64,000 nt of DNA from Halorubrum aquaticum. Lineage in GTDB: Archaea > Halobacteriota > Halobacteria > Halobacteriales > Haloferacaceae. Positions 1 through 64,000 of this stretch are shown here, piece after piece (positions within the stretch are counted from its first letter, which is position 1; every line of letters begins with the position of its first letter). The notes beneath the pieces are model-generated. The model was not told where the DNA came from and did not search any database. It worked only from the letters and a program-made list of their open reading frames with translations. The stretch spans positions 1 to 64,000 of the forward strand of contig NZ_FOPZ01000002.1 in assembly GCF_900113615.1 (NCBI RefSeq), read 5' to 3'. A program made the translations under genes and the position numbers.

Positions 1-53
1 GGGCGCGAGGAGCCCGCGAGGGACGCCGCGAACGCTTGAAAAGCGTGAGCGGC

Positions 54-254
54 GAGGCTGGGGAGGTGTGAGGTGCGGGGCTGTGCGGGGCGGGATGGGA
101 CACAAAGGGGCAGTCGCCGGCGGCTCCGCCGCCGGCTGCCAGAGGCGCGGAGCGCCTCGCTGCCACGAGGACGAAGCCCGGCGAAGCAAGCACCGCAGTG
201 AAGGAGCGATAGCGACTGAGTGAGGAGCGCAGCGAGCCGCGCGAGTCCTCGTGG
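54..254. repeat. Dispersed GC-rich intergenic repeat with stem-loops (copy 1)
   Basis: A non-coding block whose first 60 bases (54-113) match a second block at 15212-15295. It begins GAGGCTGGGGAGG, contains two units of a 10-bp repeat (GTGCGGGGCT-like, 73-92) and ends in AGGGGCAG. Perfect inverted repeats follow: an 8-bp stem (116-123 with 129-136), a 7-bp stem (142-148 with 152-158) and a 10-bp pair CCACGAGGAC/GTCCTCGTGG (163-172 with 245-254). No gene is seen in 1-390. The dense pairing could act in transcription termination of flanking genes or mark a mobile non-coding repeat; neither is shown by the sequence. Confidence 0.6.
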
Positions 255-390
255 CTGGGGCTTTGGACGTGTTCACCGCGCCAGCAACGACTCCCTTCTC
301 CTCACCTCGATCCCCATCGAAACAACCGTCCTATAAGCAAGCGATCTAGAACAGGTCCCGTGCTGAGGGTTTCGACGGATCCGCCGCGTT

Positions 391-1287
391 CTAGTCGCCG
401 CCGACCGGCGTCGACCGACCGGCCGCGGTGTCGGCCCCACGAAGCACCCACGCCGCGCCCGCGGCGAGCGCGAGCGCGAGCGCGAGCGCGACGAGGTTCG
501 CCCGCTGCCACGTCGCGGTGTACAACACCAGGTCGCGACCGAGAAGCAGGGTGACGACGAGCGCCGCCATCGACCCGGTCGCGAGCCGGCGAACCGTCCG
601 CGCCGTCGAGGACCCGAGCCCGGACACCGCCCCCTCCTTCGCCTCGGTCGCGACGACGAGGGTCGCGACGAGCCCGAGGTGAGCGCTCAAGCCGGCGATA
701 TAGAAGGCGGCCTGCCCGCCCGGCGAGTACGTCAGGAGCGGTACCGCCCGCGAGAAGACGGCGCTCGCGAGGATCCCGCCGACCGCGACGCCGAGTGCGA
801 CCCGGAGGAGGCGGGCGGACCCGGGGCGGTCGCCGCCCCACATCGTCGCCAGCCCGAGCAGCGTGAATATCCCGAGCGCGACGATCAGGTGGGCGGCGTG
901 CGTCGACACGGTGTACCCGCCGGGGACGAGCCCGCCGATCGTGACCGTGATCGCGCCGACCGCGATCTGGACCGGGAGGATCACGACCGCCAGCGTCGCC
1001 GCGATCCGGGTCCGTCGGTCGAGCGATCCGAGCCAGCTCCACCCGGCCACGCCGAGTATCAGGAAGCCGGTGACCATGGCCCACACGCGGTGGAACCACT
1101 CGATGAAGTCGGGATTGATCGTCAGCGCGGGGATGAGCTGGTCCGAACAGAGCGGCCACTGGGCCTGACACGCCAGTCCGGACCCCGTCGCCGCGGTGTA
1201 GACGCCGAGCGCGAACAGCGTCAGCGTCATCCCCGTCGTCGCCGCCGCGTACCGCCGGAACGTCAGCCACGCGGGCCGAAGACTCAT
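391..1287 (-). CDS. ctaA: Heme A synthase family protein (CtaA/COX15-like)
   Basis: Predicted polytopic membrane protein of 298 residues in the CtaA/COX15 family, which oxidises the C8 methyl group of heme O to give heme A for terminal oxidases. About eight hydrophobic helices are visible. Conserved histidines sit in helix contexts: H66 in EWFHRVWA, a pair near 131-134 in STHAAHL, and another in SAHLGL. The pair C40/C47 in the first extracytoplasmic loop matches the bacterial redox-active cysteines. The ATG at 1285-1287 was chosen over an upstream in-frame start because the membrane region begins shortly after it. Oxidase subunits are not in the window. Family assignment is firm; substrate is inferred. 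Confidence 0.88.
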   Translation of the reverse strand: MSLRPAWLTFRRYAAATTGMTLTLFALGVYTAATGSGLACQAQWPLCSDQLIPALTINPDFIEWFHRVWAMVTGFLILGVAGWSWLGSLDRRTRIAATLAVVILPVQIAVGAITVTIGGLVPGGYTVSTHAAHLIVALGIFTLLGLATMWGGDRPGSARLLRVALGVAVGGILASAVFSRAVPLLTYSPGGQAAFYIAGLSAHLGLVATLVVATEAKEGAVSGLGSSTARTVRRLATGSMAALVVTLLLGRDLVLYTATWQRANLVALALALALAAGAAWVLRGADTAAGRSTPVGGD

Positions 1288-1344
1288 TGCCCGGGATTCG
1301 GGCTCGCGCGTACTTAGACCGTTCGACCGGTCCAAGCGGCTGGG

Positions 1345-1390
1345 AAGGAGTCGGTAGTCACCCCGAGAAGGAGTCGGTAGTCACCCCGAG
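1345..1390. repeat. Perfect 23-bp tandem duplication over a gene 3' end
   Basis: Two adjacent identical 23-bp units, 1345-1367 and 1368-1390, starting AAGGAGTCGG and ending CACCCCGAG. The inner unit contains the stop codon and last residues of the following minus-strand gene, so the duplication created a second, unused copy of the reading-frame end. Perfect identity suggests a recent event. Confidence 0.9.
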
Positions 1391-1836
1391 AGCTGGTCGC
1401 GAGCGCGCCGCGCCTTCGCGGACATCTCCTCGTTGCCCTCGACGTCGGCGAGCGTCTCGACGGCCTCCAGCTTCCGGACCGCGTCGTCGAGGAACGACCG
1501 CACGTCGCCGGCGTACGCGTACACCATGTAGTCGTCGGTCATCACGTCGACGATCGCGCCGGGACCGAGCCCCTGCGCGCGAAGCTCTAGGACGTACCGG
1601 ATGAACTTCCGCTCGGCACAGCCGCAGTAGGGGTTCGACTGGCAGTCGCAATCGAGGAAATCCTCGGCGAAATCTAAGATCCGGTCGCGGGTGGTCGAAT
1701 CGAGCTTCGAGAGCCCGTCGCCGGTGAAGAGCATGTCCAGCGTCGCGCCCGCGAACGCGCCCTTCGGGAGGTTCGTCTCCAGCTGGGAAGCGAGCTGGCG
1801 GTGATTCTTCACGTAGATCTTGTCGGTGAACGCCAC
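1381..1836 (-). CDS. Conserved haloarchaeal protein with a CxC-x5-CxC cluster
   Basis: A 151-residue soluble protein. It resembles the DUF5814-type domain found alone or at the end of archaeal helicases; this name is tentative. The middle carries four cysteines at 63, 65, 71 and 73, arranged as two CxC pairs five residues apart, a plausible zinc or Fe-S site. The rest is mostly helical and ends in a charged tail. It lies 93 bp upstream (in its own orientation) of ctaA, on the same strand, but nothing links the two functionally. The function is unknown. Confidence 0.75.
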   Translation of the reverse strand: MAFTDKIYVKNHRQLASQLETNLPKGAFAGATLDMLFTGDGLSKLDSTTRDRILDFAEDFLDCDCQSNPYCGCAERKFIRYVLELRAQGLGPGAIVDVMTDDYMVYAYAGDVRSFLDDAVRKLEAVETLADVEGNEEMSAKARRARDQLSG

Positions 1837-1925
1837 GGCTTGGGGGGAAGTAGACCGCCCGGGCTCAAAAGGGGCGTGGTCGCCCTGCCGTGCGTTTAAG
1901 CGCCCACGACGCCAACGACGGACGA

Positions 1926-2534
1926 ATGGCCGAGCAGCCCTCCGAGGAGGACCGGACGGTCGAGACGGCGGATCCGGCGGTCGGGCCGGCGGACTCGGTG
2001 GCCGAGTCCGCGGCTCCCGGCGTCGACGAGGACCTCAAACGCCGGCTCCGGGAGGCGTACCTCAACGACGAGGAGGACGCGCTGGTCGTGACCGCGGTCC
2101 GCATGGCGGGCGACGAGGTCGTCGTCGAGACCCGGCCGCCACACGGCGAGACGACCCACGTCGAGCGGTTCGACGCGCCGAGACACGGGTCACTGGAGGA
2201 GTGTACGGAGTTCCTCGCGTTCCTCGAGTCCGCGGGCGTCTCGCCGCTCGACCTCGACGACCTCGTGGGCGCTCGCGTGCCCGCGACGTTCGATCCCGAG
2301 ACCGGATGGCGCGTGAGGCGGGCGTCCGATCGGACCGTCGAGGGCGGCGAGACCGGCGGCGACGCCGCCGCAACGGACGCCGCCGACGCCGACCCGTCCG
2401 CCCGGCAGTCCGTCTCGGCGACCCTGACGGCGACCGCCGAGTGGCTCCGCGAGTACCGCGACTGGGTGATAGCGGTACTTCTGGTCGGCGGCGAGTTGCT
2501 CTTCATCGCGCTGATCGTCGTCCTGTTCGCCTGA
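1926..2534 (+). CDS. Tail-anchored hypothetical protein
   Basis: A 202-residue acidic protein with no recognised catalytic motif. Residues 1-35 are Asp/Glu/Ala-rich and probably disordered; residues 35-120 form a mixed alpha/beta region; residues 130-170 are a low-complexity linker; the last 25 residues are one strongly hydrophobic helix ending in VVLFA, so it is likely anchored with its N-terminus in the cytoplasm. The ATG at 1926 is preferred to one 36 bp upstream because the acidic start is typical of haloarchaeal proteins. It is transcribed divergently from the gene ending at 1381. Function unknown. Confidence 0.7.
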   Translation: MAEQPSEEDRTVETADPAVGPADSVAESAAPGVDEDLKRRLREAYLNDEEDALVVTAVRMAGDEVVVETRPPHGETTHVERFDAPRHGSLEECTEFLAFLESAGVSPLDLDDLVGARVPATFDPETGWRVRRASDRTVEGGETGGDAAATDAADADPSARQSVSATLTATAEWLREYRDWVIAVLLVGGELLFIALIVVLFA

Positions 2535-2557
2535 GTCCGCACGACCCTCCGACCGAC

Positions 2558-4402
2558 TCAGATACCCCATATCTCGACGATCCCGAGGGTGGTCACGACC
2601 GAGAGCAGGAGTTGGAGCGGCCCGCCGACGCGCAGGAAGTCGGTGAACTCGTAGCCGCCGGGGCCGTACACCATCAGGTTGGTCTGGTAGCCCACCGGCG
2701 TCATGAAGGAGGTCGCGGACGCGAAGGTCACCGCGAGCAGGAACGTGAACCCACTGGCGTCGAGCCTCGCCGCCGCGTCGACCGCGATCGGGATCATCAA
2801 CACGACCGTGGCCACGGGCGTGATCACGTTCGCGAGCAGCCCCGTGACGACGTAGAACAACAGCAACACGGCCACGAGCGGGAGGACGGAGCCGGTCGCG
2901 ACGAGCCCCTCGGCGATGAGCGCGGCCCCGCCCGTCGCCTCCATCGCCAGCCCGAGCGGGATCACGCCCGCCAGGAGGAAGACGACGTTCCACGAGACCG
3001 CGTCGTAGGCGTCCGCCGAGGAGAGACAGCCCGTGACGACCATCGCGAACACCCCGCCGAGCGCGGCGATCACGACCGGGAGGACGTCGAGGGCGGCCAG
3101 ACCGACCACGGCGACCATGACCGCGACGGCGACGGGCGTCTCCGGCGAGAGCGGGGCGATGTCCTCCGCGTCCTCCTCGTCGAGCCGGTCGAGGGCGTCC
3201 TCGCCGATCACGAGGAGGTCGTCGCCGTCGGCGAAGTACTCGACCGACTCGGGCGTGGTCTGGACCAGAAGCAGGTCGCCCGCCTCCAGGGGAACCTCCT
3301 CGAGGTCCGTCCGGACCAGCTCGGATCCCCGTCGGATCGCGAGCACGGTCATGCCGTGGAACGCCTCGAGCCGGGATTCCGAGAGGGTCTCGCCGAGGAA
3401 TCGGGACGTCTCGGGGACCACGGCCTTGCCGAGCCGGTCGCTCGAGTCCGCGTCGGCGAACGTCTCCTCGGTGACCGCGCCGCGGTCGAGCCGGTCGAGC
3501 CCGAACCGCCGTCGAAACCGATTCACCGCCGGTCGGGAGCCGTTGAGGACCACCACGTCGCCCGGCTGGATCCGCTGGTCGCTGCCCGCGGCGAGGAAGG
3601 TCTCGCCGTTCCGTCGGACCTGAAGCGGAGTCACGGCTCCGTCGGTCCGCTCGTCCATCGCCGCGATCGGGAGCCCGACCGCGGCCGAGTCCGGACCGAC
3701 GCGGAGCTCGGCGAGGAAGTCCTCGAGCTCGAACTCCTCGACGAGGTCGGCGTCGACCGGGATGCGCGCCGGAGTGAGCCACCGGCCGACGGTCATCAGG
3801 TAGGCGAGCCCGACGACGAGGACCACCGCGCCGAGCGCGGTGAACTCGAACATCCCGATCGGGCCCCGGTCGAGTAGCGCGGCGGCGAACTCGCTGGCCA
3901 GCAGGTTCGTCGAGGTGCCGATGAGCGTCAGCGTGCCGCCGAGGATCGCCGCGTACGACAGCGGCAGGAGGAGCTTCGAGGGCGAGACGCCGGTCTCTCT
4001 CGCGAGGTCCGTGATCATCGGGATGAACACCGCGACGACCGGCGTGTTGTTGACGACGCCCGCGATCGGACCGGTGGTCCCGATCGCCGCCGCCAGCGCG
4101 CGCGTCTCGCTGCCGCGAGTGAACCGGGCGAGGTGGACCCCGAGCCGCTGGACCAGTCCCGTCCGCTGGATCCCGGCGCTCAGCATGTACATCGCGACGA
4201 TGGTGACCGTCGCGGTGTTCGCGAACCCCGAGATGGCACCGCGCGCGTCGACGCCGGTCCAGGGCTCCAAGGCCGCGAGCGCGACGACGATCCCGATCGC
4301 GGTGACGTCGTTGGGGATGACCTCCGAGACGAACAACGCCAGCGCGACGCCGATCAACGCGAAGACGACGAGCGCGGACGTCGGAACGCCGGCGAGGACC
4401 AT
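2558..4402 (-). CDS. SLC13/DASS-family permease with two RCK-C (TrkA-C) domains
   Basis: A 614-residue membrane transporter of the divalent anion:Na+ symporter type, common architecture for sulfate, dicarboxylate or related anion uptake. Two blocks of hydrophobic helices (about residues 1-200 and 430-614) flank a soluble centre holding two RCK-C-like domains, roughly 215-300 and 330-395, recognised by the GDVVVLNG and GDLLLVQ type ends. The second half contains the SNT-like segments typical of the family. It is convergent with the gene at 1926-2534 (23 bp apart). The substrate cannot be told from the sequence; related bacterial proteins are often annotated as sulfate permeases. Confidence 0.85.
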   Translation of the reverse strand: MVLAGVPTSALVVFALIGVALALFVSEVIPNDVTAIGIVVALAALEPWTGVDARGAISGFANTATVTIVAMYMLSAGIQRTGLVQRLGVHLARFTRGSETRALAAAIGTTGPIAGVVNNTPVVAVFIPMITDLARETGVSPSKLLLPLSYAAILGGTLTLIGTSTNLLASEFAAALLDRGPIGMFEFTALGAVVLVVGLAYLMTVGRWLTPARIPVDADLVEEFELEDFLAELRVGPDSAAVGLPIAAMDERTDGAVTPLQVRRNGETFLAAGSDQRIQPGDVVVLNGSRPAVNRFRRRFGLDRLDRGAVTEETFADADSSDRLGKAVVPETSRFLGETLSESRLEAFHGMTVLAIRRGSELVRTDLEEVPLEAGDLLLVQTTPESVEYFADGDDLLVIGEDALDRLDEEDAEDIAPLSPETPVAVAVMVAVVGLAALDVLPVVIAALGGVFAMVVTGCLSSADAYDAVSWNVVFLLAGVIPLGLAMEATGGAALIAEGLVATGSVLPLVAVLLLFYVVTGLLANVITPVATVVLMIPIAVDAAARLDASGFTFLLAVTFASATSFMTPVGYQTNLMVYGPGGYEFTDFLRVGGPLQLLLSVVTTLGIVEIWGI

Positions 4403-4527
4403 GGCCGATCCACTCGGAGGGGCCGTATATCGTTTCGGTCACGCCGAGCGTGGCTACCGCTCGGACCGTCGGACGTAGCTACCGCTCGAACGCCGGCGGC
4501 GTGACTTCGAGAAGCGGGCGCGTCGTA

Positions 4528-4812
4528 CTACTCGATGTGGCCTTCACGGCGGAGCTGGTCGGCCTGGTCGTCGGTGTAGCGCCACTCGACGTTGGCCTTC
4601 TCGTCCTGCCAGGACCACGGCTCCGCGAGGACGACGTCGCCCTCGTTGATCCACGTACGGTACTTCATTCGGCCGGGGATCCGCCCCAGCCGCTCCTTTC
4701 CGTCCACACACCGGAGGCGGACGTGGTTGCCGCCGAGGTGTTCCGTCACGACGGCGAACACTTCGTCATCTGAGGGCATTCGGAGGTTCCGACGCCCGGA
4801 TTCTTCGCTCAC
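4528..4812 (-). CDS. eif1A: Translation initiation factor 1A (aIF1A)
   Basis: A 94-residue OB-fold factor that binds the A site of the small ribosomal subunit and promotes scanning/start selection with aIF1 and aIF2. The core runs from about residue 13 (DDEVFAVV) through the [11 protein letters not shown] strand pair and the [11 protein letters not shown] motif that typifies eIF1A. A GTG start at 4810-4812 is chosen because the family begins with a [12 protein letters not shown]-like segment; the internal ATG would remove the conserved basic N-terminal tail. No operon partner is evident. Confidence 0.95.
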
Positions 4813-4875
4813 GCCGTCCAGTAGGAGGCACGCCGGTATAAGTGGTGGGAGACGCGGGCCCGCGCGTGCCACGCC

Positions 4876-4932
4876 GATCGGTGCCACGAACGAAGATCGG
4901 TGCCACGAACGAAGATCGATGCCACGAACGAA
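4876..4932. repeat. Three tandem 19-bp repeats
   Basis: Units 4876-4894, 4895-4913 and 4914-4932 read GATCGGTGCCACGAACGAA, the last with a single G-to-A change. They lie between the start of the eIF1A gene and the 3' end of the next minus-strand gene. Possible slipped-strand expansion; no protein is encoded here. Confidence 0.9.
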
Positions 4933-4972
4933 GCGACCACGGGGACGACGGCGGCCGACTGCCGACGAGGAG

Positions 4973-5512
4973 TCACCCGAAGACGGCGTCCACCTGGGCG
5001 CGCGTCTCCGCCTCGTCGCCGGAGTTGTCGACGACGACCACGTCGCCGCCCGCCTCACGGGCGGAGTCGGTCGCGTCGATCCGATCGAACAGCTCCTTGA
5101 AGTGGAGGTGGACGTCGAAGTCGGCATCGCTTATCCCGTCGCGGCGGCGGATCCGCTCCTCGACGACGGACTCCTCGCACTCGACTTTCACGAGCGCGAA
5201 CCGATCGGCCACGCGATCGGCGGTCTCCCGTGCCGCGGTCCGGAACCGCTCGTCCGCGAACGTGGCGTCGAGGACGATCGACTCCCCGTCGGCCACGCGA
5301 CCGCGGGCGCGCTCGAGGAGTTCCTCGTACACGGCCTCCGTCTCCTCCTCGGCGTAGGTCGGTTCGGGGAACAGTTCCTTGCGGATCACGTCCGTTCGGA
5401 GGACCCGCGCGTCGACGCGCTCGGCCACCCGTTCGGCCACGGTCGTCTTTCCGACGCCCGGCAGCCCGCAGACGACGACGAGATCCCCCGAATCGGGTCC
5501 GGCCTGACTCAT
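4973..5512 (-). CDS. P-loop kinase (AAA_33 / gluconate-kinase-like)
   Basis: A 179-residue small nucleotide kinase-like protein. Walker A is GLPGVGKT at residues 16-23; a likely Walker-B-like strand is VLDATF near residue 95, and an RRR-containing lid segment follows. The size and layout fit the family of predicted kinases that includes shikimate/gluconate-type kinases and the ATP-binding half of archaeal nucleotide-repair enzymes. The ATG at 5510-5512 is used because upstream in-frame sequence is low-complexity. The substrate is not known. Confidence 0.75.
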
Positions 5513-5633
5513 TCGGGAGAAGGGTCCGTCGAGACGCACATGAACCTTCCCCTCGGTCGGCGTCGCCTCGGTAGTCGTGTCCCTGCGGGACCCGAGCGAA
5601 GCCTTCAAACCGCGTCCGAGCGACCGCTCGTCC

Positions 5634-5759
5634 ATGGACGCACTCACCTTCGAGCAGGAGACCGAACACCTCTCGCCGGTCGTCGTGGTCGCGACGATCG
5701 CGTTGATCGCCGTCTTCGTCGTCGGACTGGCTTATCAGGCGATCGGCCTCGTGATCTGA
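5634..5759 (+). CDS. 41-residue single-span membrane protein
   Basis: A very short gene starting at the ATG at 5634. The product has an acidic, polar N-terminus of 13 residues (MDALTFEQETEHL) followed by one hydrophobic helix of about 25 residues ending IGLVI. Codon third positions are GC-rich as in real genes here, and similar mini membrane proteins are frequent in haloarchaea. It is divergent from the kinase gene (121 bp between starts) and 50 bp ahead of the Lrp gene. Function unknown. Confidence 0.6.
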   Translation: MDALTFEQETEHLSPVVVVATIALIAVFVVGLAYQAIGLVI

Positions 5760-5809
5760 GCGGTCGATCGACTGGAACAGTAAAGTGTCCCTCTCCCGGA
5801 TACGTCGGT

Positions 5810-6295
5810 ATGGCTGGAAGGGAGATAGACGACGTGGACACAGCGATCCTGTACGCGCTCCAGGACGACGCCCGAAACGTCTCGTCCGGCGACATCGCGG
5901 AGCGGACCGGTACCTCGGACAGCACCGTCCGTAAACGGATCCACCGTCTCGAATCCGACGGCGTGATCAAGGGATACAGCGCCAACGTGGACTACCAACG
6001 GTCGGGGTATCCGCTCCGCATGTTGCTCTACTGTACCGCCTCGATCCCCGAACGCGGCGACCTCATCCCCGACGTTCTGGCGATCGACGGCGTCGTCTCG
6101 GTTCAAGAACTGGTCACCGGCGAACAGAACCTCCTCGTGACTGCCGTCGGGGAGACCGACGACGACATCACGTCCGTGGCACAGGAGCTCTTGGACATGG
6201 GACTCACCGTCGCCGACGAGGTCCTCGTTCGGACCCACGAGACGACGCCGTTCGGCAGGTTCGACACCGAGGACTACGCCGAAGACGACGCGTGA
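5810..6295 (+). CDS. Lrp/AsnC-family transcriptional regulator
   Basis: A 161-residue one-component regulator. An N-terminal winged helix-turn-helix covers about residues 7-60 (SGDIAERTGTSDSTVRKRI is the recognition region), followed by an alpha/beta RAM-like domain (about 68-145) that usually binds small effectors and forms oligomers. The start ATG at 5810 follows a weak AT-rich element. It sits 190 bp upstream of dabB on the same strand, so control of carbon uptake by this protein is a reasonable inference but not shown. Confidence 0.9.
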   Translation: MAGREIDDVDTAILYALQDDARNVSSGDIAERTGTSDSTVRKRIHRLESDGVIKGYSANVDYQRSGYPLRMLLYCTASIPERGDLIPDVLAIDGVVSVQELVTGEQNLLVTAVGETDDDITSVAQELLDMGLTVADEVLVRTHETTPFGRFDTEDYAEDDA

Positions 6296-6340
6296 GCCGG
6301 CCGGACCGGACGAAACGACCCGTGCCCCTTCCGAAACCAT

Positions 6341-6402
6341 AACGTTCTATAATGTCCAATTTACGAACGATTTGTGAATATAGATAAGCTTATCAAACGT
6401 TC
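6341..6402 (+). promoter_or_regulatory. AT-rich control region ahead of dabBA
   Basis: The 190-bp gap between the Lrp gene and dabB contains the most AT-rich stretch nearby. It holds two copies of AACGTTC (6341-6347 and 6396-6402), a TATA-like CTATAAT (6347-6353), a second TATA-like ATATAGATA (6378-6386) and a perfect 12-bp palindrome GATAAGCTTATC (6383-6394). If the second TATA is used, transcription would start near 6407 with a leader of about 80 nt. The repeated motif and palindrome are candidate regulator sites. Confidence 0.45.
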
Positions 6403-6485
6403 CGTTCTTTCACTGGAGTAGAAACGACCGGAAACGGATTCGAGCACCGGCTCGATCACCGTGACGGGTCGTACCGGACCGAACG

Positions 6486-7970
6486 ATGTCAGGAGACATT
6501 TCGACCCCGACGGTTGGACCGCTCCCGGACACGACGGCGGGATCGTCGTCCGTCCCCGCCGTGCTGACGTGGCTCGTGTGGTCGCTTTTCGTCACGAGCG
6601 TCGCGGTCCTCGTCGCCCGAGTCCGATTCGATGCTCCGTGGGAGGTCACCGGCGTGGTCAGGATCGACGGCCTGACCGCGCTGATGTGGGTGGTCGTCAC
6701 GTTCTTCAGCGGTATCGTTCACAGTTACTCCCGCCGTTACATGGCCGGTAGCAACCACGAGACGGACTTCTTCCTCTCCACGTTCGGCTTCACGGTCGCC
6801 GTGATGGGGGTCGTGGTCGCCGACCACGTCGCGCTGTTCGTTCTCGCGTGGCTGTCGATGGGACTCGCGATGGCGAGGCTCGTCGGCACCGTGGAGGGAT
6901 GGCGCCACGCCCGGGCCGCCGCGACCGTCGCCGGGAGGTACTTCCTCGCCAGCAGCGCGCTCCTCGGCGTGGCAGTAACGGTACTGTGGTGGGCGACCGG
7001 CGCGACGACGGTCTCCGGTATCGCCGCGGCCGCCGACGAGCTCGGCGGTGCGGCGTGGCTCGTCGCCGCCGTCGCGCTCGTCCTCGCCGCGATGATCCAG
7101 TCCGCGCTCGTCCCCTTCCACGGCTGGCTGCTCTCCTCGATGACCGCCCCGACGCCCGCTTCGGCGCTGATGCACGCCGGATTCGTCAACGCGGGCGGCG
7201 TCCTGTTGGTCCGTTTCGCACCGGTGGTGACGGTCGATACCGCCCTCATGCTCGGCATCGTCGTCGTCGGCGCGTCGAGCGCCGTGCTCGGAAAGCTGCT
7301 CAAGACCGTCCAGTCGGACGTCAAGAGCGAACTGGCCTGCTCGACGGTCGGACAGATGGGCTTCATGATCATGCAGGCCGGCCTCGGATTCTTCGGGGCC
7401 GCCGTCACCCACCTCGTGTTACACGGTTTCTACAAGGCGTACCACTTCCTGGGCGCCGGCGGGCGGGTCGAACGGACCGCCCCGGCGAGGAGCGAGCCCC
7501 GTGCGACGAACGTCGCGGGGGTCGCCGCCGTCCTCGCGACCGGACTGGCGGGCGGAGCGTTGTTCGCGATCCTCACCGGAAAGGGTACGAGTCTCGACAG
7601 CGGGGTGCTGCTCGTGTCGTTCGTCACCCTCACCACGCTCCACGCGGCGCGCACCGCCGTCGGAACCGTCTCGATTCCGGCGGCGGCACGTTACGTCGCG
7701 GTTCCGCTGGTCTTCTTCCCGGCAATCGCCGTCTACGCGCTCGTCTACGAGGCCGTCTCGCACGTCCTCTCCGGGCTCCCGGTCGTCGCGGCCCCGACCG
7801 AGTTGAGCGTCGTCCACGCGTTCGTCGCCGTCGCCTTCCTCGCGGTCTACGTCGCGGTGGAGACCGGGATACACGAGGACAGCCAGCGCCTCTACGTCGC
7901 GCTGTTGAACGCGAGCCAACCGGCTTCCGACACCGTGTTGACCGCCACGGAGGAGTACAATGAGTACTGA
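6486..7970 (+). CDS. dabB: DabB: membrane subunit of the DAB inorganic-carbon accumulation complex
   Basis: A 494-residue polytopic protein of the proton-conducting antiporter family (NuoL/MrpA-like). About 13 hydrophobic helices are visible; the core contains PFHGWLLSSMTAPTPASALMH-type sequence, the hallmark helix pair of this family, near residues 212-235. Its pairing with dabA immediately downstream, overlapping by 11 bp, identifies it as DabB rather than a complex I subunit. In bacteria, DabA-DabB is proposed to use the cation gradient through DabB to drive one-way hydration of CO2 to bicarbonate. No other complex I or Mrp genes are adjacent. Confidence 0.88.
   Translation: MSGDISTPTVGPLPDTTAGSSSVPAVLTWLVWSLFVTSVAVLVARVRFDAPWEVTGVVRIDGLTALMWVVVTFFSGIVHSYSRRYMAGSNHETDFFLSTFGFTVAVMGVVVADHVALFVLAWLSMGLAMARLVGTVEGWRHARAAATVAGRYFLASSALLGVAVTVLWWATGATTVSGIAAAADELGGAAWLVAAVALVLAAMIQSALVPFHGWLLSSMTAPTPASALMHAGFVNAGGVLLVRFAPVVTVDTALMLGIVVVGASSAVLGKLLKTVQSDVKSELACSTVGQMGFMIMQAGLGFFGAAVTHLVLHGFYKAYHFLGAGGRVERTAPARSEPRATNVAGVAAVLATGLAGGALFAILTGKGTSLDSGVLLVSFVTLTTLHAARTAVGTVSIPAAARYVAVPLVFFPAIAVYALVYEAVSHVLSGLPVVAAPTELSVVHAFVAVAFLAVYVAVETGIHEDSQRLYVALLNASQPASDTVLTATEEYNEY
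7949..7955 (+). promoter_or_regulatory. Shine-Dalgarno site for dabA
   Basis: GGAGGAG lies inside the end of dabB, 4 nt before the dabA ATG at 7960. It supports this start and implies translation re-initiation within one dabBA message. Confidence 0.7.
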
Positions 7971-10446
7971 ACGCGCCGTCGAGAAGGCGGCGACGACCGT
8001 GGGGTCGGTCTGGCCGATCCACTCGTTCGTGACGGCCAACCCGCTCGCGGGGTTCGAGGACGTGCCGTTCGGCGAGGCCGTCACCCAGGCTTCGGGCCTC
8101 CTGGGCGGCCGCGGCTATCCCACTCCGGAGACGTTTCGGGCGGCCCTCGAACGCGGGCGGATCGATCCCGAAGTGCTCGACGCGGAACTGGCCGACCGCG
8201 GCCTGGAGGGTCGTCCCGAGACGCTGCTGGAGCGCATGGACGCGGACGACGGTCAGGAGCGTTCGGATACCGACGCGGAGCGGGTCGATCGCGTGTTGAC
8301 GAAGTGGCTGTCGGCGTTCCTCGACGAGGGGAAAGCGGAGTGGCCGATGCCGAACCGCGAGGAGGGGTTCTACGGCGCCTTCCGGTCGGTCGTCGGACAC
8401 GACGGCCGGATCCCCGACGAGGGGGTCGTCGCCGACCTGCCGGAGTCGCCGATCGAGACCATCGAGTCCGTTCTGGAACCGCATCCCGAGAGCCAGTGGG
8501 TGCCGGTCTTCGAGGAACAGTTCGCCGCGCTCCCCGGGTGGGTCGGCCTCATCAAGCAGCGCGCGGACGACGACGGCGCGTGGCAGTCGACGTATCCCGT
8601 CACGCTCGAGGGGTACCTCGCGGTCCGCCTCGCGCTGCTGGACGCGTTCGGCGTCGACCTCGAGCCGTCGGCCGATCCCGGTGACACCGCTCCCGACACG
8701 ACCGACGAGCTCTCCGAGGCGTTCCTGAGCGCGTGGGAGGCGACGTATCGGCGGGACGTCGTCGAACGCGTCGCGGCCGAGAGCGAGGCTCTCGCCGAGT
8801 CCGACCGGATCGCCGGAGGCGACGCCGATCGCCCGGACGCACAACTCGTCTTCTGTATCGACACGCGTTCGGAGGTCATCCGTCGGCACCTCGAGGCGAC
8901 CGGGGAGTACGAGACCCACGGCTACGCCGGCTTCTTCGGCGTTCCCATCGAGTATCGGGGGTACGATGCCGAGGTGTCGACCGACGCCTGTCCGCCGATC
9001 CTCGACCCGAAACACCGGATCACCGAGACGCCCACGAACGAGGGAACACGGGCGAGCCACGACCGCTGGTCGGGTCTCGGTGAGGCCGCGAGCGAGGTCC
9101 TCGAGAGGGTGAAGACCAACCCCGCCACCGCCTTCGGTTTCGTCGAGAGCGCCGGCAGCGGGTACGCGTTGGCGCTCGCGGCCCGCACGCTCGTCCCCGG
9201 CCGGGTCTTCGACCTGCTGGACGGCGTCGACGACGCGGTGCCCGACGACGACGAGTTCTGTGAGCCGACCGTCGACCGGCGGCACGCGGACGCCGACGAT
9301 CCACGCGCCCACGCCGACGATCCGCACGCCAACGTCGACGATCCGCACGCCAACGTCGACGATCCGCACGCCAACGCCGGCGACCTCCCGGTCGGGCTGA
9401 CCCGCGAGGAGAAGGTCGAGTACGCCGCGACCGCCTTCGAACTGATGGGCTGGGAGACGTTCGGACGCCTCGTCGTCTTCGTCGGCCACGCCAGCGAGAC
9501 CGCCAACAATCCCTACGGCTCGAGCCTCGACTGCGGGGCCTGCGCCGGAAACCCCGGCGGCCCGAACGCCCGGCTGCTCGCGGCCGTCTGTAACGACGAG
9601 GAGGTCACGGCCGGGCTCCGCGACCGCGGGTTCGACGTTCCCGAGGACACCGTCTTCCTCGCCGGCCAGCACAACACCACGACCGACGAGGTGGAACTGT
9701 ACGACGGGCACGTCCCGGAGAGCCATTCGGACGACCTCGAACGGTTGCGTACGGACCTCGCCACGGCCCGCGAGCACGCGGCCGCCGAGCGCACCGCCTC
9801 GATGGGGGCCGACGGTTCGGCGGGCGTCAGGGAGACGGAACGCCGTGCGGCCGACTGGGCGGAGACCCGTCCCGAGTGGGGCCTGGCCGGCAACGCGGGG
9901 TTCGTGGTCGGTCCCCGCGACCTGACGAGCGACCTCGATCTCGACGGGCGCGCGTTCCTCCACTCGTACGACTGGTCGACGGATCCCGACGGCGACGCGC
10001 TCGAGGCGATCCTCACCGGCCCGATGGTCGTCACCCAGTGGATAAACGCCCAGTACTACTTCTCGACCGTCGACAACGCCGTGTACGGCGGAGGATCGAA
10101 GGTCACTCAAAATCCCGTCGGCAACGTCGGCGTCTATCAGGGCAACGGGGGGGACCTGATGTCCGGCCTCCCGCTTCAGTCGCTGATGGCGGCCGACGAC
10201 GAACCCTACCACCAGCCGCTTCGGCTCTCCACGGTCGTCCACGCACCGGTCGAGCGCGTCACGGACGTGTTAGGCGACCACGAGGAGCTGTCCGAACTGC
10301 TCGACAACGACTGGCTCTCGTTGACCGTCGTCGACCCGACGAAGGACCACCGTGCGTTCCACTACGAGGAGGCGCTGGAGTGGACGCCCCTGTCCGGTGG
10401 GCCGCGTGGGGAGGCGGCGACCGCCCCCACGGTCGCGGACGACTGA
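7960..10446 (+). CDS. dabA: DabA: carbonic-anhydrase-like subunit of the DAB complex (UPF0753/DUF2309)
   Basis: An 828-residue cytoplasmic subunit thought to hydrate CO2 at a zinc centre resembling beta-carbonic anhydrases. The four known key residues of the family are all in place: C299 and D301 in FCIDTRSE, then H510 in VGHAS and C525 in LDCGAC; the 15-residue H-to-C spacing equals that of the characterised bacterial protein. The conserved end region (ITGPMVV-like, then HQPLRL) is present. An unusual heptapeptide repeat interrupts residues 446-473. It forms a two-gene operon with dabB and is probably controlled by the upstream Lrp-type gene. Confidence 0.92.
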   Translation: MSTERAVEKAATTVGSVWPIHSFVTANPLAGFEDVPFGEAVTQASGLLGGRGYPTPETFRAALERGRIDPEVLDAELADRGLEGRPETLLERMDADDGQERSDTDAERVDRVLTKWLSAFLDEGKAEWPMPNREEGFYGAFRSVVGHDGRIPDEGVVADLPESPIETIESVLEPHPESQWVPVFEEQFAALPGWVGLIKQRADDDGAWQSTYPVTLEGYLAVRLALLDAFGVDLEPSADPGDTAPDTTDELSEAFLSAWEATYRRDVVERVAAESEALAESDRIAGGDADRPDAQLVFCIDTRSEVIRRHLEATGEYETHGYAGFFGVPIEYRGYDAEVSTDACPPILDPKHRITETPTNEGTRASHDRWSGLGEAASEVLERVKTNPATAFGFVESAGSGYALALAARTLVPGRVFDLLDGVDDAVPDDDEFCEPTVDRRHADADDPRAHADDPHANVDDPHANVDDPHANAGDLPVGLTREEKVEYAATAFELMGWETFGRLVVFVGHASETANNPYGSSLDCGACAGNPGGPNARLLAAVCNDEEVTAGLRDRGFDVPEDTVFLAGQHNTTTDEVELYDGHVPESHSDDLERLRTDLATAREHAAAERTASMGADGSAGVRETERRAADWAETRPEWGLAGNAGFVVGPRDLTSDLDLDGRAFLHSYDWSTDPDGDALEAILTGPMVVTQWINAQYYFSTVDNAVYGGGSKVTQNPVGNVGVYQGNGGDLMSGLPLQSLMAADDEPYHQPLRLSTVVHAPVERVTDVLGDHEELSELLDNDWLSLTVVDPTKDHRAFHYEEALEWTPLSGGPRGEAATAPTVADD
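9295..9378 (+). repeat. Four in-frame 21-bp repeats inside dabA
   Basis: Four units starting at 9295, 9316, 9337 and 9358 encode a DDPHANV-like heptad. The central units are nearly identical at the DNA level, and all keep frame. The segment is acidic and histidine-containing and lies between the two catalytic halves (C299/D301 and H510/C525), probably on a surface loop. Copy number may vary between strains. Confidence 0.9.
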
Positions 10447-10569
10447 TCGGGGCTCCGTCGCCGGCGCCGTGCGAACGCCGCGTCCGGCACGAGGTCGGAA
10501 GACGGCTCCGTCCGGGCGCTGCCGGTCGCTTCCGACAGCCGTATGTCGCCGCCGGCCGAACCACGGATA

Positions 10570-11787
10570 ATGGACCGGCGAGTCCTGTTCGCGATCCTGA
10601 TCCTGTTCGCCGGCGGTGCGACCGGCGTCGGCGTCGCCACGTTCGCGTTCGTCGGCCTCGACGACGCGAACGCCGAAGCGACGGTCGTCTGGGAGTCGGA
10701 ACCCGCCGCGGGCGACGACGGCACCGGAGCCGCGACCGTCGACGTCGACGGGGAGACGAGAGTCGTCCAGCCGACCGTCGAGGACGGCGACCGCGCCGTC
10801 CGCGCGGTGACCCCGGGCGCGGGCCGGGCGTGGACGACGCGGATATCGGGGGACACCGACGATCCGGTCGGCGTGAGCCGCCTCGCGACCGGCACGCTCG
10901 CCGGCGACCCGGTGGTCGCGTTGACGACCGCGCCGGGGCGGCTGGTCGTGTTGAACGCCGAGGACGGCCACGAGCGGTTCGCCGTCGACCTCGACGGCCC
11001 CGGCGGCGTCGTCCCGGCGATCGGCGATCCGGCCGGCGACGGCACGAACCTCGTGGTCGCGGCCGCGACTGACGGGTCCGTTCTCGCGGTCGACGCCGCC
11101 GGCGACCCGGCGTTCGAGGCGTCGGTGGGCGGTCGGGTCGAGCGTCGACCGCTCGTCGTCGCCCCCGATCCCGACCCCGACGGGTATGACGGCGCGATAC
11201 CCGGCGGCGTCGCGGTGTCAACGGCGGGGACGGACCCCGGAACCGTCCACCTCCTCGACGGGTCGGGCGAGGAACGCTGGAGGACGACGCCGACGGTGAC
11301 GACGGTCGGCTGGAACATCGCGGAGACGCGCCGCGGTCCCGTTCTGACGCTCGGCGGGTCGAACGGGAACCTCGAGGCGCTGGAGGTCGCCGACGGCTCC
11401 TCGCGGTACGAGGTCCCGCTTCAGGACCGGCCCGTCGCCGTGGGCGGCGTCGACGGCGGACAGGTCCTCGTCGGCGGCGTCGGAAGCATCTGGGCGGTCA
11501 ACTTACTCGACGGCGAGGTCGTCTGGAAACAGCAGTACGGCGGGCAGACGCGAGTGAACGCGCCGGCCGTCGGAGAGGTGACCGGCGACGACACGCCGGA
11601 GTCGGTCGCGGTGAACCGTGAGGGCGAGGTGCTCGGACTGACTCGCAACGGCGAGGTGGTCACCCGCGGGAGCGTTCCGGAGACGGTCGTGTACGCGGGC
11701 CCCCGGTTCGCCGACGCGGACGACGACGGGACCGACGAGGTCCTCGTCGTCGACCAGGACGGCGTCGTTCGGGCGCTGTCGACGTAG
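10570..11787 (+). CDS. Membrane-anchored beta-propeller (PQQ-like/FG-GAP-like repeat) protein
   Basis: A 405-residue protein with an N-terminal hydrophobic helix (residues 4-29, FAILILFAGGATGVG) that should tether it to the outside face of the membrane, followed by a repetitive all-beta domain. Repeats of the DGxExW and AVNLLDGEVVWK kind recur about every 40-50 residues and resemble PQQ-binding-like quinoprotein blades; the last blade, DADDDGTDEVLVVDQDG, is FG-GAP/calcium-binding-like. The ATG at 10570 directly precedes the hydrophobic helix. Ligand and partners unknown; no dehydrogenase is nearby, so a scaffold or binding role is as likely as an enzyme. Confidence 0.75.
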   Translation: MDRRVLFAILILFAGGATGVGVATFAFVGLDDANAEATVVWESEPAAGDDGTGAATVDVDGETRVVQPTVEDGDRAVRAVTPGAGRAWTTRISGDTDDPVGVSRLATGTLAGDPVVALTTAPGRLVVLNAEDGHERFAVDLDGPGGVVPAIGDPAGDGTNLVVAAATDGSVLAVDAAGDPAFEASVGGRVERRPLVVAPDPDPDGYDGAIPGGVAVSTAGTDPGTVHLLDGSGEERWRTTPTVTTVGWNIAETRRGPVLTLGGSNGNLEALEVADGSSRYEVPLQDRPVAVGGVDGGQVLVGGVGSIWAVNLLDGEVVWKQQYGGQTRVNAPAVGEVTGDDTPESVAVNREGEVLGLTRNGEVVTRGSVPETVVYAGPRFADADDDGTDEVLVVDQDGVVRALST

Positions 11788-11808
11788 CGGCACTCGACGA
11801 GCCACGCG

Positions 11809-11863
11809 TGCCGACACCCGGCGGATCACACATGCCGACACCCGGCGGATATCGCGTGCCGAC
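11809..11863. repeat. 24-bp-period direct repeats after the propeller gene
   Basis: TGCCGACACCCGGCGGAT occurs at 11809-11826 and 11833-11850, and a degraded third unit begins at 11857. This fills part of the 316-bp gap between the propeller gene and ndk; the rest of the gap holds a TATA-like element and a short possible ORF. Confidence 0.8.
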
Positions 11864-11925
11864 GTTCGGTGAGCCGTGGCGTCCACGGGGAGTCCATTTA
11901 TACCAGACTTGGATCGGAGAATCGA

Positions 11926-12030
11926 GTGACTGAAGCGGGATGTCGGTCCGTTTTCACCGGAAACGAGGTGTGTCAACGAAGCGGCCGCTATGCGGTCGTC
12001 GTCGGGGTGCTCCGACGGGAGAACCGGTGA
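11926..12030 (+). CDS. Possible leaderless 34-residue ORF
   Basis: A GTG at 11926 opens a 34-codon frame ending at TGA 12028-12030. It lies about 26 bp after a TATA-like element (CATTTATACC, centred near 11900), exactly where a leaderless haloarchaeal transcript would start. The product has two cysteines (6 and 16) and no recognisable domain. The positional match to the TATA box is the main support; it could also be the start of a non-coding RNA, or chance. Confidence 0.25.
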   Translation: MTEAGCRSVFTGNEVCQRSGRYAVVVGVLRRENR

Positions 12031-12103
12031 GGTCGGCCGTCAGGAGGGCGTCGAATTCCGGGGAGTCGAATGTTCCGGGACTTCGAGATCGGGGTCGTCG
12101 GCC

Positions 12104-12583
12104 TCAGTGGTCCTCGTCCTCGTACACCCACGCGGCGGTGTCGAGGGCGTACTCGACGAGCTCGTCGTCGTCGAAGAACAGGTCGATCTCGCGTTCGTTC
12201 GCGCCCTCGTCCTCGTGGTCCGACGCGTGGATCACGTTGTGACCGAGGTCGAGCCCGAAGTCGCCGCGGATCGTACCGGGGGCGGACTCGGCGGGGTCGG
12301 TCTCGCCGACCATCGCGCGGACCTGCCGGGTCGCGTCCGCGCCCTCCCACACCATCGCGAAGACGGGGCCGGAGGTGATGAACTCGACGAGGCCGTCGAA
12401 GAAGGGCTTGTCCTCGTGTTCGCCGTAGTGTTCGTGGGCGAGGTCCTCGTCGATCCGCATGAACTTGCCGCCGACGAGCTTCAGTCCGCGCTCCTCGAAT
12501 CGGGAGACGATCTCGCCGATGAGTCCGCGCTGGACGCCGTCGGGTTTGACCATCACGAAGGTGCGCTCGTCGTGGTGGCTCAT
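12104..12583 (-). CDS. ndk: Nucleoside diphosphate kinase
   Basis: A 159-residue enzyme that moves the gamma phosphate of ATP to nucleoside diphosphates through a phospho-histidine. The N-terminal [16 protein letters not shown] block and the catalytic H119 in NVIHASD are present; length is normal, with the acidic C-terminus usual in halophiles. It is the last gene of the L7Ae-S28e-L24e-Ndk operon, directly abutting rpl24e (no spacer), an arrangement typical of haloarchaea. Confidence 0.97.
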
Positions 12584-12772
12584 CTACTCGCCTCCCTCGT
12601 TGCGGCCTTCCTCGGTCCACTCGAGGTCGCGCGCCTCGCGGCCGAGGAAGTAGTTCTTCTCCGCCTTCGAGTCGACGAAGTGGAGGATCTGTCCGTTCGT
12701 CTTCACGAACATCGTGCCCGTGCCGGGCTCGATCTCCTCGCCGGTGTAATCACAGGTGCGTGTCTCGACCAT
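12584..12772 (-). CDS. rpl24e: Large-subunit ribosomal protein L24e
   Basis: A 62-residue zinc-ribbon-type ribosomal protein. The start RTCDYTGEEIEPGTGTMFV and the KTNGQILHFVDSKAEKNY core are diagnostic of L24e. Here the usual C-x2-C pairs are reduced: only one cysteine (C7) remains, as seen in other zinc-depleted halophile versions. It starts 3 bp after the rps28e stop in the same operon. Confidence 0.95.
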   Translation of the reverse strand: MVETRTCDYTGEEIEPGTGTMFVKTNGQILHFVDSKAEKNYFLGREARDLEWTEEGRNEGGE

Positions 12773-12775
12773 GGG

Positions 12776-13000
12776 TTATCGTCCTCCGATGGCGTCGGCA
12801 TCGCGCTGGGTCTCGCGCAACTGGAGCACGTCGCCCAGTCGGACGGGACCCAGGACGTTTCGCGTGATGATCCGTCCCTGGTTCGATCCCTCCTGGATGC
12901 GGCACTTGACCTGCATGGCCTCGCCGTGCATCCCGGTCTTGCCGACGACCTCGATCACCTCGGCGGTGGTCGAATCGCCGGGTCCCTCTTCTGCGCTCAT
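12776..13000 (-). CDS. rps28e: Small-subunit ribosomal protein S28e
   Basis: A 74-residue OB-fold protein near the mRNA exit channel of the 30S subunit. Residues 12-70 match the S28e fold, including [19 protein letters not shown] and the conserved [12 protein letters not shown] end. It lies 6 bp downstream of rpl7ae and is co-transcribed with it. Confidence 0.96.
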
Positions 13001-13006
13001 GGGTGG

Positions 13007-13369
13007 TTATCGGAGCTCCGCGACCTTCTCGCCGATGTCCTCGATGTCGGCGGCGGCGTCGCCGGCCTCGACGACCGCGGCGGCGGCGGAGCCGACCTCG
13101 AGGCCCGCGGCGTGGCCGACCTCGTCCTGGGTGTCGACGAAGACGACCGGGATCCCCTTCTCCTCGGCGAGCTCGGGGAGGTGCATCACGATCTCCTCGG
13201 GCGAGACGTCCTCGGCGACGAGGACGAGCTTCGCGTTGCCGCGCTCGACGGACTTGGTGGTCTCGTTCGTTCCCTTCTTTACGGTACCGGTGTCTCGGGC
13301 GACCTCGAACGCCTCGAGCGATCGCTCGGCGAGGTCGGCCGGGGTGTCGTAGTCTACGTAAACTGGCAT
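13007..13369 (-). CDS. rpl7ae: Ribosomal protein L7Ae (kink-turn binding)
   Basis: A 120-residue protein of the L7Ae/L30e/Nop56-partner family. In archaea it is part of the 50S subunit and also binds kink-turns in box C/D and H/ACA guide RNAs and RNase P. The RNA-binding surface [15 protein letters not shown] (about residues 48-62) and the hydrophobic [15 protein letters not shown] end are intact. It is the first gene of the four-gene operon. Cbf5, another guide-RNP protein, is encoded at 27925-28956. Confidence 0.96.
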
Positions 13370-13548
13370 GTGTTGTTCACCTATGTCCTCCGTGTGGGCT
13401 CGCGTGTCCGTCCCGTGGTCGGTCCCTATCGGAACGGCACATCATCGACCCCACAGAGGGTGTACTCCGGGATACTCTTGGACAGCATAAAAGCGCTTTC
13501 AAAGCGCTCGGGCGGCGTGCGAGGGCGTGACGGGGGGATCCACCGGAT

Positions 13549-13641
13549 CGCTCCGGCCGCTCCGGCCGCTTCGGCCGCCCCGGTCGCCCGCGACCCGCTC
13601 GCGATGCGATCCGCTTGCGATCGTTTCGCTTGCGATCGTTT
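13549..13641. repeat. Nested short tandem repeats in a divergent intergenic region
   Basis: The 303-bp gap between rpl7ae and the nucleotidase gene contains about three 9-bp units (GCTCCGGCC-like) from about 13549, then two 15-bp units of CGCTTGCGATCGTTT (13612-13626 and 13627-13641) running into a T5 tract just ahead of the ATG at 13673. The gap must carry both divergent promoters; no clean TATA box was found for the nucleotidase gene, and the T-rich repeat end may play that part. Confidence 0.7.
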
Positions 13642-13672
13642 TTGTTCGCGCCCGCCCGAGGGTCGCCCACGC

Positions 13673-15079
13673 ATGGCTCGTCTCCTCCACTACTCCGACA
13701 TCGAGAACGTCTTCGACGTCCCCGAGCGCGCGGCCCGGCTGGCCGGCCGCATTCGCCACCTCGACGGCCCCGACGCCGCGGTCGTCGCCACCGGCGACAC
13801 CACCGCGCCGGGCGTCCTCTCGCTGGTCGCGAAGGGTCGCCAGACGATCGACTTCTACGCCGCCACCGACACCCTCCTCGACACCTTCGGCAACCACGAG
13901 TTCGACTACGGTCCCGACGCCCTCCGCGGGCTCGTCGACGACGCGCCCGTCGAGTTCGTCTCCGCGAACGTCCGAGACGAGGACGGCGACCCCTTCGGCC
14001 GGCGGGAGGGCGTCGTCCCGTGGACGACCCGCGCGGTCGACGGCGCGACCGTGGGGTTCGTGGGGGTCACCGACCCCGCGACCGACTCGCTGAACCCGAT
14101 GGCCGCGCCGCTCTCGTTCGACGACCCGGTCGCGGCCGCCCGGGAGGCGCTCGACGACCTGGAACGAGAGGGGCCCGGGGTCGACCACCGAGTCGTCCTC
14201 TCGCATCTCGGCGGCGGCGACGACGACCTCGCCCGCGAGCTCGACGTGGACGCGGTGCTGGGGGGCCACGTCCACAGCCGGCGGAACGAGCGCGTCGACG
14301 GGACCCTTCTCGTCCGGCCGGGCGTGAACGGCGAGGCCGTCGCCGAGGTCGACCTCGGCGACCCGGCCGATCCCGACGACCGGGCCACGGCGACGCTCCA
14401 CGAGCCGGACGGGGCCGCCCCGCACGCGGGCCTCGAGAGCGCGCTCGCCGAGCGGATGGGCGCGGCCGACCTCGGCGAGGTCGTCGACCGCGTCGCGGAC
14501 CCGATCGAGCGGACCGGCGCGGTCGTCCACGGCGGGGAGTGCCGCGTCGGCAACTTCGTCGCCGACGCGTTCCGCTGGGCGCACGACGCCGACGTGGGGC
14601 TCTCGAACGCGGGCGGGCTCCGGCAGGGCGACCCCTGGGCGGGCGACGTGACGAAGGCCGACCTCATCAGCCTCATCCCCTTCGAGGAGCCGGTCGTGCT
14701 CACCGACGTGGGCGGCGAGGAGCTTCGGGGCGTCCTCCGGGAGATGGCCGCGCCCGACGTCGACTTCGGCGAGGACGACTGGTGGCACGGCCACGTCTCG
14801 AACGCCCGGGTCGTCTGGGACGCCGAAAGCGAGGAGATCGTGGAGGTGACCGTCGGCGGCGAGCCGATCGATCCCGATGCCCGGTACACCGTCGCCACCT
14901 CCGAGTACCTGCTCCACTCCGATCACGAGTACCCGACGCTCGAGGAGCGCCACCGGATCGGCGAGGCCGACATCCAGTACGAGGTGCTCGCCGACTTCGC
15001 CCGCGAGCGCGGGATCGACCCCGAGATCGAGGGACGGATCGAGATCCGGAACCGGGCCGCGGCCGACGGGAGCCGGTGA
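13673..15079 (+). CDS. 5'-nucleotidase/metallophosphoesterase (UshA/YfkN-like)
   Basis: A 468-residue two-domain enzyme. The N-terminal metallophosphoesterase domain carries SDIENVFD, GDTTAPG, GNHEFDYG and GGHVHS metal-binding motifs; the C-terminal half (from about 280) is a 5'-nucleotidase C domain with VGNFVADAFRW and LTDVGGEELRG. The family hydrolyses nucleotides, 2',3'-cyclic nucleotides or sugar nucleotides. No secretion signal is seen, so it is probably cytoplasmic, unlike most bacterial relatives. The ATG at 13673 starts directly at the first domain strand. Confidence 0.88.
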   Translation: MARLLHYSDIENVFDVPERAARLAGRIRHLDGPDAAVVATGDTTAPGVLSLVAKGRQTIDFYAATDTLLDTFGNHEFDYGPDALRGLVDDAPVEFVSANVRDEDGDPFGRREGVVPWTTRAVDGATVGFVGVTDPATDSLNPMAAPLSFDDPVAAAREALDDLEREGPGVDHRVVLSHLGGGDDDLARELDVDAVLGGHVHSRRNERVDGTLLVRPGVNGEAVAEVDLGDPADPDDRATATLHEPDGAAPHAGLESALAERMGAADLGEVVDRVADPIERTGAVVHGGECRVGNFVADAFRWAHDADVGLSNAGGLRQGDPWAGDVTKADLISLIPFEEPVVLTDVGGEELRGVLREMAAPDVDFGEDDWWHGHVSNARVVWDAESEEIVEVTVGGEPIDPDARYTVATSEYLLHSDHEYPTLEERHRIGEADIQYEVLADFARERGIDPEIEGRIEIRNRAAADGSR

Positions 15080-15193
15080 GGAACGACGGCGATCGACACT
15101 GAAGTCGATCGATACTGATCCGTGAGTGCGGTGGCGCGCGCCTCCGAGCACCCACGGGGTGCGAGTAGGGAGGGACCGAAGGTCCCTCTGACA

Positions 15194-15295
15194 GCCGGCG
15201 GCTCTGCCGCCGAGGCTGGGGAGGCGTGAGGTGCGGGGCAGTGCGGGGTAGTGCGGGGCTGTGCGGTTCGATTGCGATGGGACGCGGAGGGGCAG
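15194..15295. repeat. Dispersed GC-rich intergenic repeat (copy 2)
   Basis: Matches the block at 54-113: GAGGCTGGGGAGG at 15212, then the 10-bp unit GTGCGGGGYA in four consecutive copies (15231-15270; two copies in the first block), and ends GATGGGAC...AGGGGCAG. A CGGCGG-CTCTG-CCGCCG hairpin lies just before it, whereas in copy 1 the equivalent hairpin lies just after. It fills most of the 233-bp gap before the end of folD. Confidence 0.7.
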
Positions 15296-15312
15296 CCGTG
15301 ACGCCCCGAATC

Positions 15313-16206
15313 CTACTCCAGATCGATCGCCACGTCGTGCTGGCGGCTCGCCGCCTTCACGGTGTTGTACAGGAGCATCGCGCGGGTCATCGGCCCGACG
15401 CCGCCGGGGACGGGCGTGATCGCGCCGGCGACCTCCCTCGCCGACTCGTAGTCGACGTCGCCGACCAGTTCGTACCCCTTCTCCGTGTCCCTCTCGACGC
15501 GATTGATCCCCACGTCGATCACGGTCGCGCCCTCCTTCAGCATCGAGCCGTCGACGAACTCCGGAATCCCCGCGGCGGCGATCACGATGTCTGCCGCGGC
15601 GAGTCTCCCCTCCAGGTCCTCGGTACGGGAGTGACAGACCGTCGTGGTGGCGTTGCCCTGTGGGGCCTTCTGGATCAGGAGGTTCGCCATCGGCTTGCCC
15701 ACGATGTCGGAGCGGCCGACGACGACCGCGTCGGCCCCCTCGGTCTCGACGTCGTAAGCGGCGAGCAGCTTCTGGACGCCGTGGGGCGTACAGGGCTTGT
15801 AACGGGCGTCGCCCGCGACGAGCCGGCCGACGTTCTCGGGGTGGAAGCCGTCCACGTCCTTCTCGGGGTCGATCCGCCGGAGCACCTCGCGCTTCTCGAC
15901 GTGGTCGGGCACGGGGAGTTGGACCAGGATCCCGTGGACGTCCCCGCGGGCGTTGAGGTCGTCGATGGTCCCGAACAGCTCCGCGGCGGGGGCGTCGGCG
16001 TCGACGTCGACGTGGATCCCCTCGATGCCGACCTCCTCGCAGTCACGCTGTTTCATCGAGACGTACGTCTCGCTGGCGGGGTCGTCGCTCATCAGCACGG
16101 TCGCCAGCCCGGGGGTCACGCCCGCGTCCGCGAGCGTCTCCACGCAGCCGGCCACGTCGGATCGAACGTCGGCCGCCACCGCCTCGCCGTCGATGACCTC
16201 GGTCAT
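15313..16206 (-). CDS. folD: Methylenetetrahydrofolate dehydrogenase/cyclohydrolase
   Basis: A 297-residue bifunctional folate enzyme interconverting methylene-, methenyl- and 10-formyl-tetrahydrofolate with NADP. The catalytic Y48-x3-K52 pair (SETYVSMKQ), the ILVQLPVPDH segment, PCTPHGV and the nucleotide-binding VVVGRSDIVGKP are all present, and the TPVPGGVGPMT end is intact. The ATG at 16204-16206 fits the usual start. It stands alone on the minus strand. Confidence 0.97.
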   Translation of the reverse strand: MTEVIDGEAVAADVRSDVAGCVETLADAGVTPGLATVLMSDDPASETYVSMKQRDCEEVGIEGIHVDVDADAPAAELFGTIDDLNARGDVHGILVQLPVPDHVEKREVLRRIDPEKDVDGFHPENVGRLVAGDARYKPCTPHGVQKLLAAYDVETEGADAVVVGRSDIVGKPMANLLIQKAPQGNATTTVCHSRTEDLEGRLAAADIVIAAAGIPEFVDGSMLKEGATVIDVGINRVERDTEKGYELVGDVDYESAREVAGAITPVPGGVGPMTRAMLLYNTVKAASRQHDVAIDLE

Positions 16207-16441
16207 ACCCGAACGGGGTACCGGGAGGCGTAAAAGCTGCCCGGGATCGTGTCGATCAAGTCGAGTAGTAGTGGTGAAGTATACACGAACGCGGATCTGT
16301 TCTGCCGCTCGCTCGTCGGATCCGCCTGCCGCCGATCTCTCGGACAGACAACGGTATGAGCGTATGAGGCAACTCATCGGTCCGGCGAAACGGACCTGCT
16401 TCTCGCCATAGAGTTATGACGCAGCGCTATCACGGGCACCC

Positions 16442-16777
16442 ATGAACTGCGAGGTGTGTGGGGAGACTGATTCGATGTCCTACACCTGTTCTCGCTGCGG
16501 AGAGACATATTGCGTCAGTCATCGACTACCCGAGTCTCACGAGTGTATCGGCCTCGCCGTGGAGAAAGCCCAGCGGGAGGCGATTCGAGCCGAAGGTGGA
16601 GAGATCCCTTGGTACGAGGACGAAAGTGAACAACCTCTAAGCGAGGGCCGTGAATCAGCAAACCAAAACAGCCAGTCTGAGCTCTGGCCAAACACGATTC
16701 TCCTCGTCCTCGTTACCCTCCTCGCTGTACTCGGCCTCGGTTACCTCGCGCTGGGCTTTCTCGGCGGTGTCCTGTAG
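16442..16777 (+). CDS. AN1-type zinc-finger membrane protein
   Basis: A 111-residue protein. An AN1-type zinc finger occupies residues 3-35, with ligands C3, C6, C16, C19, C24, H27, H33 and C35. A polar, Ser/Glu/Asn-rich linker follows (40-80), then one hydrophobic helix (about 84-110) anchors it in the membrane. Haloarchaea often fuse this finger to rhomboid-type domains; here only one helix remains, so it is a short stand-alone form. The gene has lower GC than its neighbours (for example AACCAAAACAGCC in the linker), hinting at more recent acquisition. Role unknown. Confidence 0.8.
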   Translation: MNCEVCGETDSMSYTCSRCGETYCVSHRLPESHECIGLAVEKAQREAIRAEGGEIPWYEDESEQPLSEGRESANQNSQSELWPNTILLVLVTLLAVLGLGYLALGFLGGVL

Positions 16778-16864
16778 GATCCTACGCTGCTGACTCGGTC
16801 TCGACAGTGCGTTCGACATTGACCGCGTCCGACTCTCCACCAGTCGTCGGATCCGTCTGCGGCC

Positions 16865-17647
16865 TCACTCCGGATACAGCTCCTCCTCGCGGTCGACGGC
16901 GTCGATCGCGGCGATCTCCTCGGGATCGAGTTCGATCTCGGCGGCCGCGAGGTTCGCCCGGAGGTGCCGCTCCGTCGATGCCTTCGGGATCGTCACCACC
17001 GGCTCCTTCGCGGTCGCCCACGCGATCGCGACCGCCTCGGGCGTCGTTCCGTGGTTCTCCGCGACTTCGACGACGGCGTCGACCTCGCCGGCCTTCCCGC
17101 CCGCGAGCGGCGAGTACGCGACCACGGGATAGCCGTGCTCGCGGGCGTGTTCGAGGAGTTCGGGCCGGTGATACAGCGGGTGAAGCTCGGTCTGGTGGGC
17201 GGCGATCGGCGCGTCGAGGACCTCGCGGGCGCGGTCGAGGTCGTCGACCTCGAAGTTCGAGACGCCGACCGCGCCGACGACTCCGGCATCGACGAGCCGA
17301 TCCAGCGCGGGAAGCGTCGCCTCCGGGTCGTACGCGCCGCGGGGCCGGTGGACGTACAGGAGATCGATCCGGTCGACGCCGAGGAGTTCGGCGCTCTCGC
17401 GGGCGGTTGGCCCCACGTCGTCGCCGGCGAGCGCGTCGATCCAGAGCTTCGTCGCGACCGTGACGTCCGCGCGCTCGACGTCGCTCGCGGCGAGCCCCTC
17501 GCCGACGACGGCCTCGTTGCCGTAGATACGGGCGGTGTCGAGGTGGCGGTAGCCGACCTCGAGCGCGGTCGCGATCGGTTCGGGCTCCTCGATGCCCATC
17601 GTTCCCAGTCCCACCGGCGGGAGGTTCGGGTCCATGTCCCGACTCAC
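16865..17647 (-). CDS. Aldo/keto reductase
   Basis: A 260-residue TIM-barrel NADPH-dependent oxidoreductase. The catalytic tetrad D37, Y42, K67 and H100 is intact (HLDTARIYGNE, ATKLW, YVHRP). The GVSNFEVDDLDRA and cofactor-binding IPKASTERHL motifs match 2,5-diketo-gluconate-reductase-like members. The carbonyl substrate is not predictable. A start at 17647 (MSRDMDP) or four residues in is possible. Confidence 0.9.
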   Translation of the reverse strand: MSRDMDPNLPPVGLGTMGIEEPEPIATALEVGYRHLDTARIYGNEAVVGEGLAASDVERADVTVATKLWIDALAGDDVGPTARESAELLGVDRIDLLYVHRPRGAYDPEATLPALDRLVDAGVVGAVGVSNFEVDDLDRAREVLDAPIAAHQTELHPLYHRPELLEHAREHGYPVVAYSPLAGGKAGEVDAVVEVAENHGTTPEAVAIAWATAKEPVVTIPKASTERHLRANLAAAEIELDPEEIAAIDAVDREEELYPE

Positions 17648-17711
17648 GGCCGCCGATCCATAAACGTCGGAGTCACGGCTTCGACGACGGGGACGACGTC
17701 GCGACGTCCGG

Positions 17712-18413
17712 TCACGGCGAGTCGATCGGGGACCGACCGCAGAGGCTCACGAGGTCGTGGAGGTCGTCGATCTCGTAGGTCGGCTGCGCGGAGAGTTCGA
17801 AGGTGCGGCGATGGGGGCGACGAATGAACGCCGAGTCGATCCCGGCGTTGTCGGCCGCGATCACGTCCGACTCGTTGTCGCCGACGAACAGCGCGGTCGA
17901 CGCGTCGAGGTCGGCGAGCGCCCGCTCGAGGTAGTACGGGGAGGGCTTCTTCCGCGAGAGGCTGGCGATCGAGGGCTCGCGGCCGTAGACGACGTCGAAT
18001 CTGTCCGAGAGCCCGAAGTGCGCGAGGAGGTCGTCGACGGTCGCCTGCTGGTTCGAGGAGACGATCCCGAGCGCGGCGTCGAGGTGCAAGAGCGCGTCGA
18101 CGTCCTCGTAGGGCGTCTTTCGGCCGGCCCGCGAGGCGGCGACCTGTGCGTCGGACGCGGTCTCGTCGCGGACGCGCCAGAACTCGGCCGGGTCGATCCC
18201 GTAGCGCTCACAGATGTCGGAGAGCGTCGCGGGGTCGACGCCGACCGCGACGTCGTCGACGTGCGCGAGGTCGGGGTCGGCCACGCCCAGCCGCTCGAAC
18301 GCCTCCCAGGCGGCCTCCCGGAGGGTGTCGAACGGTGTCCGGCCGACGATCACCCCGTCGTGATCGAGAACGACGGCGTCGTACACGTCGCGTTCTCGGG
18401 GAGTAACGGGCAA
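17712..18413 (-). CDS. HAD-superfamily hydrolase (phosphoglycolate-phosphatase-like)
   Basis: A 233-residue phosphohydrolase. Motif I is D17-x-D19 in LDHDGVIVG, motif II the SS in GIVSSNQQ, motif III the K in SRKKPSPYYLE and motif IV GDNESDVIAA. The helical cap domain spans about 25-90. The fold fits small-molecule phosphatases such as phosphoglycolate phosphatase; the substrate is unknown. The promoter region is shared with the divergent CBS gene (116 bp between starts). Confidence 0.85.
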   Translation of the reverse strand: MPVTPRERDVYDAVVLDHDGVIVGRTPFDTLREAAWEAFERLGVADPDLAHVDDVAVGVDPATLSDICERYGIDPAEFWRVRDETASDAQVAASRAGRKTPYEDVDALLHLDAALGIVSSNQQATVDDLLAHFGLSDRFDVVYGREPSIASLSRKKPSPYYLERALADLDASTALFVGDNESDVIAADNAGIDSAFIRRPHRRTFELSAQPTYEIDDLHDLVSLCGRSPIDSP

Positions 18414-18529
18414 AAACCTTTCAGTGGGGCGTTCGGCGGGTCCGAGCTCCGTGGTTCTGTCGGGCTCCCACCCGTCGCGATGACCCCTGTACTTTCAATA
18501 CCCGGCGCGTCCAACGTTCCGGTTGGACC

Positions 18530-19669
18530 ATGAACATCGCTGATATCGCAGTGCCGGAGTACGTCGAGGTCGACGCCGACGAGCGGCTCGCCAAGGTCCG
18601 ATCCATCTTCGAGCGTGAGAACCCGAAGGGGATAGTCGTCACCGAGGACGGCGAGTACGCGGGAGTCGTCGGCGAGAAACAGCTGCTGCGCTCGCGGATG
18701 GAGGACGACACGAAGGTCTCCGCCGTCGTCAAGCCCGCCCCCTCGGTGAAGCGGACGGAGGACGTCCGCGAGACCGCCCGCCTCCTCGTCGAGGGCGACG
18801 TGAAGATCGCGCCCGTCTACGAGGGCGAGAAGCTCTACGGCATCGTGACCGTCGACCAGATCCTCGAGGCCGTCTTGGAGAGCCTCGACGCGATCACGGT
18901 CGATCAGATCGTCACGACCGACGTGATCGGCATCAACGAGAAGGACAGCGTCGGGCGAGCGATAAACCGGCTCCGAGAGAACGGCATCTCCAGGCTCCCG
19001 GTGCTCGACGACGACGGGATGCTCGCCGGCGTCGTCACCACGAACGACATCGTCGAGTTCGTCGTCCGCGACCAGGAACGGCAGGGAAGCGGCGACCGCG
19101 CCGGCGACATCGACCGGATGCTCGATCTCCCCGTCTACGACATCATGTCGAGTCCGGTCGTGACCGCGACCGCCGACGAGACCGCGAAGGAGGCGGTCTC
19201 CCGCATGTTCGACAACGACGTCTCGGGGCTGGTCGTCACCCCCGAGGACGTCGACGCGGTCGCGGGAATCGTCACCAAGACCGACGTGTTGCGCGCGCTC
19301 ACGTTCACCGAGGAGGACTCGCTCGACGTCCAGATCACCAACGTCGATCTGCTCGACCGGACCTCGCGTGAACACGTCGTCGAGTCGATCGAGAGCGTCG
19401 CGGACAAGTACGCCCAGATGCAGGTGATGCACGCGCACGTTCGGCTCCACCAGCACAAGGAGAAGCTCCGTGGCACCCCACTCATCCAGTGTCAGATCCG
19501 CCTCCGGACGGACCAGGGACAGGTCGGCGGTTCCGGGGAAGGGTACGGAGCCGAACACGCCTTCCACGTGGCGCTCGACAAGCTGGAGCGGAACGTCCTC
19601 GAGATCAAGGGCGTCAACGCCGACGAGGAGTACCGCGGCCAGCTGCTCCGGAAGCTCGGCGAGCTCTAA
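18530..19669 (+). CDS. Four-CBS protein with an HPF-like C-terminal domain
   Basis: A 379-residue protein. Four CBS motifs in two pairs (about 1-120 and 125-265) form adenosine-nucleotide-sensing Bateman modules; each ends in a GIVTVDQIL- or GVVTTNDIV-like strand. The last ~105 residues (HAHVRLHQH, QCQIRLRT, GYGAEHAFHVALDKLERNV) have the beta-alpha-beta-beta-beta-alpha pattern of hibernation-promoting-factor (S30AE) domains. This suggests a ribosome-linked factor responding to energy state; that reading is an inference from fold pattern. The ATG at 18530 follows a CTTTCAATAC promoter-like element by about 40 bp. Confidence 0.8.
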   Translation: MNIADIAVPEYVEVDADERLAKVRSIFERENPKGIVVTEDGEYAGVVGEKQLLRSRMEDDTKVSAVVKPAPSVKRTEDVRETARLLVEGDVKIAPVYEGEKLYGIVTVDQILEAVLESLDAITVDQIVTTDVIGINEKDSVGRAINRLRENGISRLPVLDDDGMLAGVVTTNDIVEFVVRDQERQGSGDRAGDIDRMLDLPVYDIMSSPVVTATADETAKEAVSRMFDNDVSGLVVTPEDVDAVAGIVTKTDVLRALTFTEEDSLDVQITNVDLLDRTSREHVVESIESVADKYAQMQVMHAHVRLHQHKEKLRGTPLIQCQIRLRTDQGQVGGSGEGYGAEHAFHVALDKLERNVLEIKGVNADEEYRGQLLRKLGEL

Positions 19670-19712
19670 GCGTTCTCGAGACCGCGTCGACCCGACGTTC
19701 CGGCACGCTCGC

Positions 19713-19717
19713 TTTTT
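19713..19717. terminator. T-tract between convergent genes
   Basis: A T5 tract (GCTTTTTCG) 44 bp after the CBS gene, in the 84-bp gap before the convergent radB stop. Archaeal polymerase terminates at oligo-T; no hairpin precedes it. Confidence 0.35.
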
Positions 19718-19753
19718 CGTTCGTCTCCCGTCGTCGCCCGAGTTCCTCCGTCC

Positions 19754-20464
19754 CTACTCGCCGTTCGCGCCGGCCACCAACCCGTCCTCGACGATCCGGA
19801 ACGTCGCGGAGTCGCCGGCGGGTTTCGAGCGGTGTTTCTCCAGGGTCGCACGGCGGTTCCCGCCGCGGAAGCGGTCGACGCGGAGGATCGCGCCGGTCCA
19901 GTGGTTGAGGGTGTTGCCGCCGAGCGCGCGGTCGCGGTCGCTCTCGGGGTCGGTGAACACCTGGTTCGTGATCACCACCGCGACGTCGTGTCGCCGCGCC
20001 AGCGAGAGGAGGTGTGTCACCTGCTTCGCGACCTTCCGAAGCGACTGACCGCCCTCGACGTCGTCGGCGCGCTCGAGCCGGTAGAAGCCGGTCGCGGAGT
20101 CCAACACGATCAGCTCCACCTCCCCGGCGAGTTCCTCGGCGTCGCGGACGGCCTCGCGCTGGCCCTCGAAGTCGTACGCCTCCGTGATCACCAGCCGCGA
20201 GGCCAGCTCCTCGACGTCCTCGTCGACCTCCGGGCGGTCGACGCGGGCGCTCGCCATCTGTTCGAACCGGTCGATCGAGAGCCCCTCGGTGTCGATGAAA
20301 AGCGACCGGTCGCCGGCGGCCGCGACCTCGATGGCCGCGGCGAGCGCGAGGTTGGTCTTGCCCGCGGCGGGCGGGCCGTACACCTGCGTGACGACCCCGC
20401 GTTCGAACCCGCCGCCGAGCAGGTCGTCGACCGGCTCACAGCCGGTCGGGATCGGATCGCTCAC
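19754..20464 (-). CDS. radB: RadB recombinase paralogue
   Basis: A 236-residue RecA-family ATPase that assists RadA in archaeal homologous recombination. Walker A is GPPAAGKT at residues 30-37; the Walker B strand is VELIVLDSA. It lacks the N-terminal DNA-binding domain of RadA, as RadB should. The L2-side VITNQVF segment and the basic GGNRRATLEKHRSKP end fit the family. The ATG start is at 20462-20464 and the gene is monocistronic. Confidence 0.95.
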   Translation of the reverse strand: MSDPIPTGCEPVDDLLGGGFERGVVTQVYGPPAAGKTNLALAAAIEVAAAGDRSLFIDTEGLSIDRFEQMASARVDRPEVDEDVEELASRLVITEAYDFEGQREAVRDAEELAGEVELIVLDSATGFYRLERADDVEGGQSLRKVAKQVTHLLSLARRHDVAVVITNQVFTDPESDRDRALGGNTLNHWTGAILRVDRFRGGNRRATLEKHRSKPAGDSATFRIVEDGLVAGANGE

Positions 20465-20544
20465 TAGCGGACGTTCAGGCCCGTTCGCCTTTAAGGAGTC
20501 GGTACGGCGAGACGGGTCGACTCACCGCAGCAGCCGCTCTCGCC

Positions 20545-21900
20545 TCACCGCGCCGCCAGCCACTCGGCGAAACCGCCGGTCAGGAAGTCGGCGTAGTCGA
20601 CGACCCCCAGATACAGCGAGACGAGGACGACGATCGCGATCGGGATCCGGATGATCCAGACCCAGGCGGTCCCGAGTCCGCCGAGGCTGCCGATCCCCTT
20701 CTCGAGTTCGTTGCGGGCGACGTCGGGGATCACCCAGCCGACGAACAGCGCGAGCAGCAGCGAGCCTAACACGAGCAGGACCCCGCCGGCCAGATTGTCG
20801 TACAACCCGAGGAAGATCAGGTCGATCGTCACCGGGACGCCGAGCAGGAAGACGGCAACGCCGATCCCGGCCGACGCGGGAACGCGGGCGACGTCGAACT
20901 CGTCTATCAGGTACGAGACGAGCACTTCGAGGATGCTGATAGCCGAGGAGAGCGCCGCGATCCCGACCATCGCGAAGAACACGACCCCGATGATTCGACC
21001 GCCGGGGATCCCGGAGAACGCCGACGTGAGGCTCACGAAGATCGCGCTGGGACCGGGGCCGCCGGGCTCGATCCCGGCCGCGAAGAGGAACGGGAAGACG
21101 ACGAAGCCGACGATCACGGCGATGAGCGTGTCGAGCGCGGCGATGATGCCCGCGTCCGCCGCGAGGTTCCGGTCCTCGCCGAGGTAGGAGGCGTAGGTGA
21201 TCATCACGCCCATCCCGAGCGAGAGCGTGAAGAAGGCCTGTCCGGCGGCGGCCGGCAGGATGCTCGTCCAGTTCGCGGCGAGGTAGCCGAAGTCCGGCGT
21301 GAGGTAGTACGCGTACGCCGCTCCCGAGGCATCCAGCGTGAACGCGTACGCCGCGAGCCCGACGAGCAGCACGATGATCGCCGGCACCATCACCTTCACC
21401 GCGACCTCGATGCCCCGCCGTACGCCGGCGGCGATGATCCCGATGACGAGCGCCATGAACACGGCGTGGAACAGGAGGGAGTCGAGTCCGGTGGTGACCG
21501 AGCCGTACAGCGCGTTCGCCTCCTCGGCCCCAGCGAGCGCGTACCCGTCGGTGACCCCGATGAGGGTGTACCGGAGGAACCAGCCGGCGACGACGCTGTA
21601 GTACGAGAGGGTGACGAAGCCGGTGACGACGAACAGCCAGCCGAGGTAGTTCCACGCTCCGCTCCCGAGTTCGCGTATCGCGCCGACGGGGTTGAGGTTG
21701 GTGTACCGGCCGATCACGAACTCGACGAGGATCGCCGGGAAACCGATCAGCGCGACGAAGAGCAGGTAGAGGAGCAGGAACGCCCCGCCGCCCTCCTGTC
21801 CGGTGATGAAGGGGAACCGCCAGATGTTCCCGAGCCCCACCGCGCTCCCGACCGCCGCCAGGATGAATCCCATTCGTGTCGCCCACGTCTCGCGTGCCAT
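20545..21900 (-). CDS. Sodium:neurotransmitter-symporter-family transporter
   Basis: A 451-residue NSS/SNF-family transporter with about 11-12 transmembrane helices. Helix 1 has the Na+/substrate site GSAVGLGNIWRFPF (residues 17-30) and helix 6 the unwound region FFTLSLGMGVMITYASY. Bacterial and archaeal homologues (LeuT-like) import amino acids with Na+. The ATG at 21898-21900 places helix 1 right at the N-terminus, as usual. It is divergent from the flavoprotein at 22099, with 198 bp between. Confidence 0.9.
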   Translation of the reverse strand: MARETWATRMGFILAAVGSAVGLGNIWRFPFITGQEGGGAFLLLYLLFVALIGFPAILVEFVIGRYTNLNPVGAIRELGSGAWNYLGWLFVVTGFVTLSYYSVVAGWFLRYTLIGVTDGYALAGAEEANALYGSVTTGLDSLLFHAVFMALVIGIIAAGVRRGIEVAVKVMVPAIIVLLVGLAAYAFTLDASGAAYAYYLTPDFGYLAANWTSILPAAAGQAFFTLSLGMGVMITYASYLGEDRNLAADAGIIAALDTLIAVIVGFVVFPFLFAAGIEPGGPGPSAIFVSLTSAFSGIPGGRIIGVVFFAMVGIAALSSAISILEVLVSYLIDEFDVARVPASAGIGVAVFLLGVPVTIDLIFLGLYDNLAGGVLLVLGSLLLALFVGWVIPDVARNELEKGIGSLGGLGTAWVWIIRIPIAIVVLVSLYLGVVDYADFLTGGFAEWLAAR

Positions 21901-22068
21901 CGTTGTCGGACGGACCCGGTTGGGAACCAAAAGGGTGTCTTTCCGACGCCGAGATCCGCCGGTAAAACTGGATGAACGATCGTTTTCGATCGGTTCTCGG
22001 CGCCCCGGCGTGACCACGGCAACGTCCGAACGGAAGGACGCCGATCGGGTCCCGTCGGCGACCGTGAA

Positions 22069-22093
22069 TTTAAAGCCGTGAGGTCGACCTCAC
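22069..22093 (+). promoter_or_regulatory. TATA box with a perfect 16-bp palindrome
   Basis: TTTAAA at 22069-22074 is followed by the perfect palindrome GTGAGGTCGACCTCAC (22078-22093), 6 bp before the ATG at 22099. With transcription expected about 26 bp after the TATA centre, the mRNA would begin at the ATG (leaderless), and the palindrome would sit between TATA and start site, the classical place for a repressor. The palindrome also contains an in-frame GTG that was rejected as start. Confidence 0.55.
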
Positions 22094-22098
22094 AGGGT

Positions 22099-23508
22099 AT
22101 GGAACGCGTAGACGTCGCGATCGTTGGCGGGGGGCCTGCCGGTTCGTCCGCGGCGCACGCGGCCGCGAGCGGCGGCGCGGACGCCCTCGTGTTGGAGAAG
22201 GGAGTACCGCGAGCCGATCGCGAGGGGCTCGGACCCGACTCCACCGACGCCGCCGGGATCTTGAACTACTGGGTCGACATCATGGGGATCCATCCCGACG
22301 AGTTCGCCGACGGCGTCGTCCAACGGGAACTCGACCGGGCGGAGTTCCGCGGGCCCTCCACGGCCGCGACCCTGTACGACACGGGCATCGAGTCCTCCTA
22401 TGACGGGTTCGGGTACACCTTCCACCGCGCCCGATTCGACGACTGGCTCCGCGAGCGCGCCGAGGACGCCGGGGCGGAGTACCGGGCCGGCGTCTCGGTC
22501 CGCGGCGTCGACACCGACCTCGACGAGGGGCCGGCGTCCGGCGAAGCCGGCGCCGACGGGAACGACCCCCGTCACGTCCTCCGGTTGGCCGACGGCGACG
22601 AGATCGGGGCCGACTTCGTCGTGCTCGCGGACGGCCCGCAGCGGACGGTGACGAACCGCGTGCTCGACGAGTACCTCCCGGCCGGGCAGGGCGGGTCCGA
22701 CCGGCTCGCGCCGCCGGAGGCGAACCACATCGCCTACCAGGAGTACCGGCGGGTGCCCGAGGCGGTGTACGAGGAGGTGAACGACGCCATCGTCTTCTGG
22801 TGGGGCGTGATGCCCGGCGAGACCGCGTACCCGTGGATCTTCCCGAACCGGGACCGCGTCTGTCGGATCGGGCTCACGATGCCCATCGGGATGGACGTCG
22901 ACGACTTCGACGCCGACGCCTACGAGCTGCTCTCGGCGGACGACGAGTCGATCCCGGGCGGCGCGGAGTACGTCCGCCGGCTGCTGGAGTGGCAGTACGG
23001 CGACGAGTACGACGTCGAGGAGGACTTCCCGCTCGTCGAGGACGCGGGCAAACGCGGCGGGACGGAGACGTACCCGATCTCCTCGACCCGCCCGATCGAC
23101 TCGCCGACCGAGGCGGGCATCGCCGTGGCCGGCGGTGCGATGGGGACCACCTCGGCGTTCCACGAGGGCGGCGACCACGTCGCCGTCCGAACCGGCGCGA
23201 TCGCGGGCGAACTCGCCGCCGCCGGCGATCTGGCCCCGTACAACCGACGCTGGAAGGAGGCCATCGGCGACGAGGTCGTCCGGAACGTCACGATGGCGGA
23301 CATGGTCGCCGACTACGAGCCGGCAGACTGGGACCGGATCATCGGCGCGGCGGACGCGATGCTGGCGGCGGAGGCGAGCGGCGGACTGCTCTCCCAGCCG
23401 TACCGGTCGGGGTGGGAGTCGCTGAAGCTCATCCTCGGCTACAAGTGGAACAAGCGGAAGACGAGACGCGACTACGTGACGATCGCCGAGGACGAGTACG
23501 TCTACTGA
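22099..23508 (+). CDS. Geranylgeranyl-reductase-family flavoprotein
   Basis: A 469-residue FAD-dependent oxidoreductase. The dinucleotide-binding motif VAIVGGGPAGSSAA is at residues 5-18, and a second FAD segment lies in GIAVAGGAMGTTSAFHEGGDH. The YPWIFPNRDRV region corresponds to the substrate-side YxWxFP motif of geranylgeranyl reductases. In archaea such enzymes saturate isoprenoid chains of membrane lipids or of respiratory and retinoid-type isoprenoids. The long segment DYVTIAEDEYVY closes the protein. Because haloarchaea have several paralogues, the exact substrate is open. Confidence 0.85.
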   Translation: MERVDVAIVGGGPAGSSAAHAAASGGADALVLEKGVPRADREGLGPDSTDAAGILNYWVDIMGIHPDEFADGVVQRELDRAEFRGPSTAATLYDTGIESSYDGFGYTFHRARFDDWLRERAEDAGAEYRAGVSVRGVDTDLDEGPASGEAGADGNDPRHVLRLADGDEIGADFVVLADGPQRTVTNRVLDEYLPAGQGGSDRLAPPEANHIAYQEYRRVPEAVYEEVNDAIVFWWGVMPGETAYPWIFPNRDRVCRIGLTMPIGMDVDDFDADAYELLSADDESIPGGAEYVRRLLEWQYGDEYDVEEDFPLVEDAGKRGGTETYPISSTRPIDSPTEAGIAVAGGAMGTTSAFHEGGDHVAVRTGAIAGELAAAGDLAPYNRRWKEAIGDEVVRNVTMADMVADYEPADWDRIIGAADAMLAAEASGGLLSQPYRSGWESLKLILGYKWNKRKTRRDYVTIAEDEYVY

Positions 23509-23550
23509 GGGCCGTCCGCCGAGTCGCGGCCCGCGGGCCGCCGTCGATCC

Positions 23551-24597
23551 TCACTCGGTCCGCCGGTCGACCGCCGTCGCCCCCGCCTCCCGCTCGCGCG
23601 CGTACAGGTCGAGGACCACCTTCGCCCCGCCGAGCGCGACCGGCCCGACGAAGAGGCCGACCCCGCCGAAGAGGACGATCCCGCCGAAGATCCCCACGAC
23701 GATGATCGCCACGTTGATCGCGCCGGCCCGGTTGATCACGGCGGGACGGAGGTACGTGTCCGAGAGGCTGACGAGGACGCCGAAGACGAAGAGGACGACC
23801 GCCGCGGTGGTCCGACCGCGCACGAGCAGATACAGCGACAGCGGGACCCAGACGCCGAAGGAGCCCACGAGCGGGAGCAGCGTGAGGACGAACGCGGCCA
23901 CGGTGAGGAACGTGACGCCGGGAACGCCGAGTAAGAACAGCCCGACGCCGAGAAGCAGCGCCTGGATCCCCGCGACGATGACGTTCCCGACGACCGACGC
24001 CCACATCAGGTCGTCGAGTTCCGCGATCAGGTCGCGCTGGACGCGCTCGGAGACCGGCGCGACGGTGAGCGCCCACGCGAAGAGTCGATCGCCGTCGCGC
24101 AACAGCGTGAACAGGACGAAAAGCGTCACGGACAGCCCCACCGTCAGGTCCGGGATCCCGCGGAGCAGCCCGAGTCCCCAGCTCGCGAGCCGCTGTATCG
24201 CGGTGTTGATCGGTTCCTGGTAGGTCACGTAGAGGACGTCGATGTCGACGACGTATCCGAATATCTCGATCTCGTCGACCACGAAGTTCCGTAATTCCCC
24301 GCGTCGGAGGGCGGAGAGAAGTGCGAGTCCCTGTCGGAGCGCGACCGTGAGGACGTACGCGAGCGGGACGAACACCACGAGGGTCGCCCCCGCGATCACC
24401 GAGACCGCGGCCACGTCCGGCCGCACGTGTTCCTCCGCGCGGTGTTGGAGGGGCGCGAGCACGTACGCGATGACGACCGCGAGCAGCACGTACTGGAGGT
24501 ACGTGGCGATGAGGACGGCGGCGAAGACGGCGCTGGCGAGCGCCAGAACCGACAGCCCGTTCAGCGGTGACGGCCGGGACGCTGTGCCGTCGCTCAT
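23551..24597 (-). CDS. AI-2E transporter family membrane protein (PerM-like)
   Basis: A 348-residue membrane protein with about eight helices of the AI-2 exporter/PerM superfamily. The hallmark pattern is seen: two N-terminal helices, a long amphipathic region (about 70-150), then paired helices containing VGNVIVAGIQALLLG and VGSFGVWVPLSLYL. Members act as autoinducer exporters or Na+/H+ antiporters; the substrate here is unknown. The ATG at 24595-24597 precedes the first helix. It is convergent with the flavoprotein gene. Confidence 0.85.
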   Translation of the reverse strand: MSDGTASRPSPLNGLSVLALASAVFAAVLIATYLQYVLLAVVIAYVLAPLQHRAEEHVRPDVAAVSVIAGATLVVFVPLAYVLTVALRQGLALLSALRRGELRNFVVDEIEIFGYVVDIDVLYVTYQEPINTAIQRLASWGLGLLRGIPDLTVGLSVTLFVLFTLLRDGDRLFAWALTVAPVSERVQRDLIAELDDLMWASVVGNVIVAGIQALLLGVGLFLLGVPGVTFLTVAAFVLTLLPLVGSFGVWVPLSLYLLVRGRTTAAVVLFVFGVLVSLSDTYLRPAVINRAGAINVAIIVVGIFGGIVLFGGVGLFVGPVALGGAKVVLDLYAREREAGATAVDRRTE

Positions 24598-24903
24598 CTC
24601 GATGGGTGGCGTCGGCGGGTTCGTTCGGGCATCCGGTGTGTCCGTGAGGAACGTGAGACCGTATAAATCCGTGCGGTGTGTCGGCACGTCTGGCTGCGCA
24701 GCCGCCACCCCACGGATCGTCCACGAACTCCGCCGAGAATACCTCGATCGTCCAATCATTTCTCATCGACAACTAATTTTCAACGTTGATATTTATGGCA
24801 GCAAGTACTTATGGAAGGTCCGCCTCCCTTCAACTAACCAGCATCCGGTCGGGGGATCGAGGGGGTTCGACGTCCCGCATCGGGGAACCGCTGGATTCAG
24901 ACA
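24598..24903 (+). promoter_or_regulatory. Intergenic promoter region for the pilin gene
   Basis: This 306-bp gap separates divergent genes. Its right half is AT-rich and contains TATATTTATGG-like sequence (TATA near 24787-24794); transcription from it would start near 24817 and give an ~87-nt leader, long for a haloarchaeon. No other gene is seen. Confidence 0.4.
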
Positions 24904-25395
24904 ATGAAACCACACAACCTGTTCAACACGGACGACCGCGCGGTGAGCCCCGTTATCGGTGTCATCCTCATGGTCGCCATTACGGTGATCCTGGCGGCCG
25001 TCATCGGGACGTTCGTACTCGGTCTGGGGGATTCGCTCGGAGACAGTCAGCCGTCGACTCAGTTGGATGTCTCACTAAGTAGTGACGGTGCCGGGAATGG
25101 TACAATCACAATAGAACACGTTGGTGGAGACACTGTTCCATCAGGGGATGTACGAGTAGTTATTGATGACGTCGATTCGAGTAATCAAGCAAGTGGTATG
25201 CTTGATACATCGATCTCTGTCGGTGATACTGTCGATGCCGATTTCGGAGGTAGCAGTACCAAGGTTAATGAAGCACGTGTTCGACTGATTCACGAACCTA
25301 GTGAATCGATACTCTTCGAGAGGACGTACGACGTTAGTGATGAGGAGATTAAGCTAAGCGGAACTGATGTCTCCATCACTACCTTCGCCCCCTAA
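24904..25395 (+). CDS. Type IV pilin (PilA-like)
   Basis: A 163-residue secreted pilin subunit. The class III signal region is clear: a short charged leader (MKPHNLFNTDDR) then AVSPVIGVILMVAITVILAA, the highly conserved haloarchaeal pilin H-domain; the prepilin peptidase would cut just before it. The remaining 125 residues are Ser/Thr/Asp-rich beta strands forming the exposed pilus surface. Codon usage changes abruptly at about 25065: the first 50 codons are GC-rich, the rest AT-richer (CACTAAGTAGTGAC). This mosaic suggests exchange of the variable head onto a conserved stem. No pilus assembly ATPase is nearby. Confidence 0.88.
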   Translation: MKPHNLFNTDDRAVSPVIGVILMVAITVILAAVIGTFVLGLGDSLGDSQPSTQLDVSLSSDGAGNGTITIEHVGGDTVPSGDVRVVIDDVDSSNQASGMLDTSISVGDTVDADFGGSSTKVNEARVRLIHEPSESILFERTYDVSDEEIKLSGTDVSITTFAP

Positions 25396-25401
25396 TCTTT
25401 T

Positions 25402-25560
25402 CTAACGCCAGCGGCTTTCTACTCGCGTTCTGTACCGCAATCCGAGTACGTCCGTATTAAATCGCTGGATCGTCGTGGGACCCAACTCGTCACGGGTGTC
25501 CCGAATTTTCTCCTCGGACTGAATAAGATGTGCGAGCGCAGCATCGATAACGACGCTCAT
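25402..25560 (-). pseudogene. Short hypothetical or remnant, tail shared with a second copy
   Basis: A frame of 52 codons from the ATG at 25558-25560 (a GTG at 25588 adds 10). Reading upstream in the same frame gives a RVSFR-type strand that resembles the start of ribbon-helix-helix antitoxins, but it is preceded by a stop with no start codon, so it looks decayed. The C-terminal residues LRYRTRVESRWR are repeated at 26283-26366. It sits directly after the pilin gene, convergent with it. Confidence 0.4.
25412..25440. repeat. 29-bp direct repeat, left copy
   Basis: Identical to 26293-26321. The sequence begins CGGCTTTCTACTCGCG and ends CTGTACCGCAA. The two copies flank the toxin-antitoxin genes at an 881-bp distance, in the same orientation. 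Confidence 0.9.
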
Positions 25561-25655
25561 CGGCGGGTCGTCGTCGGGGCCGCTCGCCACGATCTCGCTC
25601 TGTTGGTAGCCAGTGAGTGAGCGGAAACTAACACGCTCATCTCACGACCGAGTAA

Positions 25656-26048
25656 TTAGAACGAGATATCTTCGGGAGGCTTCGCACCGTGTCGATGAAG
25701 CTCCGTGTCAAAGGTCACGAGTGTGCCACCGATATGGTCCGCCGCCGCGAGCATGATCGCGTCCATCGCCGTCGTATACGTCTCTTCTTGAATCTCGTCT
25801 GCCTTCTGAATCAGTACGGAACTGTGAGAGACTGGATCGGCATAGGTCCGGATCGTCCGTTCGACCTCCTCGATTCGATCCCGCTTGAGATGGTACTTCG
25901 TCGCGAGGACGTTCCGTACCTCCATCACGTTGTAGATCGACGAGTAAAACTCGTGATCGCTGTTAAGTAGATTTCGGGCGATATCGGATCGATCCGTGTC
26001 GTCGGTGACGATCGCGATGAAAATATTCGAATCGACGAAGAGCTTCAT
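25656..26048 (-). CDS. vapC: PIN-domain ribonuclease toxin (VapC-like)
   Basis: A 130-residue PIN-domain protein. Acidic active-site residues of the family are present: D6 in FVDSNIF, E43 in NVMEVRN, D96 in MDAIMLA and D114 in FDTEL. VapC toxins cut RNA (often initiator tRNA or rRNA) when not held by their antitoxin. Its ATG overlaps the stop of the upstream antitoxin gene by 4 nt (ATGA), the usual vapBC arrangement. Base composition is lower in GC than surroundings. Confidence 0.85.
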   Translation of the reverse strand: MKLFVDSNIFIAIVTDDTDRSDIARNLLNSDHEFYSSIYNVMEVRNVLATKYHLKRDRIEEVERTIRTYADPVSHSSVLIQKADEIQEETYTTAMDAIMLAAADHIGGTLVTFDTELHRHGAKPPEDISF

Positions 26049-26194
26049 ACGTCTTCGCGCGACTCACGAACGGCGTCGACGGGATCGATGTCTGGAGCGT
26101 CCTCGACCGCGAGTTCCGCGAGTGCGTCACCGAAGCCCAAGTTTTCGTTCGGACCGTCTTCGTCATCGGTTGGCCGCCACTCCGTACTCGACAT
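26045..26194 (-). CDS. Putative antitoxin of the VapBC-like pair
   Basis: A 49-residue acidic protein starting at the ATG at 26192-26194 and overlapping the PIN gene by 4 nt. It has no recognisable DNA-binding fold; the C-terminal half (DPVDAVRESREDV) could form the helix that occupies the toxin groove. Assignment rests on position, size and coupling. The DNA-binding part may be missing, or the pair may be regulated otherwise. Confidence 0.6.
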   Translation of the reverse strand: MSSTEWRPTDDEDGPNENLGFGDALAELAVEDAPDIDPVDAVRESREDV

Positions 26195-26282
26195 ACCGTA
26201 ACCGATTGGACCGGGACCAATAAACCCCACCACGAGACTGAAAGTGAAATGAGTAGGCCGGCCCGCTCGTCCAGAAAAGAAT

Positions 26283-26366
26283 CTATCGCCACCGGCTTTC
26301 TACTCGCGTTCTGTACCGCAACCCAATCATATCGGTGTTGAACGCTGTATCGTCGCTGGATCGAGT
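26283..26366 (-). pseudogene. Second copy of the shared C-terminal tail
   Basis: A fragment encoding a tail ending LRYRTRVESRWR and stop, homologous to the end of the remnant at 25402-25560. It carries the right copy of the 29-bp direct repeat (26293-26321). It has no start of its own and is in a different frame from the remnant that abuts it. Confidence 0.55.
26293..26321. repeat. 29-bp direct repeat, right copy
   Basis: Identical to 25412-25440; see that entry. Confidence 0.9.
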
Positions 26367-26478
26367 TCATCTCGAGCAACTCACGAACGACCGGGTTCGC
26401 CTCCGCGTGAGAACCGACCGCTCGAGCCGCGAAGACGGTCGTCACCGCGTCGAGAACTCTGTGGGACGTGAAGATCAC
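26346..26478 (-). pseudogene. Truncated membrane protein gene (DUF5658-like)
   Basis: A GC3-rich frame with a clear coding pattern encodes VLDAVTTVFAARAV and AEANPVVRELLE, a signature resembling small haloarchaeal DUF5658-type membrane proteins. It stays open up to about 26630 but has no ATG, and it is cut off where the shared tail begins near 26345. It looks like a gene broken by the event that brought in the toxin-antitoxin block. The family name is tentative. Confidence 0.45.
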
Positions 26479-26633
26479 GGCCGCCTCTCCGGAACGATCG
26501 GCACTGTATCCGAATTGATCGGTGCCTCCGTCCGTGACGAGTCCCGTTTGACGAACGATCTCCGCAGTATTTCGAACAAGCTCCCGTGTACGGCCAGCAG
26601 GGGCTCTTCGGACGAGAAACAGTTTATTTCGTA

Positions 26634-26704
26634 TGGGACCGCTGAGAGTCGAACTCAGGTCCTACGGACCCCATCCGCAGAGGATACCACTACCCCACGG
26701 TCCC
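26634..26704 (-). tRNA. tRNA-Pro (anticodon GGG)
   Basis: Acceptor stem GGGACCG/CGGTCCC pairs fully; the anticodon arm is TGCGG-ATGGGGT-CCGTA with GGG at the anticodon; the T arm is CTGAG-TTCGACT-CTCAG; discriminator A; no CCA encoded. Its 3' end borders the atypical 24.9-26.6 kb patch, which is where integrating elements commonly insert. Confidence 0.95.
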
Positions 26705-26750
26705 GGGTCGCACTCGGAGGAACGACCGTCCCGTAATTAAGGACTTCGTT

Positions 26751-27902
26751 TCAGTCGTCGCCGTCGTCGCGGGGGACGACGAGGTCGCCGTCGTCGCGCA
26801 CCGCCAGGCTCGCGATCGGGTCGCCCTCGTAGACGGCCAGCCCTTCACGTCGCGAGATGGCGTACCCGTCGTGGTCGGCTCGGATCGTTTCCTGCTGTTC
26901 GCCCGTCGCGGAGACGACATCGGCGAGGACGTCCCCCTCGGCGAACGACTCGCCCGCGTCGACGCGATGGCGAACGAGCCCCGAGACGTCAGTCGTCGGG
27001 CCGTGATACCGTCGAACCGGGTAGTCGACGGGCACGTCGTCGACGTGCTCCGCGGGCTCGCCGACGCCCCCGGGGACGTCGTCGGGAGCGAGCAGGCCGC
27101 GCTCGACCGCGACCGCGAACGCGCCGGCGACGCCGCCCGCGACGAGGCGGTCGTCGACGACGGAGTGCGAGCCGAGTTCGGCGGTGAACGCGGGGATGCC
27201 TGCCTCGTTGAGGACGGCTCCCGCGAGCGAGCGCTGGAGGTCCTCCTCGACGTACTCCGCGGCCGGGTACTCCGTGAGCGTCGGGAAGCCGAAGGCGTCG
27301 ACGACGGACTCGAGCTCGGCCGCGAGCGCCTCCGCCTCCGAATCGCTCCGGCGGTCGCCGTATAAGACCCGGTCGCGGATCGCGAACGGCTCGCTGTCAA
27401 CGCCCGCGGTGTGACAGTCGATCAGGGCGTCCGCGGCGACGGGACCTGAACCCGCGTCGGCCTCGCCGACGACCGCCTCGTAGAGGCGCGCGTCGATCCG
27501 CTCCTGGAGCTTCGGCGGGCGTGTCGACTCCGCGTCGGCGTCGGGGAAGTGACGGTTCGGGTCCTCGTCGTCGTAGTAGGTGTGCCGGGCGTTCCGGCGG
27601 AGACTCGCGGGCGAGACGACCGGGACGGCGACGACCGCGCCGGCGAGCGACGCCAGCGCCTCCGGGTCGTCGGCGAGCGCGTCCATCGTCTCGAGGACGA
27701 CGGCGATCCCGGTGGCCTCGTCGCCGTGGACGCCGCCGGTCAGCCAGAGGGTCGGTCCCGGGTCGCCCCCGTTGGCGACGACGACGGGGAGTCGCTCCGG
27801 CGTTCCGGTCGGGAGGTCGGCGACGTCGAACCACCCGCGATCGACGGTTCCGGGGGCGGCGCTCGCGGTACCGAGTTCGAGTCGGCGTCGGTCGGTTTCC
27901 AT
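26751..27902 (-). CDS. Succinylglutamate desuccinylase/aspartoacylase-family zinc hydrolase
   Basis: A 383-residue zinc carboxypeptidase-fold enzyme. Metal-binding residues are visible in GGVHGDEATG (H-x2-E) and in IDCHTAG (the later His); the catalytic Glu lies in TAELGSHS. A C-terminal barrel (about 285-383) with VDAGESFAEGDVLADV resembles biotinyl/lipoyl-like folds attached to this family. Members remove acyl groups from N-acyl amino acids; the exact substrate is unknown. It follows cbf5 by 22 bp and may be co-transcribed. Confidence 0.85.
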   Translation of the reverse strand: METDRRRLELGTASAAPGTVDRGWFDVADLPTGTPERLPVVVANGGDPGPTLWLTGGVHGDEATGIAVVLETMDALADDPEALASLAGAVVAVPVVSPASLRRNARHTYYDDEDPNRHFPDADAESTRPPKLQERIDARLYEAVVGEADAGSGPVAADALIDCHTAGVDSEPFAIRDRVLYGDRRSDSEAEALAAELESVVDAFGFPTLTEYPAAEYVEEDLQRSLAGAVLNEAGIPAFTAELGSHSVVDDRLVAGGVAGAFAVAVERGLLAPDDVPGGVGEPAEHVDDVPVDYPVRRYHGPTTDVSGLVRHRVDAGESFAEGDVLADVVSATGEQQETIRADHDGYAISRREGLAVYEGDPIASLAVRDDGDLVVPRDDGDD

Positions 27903-27924
27903 GGGCGGATCCCCGCCCGCTCGC

Positions 27925-28956
27925 TCATAAAAGAACGCGTTCGAGCGCGACGACCGTTCCCGACTCGGCGTCCGGGTCGCCGACGAACCGGCCGAGACAG
28001 ACCGCCGTCCCGTTCGGCACGTGACAGGCGACGAGCGGGGGTTCCGTTTGGTCCGCACGGTTCGCCGTATCCGCGGCATCGGCCGCGTCCAGGTCGCTGT
28101 CGATCACGCCGGGCGCGTAGACGGGGGCCCCGGTGGCGACGTTGCGCGCGGCGGAGGGCGCGACCGTCACCGACGGGAGGTGTACCAGCGCCTCCTCGGC
28201 GGGGCGGACCACTTCACGGAGGAGGTCGTCGTCGTCCTCCTCCGCCCACGCGAGCGCGTCCGTGAGGTCTTCGAGCGTGTGGAGGTCCGCGTCGTCGAAG
28301 GGGTCCGTGGCGGTCCGGCGGAGGTGGCCCATGTGCGCGCCGACGCCGGCGGCGAGGCCGAGGTCGTGACACAGCTTGCGGACGTACGTCCCCGACTCAC
28401 AGCCGATCCGGAGCAGGGCGCGACGCTCCTCGAGTTCGAGCACGTCGAGGTCGTGGATCGTCCGGGTCCGCAGCCGGCGAGTGACCGCGCTCTTTCGGGG
28501 CGGCTTCTGGTAGATCTCCGCCTCGAATCCCGCGGCGACCTCCCGGAAGTCGGCGGGCGCGGGACCGTGAAGCTCCAGCACGGAGACGTACTCCTTTTCG
28601 CCCTCGAGGAACACCTGTGCCATCCGGGTCGCGGTGCCGGTGAGCGTCGGGAGGCAGCCGGTCACCTTGGGGTCGAGCGTCCCTGCGTGGGCGACGCCGT
28701 CGATCCGCGGCCCGTCGGGGTCGACGACCTCGAGCGTGTCGTTGATCGCGTCGCGGACCCACGCGGAGAGCTGGTGGGAGGAGGGTCCGGCGGGCTTGTC
28801 GACGTTGACGACGCCGAACCGGAGCAGTTCGGGGACCGACCGCTCGCCGGGCGGGGCGCGAAGCGGGTCGGCGGATCCGGGACCGCCTTCGTCGGCTCCG
28901 AGATCGGCGTCGTCGGTTCCGGATCCGGGGTCGGCGTCGTCGATGTCGTCGGTCAT
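27925..28956 (-). CDS. cbf5: tRNA/rRNA pseudouridine synthase Cbf5
   Basis: A 343-residue catalytic subunit of the H/ACA guide RNP; alone it can also form pseudouridine 55 in tRNA. The catalytic D95 lies in HAGTLDPKVTG; the KEYVSVLELHGP and GTYVRKLCHDLG motifs are intact, and a C-terminal PUA domain begins near residue 255. The N-terminal 40 residues are an acidic, low-complexity extension. The gene follows cmk by 40 bp in the same direction, a conserved archaeal neighbourhood. Confidence 0.95.
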   Translation of the reverse strand: MTDDIDDADPGSGTDDADLGADEGGPGSADPLRAPPGERSVPELLRFGVVNVDKPAGPSSHQLSAWVRDAINDTLEVVDPDGPRIDGVAHAGTLDPKVTGCLPTLTGTATRMAQVFLEGEKEYVSVLELHGPAPADFREVAAGFEAEIYQKPPRKSAVTRRLRTRTIHDLDVLELEERRALLRIGCESGTYVRKLCHDLGLAAGVGAHMGHLRRTATDPFDDADLHTLEDLTDALAWAEEDDDDLLREVVRPAEEALVHLPSVTVAPSAARNVATGAPVYAPGVIDSDLDAADAADTANRADQTEPPLVACHVPNGTAVCLGRFVGDPDAESGTVVALERVLL

Positions 28957-28996
28957 ATGGGTCTCCGTGTGTGCTGGTTCCGGGTTCGGCGGCGTT

Positions 28997-29575
28997 TTAG
29001 AAGTCGTAGGAGACGCCCTCGATCGGGACCTTCCCCTCGTCGTCGTCGGGGTCGTAGGCCTCGACCGTGGCGACGAGCGCGTCGAGGAACCGGTCGGGTC
29101 CCCACCGGGCGGTGTTGTAGGCGGCGTCGTAGATCGAGAGGTCATCGATGTCGACGTCGTAGTACTCCAGGTACCGCTTCCGCTCGGAGGCCTCGCGGCG
29201 GAGCGTCTCCTCGCGGGCCTGCGAGACGGGCTTGTCCTCCCGGTCGGCGATCCGCTCGGCGCGGACCGCGACGGGGGCGTCGAACCAGAACCGCAGGTCG
29301 GCGTGCTCGCCGGCGAGCCAGCCGGCCAGCCGCGACTCGAGCACGACCGCGTCGCGAGTCGTCGCGATCTCGCGGAGCCGGCGGTCGAGGTCGCGGTCGA
29401 TGTCGCCGTCGTCCTCGGCGTGCTCGTTGAACTCGACGGGGGTCATGCCGCGGTCGGCGGCCATCTCCCGGAAGATGTCGCCGCCGGAGACGTGGTCGAG
29501 CCCGAGCGCCTCGGCGAGACCCGCGGCGTTCGTGCTCTTCCCGCTCCCCGGCGGGCCGGAGACGGTGATCAACAT
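28997..29575 (-). CDS. cmk: Cytidylate kinase
   Basis: A 192-residue archaeal-type CMP kinase. The P-loop is GPPGSGKS at residues 7-14, followed by [12 protein letters not shown] for nucleotide-monophosphate binding and the lid segment with [13 protein letters not shown]. It phosphorylates CMP/dCMP for nucleotide supply. The ATG at 29573-29575 begins directly at the first beta strand. Position next to cbf5 is conserved. Confidence 0.95.
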
Positions 29576-29655
29576 ATCTCCCCTCCGGCAGGGCCGTTCA
29601 AAACGATTGTCGTTCGCGTTCGGGACCGCGACGCAGCGTGGTAGTTCCTCGCGTG

Positions 29656-29985
29656 TCACTCCGTCGCGGCCGTCATCGACCAGACCGCGACGAGCCCGAG
29701 CAGGACCGCGGGGACGAGCGGGAGCGCGAGGTACGTCGCGAAGAACGTGAACCCGAACGCCCCGGCGGCGTACGGGTACGCGTAGATGATCCCGGGGATG
29801 ACGAGGACGCAGGTGAACAACACGGCGGTCAGCGCCCATCCCTTCCGGCCGAAGCCGTCGGCGGCCGGATCCGCGGGTTCCGCGGGGTCTGCGGGTTCCG
29901 TGGATTCGGCGGATTCCGCGGGTTCCGCGTCGCCGTCGGCCGGGGTGTGGACGTACCCGCCGTCCGCGTCGGTCTCAGAACTCAC
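29656..29985 (-). CDS. Two-helix hypothetical membrane protein
   Basis: A 109-residue protein with a GTG start (29983-29985). Residues 1-45 are a low-complexity acidic repeat ([15 protein letters not shown]); two hydrophobic helices follow (about 50-70 and 76-102). It overlaps the upstream dehydrogenase end by 11 bp, so it is likely translationally coupled. No known family. Confidence 0.7.
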
Positions 29986-31015
29986 TGTCCGGTTTCAGGA
30001 CCACTTTGCCAAAGCCCTCACGGTTCTCGATCATCTCGTGGGCGCGCGTGGCCTCGCTCATCGGGAGCGTCTCGCGGACCCGCGGCTCGAAGGTGCCGTC
30101 CCAGACCAGTTCGAGGACGTCGTCGACCTCCCCCGGCGTCGCCATCGTCGAGCCGAGCACGGAGAGCTGGTTCCAGAAGATCCGGTTCAGCCCCGCGTCC
30201 GGGTTCGGCCCGGTCGTCGCCCCGCAGGTGACGAGCCGTCCGCCCTTCGCCAGCGACTTCAGCGAGTCGGGGTAGGTCGCCTCGCCGACGTGGTCGACGA
30301 CGACGTCGACGCCGCGTTTCCCGGTCAGTTCGGCGACCTCCTCGGCGAAGTCGTTCGCCTCGTAGTCGACGACGTGGTCTGCTCCGCAGTCCTCGGCGTG
30401 TGCGAGTTTCGCCTCGCTCGAGGCGGTCGCGAACACCTCACAGCCGGCGTGGTCGGCGATCTGGACCGCGGCGTGGCCGACGCCCCCGGAGGCACCGAGC
30501 ACGAGCACCTTCTCGCCCGCCTCGACGTCCGCGCGCGTGTGGAGCATGCGCCACGCGGTCTGGAAGACGAGCGACGCGGAGCCGGCGACCGCCCAATCGA
30601 CGCCGTCGGGAACGGGCACGAGGTTGTCGGCGGGCACCGCGGCCTTCTCGGCGTGGACGCCGCGGACGTGCTCGCCCAAGATGTGAAAGGAGACGCAGAG
30701 CGACTCCTCGCCGTCCCGACAGAACTCGCACTCCCCGCAGGCGACCCCCGCGCTCACCGCGACGCGGTCGCCGGGCTCGAAGCGCGTCACGCCCTCGCCG
30801 ACCGCCTCGACGACGCCAGCGGCGTCGCTTCCGGGGATATGTGGCATGTCGAGGTCGACGCCGGGCAGCCCGCGGCGGGTCCAGACGTCGAGGTGATTCA
30901 ACGCGCCGGCCTTGACGTCGACGAGCACCTCCCCGCGGTCGGGTTCGGGGTCCGGGAACTCGCCGTACTCGATCACGTCGCGGTCGCCGTGGGCGTCGAA
31001 CTGGACGGCCTTCAT
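29975..31015 (-). CDS. Zinc-type medium-chain alcohol dehydrogenase/quinone reductase
   Basis: A 346-residue MDR-superfamily oxidoreductase. Structural zinc cysteines cluster in CGECEFCRDGEESLC; the catalytic zinc region shows NHLDVWTRRG and GSDAAGVV; the NAD(P)-binding motif is VLGASGGVGHAAVQ (about 170-183). The mix of ADH-like zinc and quinone-reductase-like body is typical of haloarchaeal ZnDH paralogues. The ATG at 31013-31015 is used. Substrate unknown. Confidence 0.9.
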   Translation of the reverse strand: MKAVQFDAHGDRDVIEYGEFPDPEPDRGEVLVDVKAGALNHLDVWTRRGLPGVDLDMPHIPGSDAAGVVEAVGEGVTRFEPGDRVAVSAGVACGECEFCRDGEESLCVSFHILGEHVRGVHAEKAAVPADNLVPVPDGVDWAVAGSASLVFQTAWRMLHTRADVEAGEKVLVLGASGGVGHAAVQIADHAGCEVFATASSEAKLAHAEDCGADHVVDYEANDFAEEVAELTGKRGVDVVVDHVGEATYPDSLKSLAKGGRLVTCGATTGPNPDAGLNRIFWNQLSVLGSTMATPGEVDDVLELVWDGTFEPRVRETLPMSEATRAHEMIENREGFGKVVLKPDSEF

Positions 31016-31129
31016 GGGGACATCCATCGCGGCGGACCACTAAACGGTATGCCAATCGGCGTCGGCGGCGGGTCTCCTCAGCAGGATCTCCCGTGCCAAC
31101 GGGAGCCACGTCCCGGGGCTTTCGTGATG

Positions 31130-31137
31130 TTTAAGTA
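31130..31137 (+). promoter_or_regulatory. TATA-like element upstream of tRNA-Ser
   Basis: TTTAAGTA lies 79 bp before tRNA-Ser, in a 200-bp gap that contains nothing else recognised. Start of transcription would be near 31160, giving a 5' leader removed by RNase P. Confidence 0.4.
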
Positions 31138-31215
31138 GTGAAGCGCGGTTGATCAGGACGCACGAACTGCAGGGGTGCCGGGCCCCGAGTCCGCGAGGGC
31201 GACGATACGACGCGA

Positions 31216-31301
31216 GTTGCGGTAGCCAAGCCTGGCCCAAGGCGCAGGGTTGCTAACTCTGTGGCGTCACTGCCTCCGGGGTTCGAATCCCCGCCGCAAC
31301 G
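31216..31301 (+). tRNA. tRNA-Ser (anticodon GCT)
   Basis: Acceptor GTTGCGG/CCGCAAC, anticodon loop TTGCTAA, a long variable arm (TGGCGTCACTGCC) and a CGGGG-TTCGAAT-CCCCG T arm. Discriminator G. It is 57 bp upstream of rps13, as in other haloarchaea, and may share its transcript. Confidence 0.96.
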
Positions 31302-31358
31302 CTCGAAACGACCGAGCACCGCCGGGATCGCGCCGGTAGGGCTCACTGCGATCAACAC

Positions 31359-31880
31359 ATGAGCACGGAAGAATCACAGGACGACTCGCCGGAGGAGGAG
31401 GAAGACCTCCAGTACTTCGTTCGGATCGGGGGCGCGGACCTCGACGGGACGAAGACGGTCGAGCGAAGCCTATCTGAACTCAACGGCATCGGCACGCGCA
31501 TGGCGCGGCTGGTCGCCGAGGAGGCCGGCGTGGACCGAACGTCCACGTTCGGGCTTCTCGACGAGGAAGACATCGAGGCGGTGGTCGACGTCGCCGAGAA
31601 CCTCGAGGACCACGTCCCGTCATGGATGACCAACCGACAGAGCGACTTCTTCACCGGGGAGACGACACACCTCGTCGGCTCCGACGTCAACGAGAAGCGG
31701 CGTCACGACATCAACCGGATGAAGCAGATCGAATCGTACAAAGGCGTCCGACACAAGCGCGGCCAGAAGGTCCGCGGCCAGCGGACGAAGTCCACGGGCC
31801 GGACCGAGGGGACCATCGGCGTCAACGTCGAGGAGATCCGCGAGGAGATGGCCGAGGAAGAAGCGGGTGACGAGGAATGA
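31359..31880 (+). CDS. rps13: Small-subunit ribosomal protein S13
   Basis: A 173-residue head protein of the 30S subunit that contacts tRNA in the P site and subunit bridges. The [12 protein letters not shown] helix-hairpin-helix and the basic tail with [16 protein letters not shown] are typical. A 20-residue acidic extension opens the protein. It begins the rps13-rps4-rps11-rpoD gene string and its end overlaps rps4 by 4 nt. Confidence 0.97.
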
Positions 31881-32404
31881 GCACCGGCAAGAACACCAAG
31901 GGGTACGAGACGCCGAACCACCCGTACCAGGGCGAGCGGATCGCCGAGGAGTCGGATCTCCTCTCGCGGTACGGCCTGAAGAACAAGGAGGAGCTCTGGC
32001 GGGCGCAGTCGGAACTGCGCCGCATGCGCCGGGAGGCCCGACGCCTCCTCGGCGAGGCCCAGGGTGACGTCGAGGCCGCCCAGGAGGCGGGCTCGGAGTT
32101 CGTCGCGCGACTGCGCCGCATCGGCGTGCTCGGCGACAACGACGACATCTCGACGGTCCTGTCGCTCGACGTGACGGACCTCCTCGAGCGCCGCCTACAG
32201 ACGGTGGCGTACCGACAGGGGTTCGCCTCCTCGACGAAGCAGGCCCGCCAGTTCATCGTTCACGGCCACGTCACCGTCGACGGGGCGCGCGTGACGCGAC
32301 CCTCGGTGAAGGTGGACGTGAGCGACGAGGGCGCCATCGCCTTCGACGAGACGAGTCCGCTCGCGGACGACCTACACCCCGAGCGCGCGGAGTCACAGGA
32401 GTAA
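31877..32404 (+). CDS. rps4: Small-subunit ribosomal protein S4
   Basis: A 175-residue primary 16S-binding protein (archaeal S9-type eukaryotic homologue). The S4 RNA-binding domain is about 100-150, with [20 protein letters not shown]. Starts inside the end of rps13 (ATGA overlap), so translation is coupled. Confidence 0.97.
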
Positions 32405-32408
32405 ACAC

Positions 32409-32798
32409 ATGAGCCAATCCGAGGACGGAAAGTGGGGCATCGCCCACGTGTACGCGTCGTTCAACAACACGCTCATCACGGTCACCGACGAGACGGGCGC
32501 CGAGACGATCGCCAAGTCGTCCGGCGGCACCGTGGTGAAGCAGAACCGAGACGAGGCGTCGCCGTACGCCGCCATGCAGATGGCCGAGGTCGTCGCCGAG
32601 CGGGTCAAGGAGGCCGGCTTGGAGGGCGTCCACGTCCGCGTGCGCGGTCCCGGCGGCAACCTCAACAAGTCGACCGGCCCCGGCGCGCAGGCGACGATCC
32701 GCGCGCTGTCGCGTGCCGGCGTCGAGATCGGGCGCATCGAGGACGTCACGCCCATCCCGCACGACGGGACGAAGGCGCCAAAGAACAAGCGAGTCTGA
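32409..32798 (+). CDS. rps11: Small-subunit ribosomal protein S11
   Basis: A 129-residue platform protein binding near the mRNA exit. The N-terminal [18 protein letters not shown] block, the [19 protein letters not shown] segment and the [17 protein letters not shown] end are diagnostic. It follows rps4 by 4 nt. Confidence 0.97.
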
Positions 32799-32799
32799 C

Positions 32800-33552
32800 A
32801 TGACGGAAGCCGACTTCGACGTGGAGTACGTCGAACGGGACGATCGCAGCGCGCGGGTGCTGATCCGCGGGCTCACGCCGGCGTTCGCGAACGGCATTCG
32901 CCGCGCGATGATCGCCGACGTCCCGACGTTCTCGATCGACACGGTGCGGTTCGTCGAGAACTCCTCCGTGATGTTCGACGAGATGATCGGGCTGCGATTG
33001 GGGCTCGTTCCGCTGACGACGCCGCTCGACGAGTTCGAGATCGGCGACACCGTCACGCTCGCGCTCGACGTCGAGGGGCCGGCGACCGCCTACTCCGGGG
33101 ACATCGAGTCCGCGGAGGCGATGGTCGAGCCCGCCGACGAGAACGTGCCGATCGTCGAACTGAAGGAGGGACAGCGGCTGGAGTTCGAGGCCGACGCGGT
33201 CCTCGAGGCCGGCAAGGAGCACGCCAAACACCAGGGCGGCGTCTCCGTCGGCTACCGACACCTCCAGCGCGTCTCGGTCGAGGGCGACCGCGGCGAGTTC
33301 GACGACGAGGAGCCGCGCATCCTCCGCGGCGTCATCGAGACGCCGGAGGGCGAGGTCGTCGCCACCGACGAGTTCGGCAACGACCTCTCGGAGCGGTACC
33401 CCGGAAAGGAGGTGCGCGTCGAGGACGTCCCCGGCGCGTTCGTCTTCCACATCGAGACGGACGGCTCGTTCACGGTCGAGGAACTGCTGCTCCGCGCGAT
33501 CGACTCCATCGAGGAGCGCGCGGACGAACTTCGAACGAAGGTCGCGGTCTAA
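32800..33552 (+). CDS. rpoD: DNA-directed RNA polymerase subunit D (Rpo3)
   Basis: A 250-residue assembly-platform subunit of archaeal RNA polymerase, equivalent to eukaryotic RPB3 and bacterial alpha. The dimerisation domain shows [19 protein letters not shown] and the insert domain lies about 48-170. The cysteine cluster that binds an Fe-S centre in some archaeal Rpo3 is absent here. The ATG at 32800 starts 2 bp after the rps11 stop. Confidence 0.96.
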
Positions 33553-33688
33553 GGAATGTCGACTCCCCGAACCACCCATACGACGCTCGCCCCGTTCGCG
33601 AGCGTCGACGCCGTCGCTGACGACGGCGCGGTCCCGAACGGCGGGACCGAAAGTGGTTTGAAGGGAGCCGGATTACCCAGGAGTGCAC

Positions 33689-33773
33689 GCAGGGATAGCC
33701 AAGTCAGGCCAACGGCGCAGCGTTCAGGGCGCTGTCCTGTAGAGGTCCGCAGGTTCAAATCCTGCTCCCTGCA
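33689..33773 (+). tRNA. tRNA-Leu (anticodon CAG)
   Basis: Acceptor GCAGGGA/TCCCTGC, anticodon arm CAGCG-TTCAGGG-CGCTG, a long class II variable arm and a GCAGG-TTCAAAT-CCTGC T arm; discriminator A. It lies inside the ribosomal protein/polymerase gene string between rpoD and rpl18e. Confidence 0.96.
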
Positions 33774-33811
33774 CTCCGCTTTTCAGGAACCCCCCACAGG
33801 GAGGGACAGCT

Positions 33812-34165
33812 ATGAGTAGCAAGACGAATCCGAACTTACAGAACCTCATCGCCGATCTGAAGTCGGTCTCGCGTGACTCCGGTGCCAACGTGTGGCAGGA
33901 CGTCGCCGACCGACTGGAGAGGCCACGGCGTACCCACGCCGAGGTCAATCTGGGTCGCATCGAACGGTACGCAAACGAAGACGAGACGGTCGTCGTTCCC
34001 GGCAAGGTGCTGGGCAGCGGCGTCCTCGAAAAGAACGTCACCGTCGCCGCCGTCGACTTCTCGGGCACCGCCCGGACGAAGATCGACCAGGCCGGCGAGG
34101 CGGTGTCGCTCGAACGGTTCGTCGAGGAGAACCCCGAGGGCGGGAACGTCCGGGTGATCCGATGA
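33812..34165 (+). CDS. rpl18e: Large-subunit ribosomal protein L18e
   Basis: A 117-residue protein homologous to eukaryotic L18 and related to bacterial L15. [18 protein letters not shown] and [11 protein letters not shown] match the family. An AG-rich stretch (GGGAGGGACAG) just before the ATG resembles a Shine-Dalgarno site. Its end overlaps rpl13 by 4 nt. Confidence 0.96.
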
Positions 34166-34611
34166 GCCTCGCGAAGGTCGACGCCGACGTGGTCGTCGAC
34201 GCCCGGGACTGCATCCTGGGCCGGGTCTCCTCGAAGGTCGCCCAGCGCGTCCTCGACGGGGAGACGGTGGCCGTGGTCAACGCGGAGCACGCGGTGATCA
34301 CGGGCAACGAGGAGGCGACGATGGACACCTACCACACCCGCGCGAACCTCGGCTCGGACAGCGGGCCGTACTACCCCAAGCGTCCGGACCGCATCTTCAA
34401 GCGGGCCATCCGCGGGATGTTGCCGTACAAGAGCGAGGACGGCCGCGAGGCCCTCTCGAACGTTCGCGTCTACGTGGGCAACCCCTACGAGCGCGACGAG
34501 GACGCCGAGGCGGTCGTCCTCGACGGCACGTCACTGGACCGACTCTCGAACATCAAGTTCACCACGCTCGGGGACGTCTCCGAGTCCTTGGGAGCTAACG
34601 TCACATGGTAA
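34162..34611 (+). CDS. rpl13: Large-subunit ribosomal protein L13
   Basis: A 149-residue protein with the [17 protein letters not shown] start and [18 protein letters not shown] core of archaeal L13. The ATG overlaps the end of rpl18e (ATGA); the end overlaps rps9 by 7 bp. Confidence 0.96.
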
Positions 34612-35003
34612 CGAACACCTCCGGTAAGAAGAAGACGGCCGTCGCCCGCGCCACGGTGCGCGACGGCGAGGGCCGCGTTCGAATCAACTCCCAGCCCGTC
34701 GAGCTGGTCGAACCACAGCAGGCGCGCCTCAAGATGCTGGAACCGTTCCGCATCGCCGGCGAGGAGCTGCGCGACGGCGTCGACATCGACGTCGACGTGA
34801 CGGGCGGCGGGTTCAGCGGCCAGGCGGACGCGACGCGGACCGCCATCGCCCGCGGGCTCGTCCAGCACCTCGGCGACGCCGAGCTGCGCGACGCGTACAT
34901 GAGCTTCGACCGCACGCTGCTGGTCAACGACGTGCGCCAGTCCGAACCCAAGAAGTGGGGCGGACCCGGCGCGCGTGCCCGCTACCAGAAGTCCTACCGC
35001 TGA
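34605..35003 (+). CDS. rps9: Small-subunit ribosomal protein S9
   Basis: A 132-residue protein whose C-terminal Lys/Arg tail reaches the P-site tRNA; the end, [11 protein letters not shown], fits the family. [20 protein letters not shown] is the typical start. Coupled to rpl13 by overlap. Confidence 0.97.
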
Positions 35004-35010
35004 GGTGATC
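35002..35010 (+). promoter_or_regulatory. Shine-Dalgarno site for rpoN
   Basis: GAGGTGATC matches nine bases of the anti-Shine-Dalgarno complement and lies 5 nt before the rpoN ATG at 35016, overlapping the rps9 stop region. Confidence 0.75.
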
Positions 35011-35015
35011 CAGTC

Positions 35016-35210
35016 ATGATGATCCCCGTCCGGTGTTTCACGTGCGGCAACGTCGTGGGTGAACACTGGGAGGAGTTCAAGGAGCGCGCTCGCGAGGGCG
35101 AGGAGGACCCCGGCGAGGTGCTCGACGACCTCGGCGTGAACCGACACTGCTGTCGGCGCATGCTGGTCAGCCACCGCGACCTCGTCGACGTCGTCTCGCC
35201 GTACCAGTAA
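35016..35210 (+). CDS. rpoN: DNA-directed RNA polymerase subunit N (Rpo10)
   Basis: A 64-residue zinc-binding polymerase subunit (RPB10). The unusual zinc bundle is complete: C7, C10, C44 and C45 in RCFTCGN and RHCCRRML. Two consecutive ATG codons exist; the first is used with the strong ribosome-binding site. Followed 3 bp later by rpoK. Confidence 0.96.
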
Positions 35211-35213
35211 CCC

Positions 35214-35396
35214 ATGTCAACACAGAGATACAATCGGTACGAGAAGGCACGGATCCTCGGGGCTCGCGCCCTACAGGTGTCCTACGGGGCACCCGTGCTC
35301 ATCGAGACGGACCAGACGGAGCCGATCCTCGTCGCCGCGGAGGAGTACGACGCGGGCGCGCTCCCGTTCACGGTCCGGAGGGAGGCCGACGCGTGA
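35214..35396 (+). CDS. rpoK: DNA-directed RNA polymerase subunit K (Rpo6)
   Basis: A 60-residue subunit equivalent to eukaryotic RPB6 and bacterial omega, which latches the largest subunit. [21 protein letters not shown] is the universal omega motif. Its TGA stop is inside the GTGA start of the enolase gene. Confidence 0.96.
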
Positions 35397-36595
35397 CCCG
35401 GATCACGAACGTGTCGCTGCGCCGAATCCTCGACTCCCGGGGCAACCCGACGGTCGAGGCGGACGTGCTCACCGAGTCCGGTGGCTTCGGCCGCGCGGCC
35501 GCGCCGAGCGGCGCGTCGACCGGCGAGTTCGAAGCGATCGAGCTCCCCGCCGAGGAGTCGATCGCGAAGGCGAGGGAGCGTGCGGTTCCCCGTCTCGAGG
35601 GGCTCTTCGCGGGCGACCAGCGGTCGGTCGACGCCGCGTTGCGCGCGGCGGACGGCACCGACGACTTCTCCGCGATCGGCGCGAACAGCGCGGTCGCGAT
35701 CTCGATGGCGGCGGCGAAGGCCGGCGCGGACGTGCTCGGCGCGCCGCTGTACCAGCACCTCGGCGGCGCGTTCCGCGGCGAGAACTTCCCCGTCCCGCTC
35801 GGCAACGTCGTCGGCGGCGGGGAACACGCCAAGGAGGCGACGCACATCCAGGAGTTCCTCGCCGCGCCGGTCGGCGCGCCGAGCGTCTCCGAGGCCGTCT
35901 TCGCGAACGCCGCGGTCCACGCGGCGGTCGCGGACGTGCTCGACGAGCACGGCGTCCCGGCGGCGAAGGGCGACGAGGGAGCGTGGGCCCCGCCGATCTC
36001 GGACGCCGAGGCGTTCGAGGTCGTCGCGGAGGCCGTCGAGACGGTCGAGGCGGAGGTCGGCTTCGAGATCCGCTTCGGGCTCGACATGGCCGCGGCCGAG
36101 CTGTACGACGACGACCGAGAGGCGTACGTCTACGGCGAGGAGACCAAGTCGACGGACGAACAGATCGAGTACGTCGCGGGCCTCGTCGAGGAGTACGACC
36201 TCGCGTACGTCGAGGACCCCCTCGACGAGAACGACTACGAGGCGTTCGCGGAGCTGACCGACCGGGTCGGCGACCGGACGCTGATCTGCGGCGACGACCT
36301 GTTCGTCACCAACGTCGACCGGCTCCGCGAGGGGATCGACGTCGGCGCCGGAAACAGCATCCTGATCAAGCCGAACCAGATCGGGACGCTCTCGGACGCG
36401 TTCGACGCGGTCGAGCTCGCGACCCGGAACGGAATGGAGAGCGTCATCTCCCACCGCTCGGGCGAGACCGAGGACACGACCATCGCACACCTCGCCGTGG
36501 CGACCGACGCCGCCTACATCAAGACGGGCACGGTCGGCGGCGAGCGAACCGCCAAGCTGAACGAACTGGTCCGCATCGCGGACGACGCGGTATGA
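35393..36595 (+). CDS. eno: Enolase
   Basis: A 400-residue glycolytic/gluconeogenic enzyme that interconverts 2-phosphoglycerate and phosphoenolpyruvate. [27 protein letters not shown], the metal ligand region [23 protein letters not shown] and SHRSGETED are present. The GTG start overlaps rpoK. Its place inside the ribosomal/polymerase string is conserved in archaea. Confidence 0.97.
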
Positions 36596-36610
36596 CGGAC
36601 ACCCACACGC

Positions 36611-37459
36611 ATGAGTGAAGACAACGACGCGGTCGAACTCGACGAGGACGCCGAGACCGAGGCGGTCGACGCGGACGTCGAGGAGGAGGCCGACACGACC
36701 GAGGAATCGACCGCAGACGCGGGTGCCGAGGAGGCCTCCGCCGACGCCGAGACTGAGACCGAAGCCGACGCCGAGGCGGCCGCCGAGGAAGCTGCCGCCG
36801 CGGACGACGTGGCGGTCGAGGGCGACGAGGCCGACGAGGAGGCCACGCCGTTCGACGACGACGTCATGCCCGACGACGACGTCGACCTGCTCATCCCCGT
36901 CGAGGACTACCTCTCCGCCGGGGTCCACATCGGGACCCAACAGAAGACGGCCGACATGGAGCGGTTCATCCACCGCGTCCGCGACGACGGGCTCTACGTG
37001 CTCGACGTGAGCGAGACGGACGGCCGGATCCGCACGGCGGCCGACTTCCTCGCGAACTACGACCCCGAGCAGATCCTGGTCACCTCCTCGCGCCAGTACG
37101 GCCGGTTCCCGGCCCAGAAGTTCGCCGACGCGGTCGGCGCTCGCGCGCGGACCGGCCGGTTCATCCCCGGGACGCTCACGAACCCCGATTACGCCGGCTA
37201 CATCGAGCCGGACGTCGTCGTGGTGACCGACCCGATCGGCGACGCGCAGGCCGTCAAGGAGGCCATCACCGTCGGCATCCCCGTGATCGCGATGTGTGAC
37301 TCGAACAACCAGCTGTCGAACGTCGACCTCGTCATCCCGACGAACAACAAGGGTCGACGCGCGCTGTCGGTCGTCTACTGGCTGCTCGCCAACGAGACGC
37401 TCGACCGCCGCGGCGCGGACACCGTCTTCGCCCTCGAGGACTTCGAGGACGAGCTGTAA
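36611..37459 (+). CDS. rps2: Small-subunit ribosomal protein S2
   Basis: A 282-residue protein. The S2 core starts only at about residue 90 ([19 protein letters not shown]) and continues with [20 protein letters not shown] and the [13 protein letters not shown] end. The first ~85 residues are an Ala/Glu/Asp low-complexity extension, characteristic of haloarchaeal S2 and probably disordered. It lies 15 bp downstream of eno. Confidence 0.95.
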
Positions 37460-37532
37460 GCCGGCCGTTCGATTCGAGTTCGACTCGCCTTTTCGTCCGC
37501 CGCCCGATCCCGCCGAGTGACGCCTCCGCCGT

Positions 37533-38096
37533 TCAGTCGTTTCCGGAACCGACCCCGGCGTCCGGCACGTCGTGGGTCCACCGCGACTCGATCTCCCGGT
37601 TGGCCATCACGATCCGGTCGCCGCCGTCCGTGTCGATCCGGGTCTTTCGGAGTTCGATGGCGGCGACGGTGCCGGTCACGCCCTTCGCCTCCACGCGGTA
37701 GCCGGGGTTGAAGTCCGGGTCCTTCAGCAGGTAGATCCCGGCCACGGTGTCCTCGATCATCTCCGAGAGGGCGTAGGAGACGCCGAGCGCGATGAACCCG
37801 ACGGCGGTGCCGAGACTCGCCGCGATATCGCCCATGCCGACGATCTTGAGGAACGTGAGCGCGACGCCGAACCACAGGAACACCGCGATCACGGTGACGA
37901 GGAGGTCGCCGACGAGTTCGCGGTCGTCGACGTACAGTCGCCCGATCGAGGTCCGAACCAGCGCGAGGACGACCCTGACGGTGACGTACGCCAGTCCGAG
38001 GAAGACGAACCCGGACAGCGCCCGGGGGATCGCGGCGAACACGCCGTCGAGGAAGTCGGCGAGCGACCCGGCGAGAAGCGACGGTATCGGCGTCAT
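37533..38096 (-). CDS. Small mechanosensitive-channel (MscS) family protein
   Basis: A 187-residue protein with three hydrophobic helices (about 15-40, 60-85, 95-115) and a beta domain. The pore-helix-like segment GTAVGFIALGVSYALSEMIEDTVAGIYLL and the following VTGTVAAIELRKTRID strand mark the MscS fold. It lacks the large C-terminal cage of classic MscS. Such channels release solutes on osmotic downshock. It is convergent with rps2 and divergent from mvk. Confidence 0.82.
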   Translation of the reverse strand: MTPIPSLLAGSLADFLDGVFAAIPRALSGFVFLGLAYVTVRVVLALVRTSIGRLYVDDRELVGDLLVTVIAVFLWFGVALTFLKIVGMGDIAASLGTAVGFIALGVSYALSEMIEDTVAGIYLLKDPDFNPGYRVEAKGVTGTVAAIELRKTRIDTDGGDRIVMANREIESRWTHDVPDAGVGSGND

Positions 38097-38224
38097 GGGG
38101 CGCACGAGGACGGCCGACGGTGAAAAGGTACGGGAACGGCCGACTCGTCGGCGTCTCCACGGCGTCCCGGTTCGACGACCCGCCAAACGCAATACCTGTA
38201 AACCCGCGGGGAGAGGTGGGTCGT

Positions 38225-39241
38225 ATGACCGTCTGTGAAGCGCCGGGGAAGGTGTACCTCTTCGGCGAACACGCCGTCGTCTACGGCGAGCCCGCCGTTC
38301 CGGCGGCGATAGAGCGCCGGGCTCGGGTGACCGCCGAACCGCGCGAGGACGACCACGTCCGGGTCACCGCCGAGGACCTCTCGCTCGACGGGTTCACCGT
38401 CGAATACACCGGCGGGACCGGCGATCGTCCCGATATCGACGCGCCCGCGCCGCTCGTCGAGGCAGCGATGGGCTACGTCGACGCCGCGGTCCGGCAGGCG
38501 CGTTCCGCGGCCGACACGCCCGACGCCGGCTTCGACATCACCGTCGAAAGCGAGATCCCGCTGGGTGCGGGCCTGGGATCGTCGGCCGCGGTCGTCGTCG
38601 CGGGGATCGACGCCGCGACGCGCGCGCTTGGCGAGCCGCTCGACCGCGCGGAGCTGGCCGACCGCGCCTACCGCGCCGAGTTCGAGGTCCAGGACGGGCA
38701 GGCCTCCCGGGCGGACACGTTCTGCTCGACGATGGGCGGTGCGGTACGGGTCGAGGGCGACGACTGCGAGCCGATCGACGCCCCGAACCTCCCGTTCGTG
38801 ATCGGGTTCGACGGCGGCGCGGGCGACACCGGCGAGCTCGTCGCCGGGGTCCGCGAGCTGCGCGAGGAGTACCGATTCGCCGCCGACACGGTTCGAGCGA
38901 TCGGCGACATCGTCCGCGACGGCGAGGAGCTGTTGGCGGAGGCGGTCCCCGAGGCCGACCCCTCCCGCGAGCTGCTCGAGGAACTAGGGGATCTGATGGA
39001 CTTCAACCACGGCCTGTTGGCCGCGCTCGGCGTCTCGGCGCGCTCGCTCGACGCGATGGTGTGGGCCGCGCGGGACGCCGGGGCACACGGAGCCAAGCTC
39101 ACCGGGGCCGGCGGCGGCGGCTGTATCGTCGCGCTCGACCCCGACGCCGAGACGCCGACCGCGCTCTCGTACACGCAGGGGTGTGAGGAGGCGTTCCGCG
39201 CCGAGCTGGCGACCGAGGGCGTCCGAGTGGTGGAGCCGTGA
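38225..39241 (+). CDS. mvk: Mevalonate kinase
   Basis: A 338-residue GHMP-family kinase of the archaeal mevalonate pathway feeding ether-lipid isoprenoids. APGKVYLFGEHAVVYG (residues 6-21), the ATP-binding PLGAGLGSSAAV and the C-terminal KLTGAGGGGC motifs are intact. The ATG at 38225 is used because the family begins just before APGK. Its stop overlaps the start of ipk. Confidence 0.96.
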   Translation: MTVCEAPGKVYLFGEHAVVYGEPAVPAAIERRARVTAEPREDDHVRVTAEDLSLDGFTVEYTGGTGDRPDIDAPAPLVEAAMGYVDAAVRQARSAADTPDAGFDITVESEIPLGAGLGSSAAVVVAGIDAATRALGEPLDRAELADRAYRAEFEVQDGQASRADTFCSTMGGAVRVEGDDCEPIDAPNLPFVIGFDGGAGDTGELVAGVRELREEYRFAADTVRAIGDIVRDGEELLAEAVPEADPSRELLEELGDLMDFNHGLLAALGVSARSLDAMVWAARDAGAHGAKLTGAGGGGCIVALDPDAETPTALSYTQGCEEAFRAELATEGVRVVEP

Positions 39242-40047
39242 CCGCCGACGATCGCGGCTCGGACGGCGACGGGTCGTCCGCCCCCGCCGCCGACCCGCCC
39301 GTCGTGCTCAAACTCGGCGGGAGCGTGATCACCGAGAAGGACCGGCCCGAGACGGTCGACGACGCGGCGCTCGCGGCCGCCACCGACGCGGTCGCGGCCG
39401 CCCTGGACCACGGTTCGGTCGACCGGCTCGTCGTCGTCCACGGCGGCGGGAGCTTCGGACACCACCACGCCAGCGAACACGGGGTCTCGACGACGGAGGG
39501 AACCCACGACGCCGACGCGGTCATGGACGTTCACGACGCGATGGTGCGGCTCAACCGGGCCGTCCTCTCGTCGCTTCACGACCGGGGCGTACCCGCGGTT
39601 CCGGTTCACCCGCTCTCGCTTTCGGCGCGCCCCGAGGGAACCGGCGGCGACCTCGATCTGCCGCTCTCCTCGACGGCGACGCTGCTCGGGGAGGGGTTCG
39701 TCCCGGTCCTCCACGGCGACGGAGTCGCCACCGCCGGCGAGGGGGTGACGGTCGTCTCCGGCGACGAACTCGTCGTCGAACTCGCCGCGGGGCTCGAAGC
39801 CGATCGGGTCGGCGTCTGCTCGACGGTCCCCGGCGTCCTCGACGCCGAGGGGTCGGTGATCCCCTCGATCGATTCCCTCGAGTCGGTCGCCGAGGCCCTC
39901 GGCGCGAGCGACGCGACCGACGTCTCCGGCGGCATGGCGGCGAAGGTGGAAGAGTTGCTCGCGCTCGACGCGCCGGCGTCGGTCTTCGGTCCGGACGGGT
40001 TGGAGGCGTTCCTCCGCGGGGACGCGCCGGGAACGCGGATCGACTGA
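39238..40047 (+). CDS. ipk: Isopentenyl phosphate kinase
   Basis: A 269-residue amino-acid-kinase-fold enzyme that makes isopentenyl diphosphate in the archaeal mevalonate pathway variant. LKLGGSVITEK and the catalytic-histidine motif HGGGSFGHHHA are diagnostic, as is the later DVSGGMAAKV. GTG start overlapping mvk (GTGA). An extra 20-residue Asp/Ser/Ala start precedes the fold. Confidence 0.95.
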   Translation: MTADDRGSDGDGSSAPAADPPVVLKLGGSVITEKDRPETVDDAALAAATDAVAAALDHGSVDRLVVVHGGGSFGHHHASEHGVSTTEGTHDADAVMDVHDAMVRLNRAVLSSLHDRGVPAVPVHPLSLSARPEGTGGDLDLPLSSTATLLGEGFVPVLHGDGVATAGEGVTVVSGDELVVELAAGLEADRVGVCSTVPGVLDAEGSVIPSIDSLESVAEALGASDATDVSGGMAAKVEELLALDAPASVFGPDGLEAFLRGDAPGTRID

Positions 40048-40065
40048 CTCCCCTCGGTCTCCCGG

Positions 40066-40101
40066 CTCCTTTCAGTCTCCCGACTCCTTTCAGTCTCCCG
40101 A
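40066..40101. repeat. Perfect 18-bp tandem duplication at a gene 3' end
   Basis: Units 40066-40083 and 40084-40101 read CTCCTTTCAGTCTCCCGA. The second contains the stop codon of the response-regulator gene, repeating the pattern seen at 1345-1390. A further degenerate unit starts near 40050. Confidence 0.9.
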
Positions 40102-40857
40102 CTCCGAGATCGGCTCCGCCCCGCGGATGATACACACGTGTCCGCCGTCGGTCGTGTGCGTCAGGACGAGTCGTTCGCGGATCAGCCGATCGTCCTCGTC
40201 GCGGACGGTCGCCTCGCCGGTCCAGTGTCCCTCCTCGGTCACGATCGGGAGGATCTCCTCCGTGAACCGCTCGATCTGGTCGTCGGGATAGAACTGCTCC
40301 CAGTGGCGGCCGACGACCTCCTCGGAGGACCGGCCGTACACCGAGGCGTACGCCTCGTTGGCGAACAGGTACCGCCCGTCGGCACCGAGGATCCCGATCG
40401 GCTCGTTTGCCGCCTCCAGGGCGGCGATGCTCCGTTCGACCTGTCGCATGAGCCGGTGTCTGTCGACCGCGTTCCGGAGTCGGTTGACGAGCACCTCGAA
40501 CTGGTCGCCGCCGCCGCGCTTCTGGAGGTAGTCGGTGACGCCCGCGGAGATCGCCTCGCTCGCGACCTCCTCCGACCCCTTGCCGGTGAACAGCACGAAC
40601 GGGATCTCCGTGTCGTCCTCGCGGACCCGCTCGAGGAAGTCGATCCCCGTGCCATCGGGGAGGTCGTAATCACAGACGACGGCGTCGAAGGACGCCTCGC
40701 GGTACCGTCCTCGGGCCTCGTCGATCGTGGCGACGGGTTCGTGGTCGACGGCCGGCGCGAGCCGGTCGAGATACGTCGCCGTGAGGTCGGCGAAGGCGGC
40801 GTCGTCCTCGACGTGGAGGAGTCGGATCGGCGCGCTCGACTCCGAGCCGTCGTGCAT
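40090..40857 (-). CDS. Response regulator with receiver and PAS domains
   Basis: A 255-residue signalling protein. The receiver domain (about 10-125) has the acidic pocket E17/D18/D19, phospho-acceptor D63 in CDYDLPDGT and the conserved K near TGKGS. A short helical linker leads to a PAS domain (about 140-250) including LFANEAYASVYGRSSEEVVG. There is no kinase or DNA-binding domain, so it may relay to separate partners, as is common in haloarchaea. The ATG at 40855-40857 is preferred over one 21 bp upstream. No histidine kinase is adjacent. Confidence 0.88.
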   Translation of the reverse strand: MHDGSESSAPIRLLHVEDDAAFADLTATYLDRLAPAVDHEPVATIDEARGRYREASFDAVVCDYDLPDGTGIDFLERVREDDTEIPFVLFTGKGSEEVASEAISAGVTDYLQKRGGGDQFEVLVNRLRNAVDRHRLMRQVERSIAALEAANEPIGILGADGRYLFANEAYASVYGRSSEEVVGRHWEQFYPDDQIERFTEEILPIVTEEGHWTGEATVRDEDDRLIRERLVLTHTTDGGHVCIIRGAEPISESGD

Positions 40858-40951
40858 ACCGGAACGGTATCTCGTCATGGCATAAACGCTTCGGGGACCG
40901 ATCCGATCGCCGTACCGAACCCTTATTCGCGCCACTGCCCTCCTCTCGGAC

Positions 40952-41995
40952 ATGAACGAAGCGGACGTCAGGGAGCGGCTGCGGGAGGTCGAAGACCCCG
41001 ACCTCGGGGACGACGTGGTCTCGCTGGGACTGGTGAACGGGATCGACCTCGAGGAGGAGGCCGGGACGGTTCACGTCTCGTTGGCGCTCGGTGCCCCGTT
41101 CTCGCCGCACGAGTCGACGATCGCCGACGGCGTGCGGGCCGCGCTCGCGGACACCGGTCTCGACGTGGAGTTGTCGGCGTCGATCCCCGACGACCTCTCG
41201 ACGGCCGAGCAGGTGTTGCCCGGCGTCGAGAACGTGATCGCGGTCGCCTCCGGGAAGGGGGGCGTCGGGAAGTCGACGGTCGCGGTGAACCTCGCGGCGG
41301 GGCTCTCCGAGCTCGGCGCGCGCGTCGGCCTCTTCGATGCCGACGTGTACGGCCCGAACGTGCCGCGGATGGTCGCCGCCGAGGAACGCCCACAGACGGA
41401 CGGCGAGACGATCGTCCCGCCCGAGCGGTACGGCGTGAAGCTCATGAGCATGGACTTCCTCACCGGCGAGGACGACCCCGTGATCTGGCGCGGGCCGATG
41501 GTCCACAAGATCATCACCCAGCTCGTCGAGGACGTCGAGTGGGGCGAACTCGACTACCTCGTGATGGACCTCCCGCCGGGGACGGGCGACACCCAGCTCA
41601 CGATCCTCCAGACGCTGCCGCTGACGGGAGCGGTGATAGTCACCACGCCACAGGACGTGGCGCTCGACGACGCGGTGAAGGGCCTCCGGATGTTCGGCAA
41701 ACACGACACGAACGTGCTCGGGATCGCGGAGAACATGGCGGGATTCAAGTGTCCGGACTGCGGCGGGTTCCACGAGATATTCGGTTCCGGCGGCGGAAAG
41801 GCGCTGGCGGCCGACCACGACCTGCCGTTCCTCGGCGGGATCCCCCTCGATCCGGCCGTACGGACCGGCGGCGACGACGGCGCGCCGGTCGTGCTCGGGG
41901 AGGGCGACACCGCGGACGCGTTCCGGGTGATCGTCGAGAACGTCGCGAACAACGCCGGCGTCGTGCGCCGTCGCGAGGCCGGCGAGGGACGATGA
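40952..41995 (+). CDS. apbC: Mrp/NBP35-type Fe-S cluster carrier ATPase
   Basis: A 347-residue P-loop protein of the Mrp/ApbC family that binds and transfers Fe-S clusters. The N-terminal ~85 residues form a DUF59/MIP18-like domain; the deviant Walker A GKGGVGKST follows near residue 100; the cluster-binding CxxC is in FKCPDCGG. Starts 94 bp from the divergent response regulator. Its end overlaps the next gene by 4 nt. Confidence 0.93.
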   Translation: MNEADVRERLREVEDPDLGDDVVSLGLVNGIDLEEEAGTVHVSLALGAPFSPHESTIADGVRAALADTGLDVELSASIPDDLSTAEQVLPGVENVIAVASGKGGVGKSTVAVNLAAGLSELGARVGLFDADVYGPNVPRMVAAEERPQTDGETIVPPERYGVKLMSMDFLTGEDDPVIWRGPMVHKIITQLVEDVEWGELDYLVMDLPPGTGDTQLTILQTLPLTGAVIVTTPQDVALDDAVKGLRMFGKHDTNVLGIAENMAGFKCPDCGGFHEIFGSGGGKALAADHDLPFLGGIPLDPAVRTGGDDGAPVVLGEGDTADAFRVIVENVANNAGVVRRREAGEGR

Positions 41996-42348
41996 CCGGC
42001 GAGGACGATCCGAGCGGCGAGGAGGGACGGGGTCTCGGCGACGAGTCCGCCGACTCCGGCGGGGACCCTGCGGACCCGCTCGCGGCCGCCGGCGTCGACC
42101 CGGTCGTGCCGGAGTCGGCGACGGACGCGGCCGCCGAGGAGTTCCCGCCCGACGCCGAGGTTCGGGAGTTCCTTCGCGAGGTCGCCGAGGACGTGCGGGG
42201 CGACAGCTCCGAGAGCAAACAGCTCTCGGCGGTGCTGTACCGGGTGTCGGACCTATACGACTCGGCCGAGTCGACCTCGCCCGAGGAGATCTATCTCAAC
42301 GTCCGCCACATCATGCGGATCAAAGAACGGGGCGGGATCGAACGGTAG
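41992..42348 (+). CDS. Hypothetical protein coupled to Mrp
   Basis: A 118-residue acidic protein. The first 55 residues are Asp/Gly/Ala-rich; the second half is helical (EVREFLREVAEDV, KQLSAVLYRVSDLY) and ends in a conserved-looking IYLNVRHIMRIKE. ATGA overlap with the Mrp gene suggests joint translation and a possible role with it. No family recognised. Confidence 0.7.
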   Translation: MTGEDDPSGEEGRGLGDESADSGGDPADPLAAAGVDPVVPESATDAAAEEFPPDAEVREFLREVAEDVRGDSSESKQLSAVLYRVSDLYDSAESTSPEEIYLNVRHIMRIKERGGIER

Positions 42349-42372
42349 CCGAAGCCGTGGGAGAAAGCCGAA

Positions 42373-42446
42373 AGCCAGGGCAGGGATTTGAACCCCGGAA
42401 GTCTCGATTACAAGTCGAGTGCATGAACCGCCCATGCTCCCCTGGC
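42373..42446 (-). tRNA. tRNA-Thr (anticodon TGT)
   Basis: Acceptor GCCAGGG/CCCTGGC, anticodon arm CTCGA-CTTGTAA-TCGAG, T arm CGGGG-TTCAAAT-CCCTG; discriminator U. It lies 24 bp after the hypothetical gene, in the opposite direction. Confidence 0.95.
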
Positions 42447-42520
42447 GCGGCCGGACGTTCTCGGCGCTGGTATGAGTGCGTGTCGCTTTCGGCGAACGTC
42501 TCGTCCCGGTCGTCGTCGCC

Positions 42521-43057
42521 TCACTCCCCACCGCTCCCGTCGGGCCCCTCCGACTCCTCGCCGACCTCCTTTCGGAGCTCGACTCGATGGAGGTCGTATC
42601 CGTGGTCCGCGTAGAACGACCGCGCCCGTTCGTTGTCCGCGAGCGCCTCCAACGCGACCGCGTCCGCGCCCGCCGCCGCGAGCTCGCGCTCCGCCGCCGC
42701 GAGAAGCGCCGCTCCGATCCCCTCGTTCCGTCGCTCCGGCGACACGAAGAGGTTGCTGACCGTCCCGCGCGTACCGTCGCGCTCGTATCCGTCGCGCTCG
42801 ATCGAGAACGCCACGAAGCCGACGATCGCCTCCTCGTCGGGCCGCTCGTCGGATCCGTTCCCCTCCCGTGCCACGAGCAGTTCACCGGTGACGACGCTCC
42901 GGGCGACCCAGTTCCTGACCGCGGCCCGGTTCGCCGACGCGAGCAGCGTCGAGCCGTGTCGACGCTGGTCGCGGGCGAGCGTCACCCACTGGTCCGTGAC
43001 GGCGTCGACGTCGTCGACGGTCGCCGCGACGACTCGCGGCGTCTCGGGGTTCGACAC
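42521..43057 (-). CDS. GNAT-family N-acetyltransferase
   Basis: A 178-residue acetyl-CoA-dependent acetyltransferase fold. The acetyl-CoA-binding motif A is seen as LFVSPERRNEGIGAALL, followed by ALEALADNERARSFYADHGY, typical of motif B. A GTG start (43055-43057, MSNPETPRVV) is chosen because upstream sequence is low-complexity and out of character. Substrate unknown. Confidence 0.82.
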   Translation of the reverse strand: MSNPETPRVVAATVDDVDAVTDQWVTLARDQRRHGSTLLASANRAAVRNWVARSVVTGELLVAREGNGSDERPDEEAIVGFVAFSIERDGYERDGTRGTVSNLFVSPERRNEGIGAALLAAAERELAAAGADAVALEALADNERARSFYADHGYDLHRVELRKEVGEESEGPDGSGGE

Positions 43058-43143
43058 GGTACGTGATAGCGCCGCGTGGCGGTTGAGCCTGCCGGTCGAT
43101 CGACTCGGCACGTTCGTCGGTGCCGGGGGTCCTCCGAGGCGAC

Positions 43144-43761
43144 TCAGACCTCCCGACAGTTCGGACAGATCGCCTGTCCGTTCGCGTCCGCGAGCTCCGG
43201 TGCGAGCGCCCCGCACACCTCGCAGACGCCCTGCGTCGGAGCACCCGCGGCGTCCGTCGAGGACGCGGTCCGGGCCCGTTCGGACCCGCGCGCCGCGTCG
43301 GCGGCCCCCGATCGAGTCGTCTCGAGGGGCGTCCCGTTCCGGGTGTCTGCGACGACCGCCGGCTCCTCGGAGGGCTCCTCCTCCCGCGTCGCGCCCGCGG
43401 CGAGCGAGTCGCGCGCGGTGACGACCCCGACCGCCTCCCCGTCGGTGGCGACGACGACGCGGTCGACTCCCTCCGCGATCAGTCGCTCCTCGACCGCCCG
43501 GAGCCCGTCGTCGGGCGCGACCGTCGGGAGCCTCGGACGCATCACCGAGCCCACGGTCGCGTCGTCGACGTCGTCCTCGAGGACGGCCGCGAGCGCGTCC
43601 CGGGCGGTGAGTCGACCGACGGCCTCCCCGCCGCGGAGGACGACCAGACAGTCGGTTCCCTCCTCGACCAACAGCGCGGCCGCGTCCGCGAGCGGGTCCG
43701 ACTCGCTGACCCCGAGGAACTCCCGGTGCATCACGTCGCGAACCGTGGTATCTATGCGCAT
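43144..43761 (-). CDS. CBS-pair protein with a C-terminal zinc ribbon
   Basis: A 205-residue protein. Two CBS motifs (about 5-58 and 68-122) form one Bateman module likely to sense an adenosyl ligand. A disordered linker (125-178) leads to a zinc ribbon with CEVCG and CPNC pairs near the end. Such fusions often join energy sensing to nucleic-acid or protein binding; the partner is unknown. Divergent from udk with 155 bp between. Confidence 0.85.
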   Translation of the reverse strand: MRIDTTVRDVMHREFLGVSESDPLADAAALLVEEGTDCLVVLRGGEAVGRLTARDALAAVLEDDVDDATVGSVMRPRLPTVAPDDGLRAVEERLIAEGVDRVVVATDGEAVGVVTARDSLAAGATREEEPSEEPAVVADTRNGTPLETTRSGAADAARGSERARTASSTDAAGAPTQGVCEVCGALAPELADANGQAICPNCREV

Positions 43762-43916
43762 ACTCGCGGATCGGACGGCGAACGGCTAAAAGCTGCCCCC
43801 GATACCGTTATGACGCCTCCGGGCGTAGAACGCGGTTCGGCGGATGACGCCGGGAGAACCCCGAAAACGGCGAGCGGAAAGGGAGGCTTGAAACGCCCCC
43901 GCGTCGGAACGCGGAC

Positions 43917-44615
43917 ATGACCATACCCTCGTTCGTGATCGGGATCGCGGGGGGGACCGGCGCGGGGAAGACGACGGTCTCCCGGCTCGTCACGCAGAAC
44001 CTCGGCGACGACGTCACGCGGATCCCGCTCGACAACTACTACGAGGACCGCTCGGAACTCTCCTTCGAGGAGCGCCAGGAGGTCAACTACGACCACCCGT
44101 CCGCCTTCGAGTGGGAACTCCTCCGCGACCACCTCGAGACCCTGTTGGAGGGCCAGCCCGTCGAGATGCCCCAGTACGACTTCGAGGTCCACAACCGGAA
44201 GGACGAGCGGACCACCGTCGAGCCGACCGACGTCATCGTGCTCGAGGGGATCCTCGCGCTCCACGACGAGGCGATAAACGGGATGATGGACCTCCGGCTC
44301 TACGTCGAGACGGACGCCGACGTGCGGATCCTCCGGCGGATCAGACGCGACGTGCTCGAGCGCGGCCGCGACCTGGAGGGCGTCATCGACCAGTACCTCT
44401 CGACCGTGAAGCCGATGCACGAGCGGTTCATCGAGCCGACGAAGGGCCACGCCGACCTGATCATCCCGGAGGGGGCGAACAGCGTGGCGGTCAACCTGAT
44501 CGAGGAGAAGCTCCACGCCGAGATCGAGGGGAACGCGATGCGTAACTGGGAGCGCGGGAGCCTGGAGCGCGAACTCGCCGAGAAGCGGTCGCCCGATCTC
44601 GACGCCGACGAGTGA
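43917..44615 (+). CDS. udk: Uridine kinase
   Basis: A 232-residue pyrimidine salvage kinase that phosphorylates uridine/cytidine. The P-loop GGTGAGKTT is at residues 12-20, followed by the substrate segment PLDNYYEDRSEL and the YDHPSAFEWELL region diagnostic of uridine kinases. Possibly transcribed from a GGCTTGAAAC element upstream. Confidence 0.95.
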   Translation: MTIPSFVIGIAGGTGAGKTTVSRLVTQNLGDDVTRIPLDNYYEDRSELSFEERQEVNYDHPSAFEWELLRDHLETLLEGQPVEMPQYDFEVHNRKDERTTVEPTDVIVLEGILALHDEAINGMMDLRLYVETDADVRILRRIRRDVLERGRDLEGVIDQYLSTVKPMHERFIEPTKGHADLIIPEGANSVAVNLIEEKLHAEIEGNAMRNWERGSLERELAEKRSPDLDADE

Positions 44616-44661
44616 GACGGGCGGGCGGCTCGCGGGCTCACCGCGACCGCGCTCGTCCCGA

Positions 44662-45075
44662 TCAACCGAGCCGTTCGTCGAGGATCAGCCGGGTCTTCGT
44701 CGACTTGACGTCGTCCAGCTCGCGCGCCTGCGTGATGAGTTCGTTGACGGCCCGGGTGTCGACCGCGTCGACGACGAGGACGATGTCGTCCTCGCCGGAG
44801 ACCTGCCAGACGAAGTCGACCTCCTCCCATTCCACCATGCGCTCGCCGACGGCCGCGGTGTCGACGTTCATCTCCACGGAGATCTCGATCATCGCCTTCA
44901 CGTTGCCGGTCCGGGTGGTCACCGTGAACCGCTCGATGACCCCCTCCTCGGTCAGTCGGTCGACGCGGTTGCGGACCGTCCCCTCGGAGGTGCCGACCCG
45001 GTCGGCGATCTCGGTGTAGGGAGTTCGCGCGTCCCGTCGCAGGATCGAGAGGATCCGGCGGTCGAGGTCGTCCAT
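44662..45075 (-). CDS. Lrp/AsnC-family transcriptional regulator
   Basis: A 137-residue compact Lrp-type regulator: winged helix-turn-helix at about 1-50 (TEIADRVGTSEGTVRNRV) and a RAM effector domain at about 60-130. Its promoter-proximal DNA contains TTGCGAAGATCGTAA (45107-45121), similar to an element before carA, so autoregulation and control of carA are possible. It is convergent with udk. Confidence 0.93.
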   Translation of the reverse strand: MDDLDRRILSILRRDARTPYTEIADRVGTSEGTVRNRVDRLTEEGVIERFTVTTRTGNVKAMIEISVEMNVDTAAVGERMVEWEEVDFVWQVSGEDDIVLVVDAVDTRAVNELITQARELDDVKSTKTRLILDERLG

Positions 45076-45106
45076 ACGGCGGGAAGGGGTGGCGACGACT
45101 TACCGC

Positions 45107-45121
45107 TTGCGAAGATCGTAA
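45107..45121. promoter_or_regulatory. Candidate operator before the Lrp gene
   Basis: TTGCGAAGATCGTAA, an imperfect inverted repeat 31 bp upstream of the Lrp start. Eleven of 15 positions match the reverse complement of the element at 45802-45816. The rest of the 201-bp gap (45076-45276) shows nothing else clear. Confidence 0.35.
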
Positions 45122-45276
45122 CGGTCCTTCGAACTCCACAACGAGATGGTGTCGCGAATGCGATGTTCGTAGTCGACTCCGGCGAGACTCCACCATGAGA
45201 CGCGTTCCGACTCGAACGGGGGTCAGTACAGGGGATCGCGTACGGTCAGTCCGGTCAACCGTGTCTTTTCGGCCGA

Positions 45277-45708
45277 CTAGTCGACCGTTTTTCGACCGAT
45301 AACGGTCTGCATTCGGAGGTCATACAGGGAGAATTCAACGCTCTCGACGGCTTCATCGAACAGCCGAAACGGCTGAAACCATTCGTTGACCGTCGTCTCA
45401 TCGACGTCCGTCTTCCACTTCTGGACCGGTCCACGGATGTGAATACTCCACGACTCGCGCGTCGATGCCTCATAGCACACGAACGTGGCAGTCTCGGTCG
45501 TCTCGAGGAATCGTTCCTTTTCGCTTTCGTCGTCGGGTTCGCTCACTCGGAGGAGGAACCGATCGCCGTCGTAGTGATAGCTCAGTGGGATCGCATACGC
45601 GTCGCTGTCGTTCGCTAAGCCGAGAACACCGTGCTCCCCTGCCCGCAAACGGTCCTCGATCTCGGATTCGGTCATTCCGCCGGTGTACACGTACTCGACG
45701 TGGTCCAT
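45277..45708 (-). CDS. Pyridoxamine-5'-phosphate-oxidase-family (FMN split-barrel) protein
   Basis: A 143-residue flavin/PNPOx-fold protein. The layout (strand LGLANDSDAYAIPLSYHYDGDRF, then FVCYEASTRESWSIHIRGPV) matches the haloarchaeal pyridoxamine-oxidase-like group that binds FMN, F420 or heme. Lower GC than neighbours and AT-rich flanks hint at separate origin. The ATG at 45706-45708 replaces a TTG two codons upstream. Cofactor and substrate unknown. Confidence 0.8.
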   Translation of the reverse strand: MDHVEYVYTGGMTESEIEDRLRAGEHGVLGLANDSDAYAIPLSYHYDGDRFLLRVSEPDDESEKERFLETTETATFVCYEASTRESWSIHIRGPVQKWKTDVDETTVNEWFQPFRLFDEAVESVEFSLYDLRMQTVIGRKTVD

Positions 45709-45801
45709 ACGCAACGAAACGGTTCGGAGTACAAAACAGATAGCGTAGATCCATGATGGGTTTGTGGATCACCCTCGACTTCTCGATGCCACCGGATCCC
45801 G

Positions 45802-45842
45802 TTACGAATTTCGTAGCTCGCCTTCGAACGACGCATTTAATA
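45802..45842 (+). promoter_or_regulatory. carA promoter: operator-like repeat and TATA box
   Basis: TTTAATA at 45836-45842 lies 25-31 bp before the carA ATG (45867), predicting a leaderless transcript. Upstream, TTACGAATTTCGTAG (45802-45816) is an inverted repeat (TACGAA-T-TTCGTA), located where an activator or Lrp-type protein would bind. Confidence 0.5.
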
Positions 45843-45866
45843 CGGTTCCTCCGTACGTATCTCGTA

Positions 45867-46928
45867 ATGTCGGACGCCTACATCGCGCTGGCCGACGGAC
45901 GCGTGCTCGAAGCGCGCACCCGTGCGCCGGGGCGGACCCGTGGTGAACTCGTGTTCACGACCGCGTACACCGGCTACGAGGAATCGCTGACCGACCCCTC
46001 CTACGCCGAGCAAGTGCTGACCTTCTCGTACCCCCTGATCGGGAACTACGGCGTCCGAGCGGAGCGATTCGAGTCCGACTCCGTCCAGCCCCGCGCGGCG
46101 ATCGCCCGGGAGATGACCGACGACGTCGCCGAGTGGCTCGAGAGCGAGGGCGTCCCGGCGATCGACCACCTCGACACCCGCGAGATCGTCACCACCGTCC
46201 GCGAGGAGGGCGCGATGGCCTGCGGGATCGCCGCCGGCGAGGACGCGACCCCCGAGGACGCGATCGAGGAGATGGAGGCCTGCGAGCCGATGAGCGCGCA
46301 CGTCGACATCGGCGCGGGCGTCTCGGTCTCGGAACCGACCGTCCACGAGGGCGGCGACGAGGCGACCATCGCGCTGCTCGACTGCGGCGCGAAGGGGTCT
46401 ATCATCTCCTCGCTCACCGAGCGCGGCGCGGACGTCCACGTCCTCCCGTACGACGCGACCCCCGAGGACGTGGCGGCGGTCGAGCCCGACGTGCTGTTCG
46501 TCTCGAACGGCCCGGGTGACCCGGAGAACTTCGTCGCGGCCCAGGAGGTCGTCGACGCCTACGCGGGTGACCTGCCGATGGCCGGCATCTGCCTCGGCCA
46601 GCAGGTGATCACGAGCGCGCTCGGCGGCTCGACCGAGAAGATGTCCTTCGGCCACCGGGGCGTCAACCAGCCGGTCAAGGACCTCCGGACGGACAAGGTC
46701 GTGATGACCACCCAGAACCACGGCTACACCGTCGCCGACACCGGCCCGCTCGAGGTGACACAGGTGAACGTCAACGACGACACCGTCGAGGGACTCGACA
46801 GCGCGGAACTCGACGTCATCACCCGCCAGTACCACCCGGAGGCCAACCCCGGCCCGCACGACTCGCTCGGCTTCTTCGACGAGGTGCTGGAGCTGGCGGA
46901 GTCGCGCCAGCCGGTCGCCGCCGACTGA
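45867..46928 (+). CDS. carA: Carbamoyl phosphate synthase small subunit
   Basis: A 353-residue glutamine amidotransferase subunit that supplies ammonia to CarB for arginine and pyrimidine synthesis. The N-terminal CarA domain has FTTAYTGYEESLTDPSY; the class I amidotransferase domain has the nucleophile in GICLGQQ and the His-Glu pair in YHPEANPGPHD. No carB is found within the window downstream, so the large subunit gene lies elsewhere or upstream outside. The start is set by the TATA spacing. Confidence 0.95.
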   Translation: MSDAYIALADGRVLEARTRAPGRTRGELVFTTAYTGYEESLTDPSYAEQVLTFSYPLIGNYGVRAERFESDSVQPRAAIAREMTDDVAEWLESEGVPAIDHLDTREIVTTVREEGAMACGIAAGEDATPEDAIEEMEACEPMSAHVDIGAGVSVSEPTVHEGGDEATIALLDCGAKGSIISSLTERGADVHVLPYDATPEDVAAVEPDVLFVSNGPGDPENFVAAQEVVDAYAGDLPMAGICLGQQVITSALGGSTEKMSFGHRGVNQPVKDLRTDKVVMTTQNHGYTVADTGPLEVTQVNVNDDTVEGLDSAELDVITRQYHPEANPGPHDSLGFFDEVLELAESRQPVAAD

Positions 46929-47114
46929 TCACGGTCTCGACCCCGTCTTTCCGACTCGATCGACCGGACTCGACCCGCCGAGATCCGACCCCGCATCCAC
47001 CCCACCGTTGGAGTACCAGTCCTCCACCGACGCTCCGCTCGTCCGTAGTACGTACCGTCGCTCCGTTCGGCCGCTTCCGGCGGCGTTTTCACCCGTGGCC
47101 TCCCAGGGATCCCC

Positions 47115-48086
47115 ATGACACGCGAGGTCCTCCTCACCAACGACGACGGGATCGATGCGGCCGGGATCCGGGCGCTCTTGGAGGCGCTCTCCGCGGAGTA
47201 CGACGTGACCGTCGTCGCGCCGGCGACGAACCAGTCGGGCGTGGGCGGGAACCGGTCGTGGTGGGAGACCACCGTCGAGTACACCGAGCGCGACCTCGGC
47301 TACGCGGTCGAGGGGACGCCCGCCGACTGCGTCGCCGTCGCGGAAGTCGCGCTCGAGTTGGAGCCCGAAGTCGTCGTCTCCGGCTGTAATCACGGCCCGA
47401 ACATCGGCGCGCACGTCCTCGGACAGTCGGGGACCGTCGGCGCGGCGATGGAGGCGGCGTTCCTCGGGACGCCCGCGATCGCGGTCTCGCTGTACGACCG
47501 CGGTAATCTCCCGATCCCGCCGACGGTCACTCACGACGACTTCGCGCTCGCGGGCCGGGTCGCACGCGACCTCGTCACCCGCGTCGACGACGAGGGGCGG
47601 CTTCCCTTCGGCGCGGACGTGCTCAACGTCAACGTCCCCGCCGCGGACGACGAGGCCGCCGCCGACCCGACCTACCGGGTGACCGAACCCGCCCGCGGCT
47701 TCGACGTGATCGAGTTCCATCCCGGAACGGACGCGGCGGGAGGTGACGCGGCGGACGAAGGGAGCACGGGTGAAAACGGGACCGGCGGCGGCGACGCGAG
47801 CGGGACCGCCGGCGACGGCGACCCCGGCGGTGACGCCTCCGGATTCGACGAGCGGCGCGGCGAGATGGGAATGGAACTGCGCGACCGCTTCTGGCGGGAG
47901 TTCCTCCGGGGCGACGTGGCCGACGACCCGGGCTCCGACCGGCGCGCGACGGTCGAGGGCGAGGTGAGCGTCTCGCCGCTGTCCTCGTCGCGGTCGGTCG
48001 CGGGCGACCGGGTCGGCGAGACGTTCGACGTCGCGGGCGAAACGCTCGAGATCGACGACGGAACGCTCGAGGCCGCCGGCGAGTAG
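47115..48086 (+). CDS. surE: 5'/3'-nucleotidase SurE
   Basis: A 323-residue survival-protein E phosphatase acting on nucleoside monophosphates. The metal site starts at LTNDDGIDAAG, with N39-like NQSG and GCNHGPNIG completing it. A Gly/Asp/Thr-rich insert of about 45 residues (roughly 212-250) splits the C-terminal strand region, unusual in length. 186 bp of plain sequence separates it from carA. Confidence 0.92.
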   Translation: MTREVLLTNDDGIDAAGIRALLEALSAEYDVTVVAPATNQSGVGGNRSWWETTVEYTERDLGYAVEGTPADCVAVAEVALELEPEVVVSGCNHGPNIGAHVLGQSGTVGAAMEAAFLGTPAIAVSLYDRGNLPIPPTVTHDDFALAGRVARDLVTRVDDEGRLPFGADVLNVNVPAADDEAAADPTYRVTEPARGFDVIEFHPGTDAAGGDAADEGSTGENGTGGGDASGTAGDGDPGGDASGFDERRGEMGMELRDRFWREFLRGDVADDPGSDRRATVEGEVSVSPLSSSRSVAGDRVGETFDVAGETLEIDDGTLEAAGE

Positions 48087-48088
48087 GC

Positions 48089-48319
48089 CTACCGGAGCCG
48101 TCGGGAGCTGTCGGTGAACTCCGCGGCCAGCCGGCTCAGATACCAGACGACGAGCAGCCCGAGGAGGAGCCCGCCGACCGCGGCGATCGCGAGCTGGGTC
48201 GGCGTCGGGTCCCCGATCATGGCGATGAGCGGCGGCGAGACGGCCACCAGCAACAGGAACCCGATCTTCACCTTCCGATTGCCGGCGTCGCGTTCCTCCC
48301 GCGACATCGGCTCTACCAT
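48089..48319 (-). CDS. Two-helix hypothetical membrane protein
   Basis: A 76-residue protein: a charged start (MSREERDAGNRKVK), two hydrophobic helices (about 18-36 and 42-62) and a basic tail. The ATG at 48317-48319 or the one four codons later could start it. Convergent with surE with 2 bp between. Function unknown. Confidence 0.65.
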   Translation of the reverse strand: MVEPMSREERDAGNRKVKIGFLLLVAVSPPLIAMIGDPTPTQLAIAAVGGLLLGLLVVWYLSRLAAEFTDSSRRLR

Positions 48320-48475
48320 CCCGTCCCCCCGGGGCGTGTGCGCCCCGATCCGAACCCTCGCGTCTCCATACCCGTTCCACGTCCCGGGCCGATATAATCC
48401 CGCTGACCGAACGCGGTCGGCCGCCGGTCGATCGACGGTCGACGACCCTGGCGGATCCGGCCGGTAGTCGATGGT

Positions 48476-48535
48476 TAATATATAAATCTCGCGACCGTTC
48501 ACGCCCGTCAGCCCGTCTCGACGGCGTGAACGGTC
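48476..48535. promoter_or_regulatory. Strong TATA with a 13-bp perfect inverted repeat
   Basis: TTAATATATAAATC (about 48475-48488) is the strongest AT-rich box in the area and is nearly symmetric, so it could serve both strands. It is followed by GACCGTTCACGCC (48493-48505) and GGCGTGAACGGTC (48523-48535), a perfect 13-bp inverted repeat around a 17-nt spacer. For plus-strand transcription starting near 48508 the arms straddle the start site; if it starts earlier, an RNA hairpin would form in a ~200-nt leader of gltX. The 386-bp gap 48320-48705 holds no gene. Confidence 0.5.
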
Positions 48536-48705
48536 TCGACGGTTTATCCCCGCGCGTCTCCGACGTGTCGACGCCCCTACCCGCGGCCCCGACGGCGGGA
48601 CGGGAGCGGGCGGGTCGCCGGCCTCTCGCCGACGCGATCCGCGTCTCCCGCCGTGACGCCGACGGTTTCGCGGCGTTTTTGAGTCGACCCCCACAACCCG
48701 ACGGT

Positions 48706-50478
48706 ATGGACGACGAACTCCGCGAGCGGGTCGAGGCGGCCGGCGAGGCGGCCGCGCTCTTCAACGCGCTCAAACACGGCAGCGACCCCGACGTGGGCGC
48801 GATCATGGGCCCGCTGATGGGCGAGAACCCCGAGTTCCGCCCCCACGGCGACGAGATCCCGGGCGTGATCGCGCCGATCGTGGCCGAGGTCGGCCGGATG
48901 GACGAGACGGAGCGGCGCGACCGGCTCGAGACGCTCGCGCCCGAACGGCTCGCGGAGCTCGAGGCCGACGACGAGGAGGACGACCGCGTCCTCCCCGACC
49001 TGCCGAACGCCGAGGCGGGCGCGGTCGTGATGCGCGCCGCGCCGAACCCCAACGGCCCCTGGCACATCGGGCACGCCCGGATGCCCGCGGTGATCGGGAC
49101 GTACAAGGAGCGCTACGACGGCGAGTTCATCTGCCGGTTCGACGACACCGACCCCGAGACGAAACGGCCAGACCTCGACGCCTACGACGCGATCCTCGAG
49201 GACATCGAGTACCTCGGCTTCGAGGCCGATCGCGTCCTGCGGGCGTCCGACCGCCTCGAGACCTACTACGAGCACGCCCGCGAGCTGATCGACCGCGGCG
49301 GGGCCTACACCTGCTCGTGTTCCGGCGAGGCGTTCTCGGAGCTGAAGAACGACGGCGAGCCCTGTCCACACCGCGGGAAGGACGCGGAGACCGTCCGCGA
49401 GGAGTTCGAGGCGATGGTCGACGGTGAGTACGACTCCGGCGAGATGGTCCTCCGCGTGCGGACCGACATCGACCACAAGAACCCGGCGCTGCGCGACTGG
49501 GTCGCGTTCCGGATGATCGACACGCCACACCCCCGCGAGGCGGCGGCAGAGTACCGCTGTTGGCCCATGCTCGACTTCCAGTCGGGCGTCGACGACCACC
49601 TCACCGGGGTCACCCACATCATCCGCGGCATCGACCTCCAGGACTCCGCGAAGCGCCAGCGGTTCGTCTACGACTACTTCGACTGGGAGTACCCCGAAGT
49701 CCTCCACTGGGGACACGTCCAGCTCGACGAGTACGACGTGAGCCTCTCGACGTCGACGATCAAGGAGCTCATCGAGGCGGGCGATCTGACGGGGTGGGAC
49801 GACCCGCGCGCGCCGACGATCCGGTCGGTCCGCCGACGCGGGATCCGCGGCGAGGCGCTCGTCGAGTCGATGACCGCACTCGGGATGTCGACCTCCGACG
49901 TGGACCTCGCGATGTCCTCGGTGTACGCGAACAACCGCGACCTCGTCGACGACGGGGCCGACCGGTTCTTCCTCGTGCGCGACCGCGCGGACGACCCGGC
50001 CGTCGAGCTACCGGTCGTCGACGGCGACGCGCCCGCGCCGGCCGCCGGCCGCCCCGCGCGACACCCCGACCACCCCGACCGCGGCGACCGGACGATCCCG
50101 GCCGGCCGGGTCCGTCTCGAGACCTCGGACCTCCCGCCGGCCGGCGAGCGCGTCTGGCTCAAGGGGTACGGCTGCGTGCGCCGCGCCGAGGAGGAACTCC
50201 TCTACGTCGACGCCGACATCGACGTGGTCCGGGACGGCGACGTCGACGTGGTCCACTGGGTCCCCGCGGCGGAGTCGCTCGAGACGCTCCTCCGCACCGT
50301 CGACGGCGACGTGCGCGGGTACGCCGAACCGGAGATCGCGGACGCCGCCGTCGACGACGTGGTCCAGTTCGAGCGGATCGGCTTCGCCCGGCTGGACTCC
50401 TTCGATCCCGAGGGGACCGACGAGCCGGACGGGCCGACCGGCGAGGAGGACCTCGTGGCGTACTACGCGCATCCCTGA
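48706..50478 (+). CDS. gltX: Glutamyl-tRNA synthetase
   Basis: A 590-residue archaeal-type (non-discriminating class) class I synthetase charging tRNA-Glu and, in organisms with GatDE/GatCAB, tRNA-Gln. The HIGH motif appears as PNGPWHIGHARMP and the KMSKS equivalent as DVSLSTSTIKE; the C-terminal beta-barrel anticodon domain runs from about 430. The ATG at 48706 fits the family start; an upstream open frame is low-complexity. Confidence 0.96.
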   Translation: MDDELRERVEAAGEAAALFNALKHGSDPDVGAIMGPLMGENPEFRPHGDEIPGVIAPIVAEVGRMDETERRDRLETLAPERLAELEADDEEDDRVLPDLPNAEAGAVVMRAAPNPNGPWHIGHARMPAVIGTYKERYDGEFICRFDDTDPETKRPDLDAYDAILEDIEYLGFEADRVLRASDRLETYYEHARELIDRGGAYTCSCSGEAFSELKNDGEPCPHRGKDAETVREEFEAMVDGEYDSGEMVLRVRTDIDHKNPALRDWVAFRMIDTPHPREAAAEYRCWPMLDFQSGVDDHLTGVTHIIRGIDLQDSAKRQRFVYDYFDWEYPEVLHWGHVQLDEYDVSLSTSTIKELIEAGDLTGWDDPRAPTIRSVRRRGIRGEALVESMTALGMSTSDVDLAMSSVYANNRDLVDDGADRFFLVRDRADDPAVELPVVDGDAPAPAAGRPARHPDHPDRGDRTIPAGRVRLETSDLPPAGERVWLKGYGCVRRAEEELLYVDADIDVVRDGDVDVVHWVPAAESLETLLRTVDGDVRGYAEPEIADAAVDDVVQFERIGFARLDSFDPEGTDEPDGPTGEEDLVAYYAHP

Positions 50479-50532
50479 GCGGGCGCCTCCGACCGGAACG
50501 GGACGTCCGCCGATCCGCGTCGCGGTGTTTAA

Positions 50533-50889
<357 letters not shown>

Positions 50890-50971
50890 GGCCCGCGCGT
50901 TTCACGCTTCTCCGCCCGCGACGCCGCTCCGTCCCCGGAGGTTACAAGGCGCCCGGCCGGGAGTGGTGCGT

Positions 50972-52336
50972 ATGTTCGGAACCAGCGGGATCCGCGGGCG
51001 GGTCGGCGAGGCCGTCACCGCCTCCGTCGCGCTCGACGTGGGGCGTGCGGTCGGCACCGAAACGGACCGAGTGGTGGTGGGTCGCGACGCCAGGCGGACG
51101 GGCGAGACGCTCCGTGACGCGTTGGTCGCCGGACTCCGCGAGACCGGCGCGGACGTGGTCGACGCCGGCCGCGCGGCGACCCCGACGGTCGCGCGAGCCA
51201 TCGGAACGCGGGACGCGGACGCCGGGGTGGTCGTGACCGCCTCGCACAACCCGGCCCCCGACAACGGGCTCAAGCTGTGGACTCCCTCGGGTCAGGCGTA
51301 TCCGCCGTCCCGGCAGGACGTCATCGAGGAGCGGATCCGCGAGGAGGCGTTCGACCTCGCGGACTGGAAGGGACAGGGCGAGTACGAGCGCTGGGACGGC
51401 GCGACGGACCGCCACCGCGACGCGCTGGTGGCAGCGGGCGAGCGCGCGGCGACGGGGACGGCCGGGGTCTCCGGTTCCGGTCCCCTCGCCGACCTCTCCG
51501 TCGTCGTCGACGTGGGCAACGGGATGGGCGGGGTGACCGCCGACGCGCTCCACAGGTTGGGCGCAGCCGTCGAGACGCTCAACGCGACGCCCGACGGCCG
51601 GTTTCCCGCCCGCCCGAGCGAGCCGACCGCCGAGAACTGTACGACGCTCGCCGCCACCGTCGGGGCGGTCGACGTCGACCTCGGGATCGCCCACGACGGC
51701 GACGCCGACCGCATGATGGCGGTCACGGACGAGGGCGAGTTCGTTCCCGGCGACCTGCTCCTCGCCGTCTTCGGCCGGGCGGCGGCCGCCGAGGGTGACC
51801 GCGTCGCCGCGCCGGTGGACACGAGCCTCGCGGCCGCCGACGCGCTCGCCGCGGTCGGTGCCGAACTCGTCTACACGCGCGTCGGCGACGTGTACGTGGC
51901 CGAACGCGCCGCGGAGGAGGGCGTCGCCTTCGGCGGCGAGCCCTCCGGCGCGTGGATCTTTCCCGAGGAGACGCTGTGTCCGGACGGGCCGCTCGCGGCG
52001 GTCAGACTCGCCGCGCTCGCCGCGTCGACCCCGCTCTCGGAGCGTGTCTCGGCGATAGACCGCTACCCGATCCGGCGGCGCTCGGTCGAGACCGACCACA
52101 AGGCCGCCGCGATGGAACTGATCGAGGAGCGCGTGACCGACGAGTTCGCCGACGCCTCCACGCTCGACGGCGTTCGCGTCGACACCGACGAGGGATGGTT
52201 CCTCCTGCGGGCCTCCGGGACGGAGCCGCTGATCCGGATCACGGCGGAGGCGCGCGAGGCCGACGCCGCGGACCGGCTGCTCGACCGCGCGAGCGGGATC
52301 GTCGAGCGCGCGCTCGACGAGGCGGGCGGAGGGTGA
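50972..52336 (+). CDS. glmM: Phosphohexomutase, phosphoglucosamine-mutase-like
   Basis: A 454-residue alpha-D-phosphohexomutase with four domains. The phosphoserine loop TASHNPAPDNGLK, the metal loop DGDADRM, the sugar-binding GGEPSGAW and the phosphate loop LRASGTEPLIRI are all present. Archaeal members convert glucosamine-6-P to glucosamine-1-P, or act on mannose/glucose phosphates. The GlmU-like gene follows, supporting amino-sugar nucleotide synthesis. The ATG at 50972 matches the FGTSGIRG start of the family. Confidence 0.9.
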   Translation: MFGTSGIRGRVGEAVTASVALDVGRAVGTETDRVVVGRDARRTGETLRDALVAGLRETGADVVDAGRAATPTVARAIGTRDADAGVVVTASHNPAPDNGLKLWTPSGQAYPPSRQDVIEERIREEAFDLADWKGQGEYERWDGATDRHRDALVAAGERAATGTAGVSGSGPLADLSVVVDVGNGMGGVTADALHRLGAAVETLNATPDGRFPARPSEPTAENCTTLAATVGAVDVDLGIAHDGDADRMMAVTDEGEFVPGDLLLAVFGRAAAAEGDRVAAPVDTSLAAADALAAVGAELVYTRVGDVYVAERAAEEGVAFGGEPSGAWIFPEETLCPDGPLAAVRLAALAASTPLSERVSAIDRYPIRRRSVETDHKAAAMELIEERVTDEFADASTLDGVRVDTDEGWFLLRASGTEPLIRITAEAREADAADRLLDRASGIVERALDEAGGG

Positions 52337-52388
52337 GCCGAGCGAGGAGATACGGGCCGAGCGAGGAGATGCCGGCCGAGCGAGGAGA
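52337..52388. repeat. Three 19-bp-period tandem repeats after glmM
   Basis: GCCGAGCGAGGAGA occurs at 52337, 52356 and 52375, spaced exactly 19 bp, immediately after the glmM stop, with a weaker fourth unit following. The period equals that of the repeats at 4876-4932, though the sequence differs. Confidence 0.85.
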
Positions 52389-52510
52389 CGACGGACTGAA
52401 CGAGGGGAGGGCGGACGCGGAGTAGCCGGCGGATAACCGGGAGCCGACGACGCCGCCCGAGTGACGTAGCGTCGCAATACCTTTCCCGGAGTCCGGCGAC
52501 GTGCGGGTAT

Positions 52511-53695
52511 ATGCAAACCGTCGTACTCGCGGCCGGCGAGGGGACTCGGATGCGCCCGCTGACGGCGAACACGCCGAAACCGATGCTGCCGGTCGCCGGC
52601 AAGTCGCTCGTCGTCCGCTGTCTCGAGGACGCGATCGACGCGGGCGCGAGCCGGATCGTCGTCGTCGTCGGCTACGAGGCCGACGAGGTCCGGACCGCCC
52701 TCGACGAACGCGACTGGCCGGTTCCCGTCGAGACCGCCACACAGACCGAACGGCGCGGGACCGCGGACGCCGTCCGCACCGCCCGGGACGAGCTCCGGGA
52801 GGAGCCGTTCGTCGTGTTGAACGGGGACGCCCTCTACGACCGCGAGTCGCTCTCGGAACTGTACGACGAGGACGCCGCGGTCGGCTCCTACCGCGTCGAG
52901 AATCCCTCGTCGTACGGGGTGTTGCGCGTCGCGGACGGCCGGGTCGAGGGCGTCGTCGAGAAGCCCGCGGACCCGCCCTCGAACCTCGTGAACACGGGCG
53001 CGTACGTCTTTCCGGCCGAGGCGCTCGCGTGGCTCGACGTCGACGAGAGCGAGCGCGGGGAACTGGAGCTCACCGACGTGCTCCAGCGCGCGTGTGAGAC
53101 GGGCGACGTGCGCTCCGTCCCCTTCGACCGCTGGCTGGACGTGGGTCGGCCGTGGGAGCTTCTCGCGGCCAACGAGTGGAAGCTCGCGGAGCTCGACCGC
53201 GAGGTCGCCGGCGACGTCAGCGACGACGCGGAGATCCGCGGCGAGGTCGTCGTCGAGCCGGGCGCGACGATCGAGCCCGGCGTCGTGATCGAGGGGCCGG
53301 CCTTCGTCGGGGCCGGCAGCCACGTCGGCCCCAACGCGTACGTCCGCGGGGCGACGTACCTCGGCCCAGATACCCGGGTCGGTCACGGCGTCGAGGTGAA
53401 GAACAGCGTCGTGATGGCCGACTCGGCCGTGCCGCACCTCACGTATCTCGGCGACAGCGTGCTCGGCGAGGACGTCAACCTCGGCGCGGGCACGACCGTC
53501 GCGAACCTCAGACACGACGGCGAGCCGGTCGACATAACGGTGAAGGGCGACCGCGTCAGCACGGGCCGCCGGAAGTTCGGGATCGTCTGTGGCGACGGGG
53601 TCCGCACCGGGATCAACTGTACGATCAACGTCGGGATCGTCCTCTCCGCGGGCGCGACGGTCGCGCCCGGCGAGACGGTCCTTCGGGACCGCTGA
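52511..53695 (+). CDS. Bifunctional sugar-1-phosphate nucleotidylyltransferase/acetyltransferase (GlmU-like)
   Basis: A 394-residue two-domain enzyme. The N-terminal nucleotidyltransferase has LAAGEGTRMRPLT, the KP in TPKPMLPV and the VEKPADPPS loop; the C-terminal third is a left-handed beta helix of hexapeptide repeats (ATIEPGVVIEGPAFVG, YLGDSVLGEDVNLGAG). Archaeal homologues make UDP-GlcNAc or dTDP-glucose from sugar-1-phosphates and can acetylate glucosamine-1-P. Next to glmM it probably supplies nucleotide sugars for glycoproteins. Which activities it has is open. Confidence 0.88.
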   Translation: MQTVVLAAGEGTRMRPLTANTPKPMLPVAGKSLVVRCLEDAIDAGASRIVVVVGYEADEVRTALDERDWPVPVETATQTERRGTADAVRTARDELREEPFVVLNGDALYDRESLSELYDEDAAVGSYRVENPSSYGVLRVADGRVEGVVEKPADPPSNLVNTGAYVFPAEALAWLDVDESERGELELTDVLQRACETGDVRSVPFDRWLDVGRPWELLAANEWKLAELDREVAGDVSDDAEIRGEVVVEPGATIEPGVVIEGPAFVGAGSHVGPNAYVRGATYLGPDTRVGHGVEVKNSVVMADSAVPHLTYLGDSVLGEDVNLGAGTTVANLRHDGEPVDITVKGDRVSTGRRKFGIVCGDGVRTGINCTINVGIVLSAGATVAPGETVLRDR

Positions 53696-53716
53696 GAGCG
53701 AGGTGACGGAGGAGCC

Positions 53717-54211
53717 GTGTACAGGAAGGGCCACGTCGGTGCCGCGCTCGCCGCGTACTCGCCGGTCGGGTTCGGCCTCGCCGCGATCGCCGGTCTCGAG
53801 CTCGCGGCGGGAGCCGCGGCGGTCGTCGCCTGGACGGCGATGGTTCCCGACCTCGACACGCAGGTCCCGTTCGTGAAACACCGCGGGATCACCCACACCG
53901 TCTGGTTCGCGCTCGCGGTCGGGCTCGCGTTCGGCCTCGTCGGCGGCACGATGGGGATCGAGGGCGGTCCGGTCGCGACGCTCGGACTCGCCGCGGTCGG
54001 GTTCGTACTCGGCGCGGGGACGATCGTCTCACACCTCCTCGCCGACGCGATCACGCCGATGGGGATCCGGCCGTACGCGCCCCTCAGGGACGACCACTAC
54101 ACCCTCGATGTCGTGAAGGCGGCGAACCCGGTCGCGAACTACGCGCTCCTCGTGCTCGGCGGCGCGGTCGCGGGTCTCTCGGTGTTGGCCGGGGCGGCCG
54201 TCGGCGGGTGA
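53717..54211 (+). CDS. YdjM-type membrane-bound metal-dependent hydrolase
   Basis: A 164-residue, four-helix membrane protein of the YdjM/LexA-regulated family. The metal ligands are H6 in KGHVGAA, the DLDTQ near residue 46, HRGITHT near 55-61 and the SHLLADAITPMG segment. The GTG start (53717-53719) is used because the family starts directly with a YRKGH-like stretch. 21 bp after the GlmU-like gene. Confidence 0.85.
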   Translation: MYRKGHVGAALAAYSPVGFGLAAIAGLELAAGAAAVVAWTAMVPDLDTQVPFVKHRGITHTVWFALAVGLAFGLVGGTMGIEGGPVATLGLAAVGFVLGAGTIVSHLLADAITPMGIRPYAPLRDDHYTLDVVKAANPVANYALLVLGGAVAGLSVLAGAAVGG

Positions 54212-54271
54212 GACGGGTGAGGCGGGTGAGAGGGCCGGACGTGGCAGTGGATCGGCCGCGATCCCTCGGGC

Positions 54272-55252
54272 TCAGTCGACGGGATCCAGCCCGGCGTCGC
54301 GCCGAACCGCGTCGACGTACTCGCGCGTGAGTTCCTCGAGGCCGTACTCGACCTCGTAGCCGAGATCGGATCGGGTCCGCTCGAGCGCGAGTCGCTGGGC
54401 GGACCAGTCGTGGTCGGCGTCGTCGGTCACGGCCACCTCCGCGTCCGGGATGACGCCCCGGACCGTCTCCGCGGCCTCCGCGACGGTCGCGACCTCGCCG
54501 CGGACGTTGTAGACGCCGCGTTCGAGGTCGCTCGCGGGCGCCAGCGCGGCGCGCCGAAACGCGTCGGCGGCGTCCCGCACCGAGAGCCAGCTCACGGCGG
54601 TTCCGCCGCCCTCGACGCGAACGGGCTCGCAGACCGCCGGCCGCTCGAAGAGGTCCGAAAACGCCGTGAAGCTCCGTCTGAACGGCCCGAAGACGCCGGT
54701 CGGTCGGAGTGCGACCGCGGGGACGCCGTGGTCCTCCCGGTAGCGTCGTGAGAGACACTCGGCGTGGCGCTTCGCGGCGGCGTACGGCGAGTCGGGGGAC
54801 AACAGCGCGTCCTCGGGGACTGGGCCGTCGTACGCCGATCCGGGGCCGTACACCGTCTCGCTCGACGCCACCACGACGCGATCGATCCGGTCCGGGAGGA
54901 GCCGAGCGGCCTCGAGCACGTGGTTCGCGCCGAGCGCGTTCACCCGCGTGGCCGCGAGCTCGTCGGTTCTGACGTCCTCGCTGAGGAGCGCGGCCAGATG
55001 GACCACCCGAGTGACTCCCTGCTCGCGGACCGTCCGAGCGAGCGCGGCGAGGTCCGTCACGTCGCCGCGCCGGATCTCGACCGTCCCCGCGACGCCGAGC
55101 CGTTCGAGGAGCGTGGCGTCGGGCGCGGCGTCGAAGGCGACGACCTCGTGGCCGTCGTCGACCAGCCGACGGGCGAGGTGTGACCCGATGAAGCCCGTGC
55201 CGCCGGTCACCAGTACCGTCTCGGTTCCCGCGCCGGTGTCGAAGGTAGTCAC
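54272..55252 (-). CDS. NAD-dependent epimerase/dehydratase
   Basis: A 326-residue extended short-chain dehydrogenase of the nucleotide-sugar epimerase type. The NAD motif is GGTGFIGSH, the catalytic triad is Ser in SSETVYG and Y-x3-K in SPYAAAKRHAE, followed by LRPTGVFGP. Members act on UDP-glucose, dTDP-sugars or similar. The GTG start at 55250-55252 places the NAD motif at residue 16. Nucleotide-sugar enzymes next door suit a role in glycosylation. Confidence 0.87.
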   Translation of the reverse strand: MTTFDTGAGTETVLVTGGTGFIGSHLARRLVDDGHEVVAFDAAPDATLLERLGVAGTVEIRRGDVTDLAALARTVREQGVTRVVHLAALLSEDVRTDELAATRVNALGANHVLEAARLLPDRIDRVVVASSETVYGPGSAYDGPVPEDALLSPDSPYAAAKRHAECLSRRYREDHGVPAVALRPTGVFGPFRRSFTAFSDLFERPAVCEPVRVEGGGTAVSWLSVRDAADAFRRAALAPASDLERGVYNVRGEVATVAEAAETVRGVIPDAEVAVTDDADHDWSAQRLALERTRSDLGYEVEYGLEELTREYVDAVRRDAGLDPVD

Positions 55253-55346
55253 GGCCTGATCGGCGTCCGACGCCGGTTGGATGTACCGGTCCCGGCAGAA
55301 TCGCGACTCGGGGACTGTCGGTGGATCCCGTCGACGAAAGGATGTA

Positions 55347-55500
55347 TGGCCGGGGTGGGCTCCGAACCCACGATCTCCGCATGTCCCAGGTCCGAGGCTC
55401 GGCGGAGCCACGGGAAGGACGCGGACGCTTCCAAGGCGTCACCGCACCGAATCTCCGAACCCTATGAGTGCGGCGCTATGTCCAGCTAAGCCACCCGGCC
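55347..55500 (-). tRNA. Elongator tRNA-Met (CAT) with an 80-nt intron
   Basis: Exon 1 is 55463-55500 (acceptor GGCCGGG, D arm, anticodon stem CCGCA and loop CTCATA); the intron is 55383-55462, after the base 3' of the anticodon (37/38 position); exon 2 is 55347-55382 (ATGCGG, T arm GTGGG-TTCGGAG-CCCAC, CCCGGCC). The intron ends pair (GGTTCG with CGGACC), consistent with a bulge-helix-bulge splice site. No box C/D motif is obvious in the intron. Discriminator A. Confidence 0.93.
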
Positions 55501-55657
55501 TCACTCTCACGTATCGCGATGACACTCTTTAAGCTTCCCATCCGTCGGGGGTCTGTGAGGGGTCCGCACGCGATCGCGCGGGCGTCGTCGTCGACCGGAT
55601 CCACGACCGAGAAACGGACCCCGCGGATTTATGCCCGACGCCCCGGACGTTCGGCGT

Positions 55658-56926
55658 ATGAGCCTTCCGGAACTACTGTCGGGGGCCGCCGGCGACGAGG
55701 AGGTCGTCGCGCGGGTCCCGCTCGGGGGGGACGACCTCCTCGCGGTCACGCCCACGCGAACGCTCGTGTACCGCGCCGACGGCCTGCTCTCCGACGAGAC
55801 CGTCGAGGAGTACCCGCACGACGCCGAGCGGATCGCCGTCTCGACCGGCCGGCGGAAGTCGAAGGTCGTCTTCGGCTACGGCCTCGACGGCGAGGAGACG
55901 CTCACGGTTCCGTCGAAACGCCTCGACGACGTGGTCCACCCCGTCCTCGCCGGGGTGCTCTCGGCCCGCGGCGTGACCGACCCCGGCGAGTCGGTCGCGC
56001 GGACGTTCCGCTTCTCCGAGCTCACCCTCGTCGTCACCGACAGCCGACTCGTGAAACACGTCGGCTCGGCCGTCTGGGACGAGGAGTTCGAGGAGTTCCC
56101 CTACGCCGACCTGACCGACCTCGACTTCGAGGAGGGAACCGTCGCGACCGCGGTCGTGCTCGCACACGACGGGCGATCGGAGCGGTTCAAGGCCCCCAAC
56201 GAGTCGGCCCGAGCCGTCAAGGAGAGCCTCGTCGACGCGGTGTGTGCGTTCCACGGGGTCGAGAGCCTCGAGGAGCTCCGCGTGGCCGTCGCGAACGACG
56301 CGGACGACGACGCCGCCGCCGACGACGCGCCGGAGGGGACGACGGGGACGACCGACTTCGGCGAGGGTCCCGACCCGCTCTCGGCGTCGCCCGCGGCCGA
56401 CGCTGAGGCGGCGACCGAGATGGAGTCCCCGTTCGAGACCGACCCGGACCCCGATCCGGCAGCGGTCTCCGAACCGACCGCGGAGACGGAGGCCGACGGC
56501 TCGACCGAGGCCGGCGTCTCGACGGGGACCGACTTCGACCGCGGCGGTACCGGCTCCGCCGGTCGCCACGACGAGGCCGACGGAACGATCGAAAGCGCCG
56601 GCGCGACCGACGTGACTGACGCCGGATCGGCCGTCGGGAACGACCCCCTCGCCGACGAGTTCGGCGGGGATTCGGCGGACGCGAACGGCACGGGTCCCGA
56701 CGGGACGGGGAACGCGGCGGCCTCGTCGACCCCGGCGGACTCGGGAGATCCGGCGGGACCGGACGGCTTCGAGGGGTCGCCCTTCGAGAGCGCCGGCGTC
56801 GAGGACGACGACCTCGCCGCCGAGGTCGCGGCGCTCCGCCGGACCGTCGAGGCGCAGTCGGCGAAGATCGAGCGACAGTCCGAGCTCATCGAGCGGCTCA
56901 TCGAGGAGCTTCGGCAGGGACGATAA
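55658..56926 (+). CDS. PH-like domain protein with long acidic linker and coiled-coil end
   Basis: A 422-residue protein. Residues 1-185 hold two related beta-rich domains, each with a LVYRADGL- or LVKHVG-like strand, resembling bacterial PH-like folds. Residues 190-375 are a Asp/Glu/Thr/Gly-rich disordered linker, and 380-420 is a coiled coil (RRTVEAQSAKIERQSELIERLIEEL). No signal peptide or membrane helix. The ATG at 55658 is used since an upstream ATG lies in a GATTTATGCC TATA-like element. Possibly a membrane- or cytoskeleton-associated adaptor; function unknown. Confidence 0.75.
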   Translation: MSLPELLSGAAGDEEVVARVPLGGDDLLAVTPTRTLVYRADGLLSDETVEEYPHDAERIAVSTGRRKSKVVFGYGLDGEETLTVPSKRLDDVVHPVLAGVLSARGVTDPGESVARTFRFSELTLVVTDSRLVKHVGSAVWDEEFEEFPYADLTDLDFEEGTVATAVVLAHDGRSERFKAPNESARAVKESLVDAVCAFHGVESLEELRVAVANDADDDAAADDAPEGTTGTTDFGEGPDPLSASPAADAEAATEMESPFETDPDPDPAAVSEPTAETEADGSTEAGVSTGTDFDRGGTGSAGRHDEADGTIESAGATDVTDAGSAVGNDPLADEFGGDSADANGTGPDGTGNAAASSTPADSGDPAGPDGFEGSPFESAGVEDDDLAAEVAALRRTVEAQSAKIERQSELIERLIEELRQGR

Positions 56927-56963
56927 CGGATCGGTCGGCGTCTCTCTTCCCCGTCATCCCGTC

Positions 56964-57371
56964 TCACTCGGCGTCCCGACCGGTGACCTTCCGAATACAC
57001 GAGGAGCCGAACGGCCCGAGTTCGCCGGCCTCGAAGCGGACGAAGTGTCCGGTCGTGATACCCGCGCCGCAGCGTTTACACTCGAACTCGCCCTCGCGGG
57101 TGACCACCTGGCTGTCGTACTCGACGTAGGTTCCGCCTCGCCGGATCCGCAGACGGGCGTTCTCGCGCTCGATCACGCCGCGTTTCTCCGCCGTGTCGAG
57201 GATCTCGCGGGTGAGAGCGGGGTTCGTCGTCACCGTCTCGATCCGGTCCATCGCCTCGGGGAGCGCGAGCTCCTCGCGTTCGAGGTGCGCGAGGAGCTCG
57301 ACGGCGAGCTCCACCTTCTCAGCGCGCGTCGCCGGCTCGCTCACGCCCGAGGCGACGGCCGTGACGGACAT
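56964..57371 (-). CDS. Conserved winged-helix/zinc-ribbon-like protein (DUF5830-like)
   Basis: A 135-residue protein. The first half looks like a winged helix (ELLAHLEREELALPEAMDRI, LDTAEKRGVI); the second half has CKRC near residue 99 and a further Cys in GSSCIRK, suggesting a partial zinc ribbon. Its place beside pus10 resembles the haloarchaeal DUF5830 group; this label is tentative. Possibly a nucleic-acid-binding factor linked to tRNA metabolism. Confidence 0.65.
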   Translation of the reverse strand: MSVTAVASGVSEPATRAEKVELAVELLAHLEREELALPEAMDRIETVTTNPALTREILDTAEKRGVIERENARLRIRRGGTYVEYDSQVVTREGEFECKRCGAGITTGHFVRFEAGELGPFGSSCIRKVTGRDAE

Positions 57372-57468
57372 AAGTCGGTCGGGAGCGGGCGGAGCCGGAA
57401 TCGCTCGAGAGGGGGTAAGAGCGGAGCCCAAGGGCAAGACAGTTACCCCGCGGCCGGCTTCCTCCGGT

Positions 57469-58752
57469 ATGGACGTACTGGAAGTCGCCGCGCGCGCGAC
57501 CGCGACGGGGCCGGTGTGTGACGCCTGTCTCGGTCGGCCCGTCGCCGACCGGAGCTTCGGGCTGTCGAACGCCGAGCGCGGGTCGGCGCTGCGGGTCTCG
57601 CTCGCGCTGCGCGAGGACGACGACCACGAGCCGGTCGCGACCGCGGACTGCTGGGTGTGTGAGGGCCGGTGTGACGAGTTCGACGCGTGGGCCGAGCGCG
57701 CCGCCGAGGCGGTCGAGGGAACCGAGTTCTCCACGTACAACGTCGGAACGCGGCCGCCGCCGCTGATCGAGGAGAACGAGGCGCTGCTACGCGAGGAGGC
57801 CGGGTTGGAGGCGGACGCCGGCGAGCCCTTCAAATCCGAGTTCAACCGCGAGGTCGGCAAGCGGTTCGGCCGACTCACGGGGGCCGAGGTCTCCTTCGAC
57901 CGCCCGGACGTCCAGTTCACGATCGACCTCGCCGAGGACGCTATCGACGCGAAGGTGAACTCCGCGTTCGTCTACGGGCGCTACCGGAAGCTGGAGCGGG
58001 ACGTCCCCCAGACCGAGTGGCCCTGCCGGGAGTGTAAGGGGTCGGGACGACAGGGGGCGGACCCGTGTGACCACTGCGGCGGGTCGGGGTACCTCTACGA
58101 CGACAGCGTCGAGGAGTACACCGCGCCGATCGTCGAGGACGTGATGGACGGCACCGAGGCGACGTTCCACGGCGCGGGCCGCGAGGACGTGGACGCGCTC
58201 ATGCTCGGCACCGGCCGGCCGTTCGTGATCGAGGTCGCGGAGCCGCGCCGCCGCCGGGTCGACACCGACCGGCTCGAGGCCGACATCAACGCCTTCGCCG
58301 ACGGCGCGGTCGAGGTCGAGGGGCTCCGGCTCGCGACCTACGACATGGTCGAGCGGGTCAAGGAGCACGACGCCTCGAAGCGCTACCGCGCCGAGGTGAC
58401 CTTCGGGGCGGACGTCGACGCCGACGATCTGGCGGCCGCGGTCGACGAACTGGAGGGGGCGACGGTCGAGCAGTACACACCCAACCGCGTCGACCACCGG
58501 CGCGCGAGCCTGACCCGCGAGCGCGACGTGTACGAGACGACCGCCGAGTTCGAGGACTCACGGCACGCCACCGTCGAGATACACGGCGCGGGCGGGCTCT
58601 ACATCAAGGAGCTGATCTCCGGCGACGAGGGGCGGACGGAGCCGAGTCTCGCCGGCCTCCTCGGCGTCGACGCCGAGGTCACCGCGCTCGACGTGGTCGC
58701 CGTCGAGGGCGAAGCGGAGCCGTTCGAGGACGAGGCGTTCTTCCGGGAGTAG
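57469..58752 (+). CDS. pus10: tRNA pseudouridine synthase Pus10
   Basis: A 427-residue archaeal Pus10, which makes pseudouridine 54 and 55 in tRNA. The N-terminus has a CDAC pair and a CWVC pair (zinc), a THUMP-related region, then EVAEPRRRRVD in the catalytic domain with its D. A segment around residues 190-215 holds two CxxCxGxG repeats (CRECKGSG, CDHCGGSG) like a DnaJ zinc finger. The ATG at 57469 follows a GTTACC element. Cbf5 is also present, so tRNA Psi55 duties may be divided. Confidence 0.93.
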   Translation: MDVLEVAARATATGPVCDACLGRPVADRSFGLSNAERGSALRVSLALREDDDHEPVATADCWVCEGRCDEFDAWAERAAEAVEGTEFSTYNVGTRPPPLIEENEALLREEAGLEADAGEPFKSEFNREVGKRFGRLTGAEVSFDRPDVQFTIDLAEDAIDAKVNSAFVYGRYRKLERDVPQTEWPCRECKGSGRQGADPCDHCGGSGYLYDDSVEEYTAPIVEDVMDGTEATFHGAGREDVDALMLGTGRPFVIEVAEPRRRRVDTDRLEADINAFADGAVEVEGLRLATYDMVERVKEHDASKRYRAEVTFGADVDADDLAAAVDELEGATVEQYTPNRVDHRRASLTRERDVYETTAEFEDSRHATVEIHGAGGLYIKELISGDEGRTEPSLAGLLGVDAEVTALDVVAVEGEAEPFEDEAFFRE

Positions 58753-58848
58753 TCTTCCGGAGTAGCCGTCCGCGAGAGCCACCCCGAGCATCCGACGAAA
58801 CGCGTCGGACCAACGGGATTTATCATGCGCACGTCTGACGCATAGGGT

Positions 58849-59499
58849 ATGTACGGGAGCGACGCCGACGACGCGGGCGGCGGGGAGACGCCGGCCGACC
58901 GGCCGACGGAGGGCCGATCCGTCCGGACCGGCCCGTCGCTCGAGGCGGCCGTCGAGGAGGCGGCCGCGTCGGTCGCCTCCGCCGCGCGAGCGACGCTCAA
59001 CGGGGCCGAACGCGCGGCGGGACCGGAGCGGACCTCCTCGATCCTCGTCGCGGTCGCGGGCGGCCCCCACTCGGGAGCGACCGTCGACGTCGCGAGACAC
59101 GTCGCCGAGGCGACCGACGCGTGGATCGAACTGTTCCACGTGACGCCGTCGGACGCGGCGATCGACGAGAACGGCGGGGAGGCGACCTCCCCCGAAACGA
59201 CCGGATCCGACGCGGAAGGCGGAAGCGGGTCGTACGAGGCGACCGGCGACCGACTGCTCGACGCCGCGTGCGACCGTCTGGGCGAGTTCGACCGCGTCGA
59301 TCGGTGGCTCCTCGAGGGCGAGTCGGCCGCCGGGGCGATAACCGAGCAGTCGCCCTACTACGACCTCGTCGTCGTCGGCGCGCCGACCACGGGGACCGTC
59401 GGCCGGTTCGTGTTCGGCTCCACGACGGACACGGTCGTCGACGACGCGGCGGTTCCCGTCGTCGTCGTCGAGGCGGCGGGTGCGGAGCCGCTCGAGTAG
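58849..59499 (+). CDS. Universal stress protein family (UspA-like)
   Basis: A 216-residue UspA-fold protein. The ILVAVAGGPHSGATVDVA start of the fold is at about residue 65; the ATP-binding pattern G-x2-G-x9-G-S/T appears as GAPTTGTVGRFVFGSTTD near 178-195. A 60-residue Ala/Glu/Ser-rich N-terminal extension precedes it, and an acidic inserted loop (~105-125) is present. UspA proteins respond to stress, often by binding ATP; direct role unknown. Confidence 0.83.
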   Translation: MYGSDADDAGGGETPADRPTEGRSVRTGPSLEAAVEEAAASVASAARATLNGAERAAGPERTSSILVAVAGGPHSGATVDVARHVAEATDAWIELFHVTPSDAAIDENGGEATSPETTGSDAEGGSGSYEATGDRLLDAACDRLGEFDRVDRWLLEGESAAGAITEQSPYYDLVVVGAPTTGTVGRFVFGSTTDTVVDDAAVPVVVVEAAGAEPLE

Positions 59500-59598
59500 C
59501 TCGGCGGTCCTTCCGGTTTCGGTTTCCTTCGATCCGCCAGGCCCCGACAGCGCCCGCCACGTTCTCGAGAACGGCCGCGTACCTCCGGGGCGACAGCG

Positions 59599-59623
59599 TT
59601 AACTTAGTGTACATACTTGTACA
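59599..59623 (+). promoter_or_regulatory. trp promoter with twin TGTACA boxes
   Basis: TTAACTTA (59599-59606) is a TATA-like box; TGTACA follows at 59608-59613 and again at 59618-59623, one helical turn apart. Expected transcription start is near 59629, so both boxes sit between TATA and start. TGTACA is the TRP-box bound by the methanogen trp regulator TrpY. GGTGATC at 59646-59652, 3 nt before the ATG, resembles a ribosome-binding site. Confidence 0.6.
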
Positions 59624-59655
59624 TCACAACACGGACTCATACATCGGTGATCATC

Positions 59656-60738
59656 ATGGACATTCAACACACGGTCGAACGCGTGACGAACGGGGAGGAC
59701 CTGTCGCTCGAGGAGGCGCGAGAGGCCGCGCGGCTCGTCTTCGAGGAGATGACCGAGGCGCAGATCGGGGCGCTCCTCGCCGCGTTGCGCGCGAAAGGCG
59801 AGACCGAGGCGGAGATCGCGGGCTTCGCGCAGGGGATGCGCGACGCGGCCCGGACGATCGAGCCCGACCGCGCGCCGCTGGTCGACACCTGCGGGACCGG
59901 CGGCGACGACTACGACACGATCAACGTCTCGACGACCTCGGCGATCGTCGCCGCGGGCGCGGGCGTCCCCATCGCCAAACACGGCAACTACTCGGTCTCC
60001 TCCTCCTCCGGCAGCGCGGACGTGCTCGAGGTCGCCGGCGCGGACGTCGAGGCCGAGCCCGCCGCAGTCGAGTCCGCCATCGAGGCCGACGGGATCGGGT
60101 TCATGCTCGCGCCCGTCTTCCACCCCGCGATGAAGGCCGTCATCGGCCCGCGCAAGGAGCTCGGGATGCGGACGATCTTCAACGTTCTCGGTCCGCTGAC
60201 GAACCCCGCCGGGGCGGACGCCCAGTTGCTCGGCGTCTACGACCCGGACCTCGTCGGGCCGATCGCCCGCGCGCTCGCGCACATGCCCGTCGAGCGCGCC
60301 CTCGTCGTCCACGGCGCGGGGATGGACGAGATCGGGATCCACGACGAGACGACCGCCGCCGAGGTCGACAGCGAGGCGGTCCGCGAGTTCACGATCACGC
60401 CGGAGGACCTCGGCGTGGAGCGAGCGCCGATCGAGGCGGTCGCCGGCGGGACGCCCGAGGAGAACGCGGCGGACCTCCGCGGGATCGTCGACGGCTCGGT
60501 GACGGGCGCGAAGCGCGACCTGATCCTCGCGAACGCGGGCGCGGCCGTCTACCTCGCCGGCGAGGCCGACTCGCTGTCGGACGGCGTCGAGCGCGCCGCG
60601 GAGGCGATCGACTCCGGGGCGGCCGCCGACAAGCTCGCGGCGCTCTGTGACGAGCCGACCGAGGAGCCGGCGACGGCCGGATCGCGCGTGGCGGCGGGGT
60701 CGGGCTCCACGGCGGGCTCCGGGTCGGAGGGCGAGTGA
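59656..60738 (+). CDS. trpD: Anthranilate phosphoribosyltransferase
   Basis: A 360-residue enzyme joining anthranilate to PRPP. The PRPP loop CGTGGDDYDTINVST, KHGNYSVSSSSGSADVLE and the metal-binding region are intact. A 25-residue Gly/Ser tail is added at the end. The ATG at 59656 follows the GGTGATC site. First gene of trpDFEG; its stop overlaps trpF. Confidence 0.97.
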   Translation: MDIQHTVERVTNGEDLSLEEAREAARLVFEEMTEAQIGALLAALRAKGETEAEIAGFAQGMRDAARTIEPDRAPLVDTCGTGGDDYDTINVSTTSAIVAAGAGVPIAKHGNYSVSSSSGSADVLEVAGADVEAEPAAVESAIEADGIGFMLAPVFHPAMKAVIGPRKELGMRTIFNVLGPLTNPAGADAQLLGVYDPDLVGPIARALAHMPVERALVVHGAGMDEIGIHDETTAAEVDSEAVREFTITPEDLGVERAPIEAVAGGTPEENAADLRGIVDGSVTGAKRDLILANAGAAVYLAGEADSLSDGVERAAEAIDSGAAADKLAALCDEPTEEPATAGSRVAAGSGSTAGSGSEGE

Positions 60739-61382
60739 TGGCGCGGGTGAAGGTGTGCGGGTTCACCGACGGCGCGGACCTCCGCGCGGCCGTCGAGGCG
60801 GGCGCGGACGCGGTCGGCGTGATAAGCGAGGTGCCCGTCGACACCCCCCGCGAGGTCGACCCGGCGCGCGCGGCCGACCTGCTCGCCGAGGTGCCGCCGT
60901 TCGTCACGGCGACGCTCGTCACGATGCCGAGTTCGGCCGAGCGCGCCGTCGAGCTCGTCCGGACCATCGGCCCCGACGCCCTCCAGCTCCACGGGGAGTG
61001 GACGCCCGACGAGCTCCGCTTCATTCGCGCGGAGACCGAACGGAAGGTGCTTCTCGCGGTCGACGCCGAGGACCCGGCCCGAGCCGAGGAGTTCGACGGC
61101 GTCGCCGACGCGCTCGTCGTCGACTCGACGCGCGAGTCCGGGGCCGGCGGCACCGGCGAGACCCACGACTGGGCCGCGACCGGCGAACTGGCGGACCGAC
61201 TGACCGTCCCGGTCGTGCTGGCCGGGGGACTCACCGCGGAGAACGTCGCCGAGGCGGTGCGGGTCGCGGACCCCTTCGCGGTCGACGTCGCCTCCGGCGT
61301 CGAACGGATCGAGGGACGGAAGGACCACAACGCGGTCGCCCGCTTCGTCGCCAACGCGGGCCGCGAGATGGAGATCGCATGA
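60738..61382 (+). CDS. trpF: Phosphoribosylanthranilate isomerase
   Basis: A 214-residue TIM barrel of the tryptophan pathway. The VKVCGFTDGADL start carries the catalytic Cys; LQLHGEW and LAGGLTAENVAEAV are typical, with DVASGVERIEGRKDH at the phosphate-binding end. ATG at 60738 overlaps the trpD stop by 1 nt; a GTG 3 bp earlier is possible. Confidence 0.96.
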   Translation: MARVKVCGFTDGADLRAAVEAGADAVGVISEVPVDTPREVDPARAADLLAEVPPFVTATLVTMPSSAERAVELVRTIGPDALQLHGEWTPDELRFIRAETERKVLLAVDAEDPARAEEFDGVADALVVDSTRESGAGGTGETHDWAATGELADRLTVPVVLAGGLTAENVAEAVRVADPFAVDVASGVERIEGRKDHNAVARFVANAGREMEIA

Positions 61383-63079
61383 CCCGAAACGACGTTCCGA
61401 CGACCGCGCTCGACCGCTCGAGGGCCGAGTTCGTCGAGCTGGTCGCTGACGCGGAGCGGCCGGTCGTCGTCCGCGCGGCCGCGTCGCTCGACCCCGAGAC
61501 GACCCCGCTTTCGGCGTACGCCACGCTCGTCGGCGACGAACCCTACGGGTTCCTCCTCGAGTCCGGCGAGAAGGTGGCCTCCAGCGACCCCGACGGCGCG
61601 TTCACCGCGGGCGGAAAGGCCGACAGACACGCCCGCTACTCGTTCGTCGGCTACGACCCGGAGGCGGTCGTCTCCGTTCATCCGGAGGAGACCCGCGTGA
61701 CGCGGCTCGGGTCCGCCGCGAAGTTCGTCGGCGGCCTCGACGCCGACGGCGACGACGTTGCCGGCGACGCCGACGACGCCGACGACGCCGGCGACGTCGT
61801 CGACCGGATCCGTGCGGCCTTCCCCGACGTGAACCGTCGTGGCTTCCCCGAGACGGACCGGCAGATCCTCTCGGGCGGCTTCGTCGGCTTCCTCGCGTAC
61901 GAGGCGGTCTACGACCTCTGGTTGGAGGAGGTCGGGATCGAACGGCCCGAGACCGAGTTCCCCGACGCCGAGTTCCTGCTCACGACCCGGACGGTCGTCT
62001 TCGACGAGAAGGAGGGGACCGTCGAGTTGGTGTTCACGCCGATCGTCGACGTCGACGACGACCCCGGAGACGTCTACGACGCGCTCGCCGAGGAGGCCGA
62101 TCGCGTCGCGGCCGAACTCGCCGACGCCGACCCGCCGGACCCCGGCGGCGTCCGCGTACGGGAGGAGGAGGCGGACCCGCAGGAGGAGTACGAGGAGGCG
62201 GTTCGAACCGCCAAGCGACACGTGCTCGACGGCGACATCTATCAGGGCGTGATCTCCCGGAGCCGACGGCTCCGGGGCGACGTCGACCCGCTCGGGCTGT
62301 ACGCGGCGCTCCGGGACGTGAACCCCTCGCCGTACATGTACGTCCTCCGTCACGACGACCGAACGGTGGTCGGCGCGAGCCCGGAGACGCTCGTCTCGGT
62401 GAAGGACGACCGGGTGGTGTCGAACCCGATCGCCGGTACCTGTCCCCGCGGAACGAGTCCGGTCGAGGACCGTCGGCTGGCCGGCGAGATGCTCGCTGAC
62501 GGGAAGGAGCGCGCCGAACACACGATGCTCGTCGACCTCGCACGCAACGACGTTCGCCGGGTGTCGGAGCCGGGGTCCGTCCGCGTCGAGGAGTTCATGA
62601 ACGTGTTGAAGTACAGCCACGTCCAGCACATCGAGTCGACGGTGACGGGGACGCTCGCGGCCGGCTGCGACCCGTTCGACGCGACGCGGGCGGCGTTCCC
62701 TGCGGGGACGCTCACCGGCGCGCCGAAGGTGCGCGCGATGGAGATCATCGACGACCTCGAGACGACCCCGCGGGAGGCGTACGGCGGCGGCGTCGGCTAC
62801 TACTCGTGGACCGGCGACGCCGACTTCGCGATCGTGATCCGGACGGCGACGCTGCGCGAGGGGGTCGGCGGAGTCGACGGCGAGGGCGACACCGACGGCG
62901 AGGGCGACGCCGAGGACGGCGGCATCGACGAGATCACGGTCCGCGCCGGCGCGGGCCTCGTCGCTGACTCCGACCCGACCGCGGAGTACGAGGAGACCGA
63001 GCGCAAGATGGAGGGCGTCCTCGCCGCGATCGACCGGGTCCGCGAGGACGAACCCGCACTCGAGGGGATCGGGAGATGA
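61379..63079 (+). CDS. trpE: Anthranilate synthase component I
   Basis: A 566-residue chorismate-using subunit. The N-terminal domain includes FLLESGEK and RYSFVGYDPEAV; the catalytic end holds IAGTCPRGTSP, HTMLVDLARND and GTLTGAPKVRAM. Two acidic linkers, one of DDA-type repeats near residue 125 and one of DGEGD-type near 505, are unusual insertions. ATGA overlap with trpF and with trpG. Confidence 0.96.
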   Translation: MTRNDVPTTALDRSRAEFVELVADAERPVVVRAAASLDPETTPLSAYATLVGDEPYGFLLESGEKVASSDPDGAFTAGGKADRHARYSFVGYDPEAVVSVHPEETRVTRLGSAAKFVGGLDADGDDVAGDADDADDAGDVVDRIRAAFPDVNRRGFPETDRQILSGGFVGFLAYEAVYDLWLEEVGIERPETEFPDAEFLLTTRTVVFDEKEGTVELVFTPIVDVDDDPGDVYDALAEEADRVAAELADADPPDPGGVRVREEEADPQEEYEEAVRTAKRHVLDGDIYQGVISRSRRLRGDVDPLGLYAALRDVNPSPYMYVLRHDDRTVVGASPETLVSVKDDRVVSNPIAGTCPRGTSPVEDRRLAGEMLADGKERAEHTMLVDLARNDVRRVSEPGSVRVEEFMNVLKYSHVQHIESTVTGTLAAGCDPFDATRAAFPAGTLTGAPKVRAMEIIDDLETTPREAYGGGVGYYSWTGDADFAIVIRTATLREGVGGVDGEGDTDGEGDAEDGGIDEITVRAGAGLVADSDPTAEYEETERKMEGVLAAIDRVREDEPALEGIGR

Positions 63080-63711
63080 AGGTCGTCGTCGTCGACAACT
63101 TCGACTCGTTCACCTACAACCTCGTCGAGTACGTCTCGGAGCTGTCGATCGGTGACGGCGGTGGCGGCGAGGACGAGGGCAATGAGGGTGAGACCGACGG
63201 CGTCGACATCGCCGTGTTGAAGAACACTGCGTCGCTGTCGGCGGTCGAGGCCGAGGAGCCCGACGCCGTGCTGATAAGCCCCGGGCCGGGGCACCCGAGG
63301 AACGAGCGGGACGTGGGCGTCTCCGCGTCGGTGCTCCGGGAGCTGTCCCCCGACGTTCCCACCCTCGGGGTGTGTCTCGGGCTGGAGGCGGCCGTCCACG
63401 AGTACGGGGGCGCGATCGGACACGCGCCGGAGCCGGTCCACGGCAAGGCGTTCCCGGTCGACCACGACGGCGAGGGCGTGTTCGCCGGGCTCGAGCAGGG
63501 CTTTCGGGCGGGGCGGTATCACTCGCTCGTCGCCACCGAGGTGCCCGACTCCTTCGCGGTCACCGCGACGACCGACCACGACGGCGAGCCGATCGTGATG
63601 GGGATCCGGCACCGCGAGCACCCGATCGAGGCGGTCCAGTTCCACCCCGAGAGCGTCCTCACCGCGGTCGGCCACGACGTGATCCGGAACTTCCTCGAGT
63701 CGGTCGCGTAA
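63076..63711 (+). CDS. trpG: Anthranilate synthase component II (glutamine amidotransferase)
   Basis: A 211-residue amidotransferase that feeds ammonia to TrpE. VVDNFDSFTYNLVEY, LISPGPGHP, the nucleophile in GVCLGLEA and the HPES end are present. The usual GVCLGHQ is here GVCLGLE. A Gly/Glu/Asp insert near residue 27-42 lies between early strands. Last gene of the operon. Confidence 0.95.
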   Translation: MKVVVVDNFDSFTYNLVEYVSELSIGDGGGGEDEGNEGETDGVDIAVLKNTASLSAVEAEEPDAVLISPGPGHPRNERDVGVSASVLRELSPDVPTLGVCLGLEAAVHEYGGAIGHAPEPVHGKAFPVDHDGEGVFAGLEQGFRAGRYHSLVATEVPDSFAVTATTDHDGEPIVMGIRHREHPIEAVQFHPESVLTAVGHDVIRNFLESVA

Positions 63712-63712
63712 C

Positions 63713-63722
63713 CGTTTTCTGT
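63713..63722. terminator. Oligo-T between convergent genes
   Basis: CCGTTTTCTG follows the trpG stop within the 17-bp gap to the convergent amidohydrolase; a weak candidate terminator. Confidence 0.3.
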
Positions 63723-63728
63723 CCGCTT

Positions 63729-64000
63729 TCAGCGCGCGTCGTGAACGACCTCGCCGTCGACGACCGTCATCGCCACGTCGACGTCGCGGATCGATTCCGG
63801 GTTCTCCCACGGCGACTCCTCCAGAACGACGAAGTCGGCGCGCTTGCCGCGTTCGACGGTTCCCAGCCGGTCCTCGTCGAAGCCGGCGTACGCCGCTCCA
63901 CGGGTGTACGCGCGAAGCGCCTCGGTCACGGAGAGCCGCTGGCCCTCCGCGGGGGCGTTGACGGCGTGGTGGACGCCGAGGAGCGGCCCCATCGGCATCC
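63729..64000 (-). CDS. Amidohydrolase family protein (C-terminal part)
   Basis: The last ~90 residues of a metal-dependent amidohydrolase; the gene continues past the window end. The fragment has the family's C-terminal signature: VTEALRAYTRGAAYAGF, then LGTVERGKRADFVVLEESPWE and the closing DVAMTVVDGEVVHD. The type resembles YtcJ-like members. The catalytic centre is outside the window. Confidence 0.8.
   Translation of the reverse strand, partial: MPMGPLLGVHHAVNAPAEGQRLSVTEALRAYTRGAAYAGFDEDRLGTVERGKRADFVVLEESPWENPESIRDVDVAMTVVDGEVVHDAR

Follow-up and report, generated by a model that had tools for sequence, protein, structure and literature searches.

The window, by which we mean the whole 64,000-nucleotide stretch of the Halorubrum aquaticum genome that was analysed, carries the glutamyl-tRNA synthetase gene gltX, an inverted repeat in the upstream region of this gene and, beyond the repeat, a divergent open reading frame for a small membrane protein (Table 1). 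A relative of this membrane protein is also encoded divergently from gltX in loci L127–L129 and L132. The initial annotation had described the repeat as 13 bp long, with a 17-nt spacer and a neighbouring TATA sequence, and both the sequence and the coordinates proved to be right. The region between the repeat and gltX had been considered otherwise empty; in fact a further TATA box, a start motif that is conserved between species and a promoter-like element close to gltX are located in it. Between the start motif and gltX the DNA shows little conservation, and its length ranges from 63 to 225 nt. An N-terminal extension of gltX from a GTG at 48526, from which the frame is open, was rejected for this reason.

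Perfect 13-nt inverted repeats with a spacer of 3–30 nt were found at three places in the window, beginning at 48493, 55696 and 57266, whereas 20 random sequences of matching dinucleotide frequency contained 0.25 on average. The other two (55696–55742, spacer of 21 nt; 57266–57300, spacer of 9 nt) lie in a context that appears coding-like by eye. The repeat alone is only mildly unusual, and it is its conservation that counts.

Table 1. Features of the gltX upstream region and of the hairpin locus.
Feature	Position	Strand	Remarks
Small membrane-protein ORF, divergent, 76 aa	48089–48319	-	No Pfam family above cut-off
TATA sequence left of repeat, TTAATATATAAATC	48475–48488		Precedes left arm
Left outward TATA box, TTAT	48482–48485	-	7 nt from half-site; TTWT in 48/49; putative leftward promoter
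Left 13-nt arm, GACCGTTCACGCC	48493–48505		Exact match to the annotated coordinates
Left half-site, CGTGAACGGTC read outward	48493–48503	-	In 49/51 genus regions
Spacer between 13-nt arms, 17 nt	48506–48522		Weak dyad symmetry in many species; length varies in approximately helical steps
Right 13-nt arm, GGCGTGAACGGTC	48523–48535		Exact match to the annotated coordinates
Right half-site, CGTGAACGGTC	48525–48535	+	In 49/51 genus regions
Right TATA box, TTTA, of predicted distal gltX promoter	48543–48546	+	7 nt from half-site in 49/49
Predicted transcription start G 48573 and near-invariant 5' end, GCCCCTACCCGC	48573–48584	+	CCCC 30–32 nt after box; antisense to apex of mptE-linked hairpin
gltX-proximal promoter-like element, GCGGCGTTTTT	48670–48680	+	ATG follows after about 30 nt; its T-run might also end a distal RNA
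gltX, glutamyl-tRNA synthetase	48706–50478	+	PF00749, E 1.3e-58
Hairpin RNA upstream of mptE, strongly conserved apex CGGGUAGGGGUAC	L220:1478–1530 (G000:C11:12971–13026)	-	

Conservation of the repeat in Halorubrum

The gltX upstream regions of 52 Halorubrum species genomes were examined. The comparison covered 51 regions, as gltX of the 52nd genome (G031) is cut by the start of the contig. The repeat element is present in 49 of these regions and absent from two (L050 and L051). The 49 regions share a general layout, which consists of an outward box, 7 nt, a half-site, the spacer, the half-site CGTGAACGGTC, 7 nt, TTTA, 30–32 nt and the sequence (G/A)CCCCT(A/G)(C/T)CCGC. A search of 170 genomes of the family with the exact two-arm pattern gave matches in 37, all of them Halorubrum and each at a single place, except for G022, which has two; none of the family genomes from outside the genus contains the exact repeat.

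Genus g6 has a single half-site upstream of gltX, and a TATA box follows it after approximately 7 nt. In genus g3 (L130, L131) the start motif lies 89 nt downstream of the half-site-like sequence ATCGTTCAC, which is possibly a diverged form of the operator. The genome of H. aquaticum contains 11 exact CGTGAACGGTC sites. None of the nine sites outside the repeat has a TTTA box 7 nt further on, giving no sign of a half-site regulon in this genome.

Two predicted back-to-back promoters and a conserved start motif

The TATA sequence at 48476 was considered as a promoter directed towards gltX. The comparison of species argues against this, as just eight of the 49 regions have a TATAWA that points inward and lies within 16 nt of the left arm, and a rightward start from this sequence was rejected because the other 41 have none. 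The TATA sequence left of the repeat faces left, away from gltX, while the rightward promoter is predicted to lie on the other side of the repeat. When read outward the left box is TTAT or TTTT in all regions but one, at exactly 7 nt from the arm, making it the mirror image of the right box, which is TTTA in 47 regions, TTTT in one and CTTA in one. TTWT is cited as a proposed haloarchaeal TATA motif in a passage of PMC4983044. The distance from each half-site to the TATA box that follows it is therefore fixed, being 7 nt on the right in 49/49 regions and, with TTWT as the box, on the left in 48/49.

In all 49 regions a run of CCCC begins 30–32 nt after the right box and is directly preceded by a purine, which is where transcription would be expected to start. 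The near-invariant predicted start in the genus is (G/A)CCCCTACCCGC, located here at 48573. A separate RNA beginning at 48493 had been suggested in the initial annotation; the idea of a separate RNA finds support in a changed form, with a predicted start near 48573 rather than at 48493.

The start motif was also sought outside the genus, using 59 regions chosen by hand from the 116 non-genus family genomes with a gltX match, g13 being among the genera left out. In these sampled genera of the Haloferacaceae the repeat is gone and the start motif is kept upstream of gltX in 34 of the 59 regions, representing 11 of the 22 further genera sampled. The strict pattern already demands A/G at one place and C/T at another, and it gave no match on the minus strand (0/59) or when reversed (0/59). 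Allowing one free mismatch raised the matches to 36 of 59 on the plus strand and left them at 0 of 59 on the minus strand. A purine occupies position −1 in 33 of the 34 regions with the motif, and 28 of the 34 have a TATA-like word 29–33 nt before the CCCC. Overall 38 TATA-like words fall at this distance and six elsewhere between 10 and 59 nt. The motif is missing from 25 of the 59 regions and from two of the 51 Halorubrum regions. Regions from other families, taken as the best 30 of 36 genomes, gave 0 of 30 matches on the plus strand and one single-mismatch match on the minus strand.

The promoter-like element close to gltX is also found in the two Halorubrum regions that lack the repeat, and in other families. 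Its presence even where the distal promoter is missing suggests that the distal promoter is an addition and not the sole promoter of gltX.

A probable DNA operator rather than an RNA hairpin

The outer distance between the half-sites is 43 bp in 36 of the 49 regions, 42 bp in six, 54 bp in three and 34, 41, 53 and 64 bp in one each. These distances correspond approximately to whole helical turns, placing the half-sites on one face of the helix, although the 34-bp spacing is about 1.5 bp off a full turn and its fit to the helical phasing is rough. Variation in steps of about one turn points to DNA rather than RNA as the form in which the element acts, since a hairpin loop would not need such steps.

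The initial annotation had also considered an RNA hairpin in a long gltX leader, with a stem that would be kept by compensatory changes. The RNA of the repeat region in the window does have a strong predicted fold (z −4.97), and the spacers show some dyad symmetry, with 49% of positions complementary in register compared to 20–33% out of register, both of which would be expected of a transcribed stem. When this symmetry was folded as RNA the results were mixed, with a mean z of −1.1, and the extra symmetry is read as part of the operator or as a weak secondary constraint. The position of the repeat and the pattern of substitution speak against a stem. The arms are upstream of the predicted rightward start, the left arm lying between the two promoter boxes, and the left-hand TATA seldom offers an inward promoter that could transcribe them. 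The arms have changed in 16 of the 49 species, and in 14 of these the change affects one arm only (13 species) or unmatched positions (L030), leaving two (L015 and L018) with shared changes. Among 48 distinct rows 97.9% of arm positions are paired, barely above the 97.5% obtained in shuffles, and just three cells carry a double change. This is not the pattern of compensatory change that a leader hairpin would show inside its transcript. With arms that vary mostly independently and precede the predicted start, a hairpin in the gltX leader was rejected, and it is highly improbable that the repeat is transcribed as a stem. A T-box or other Rfam element upstream of gltX was likewise rejected: at the gathering score only tRNAs were identified in the window, and positions 48090–48800 gave one sub-threshold match at E ≤ 10.

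The suggestion that the repeat is an operator is well supported by its conservation and by its geometry, both in the spacing of half-site and box and in the approximately helical steps between half-sites, and the predicted distal promoter is well supported by conservation too. The repeat next to gltX is probably a conserved protein-binding switch between two back-to-back promoters and not an RNA hairpin.

A conserved hairpin RNA upstream of mptE

The genome of H. aquaticum contains four exact CCCCTACCCGC sites, one of which is that of gltX. The reversed control gave seven, and the word itself is therefore not enriched. There is no enrichment either in three genomes of g34, a genus of another family, where six sites were found against 30 for the reversed control. 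Another of the four sites (L220) lies between folP and mptE, in a stretch with matches in 51 of the 52 genus genomes. On the mptE strand this stretch contains the promoter-like sequence AAGAGAAA..TTAT followed by a long hairpin with the apex CGGGUA-GGGG-UAC. The sequence GTACCCCTRCCCGNG occurs in at least 140 of 194 genomes of the class, with seven control matches, and 25 of the 30 loci examined from these matches are situated just upstream of an mptE relative.

The hairpin was aligned using 25 distinct sequences (alignment A2) from 42 loci (L232–L273) that had been found with the motif itself. Five loci without an mptE-type promoter were skipped, repeats and non-matching rows were dropped, and loci L384–L393, which largely duplicate earlier places, were left out of the counts. 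The stem covaries, with 96.8% of cells paired and 31 double-change cells compared to 9.1 in shuffles, of which 0 of 500 reached as high a value; structures slid along the alignment were at most 41.9% paired. As the sequences were gathered with the apex motif, the invariance of the apex in this alignment is partly due to selection. A model of the hairpin only (R2), built from 20 of the 25 sequences, matches 176 of the 194 haloarchaeal class genomes at E ≤ 1, leaving 18 without a match. When 20 hairpins were picked regardless of the motif, 13 had the exact apex CGGGTAGGGGTAC and seven differed. The differing apexes comprise four from g13 (L420–L423), which have the apex CUGGGUAGGGGUAC and are one letter off, two from g17 and one from f3. 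A search of seven loci against Rfam 15 (E ≤ 1) gave no match at the hairpin and one sub-threshold match away from it.

Further copies of the hairpin in g19, g20 and f6 (L394–L401, L410–L412, L245 and L248) have a TATA-like box of their own, and many of them are followed by a T-run after the stem; these copies look like free-standing genes. In f6 and g70, mptE starts approximately 50 nt after the apex, and the hairpin is there probably part of the mptE leader.

Complementarity between the gltX start and the hairpin apex

The gltX start motif is the exact antisense of the hairpin tip CGGGUAGGGG. The complementary stretch is 10–11 nt long in Halorubrum and reaches 17 nt in other genera (GTACCCCTACCCGNGTG), so that in 12 genera, all from one family, the complementarity with the 5' end of gltX is conserved over 10–17 nt. 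When the apex of H. aquaticum was compared with 42,652 overlapping windows from the 64 kb, those at the gltX start were the best at −30.6 kcal/mol, sharing this rank with one other place. With the 24-mer that begins at 48573 the apex gave −30.5, a value reached by none of 2000 target shuffles. The openness of the gltX 5' end is 0.63 compared to 0.56 with shuffled bodies, only a slight rise (54 of 83), and it is 0.46 in H. aquaticum itself.

Sixteen substitutions were identified in the gltX core next to the box, five within the genus and 11 outside. Of these, 14 (A to G or C to T) keep G-U pairing with the hairpin, and two break the pairing. All 14 are transitions, which are common anyway, and they give mild support only. 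The variable position next to the apex differs between hairpin and gltX in several genera among the matches listed, producing a mismatch, and no consistent co-variation of this position was seen. In g17 the gltX motif is absent (0/3) and the apex is changed (2/2), as expected if the two go together. The motif is also absent from g12, g14 and g20 (0/9), where the exact apex is kept. No shared C-rich partner site was found in the three g34 genomes besides the hairpin itself. As many lineages lack the gltX motif and most class genomes have the hairpin, the apex must have another job too. The hairpin would then have a wider role, with gltX as a client acquired in the Haloferacaceae.

Proposed mechanism and alternatives

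The reading that we prefer is that an activator-type operator drives a second, distal transcript of gltX with a 5' end to which the hairpin RNA can base-pair, and we assign it a probability of roughly 0.52. This reading starts from properties that were computed, namely the conservation, the fixed geometry, the approximate helical phasing, the covariation of the hairpin and the exact complementarity. From these we infer the binding of a protein, activation, the start of transcription, and RNA pairing in the cell together with its effect. A DNA-binding protein would occupy the two half-sites from one side of the helix, and it is probably an activator, since each half-site is placed just upstream of a BRE/TATA region. 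When bound, it would activate the distal gltX promoter with its box at 48543 and predicted start at G48573, and possibly also a leftward transcript, perhaps towards the small membrane-protein gene. The distal transcript would begin with GCCCCUACCCGC, offering the hairpin RNA with its GGGG tip a C-rich stretch on which to land. These first letters of the transcript and the apex of the hairpin between folP and mptE complement each other exactly, which suggests that either the hairpin RNA or the mptE leader can pair with the transcript. Pairing might alter stability or translation, marking the distal transcript for decay or blocking its use, while the proximal promoter would supply a basal gltX mRNA free of pairing. 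The unusual leader-based control of a tRNA synthetase that the initial annotation had considered may thus exist, by pairing with a separate hairpin RNA and not by way of the repeat.

Two other readings differ in what they make of the distal transcript. The first part of this scheme might be all there is, with CCCCTACCCGC serving as part of the promoter, either like an initiator or as a downstream site for a protein. Its complementarity to the apex would then be a coincidence or the mark of a shared protein site. All of the promoter geometry can be explained in this way without RNA pairing, and the absence of enrichment of the 11-mer in the genome and the retention of the apex in genera without the gltX motif are in keeping with it. 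Against it, the gltX consensus of other genera, GTACCCCTRCCCGNGTG, fits the reverse complement of the hairpin over approximately 16 specified positions among the matches listed, the core substitutions mostly keep G-U pairing, and where these letters occur at hairpin loci they make up the tip of a stem that covaries and not a start site. We regard this explanation as somewhat unlikely. It is also conceivable, though unlikely, that the product of the distal promoter is not a leader of gltX but an independent small RNA, terminated at the T-run in front of gltX and acting on the hairpin linked to mptE. Such an RNA would suit the GC-rich stretch followed by TTTTT directly before gltX, the poor conservation and variable length of the RNA body next to a nearly invariant first 11–12 nt, and the existence of a separate proximal promoter-like element for gltX even where the distal promoter was not found. 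The T-run, however, is conserved also where the distal promoter is absent, and it is better read as part of the gltX promoter than as a terminator of this RNA.

The preferred reading, of an operator-driven gltX transcript that the hairpin can recognise, may be extended tentatively to the whole class. A class-wide hairpin RNA with a GGGG apex, which would be an mptE leader and, in some lineages, a free-standing small RNA, might recognise a dedicated second gltX transcript in the Haloferacaceae by pairing of its loop with the 5' end. If this holds, the output of glutamyl-tRNA synthetase would be coupled to pterin/folate genes, and control of a tRNA synthetase at the RNA level would exist in archaea, with an operator-controlled target and a conserved hairpin as its built-in parts. 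To our knowledge a target is known for very few archaeal small RNAs, and none of them is known to act on a tRNA synthetase. In the present case a conserved hairpin with no match in Rfam 15 is complementary to a conserved site where the gltX RNA is predicted to start, and the 43-bp operator with its nearly invariant half-sites offers a handle for finding a regulator of a tRNA synthetase gene in haloarchaea. No description of the pairing or of the hairpin family was found in full-text searches of literature that lies mostly outside the subscription journals.

Comparison with known systems

In bacteria the T-box and leader attenuation control aminoacyl-tRNA synthetase genes at the RNA level. The likeness to the present case is the proposed RNA-level control upstream of a tRNA synthetase gene; the difference is that the gltX region has neither an Rfam match nor a conserved leader structure. 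The upstream activating sequences of haloarchaea, of the GvpE/Bat kind, directly precede the BRE/TATA region with constant spacing. The operator resembles these in being a short motif at a fixed distance from BRE/TATA, here also in divergent orientation, and differs in its sequence CGTGAACGGTC, in its dyad with spacing in approximately helical steps and in the tRNA synthetase gene downstream.

Among known small RNAs, HM42_V of Haloferax mediterranei is a 58-nt RNA located between HFX_2905 and folP, as listed in Table 2 of PMC5852579. Its position beside folP and its length, the two features compared, fit the hairpin RNA, and the passages of PMC5852579 that concern it describe no class-wide family, apex or link to gltX. 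The conserved structure and covariation expected of a small RNA were seen in the hairpin, and the position of HM42_V suggests that it may be expressed (PMC5852579). Two other small RNAs of H. mediterranei in the same table adjoin tRNA synthetase genes, HM3_V at aspS and HM56_V at pheS (PMC5852579), and RNA near synthetase genes may be a wider theme. Trans-acting small RNAs of archaea are represented by sRNA162 of Methanosarcina mazei (PMC3510493), sRNA132 of Haloferax volcanii (PMC6560208) and s194 (PMC6104027), and the system proposed here shares with them a small RNA that is thought to pair with mRNAs. The contact proposed here is distinct in joining the apex of a loop to the very 5' end of a transcript, in 12 genera.
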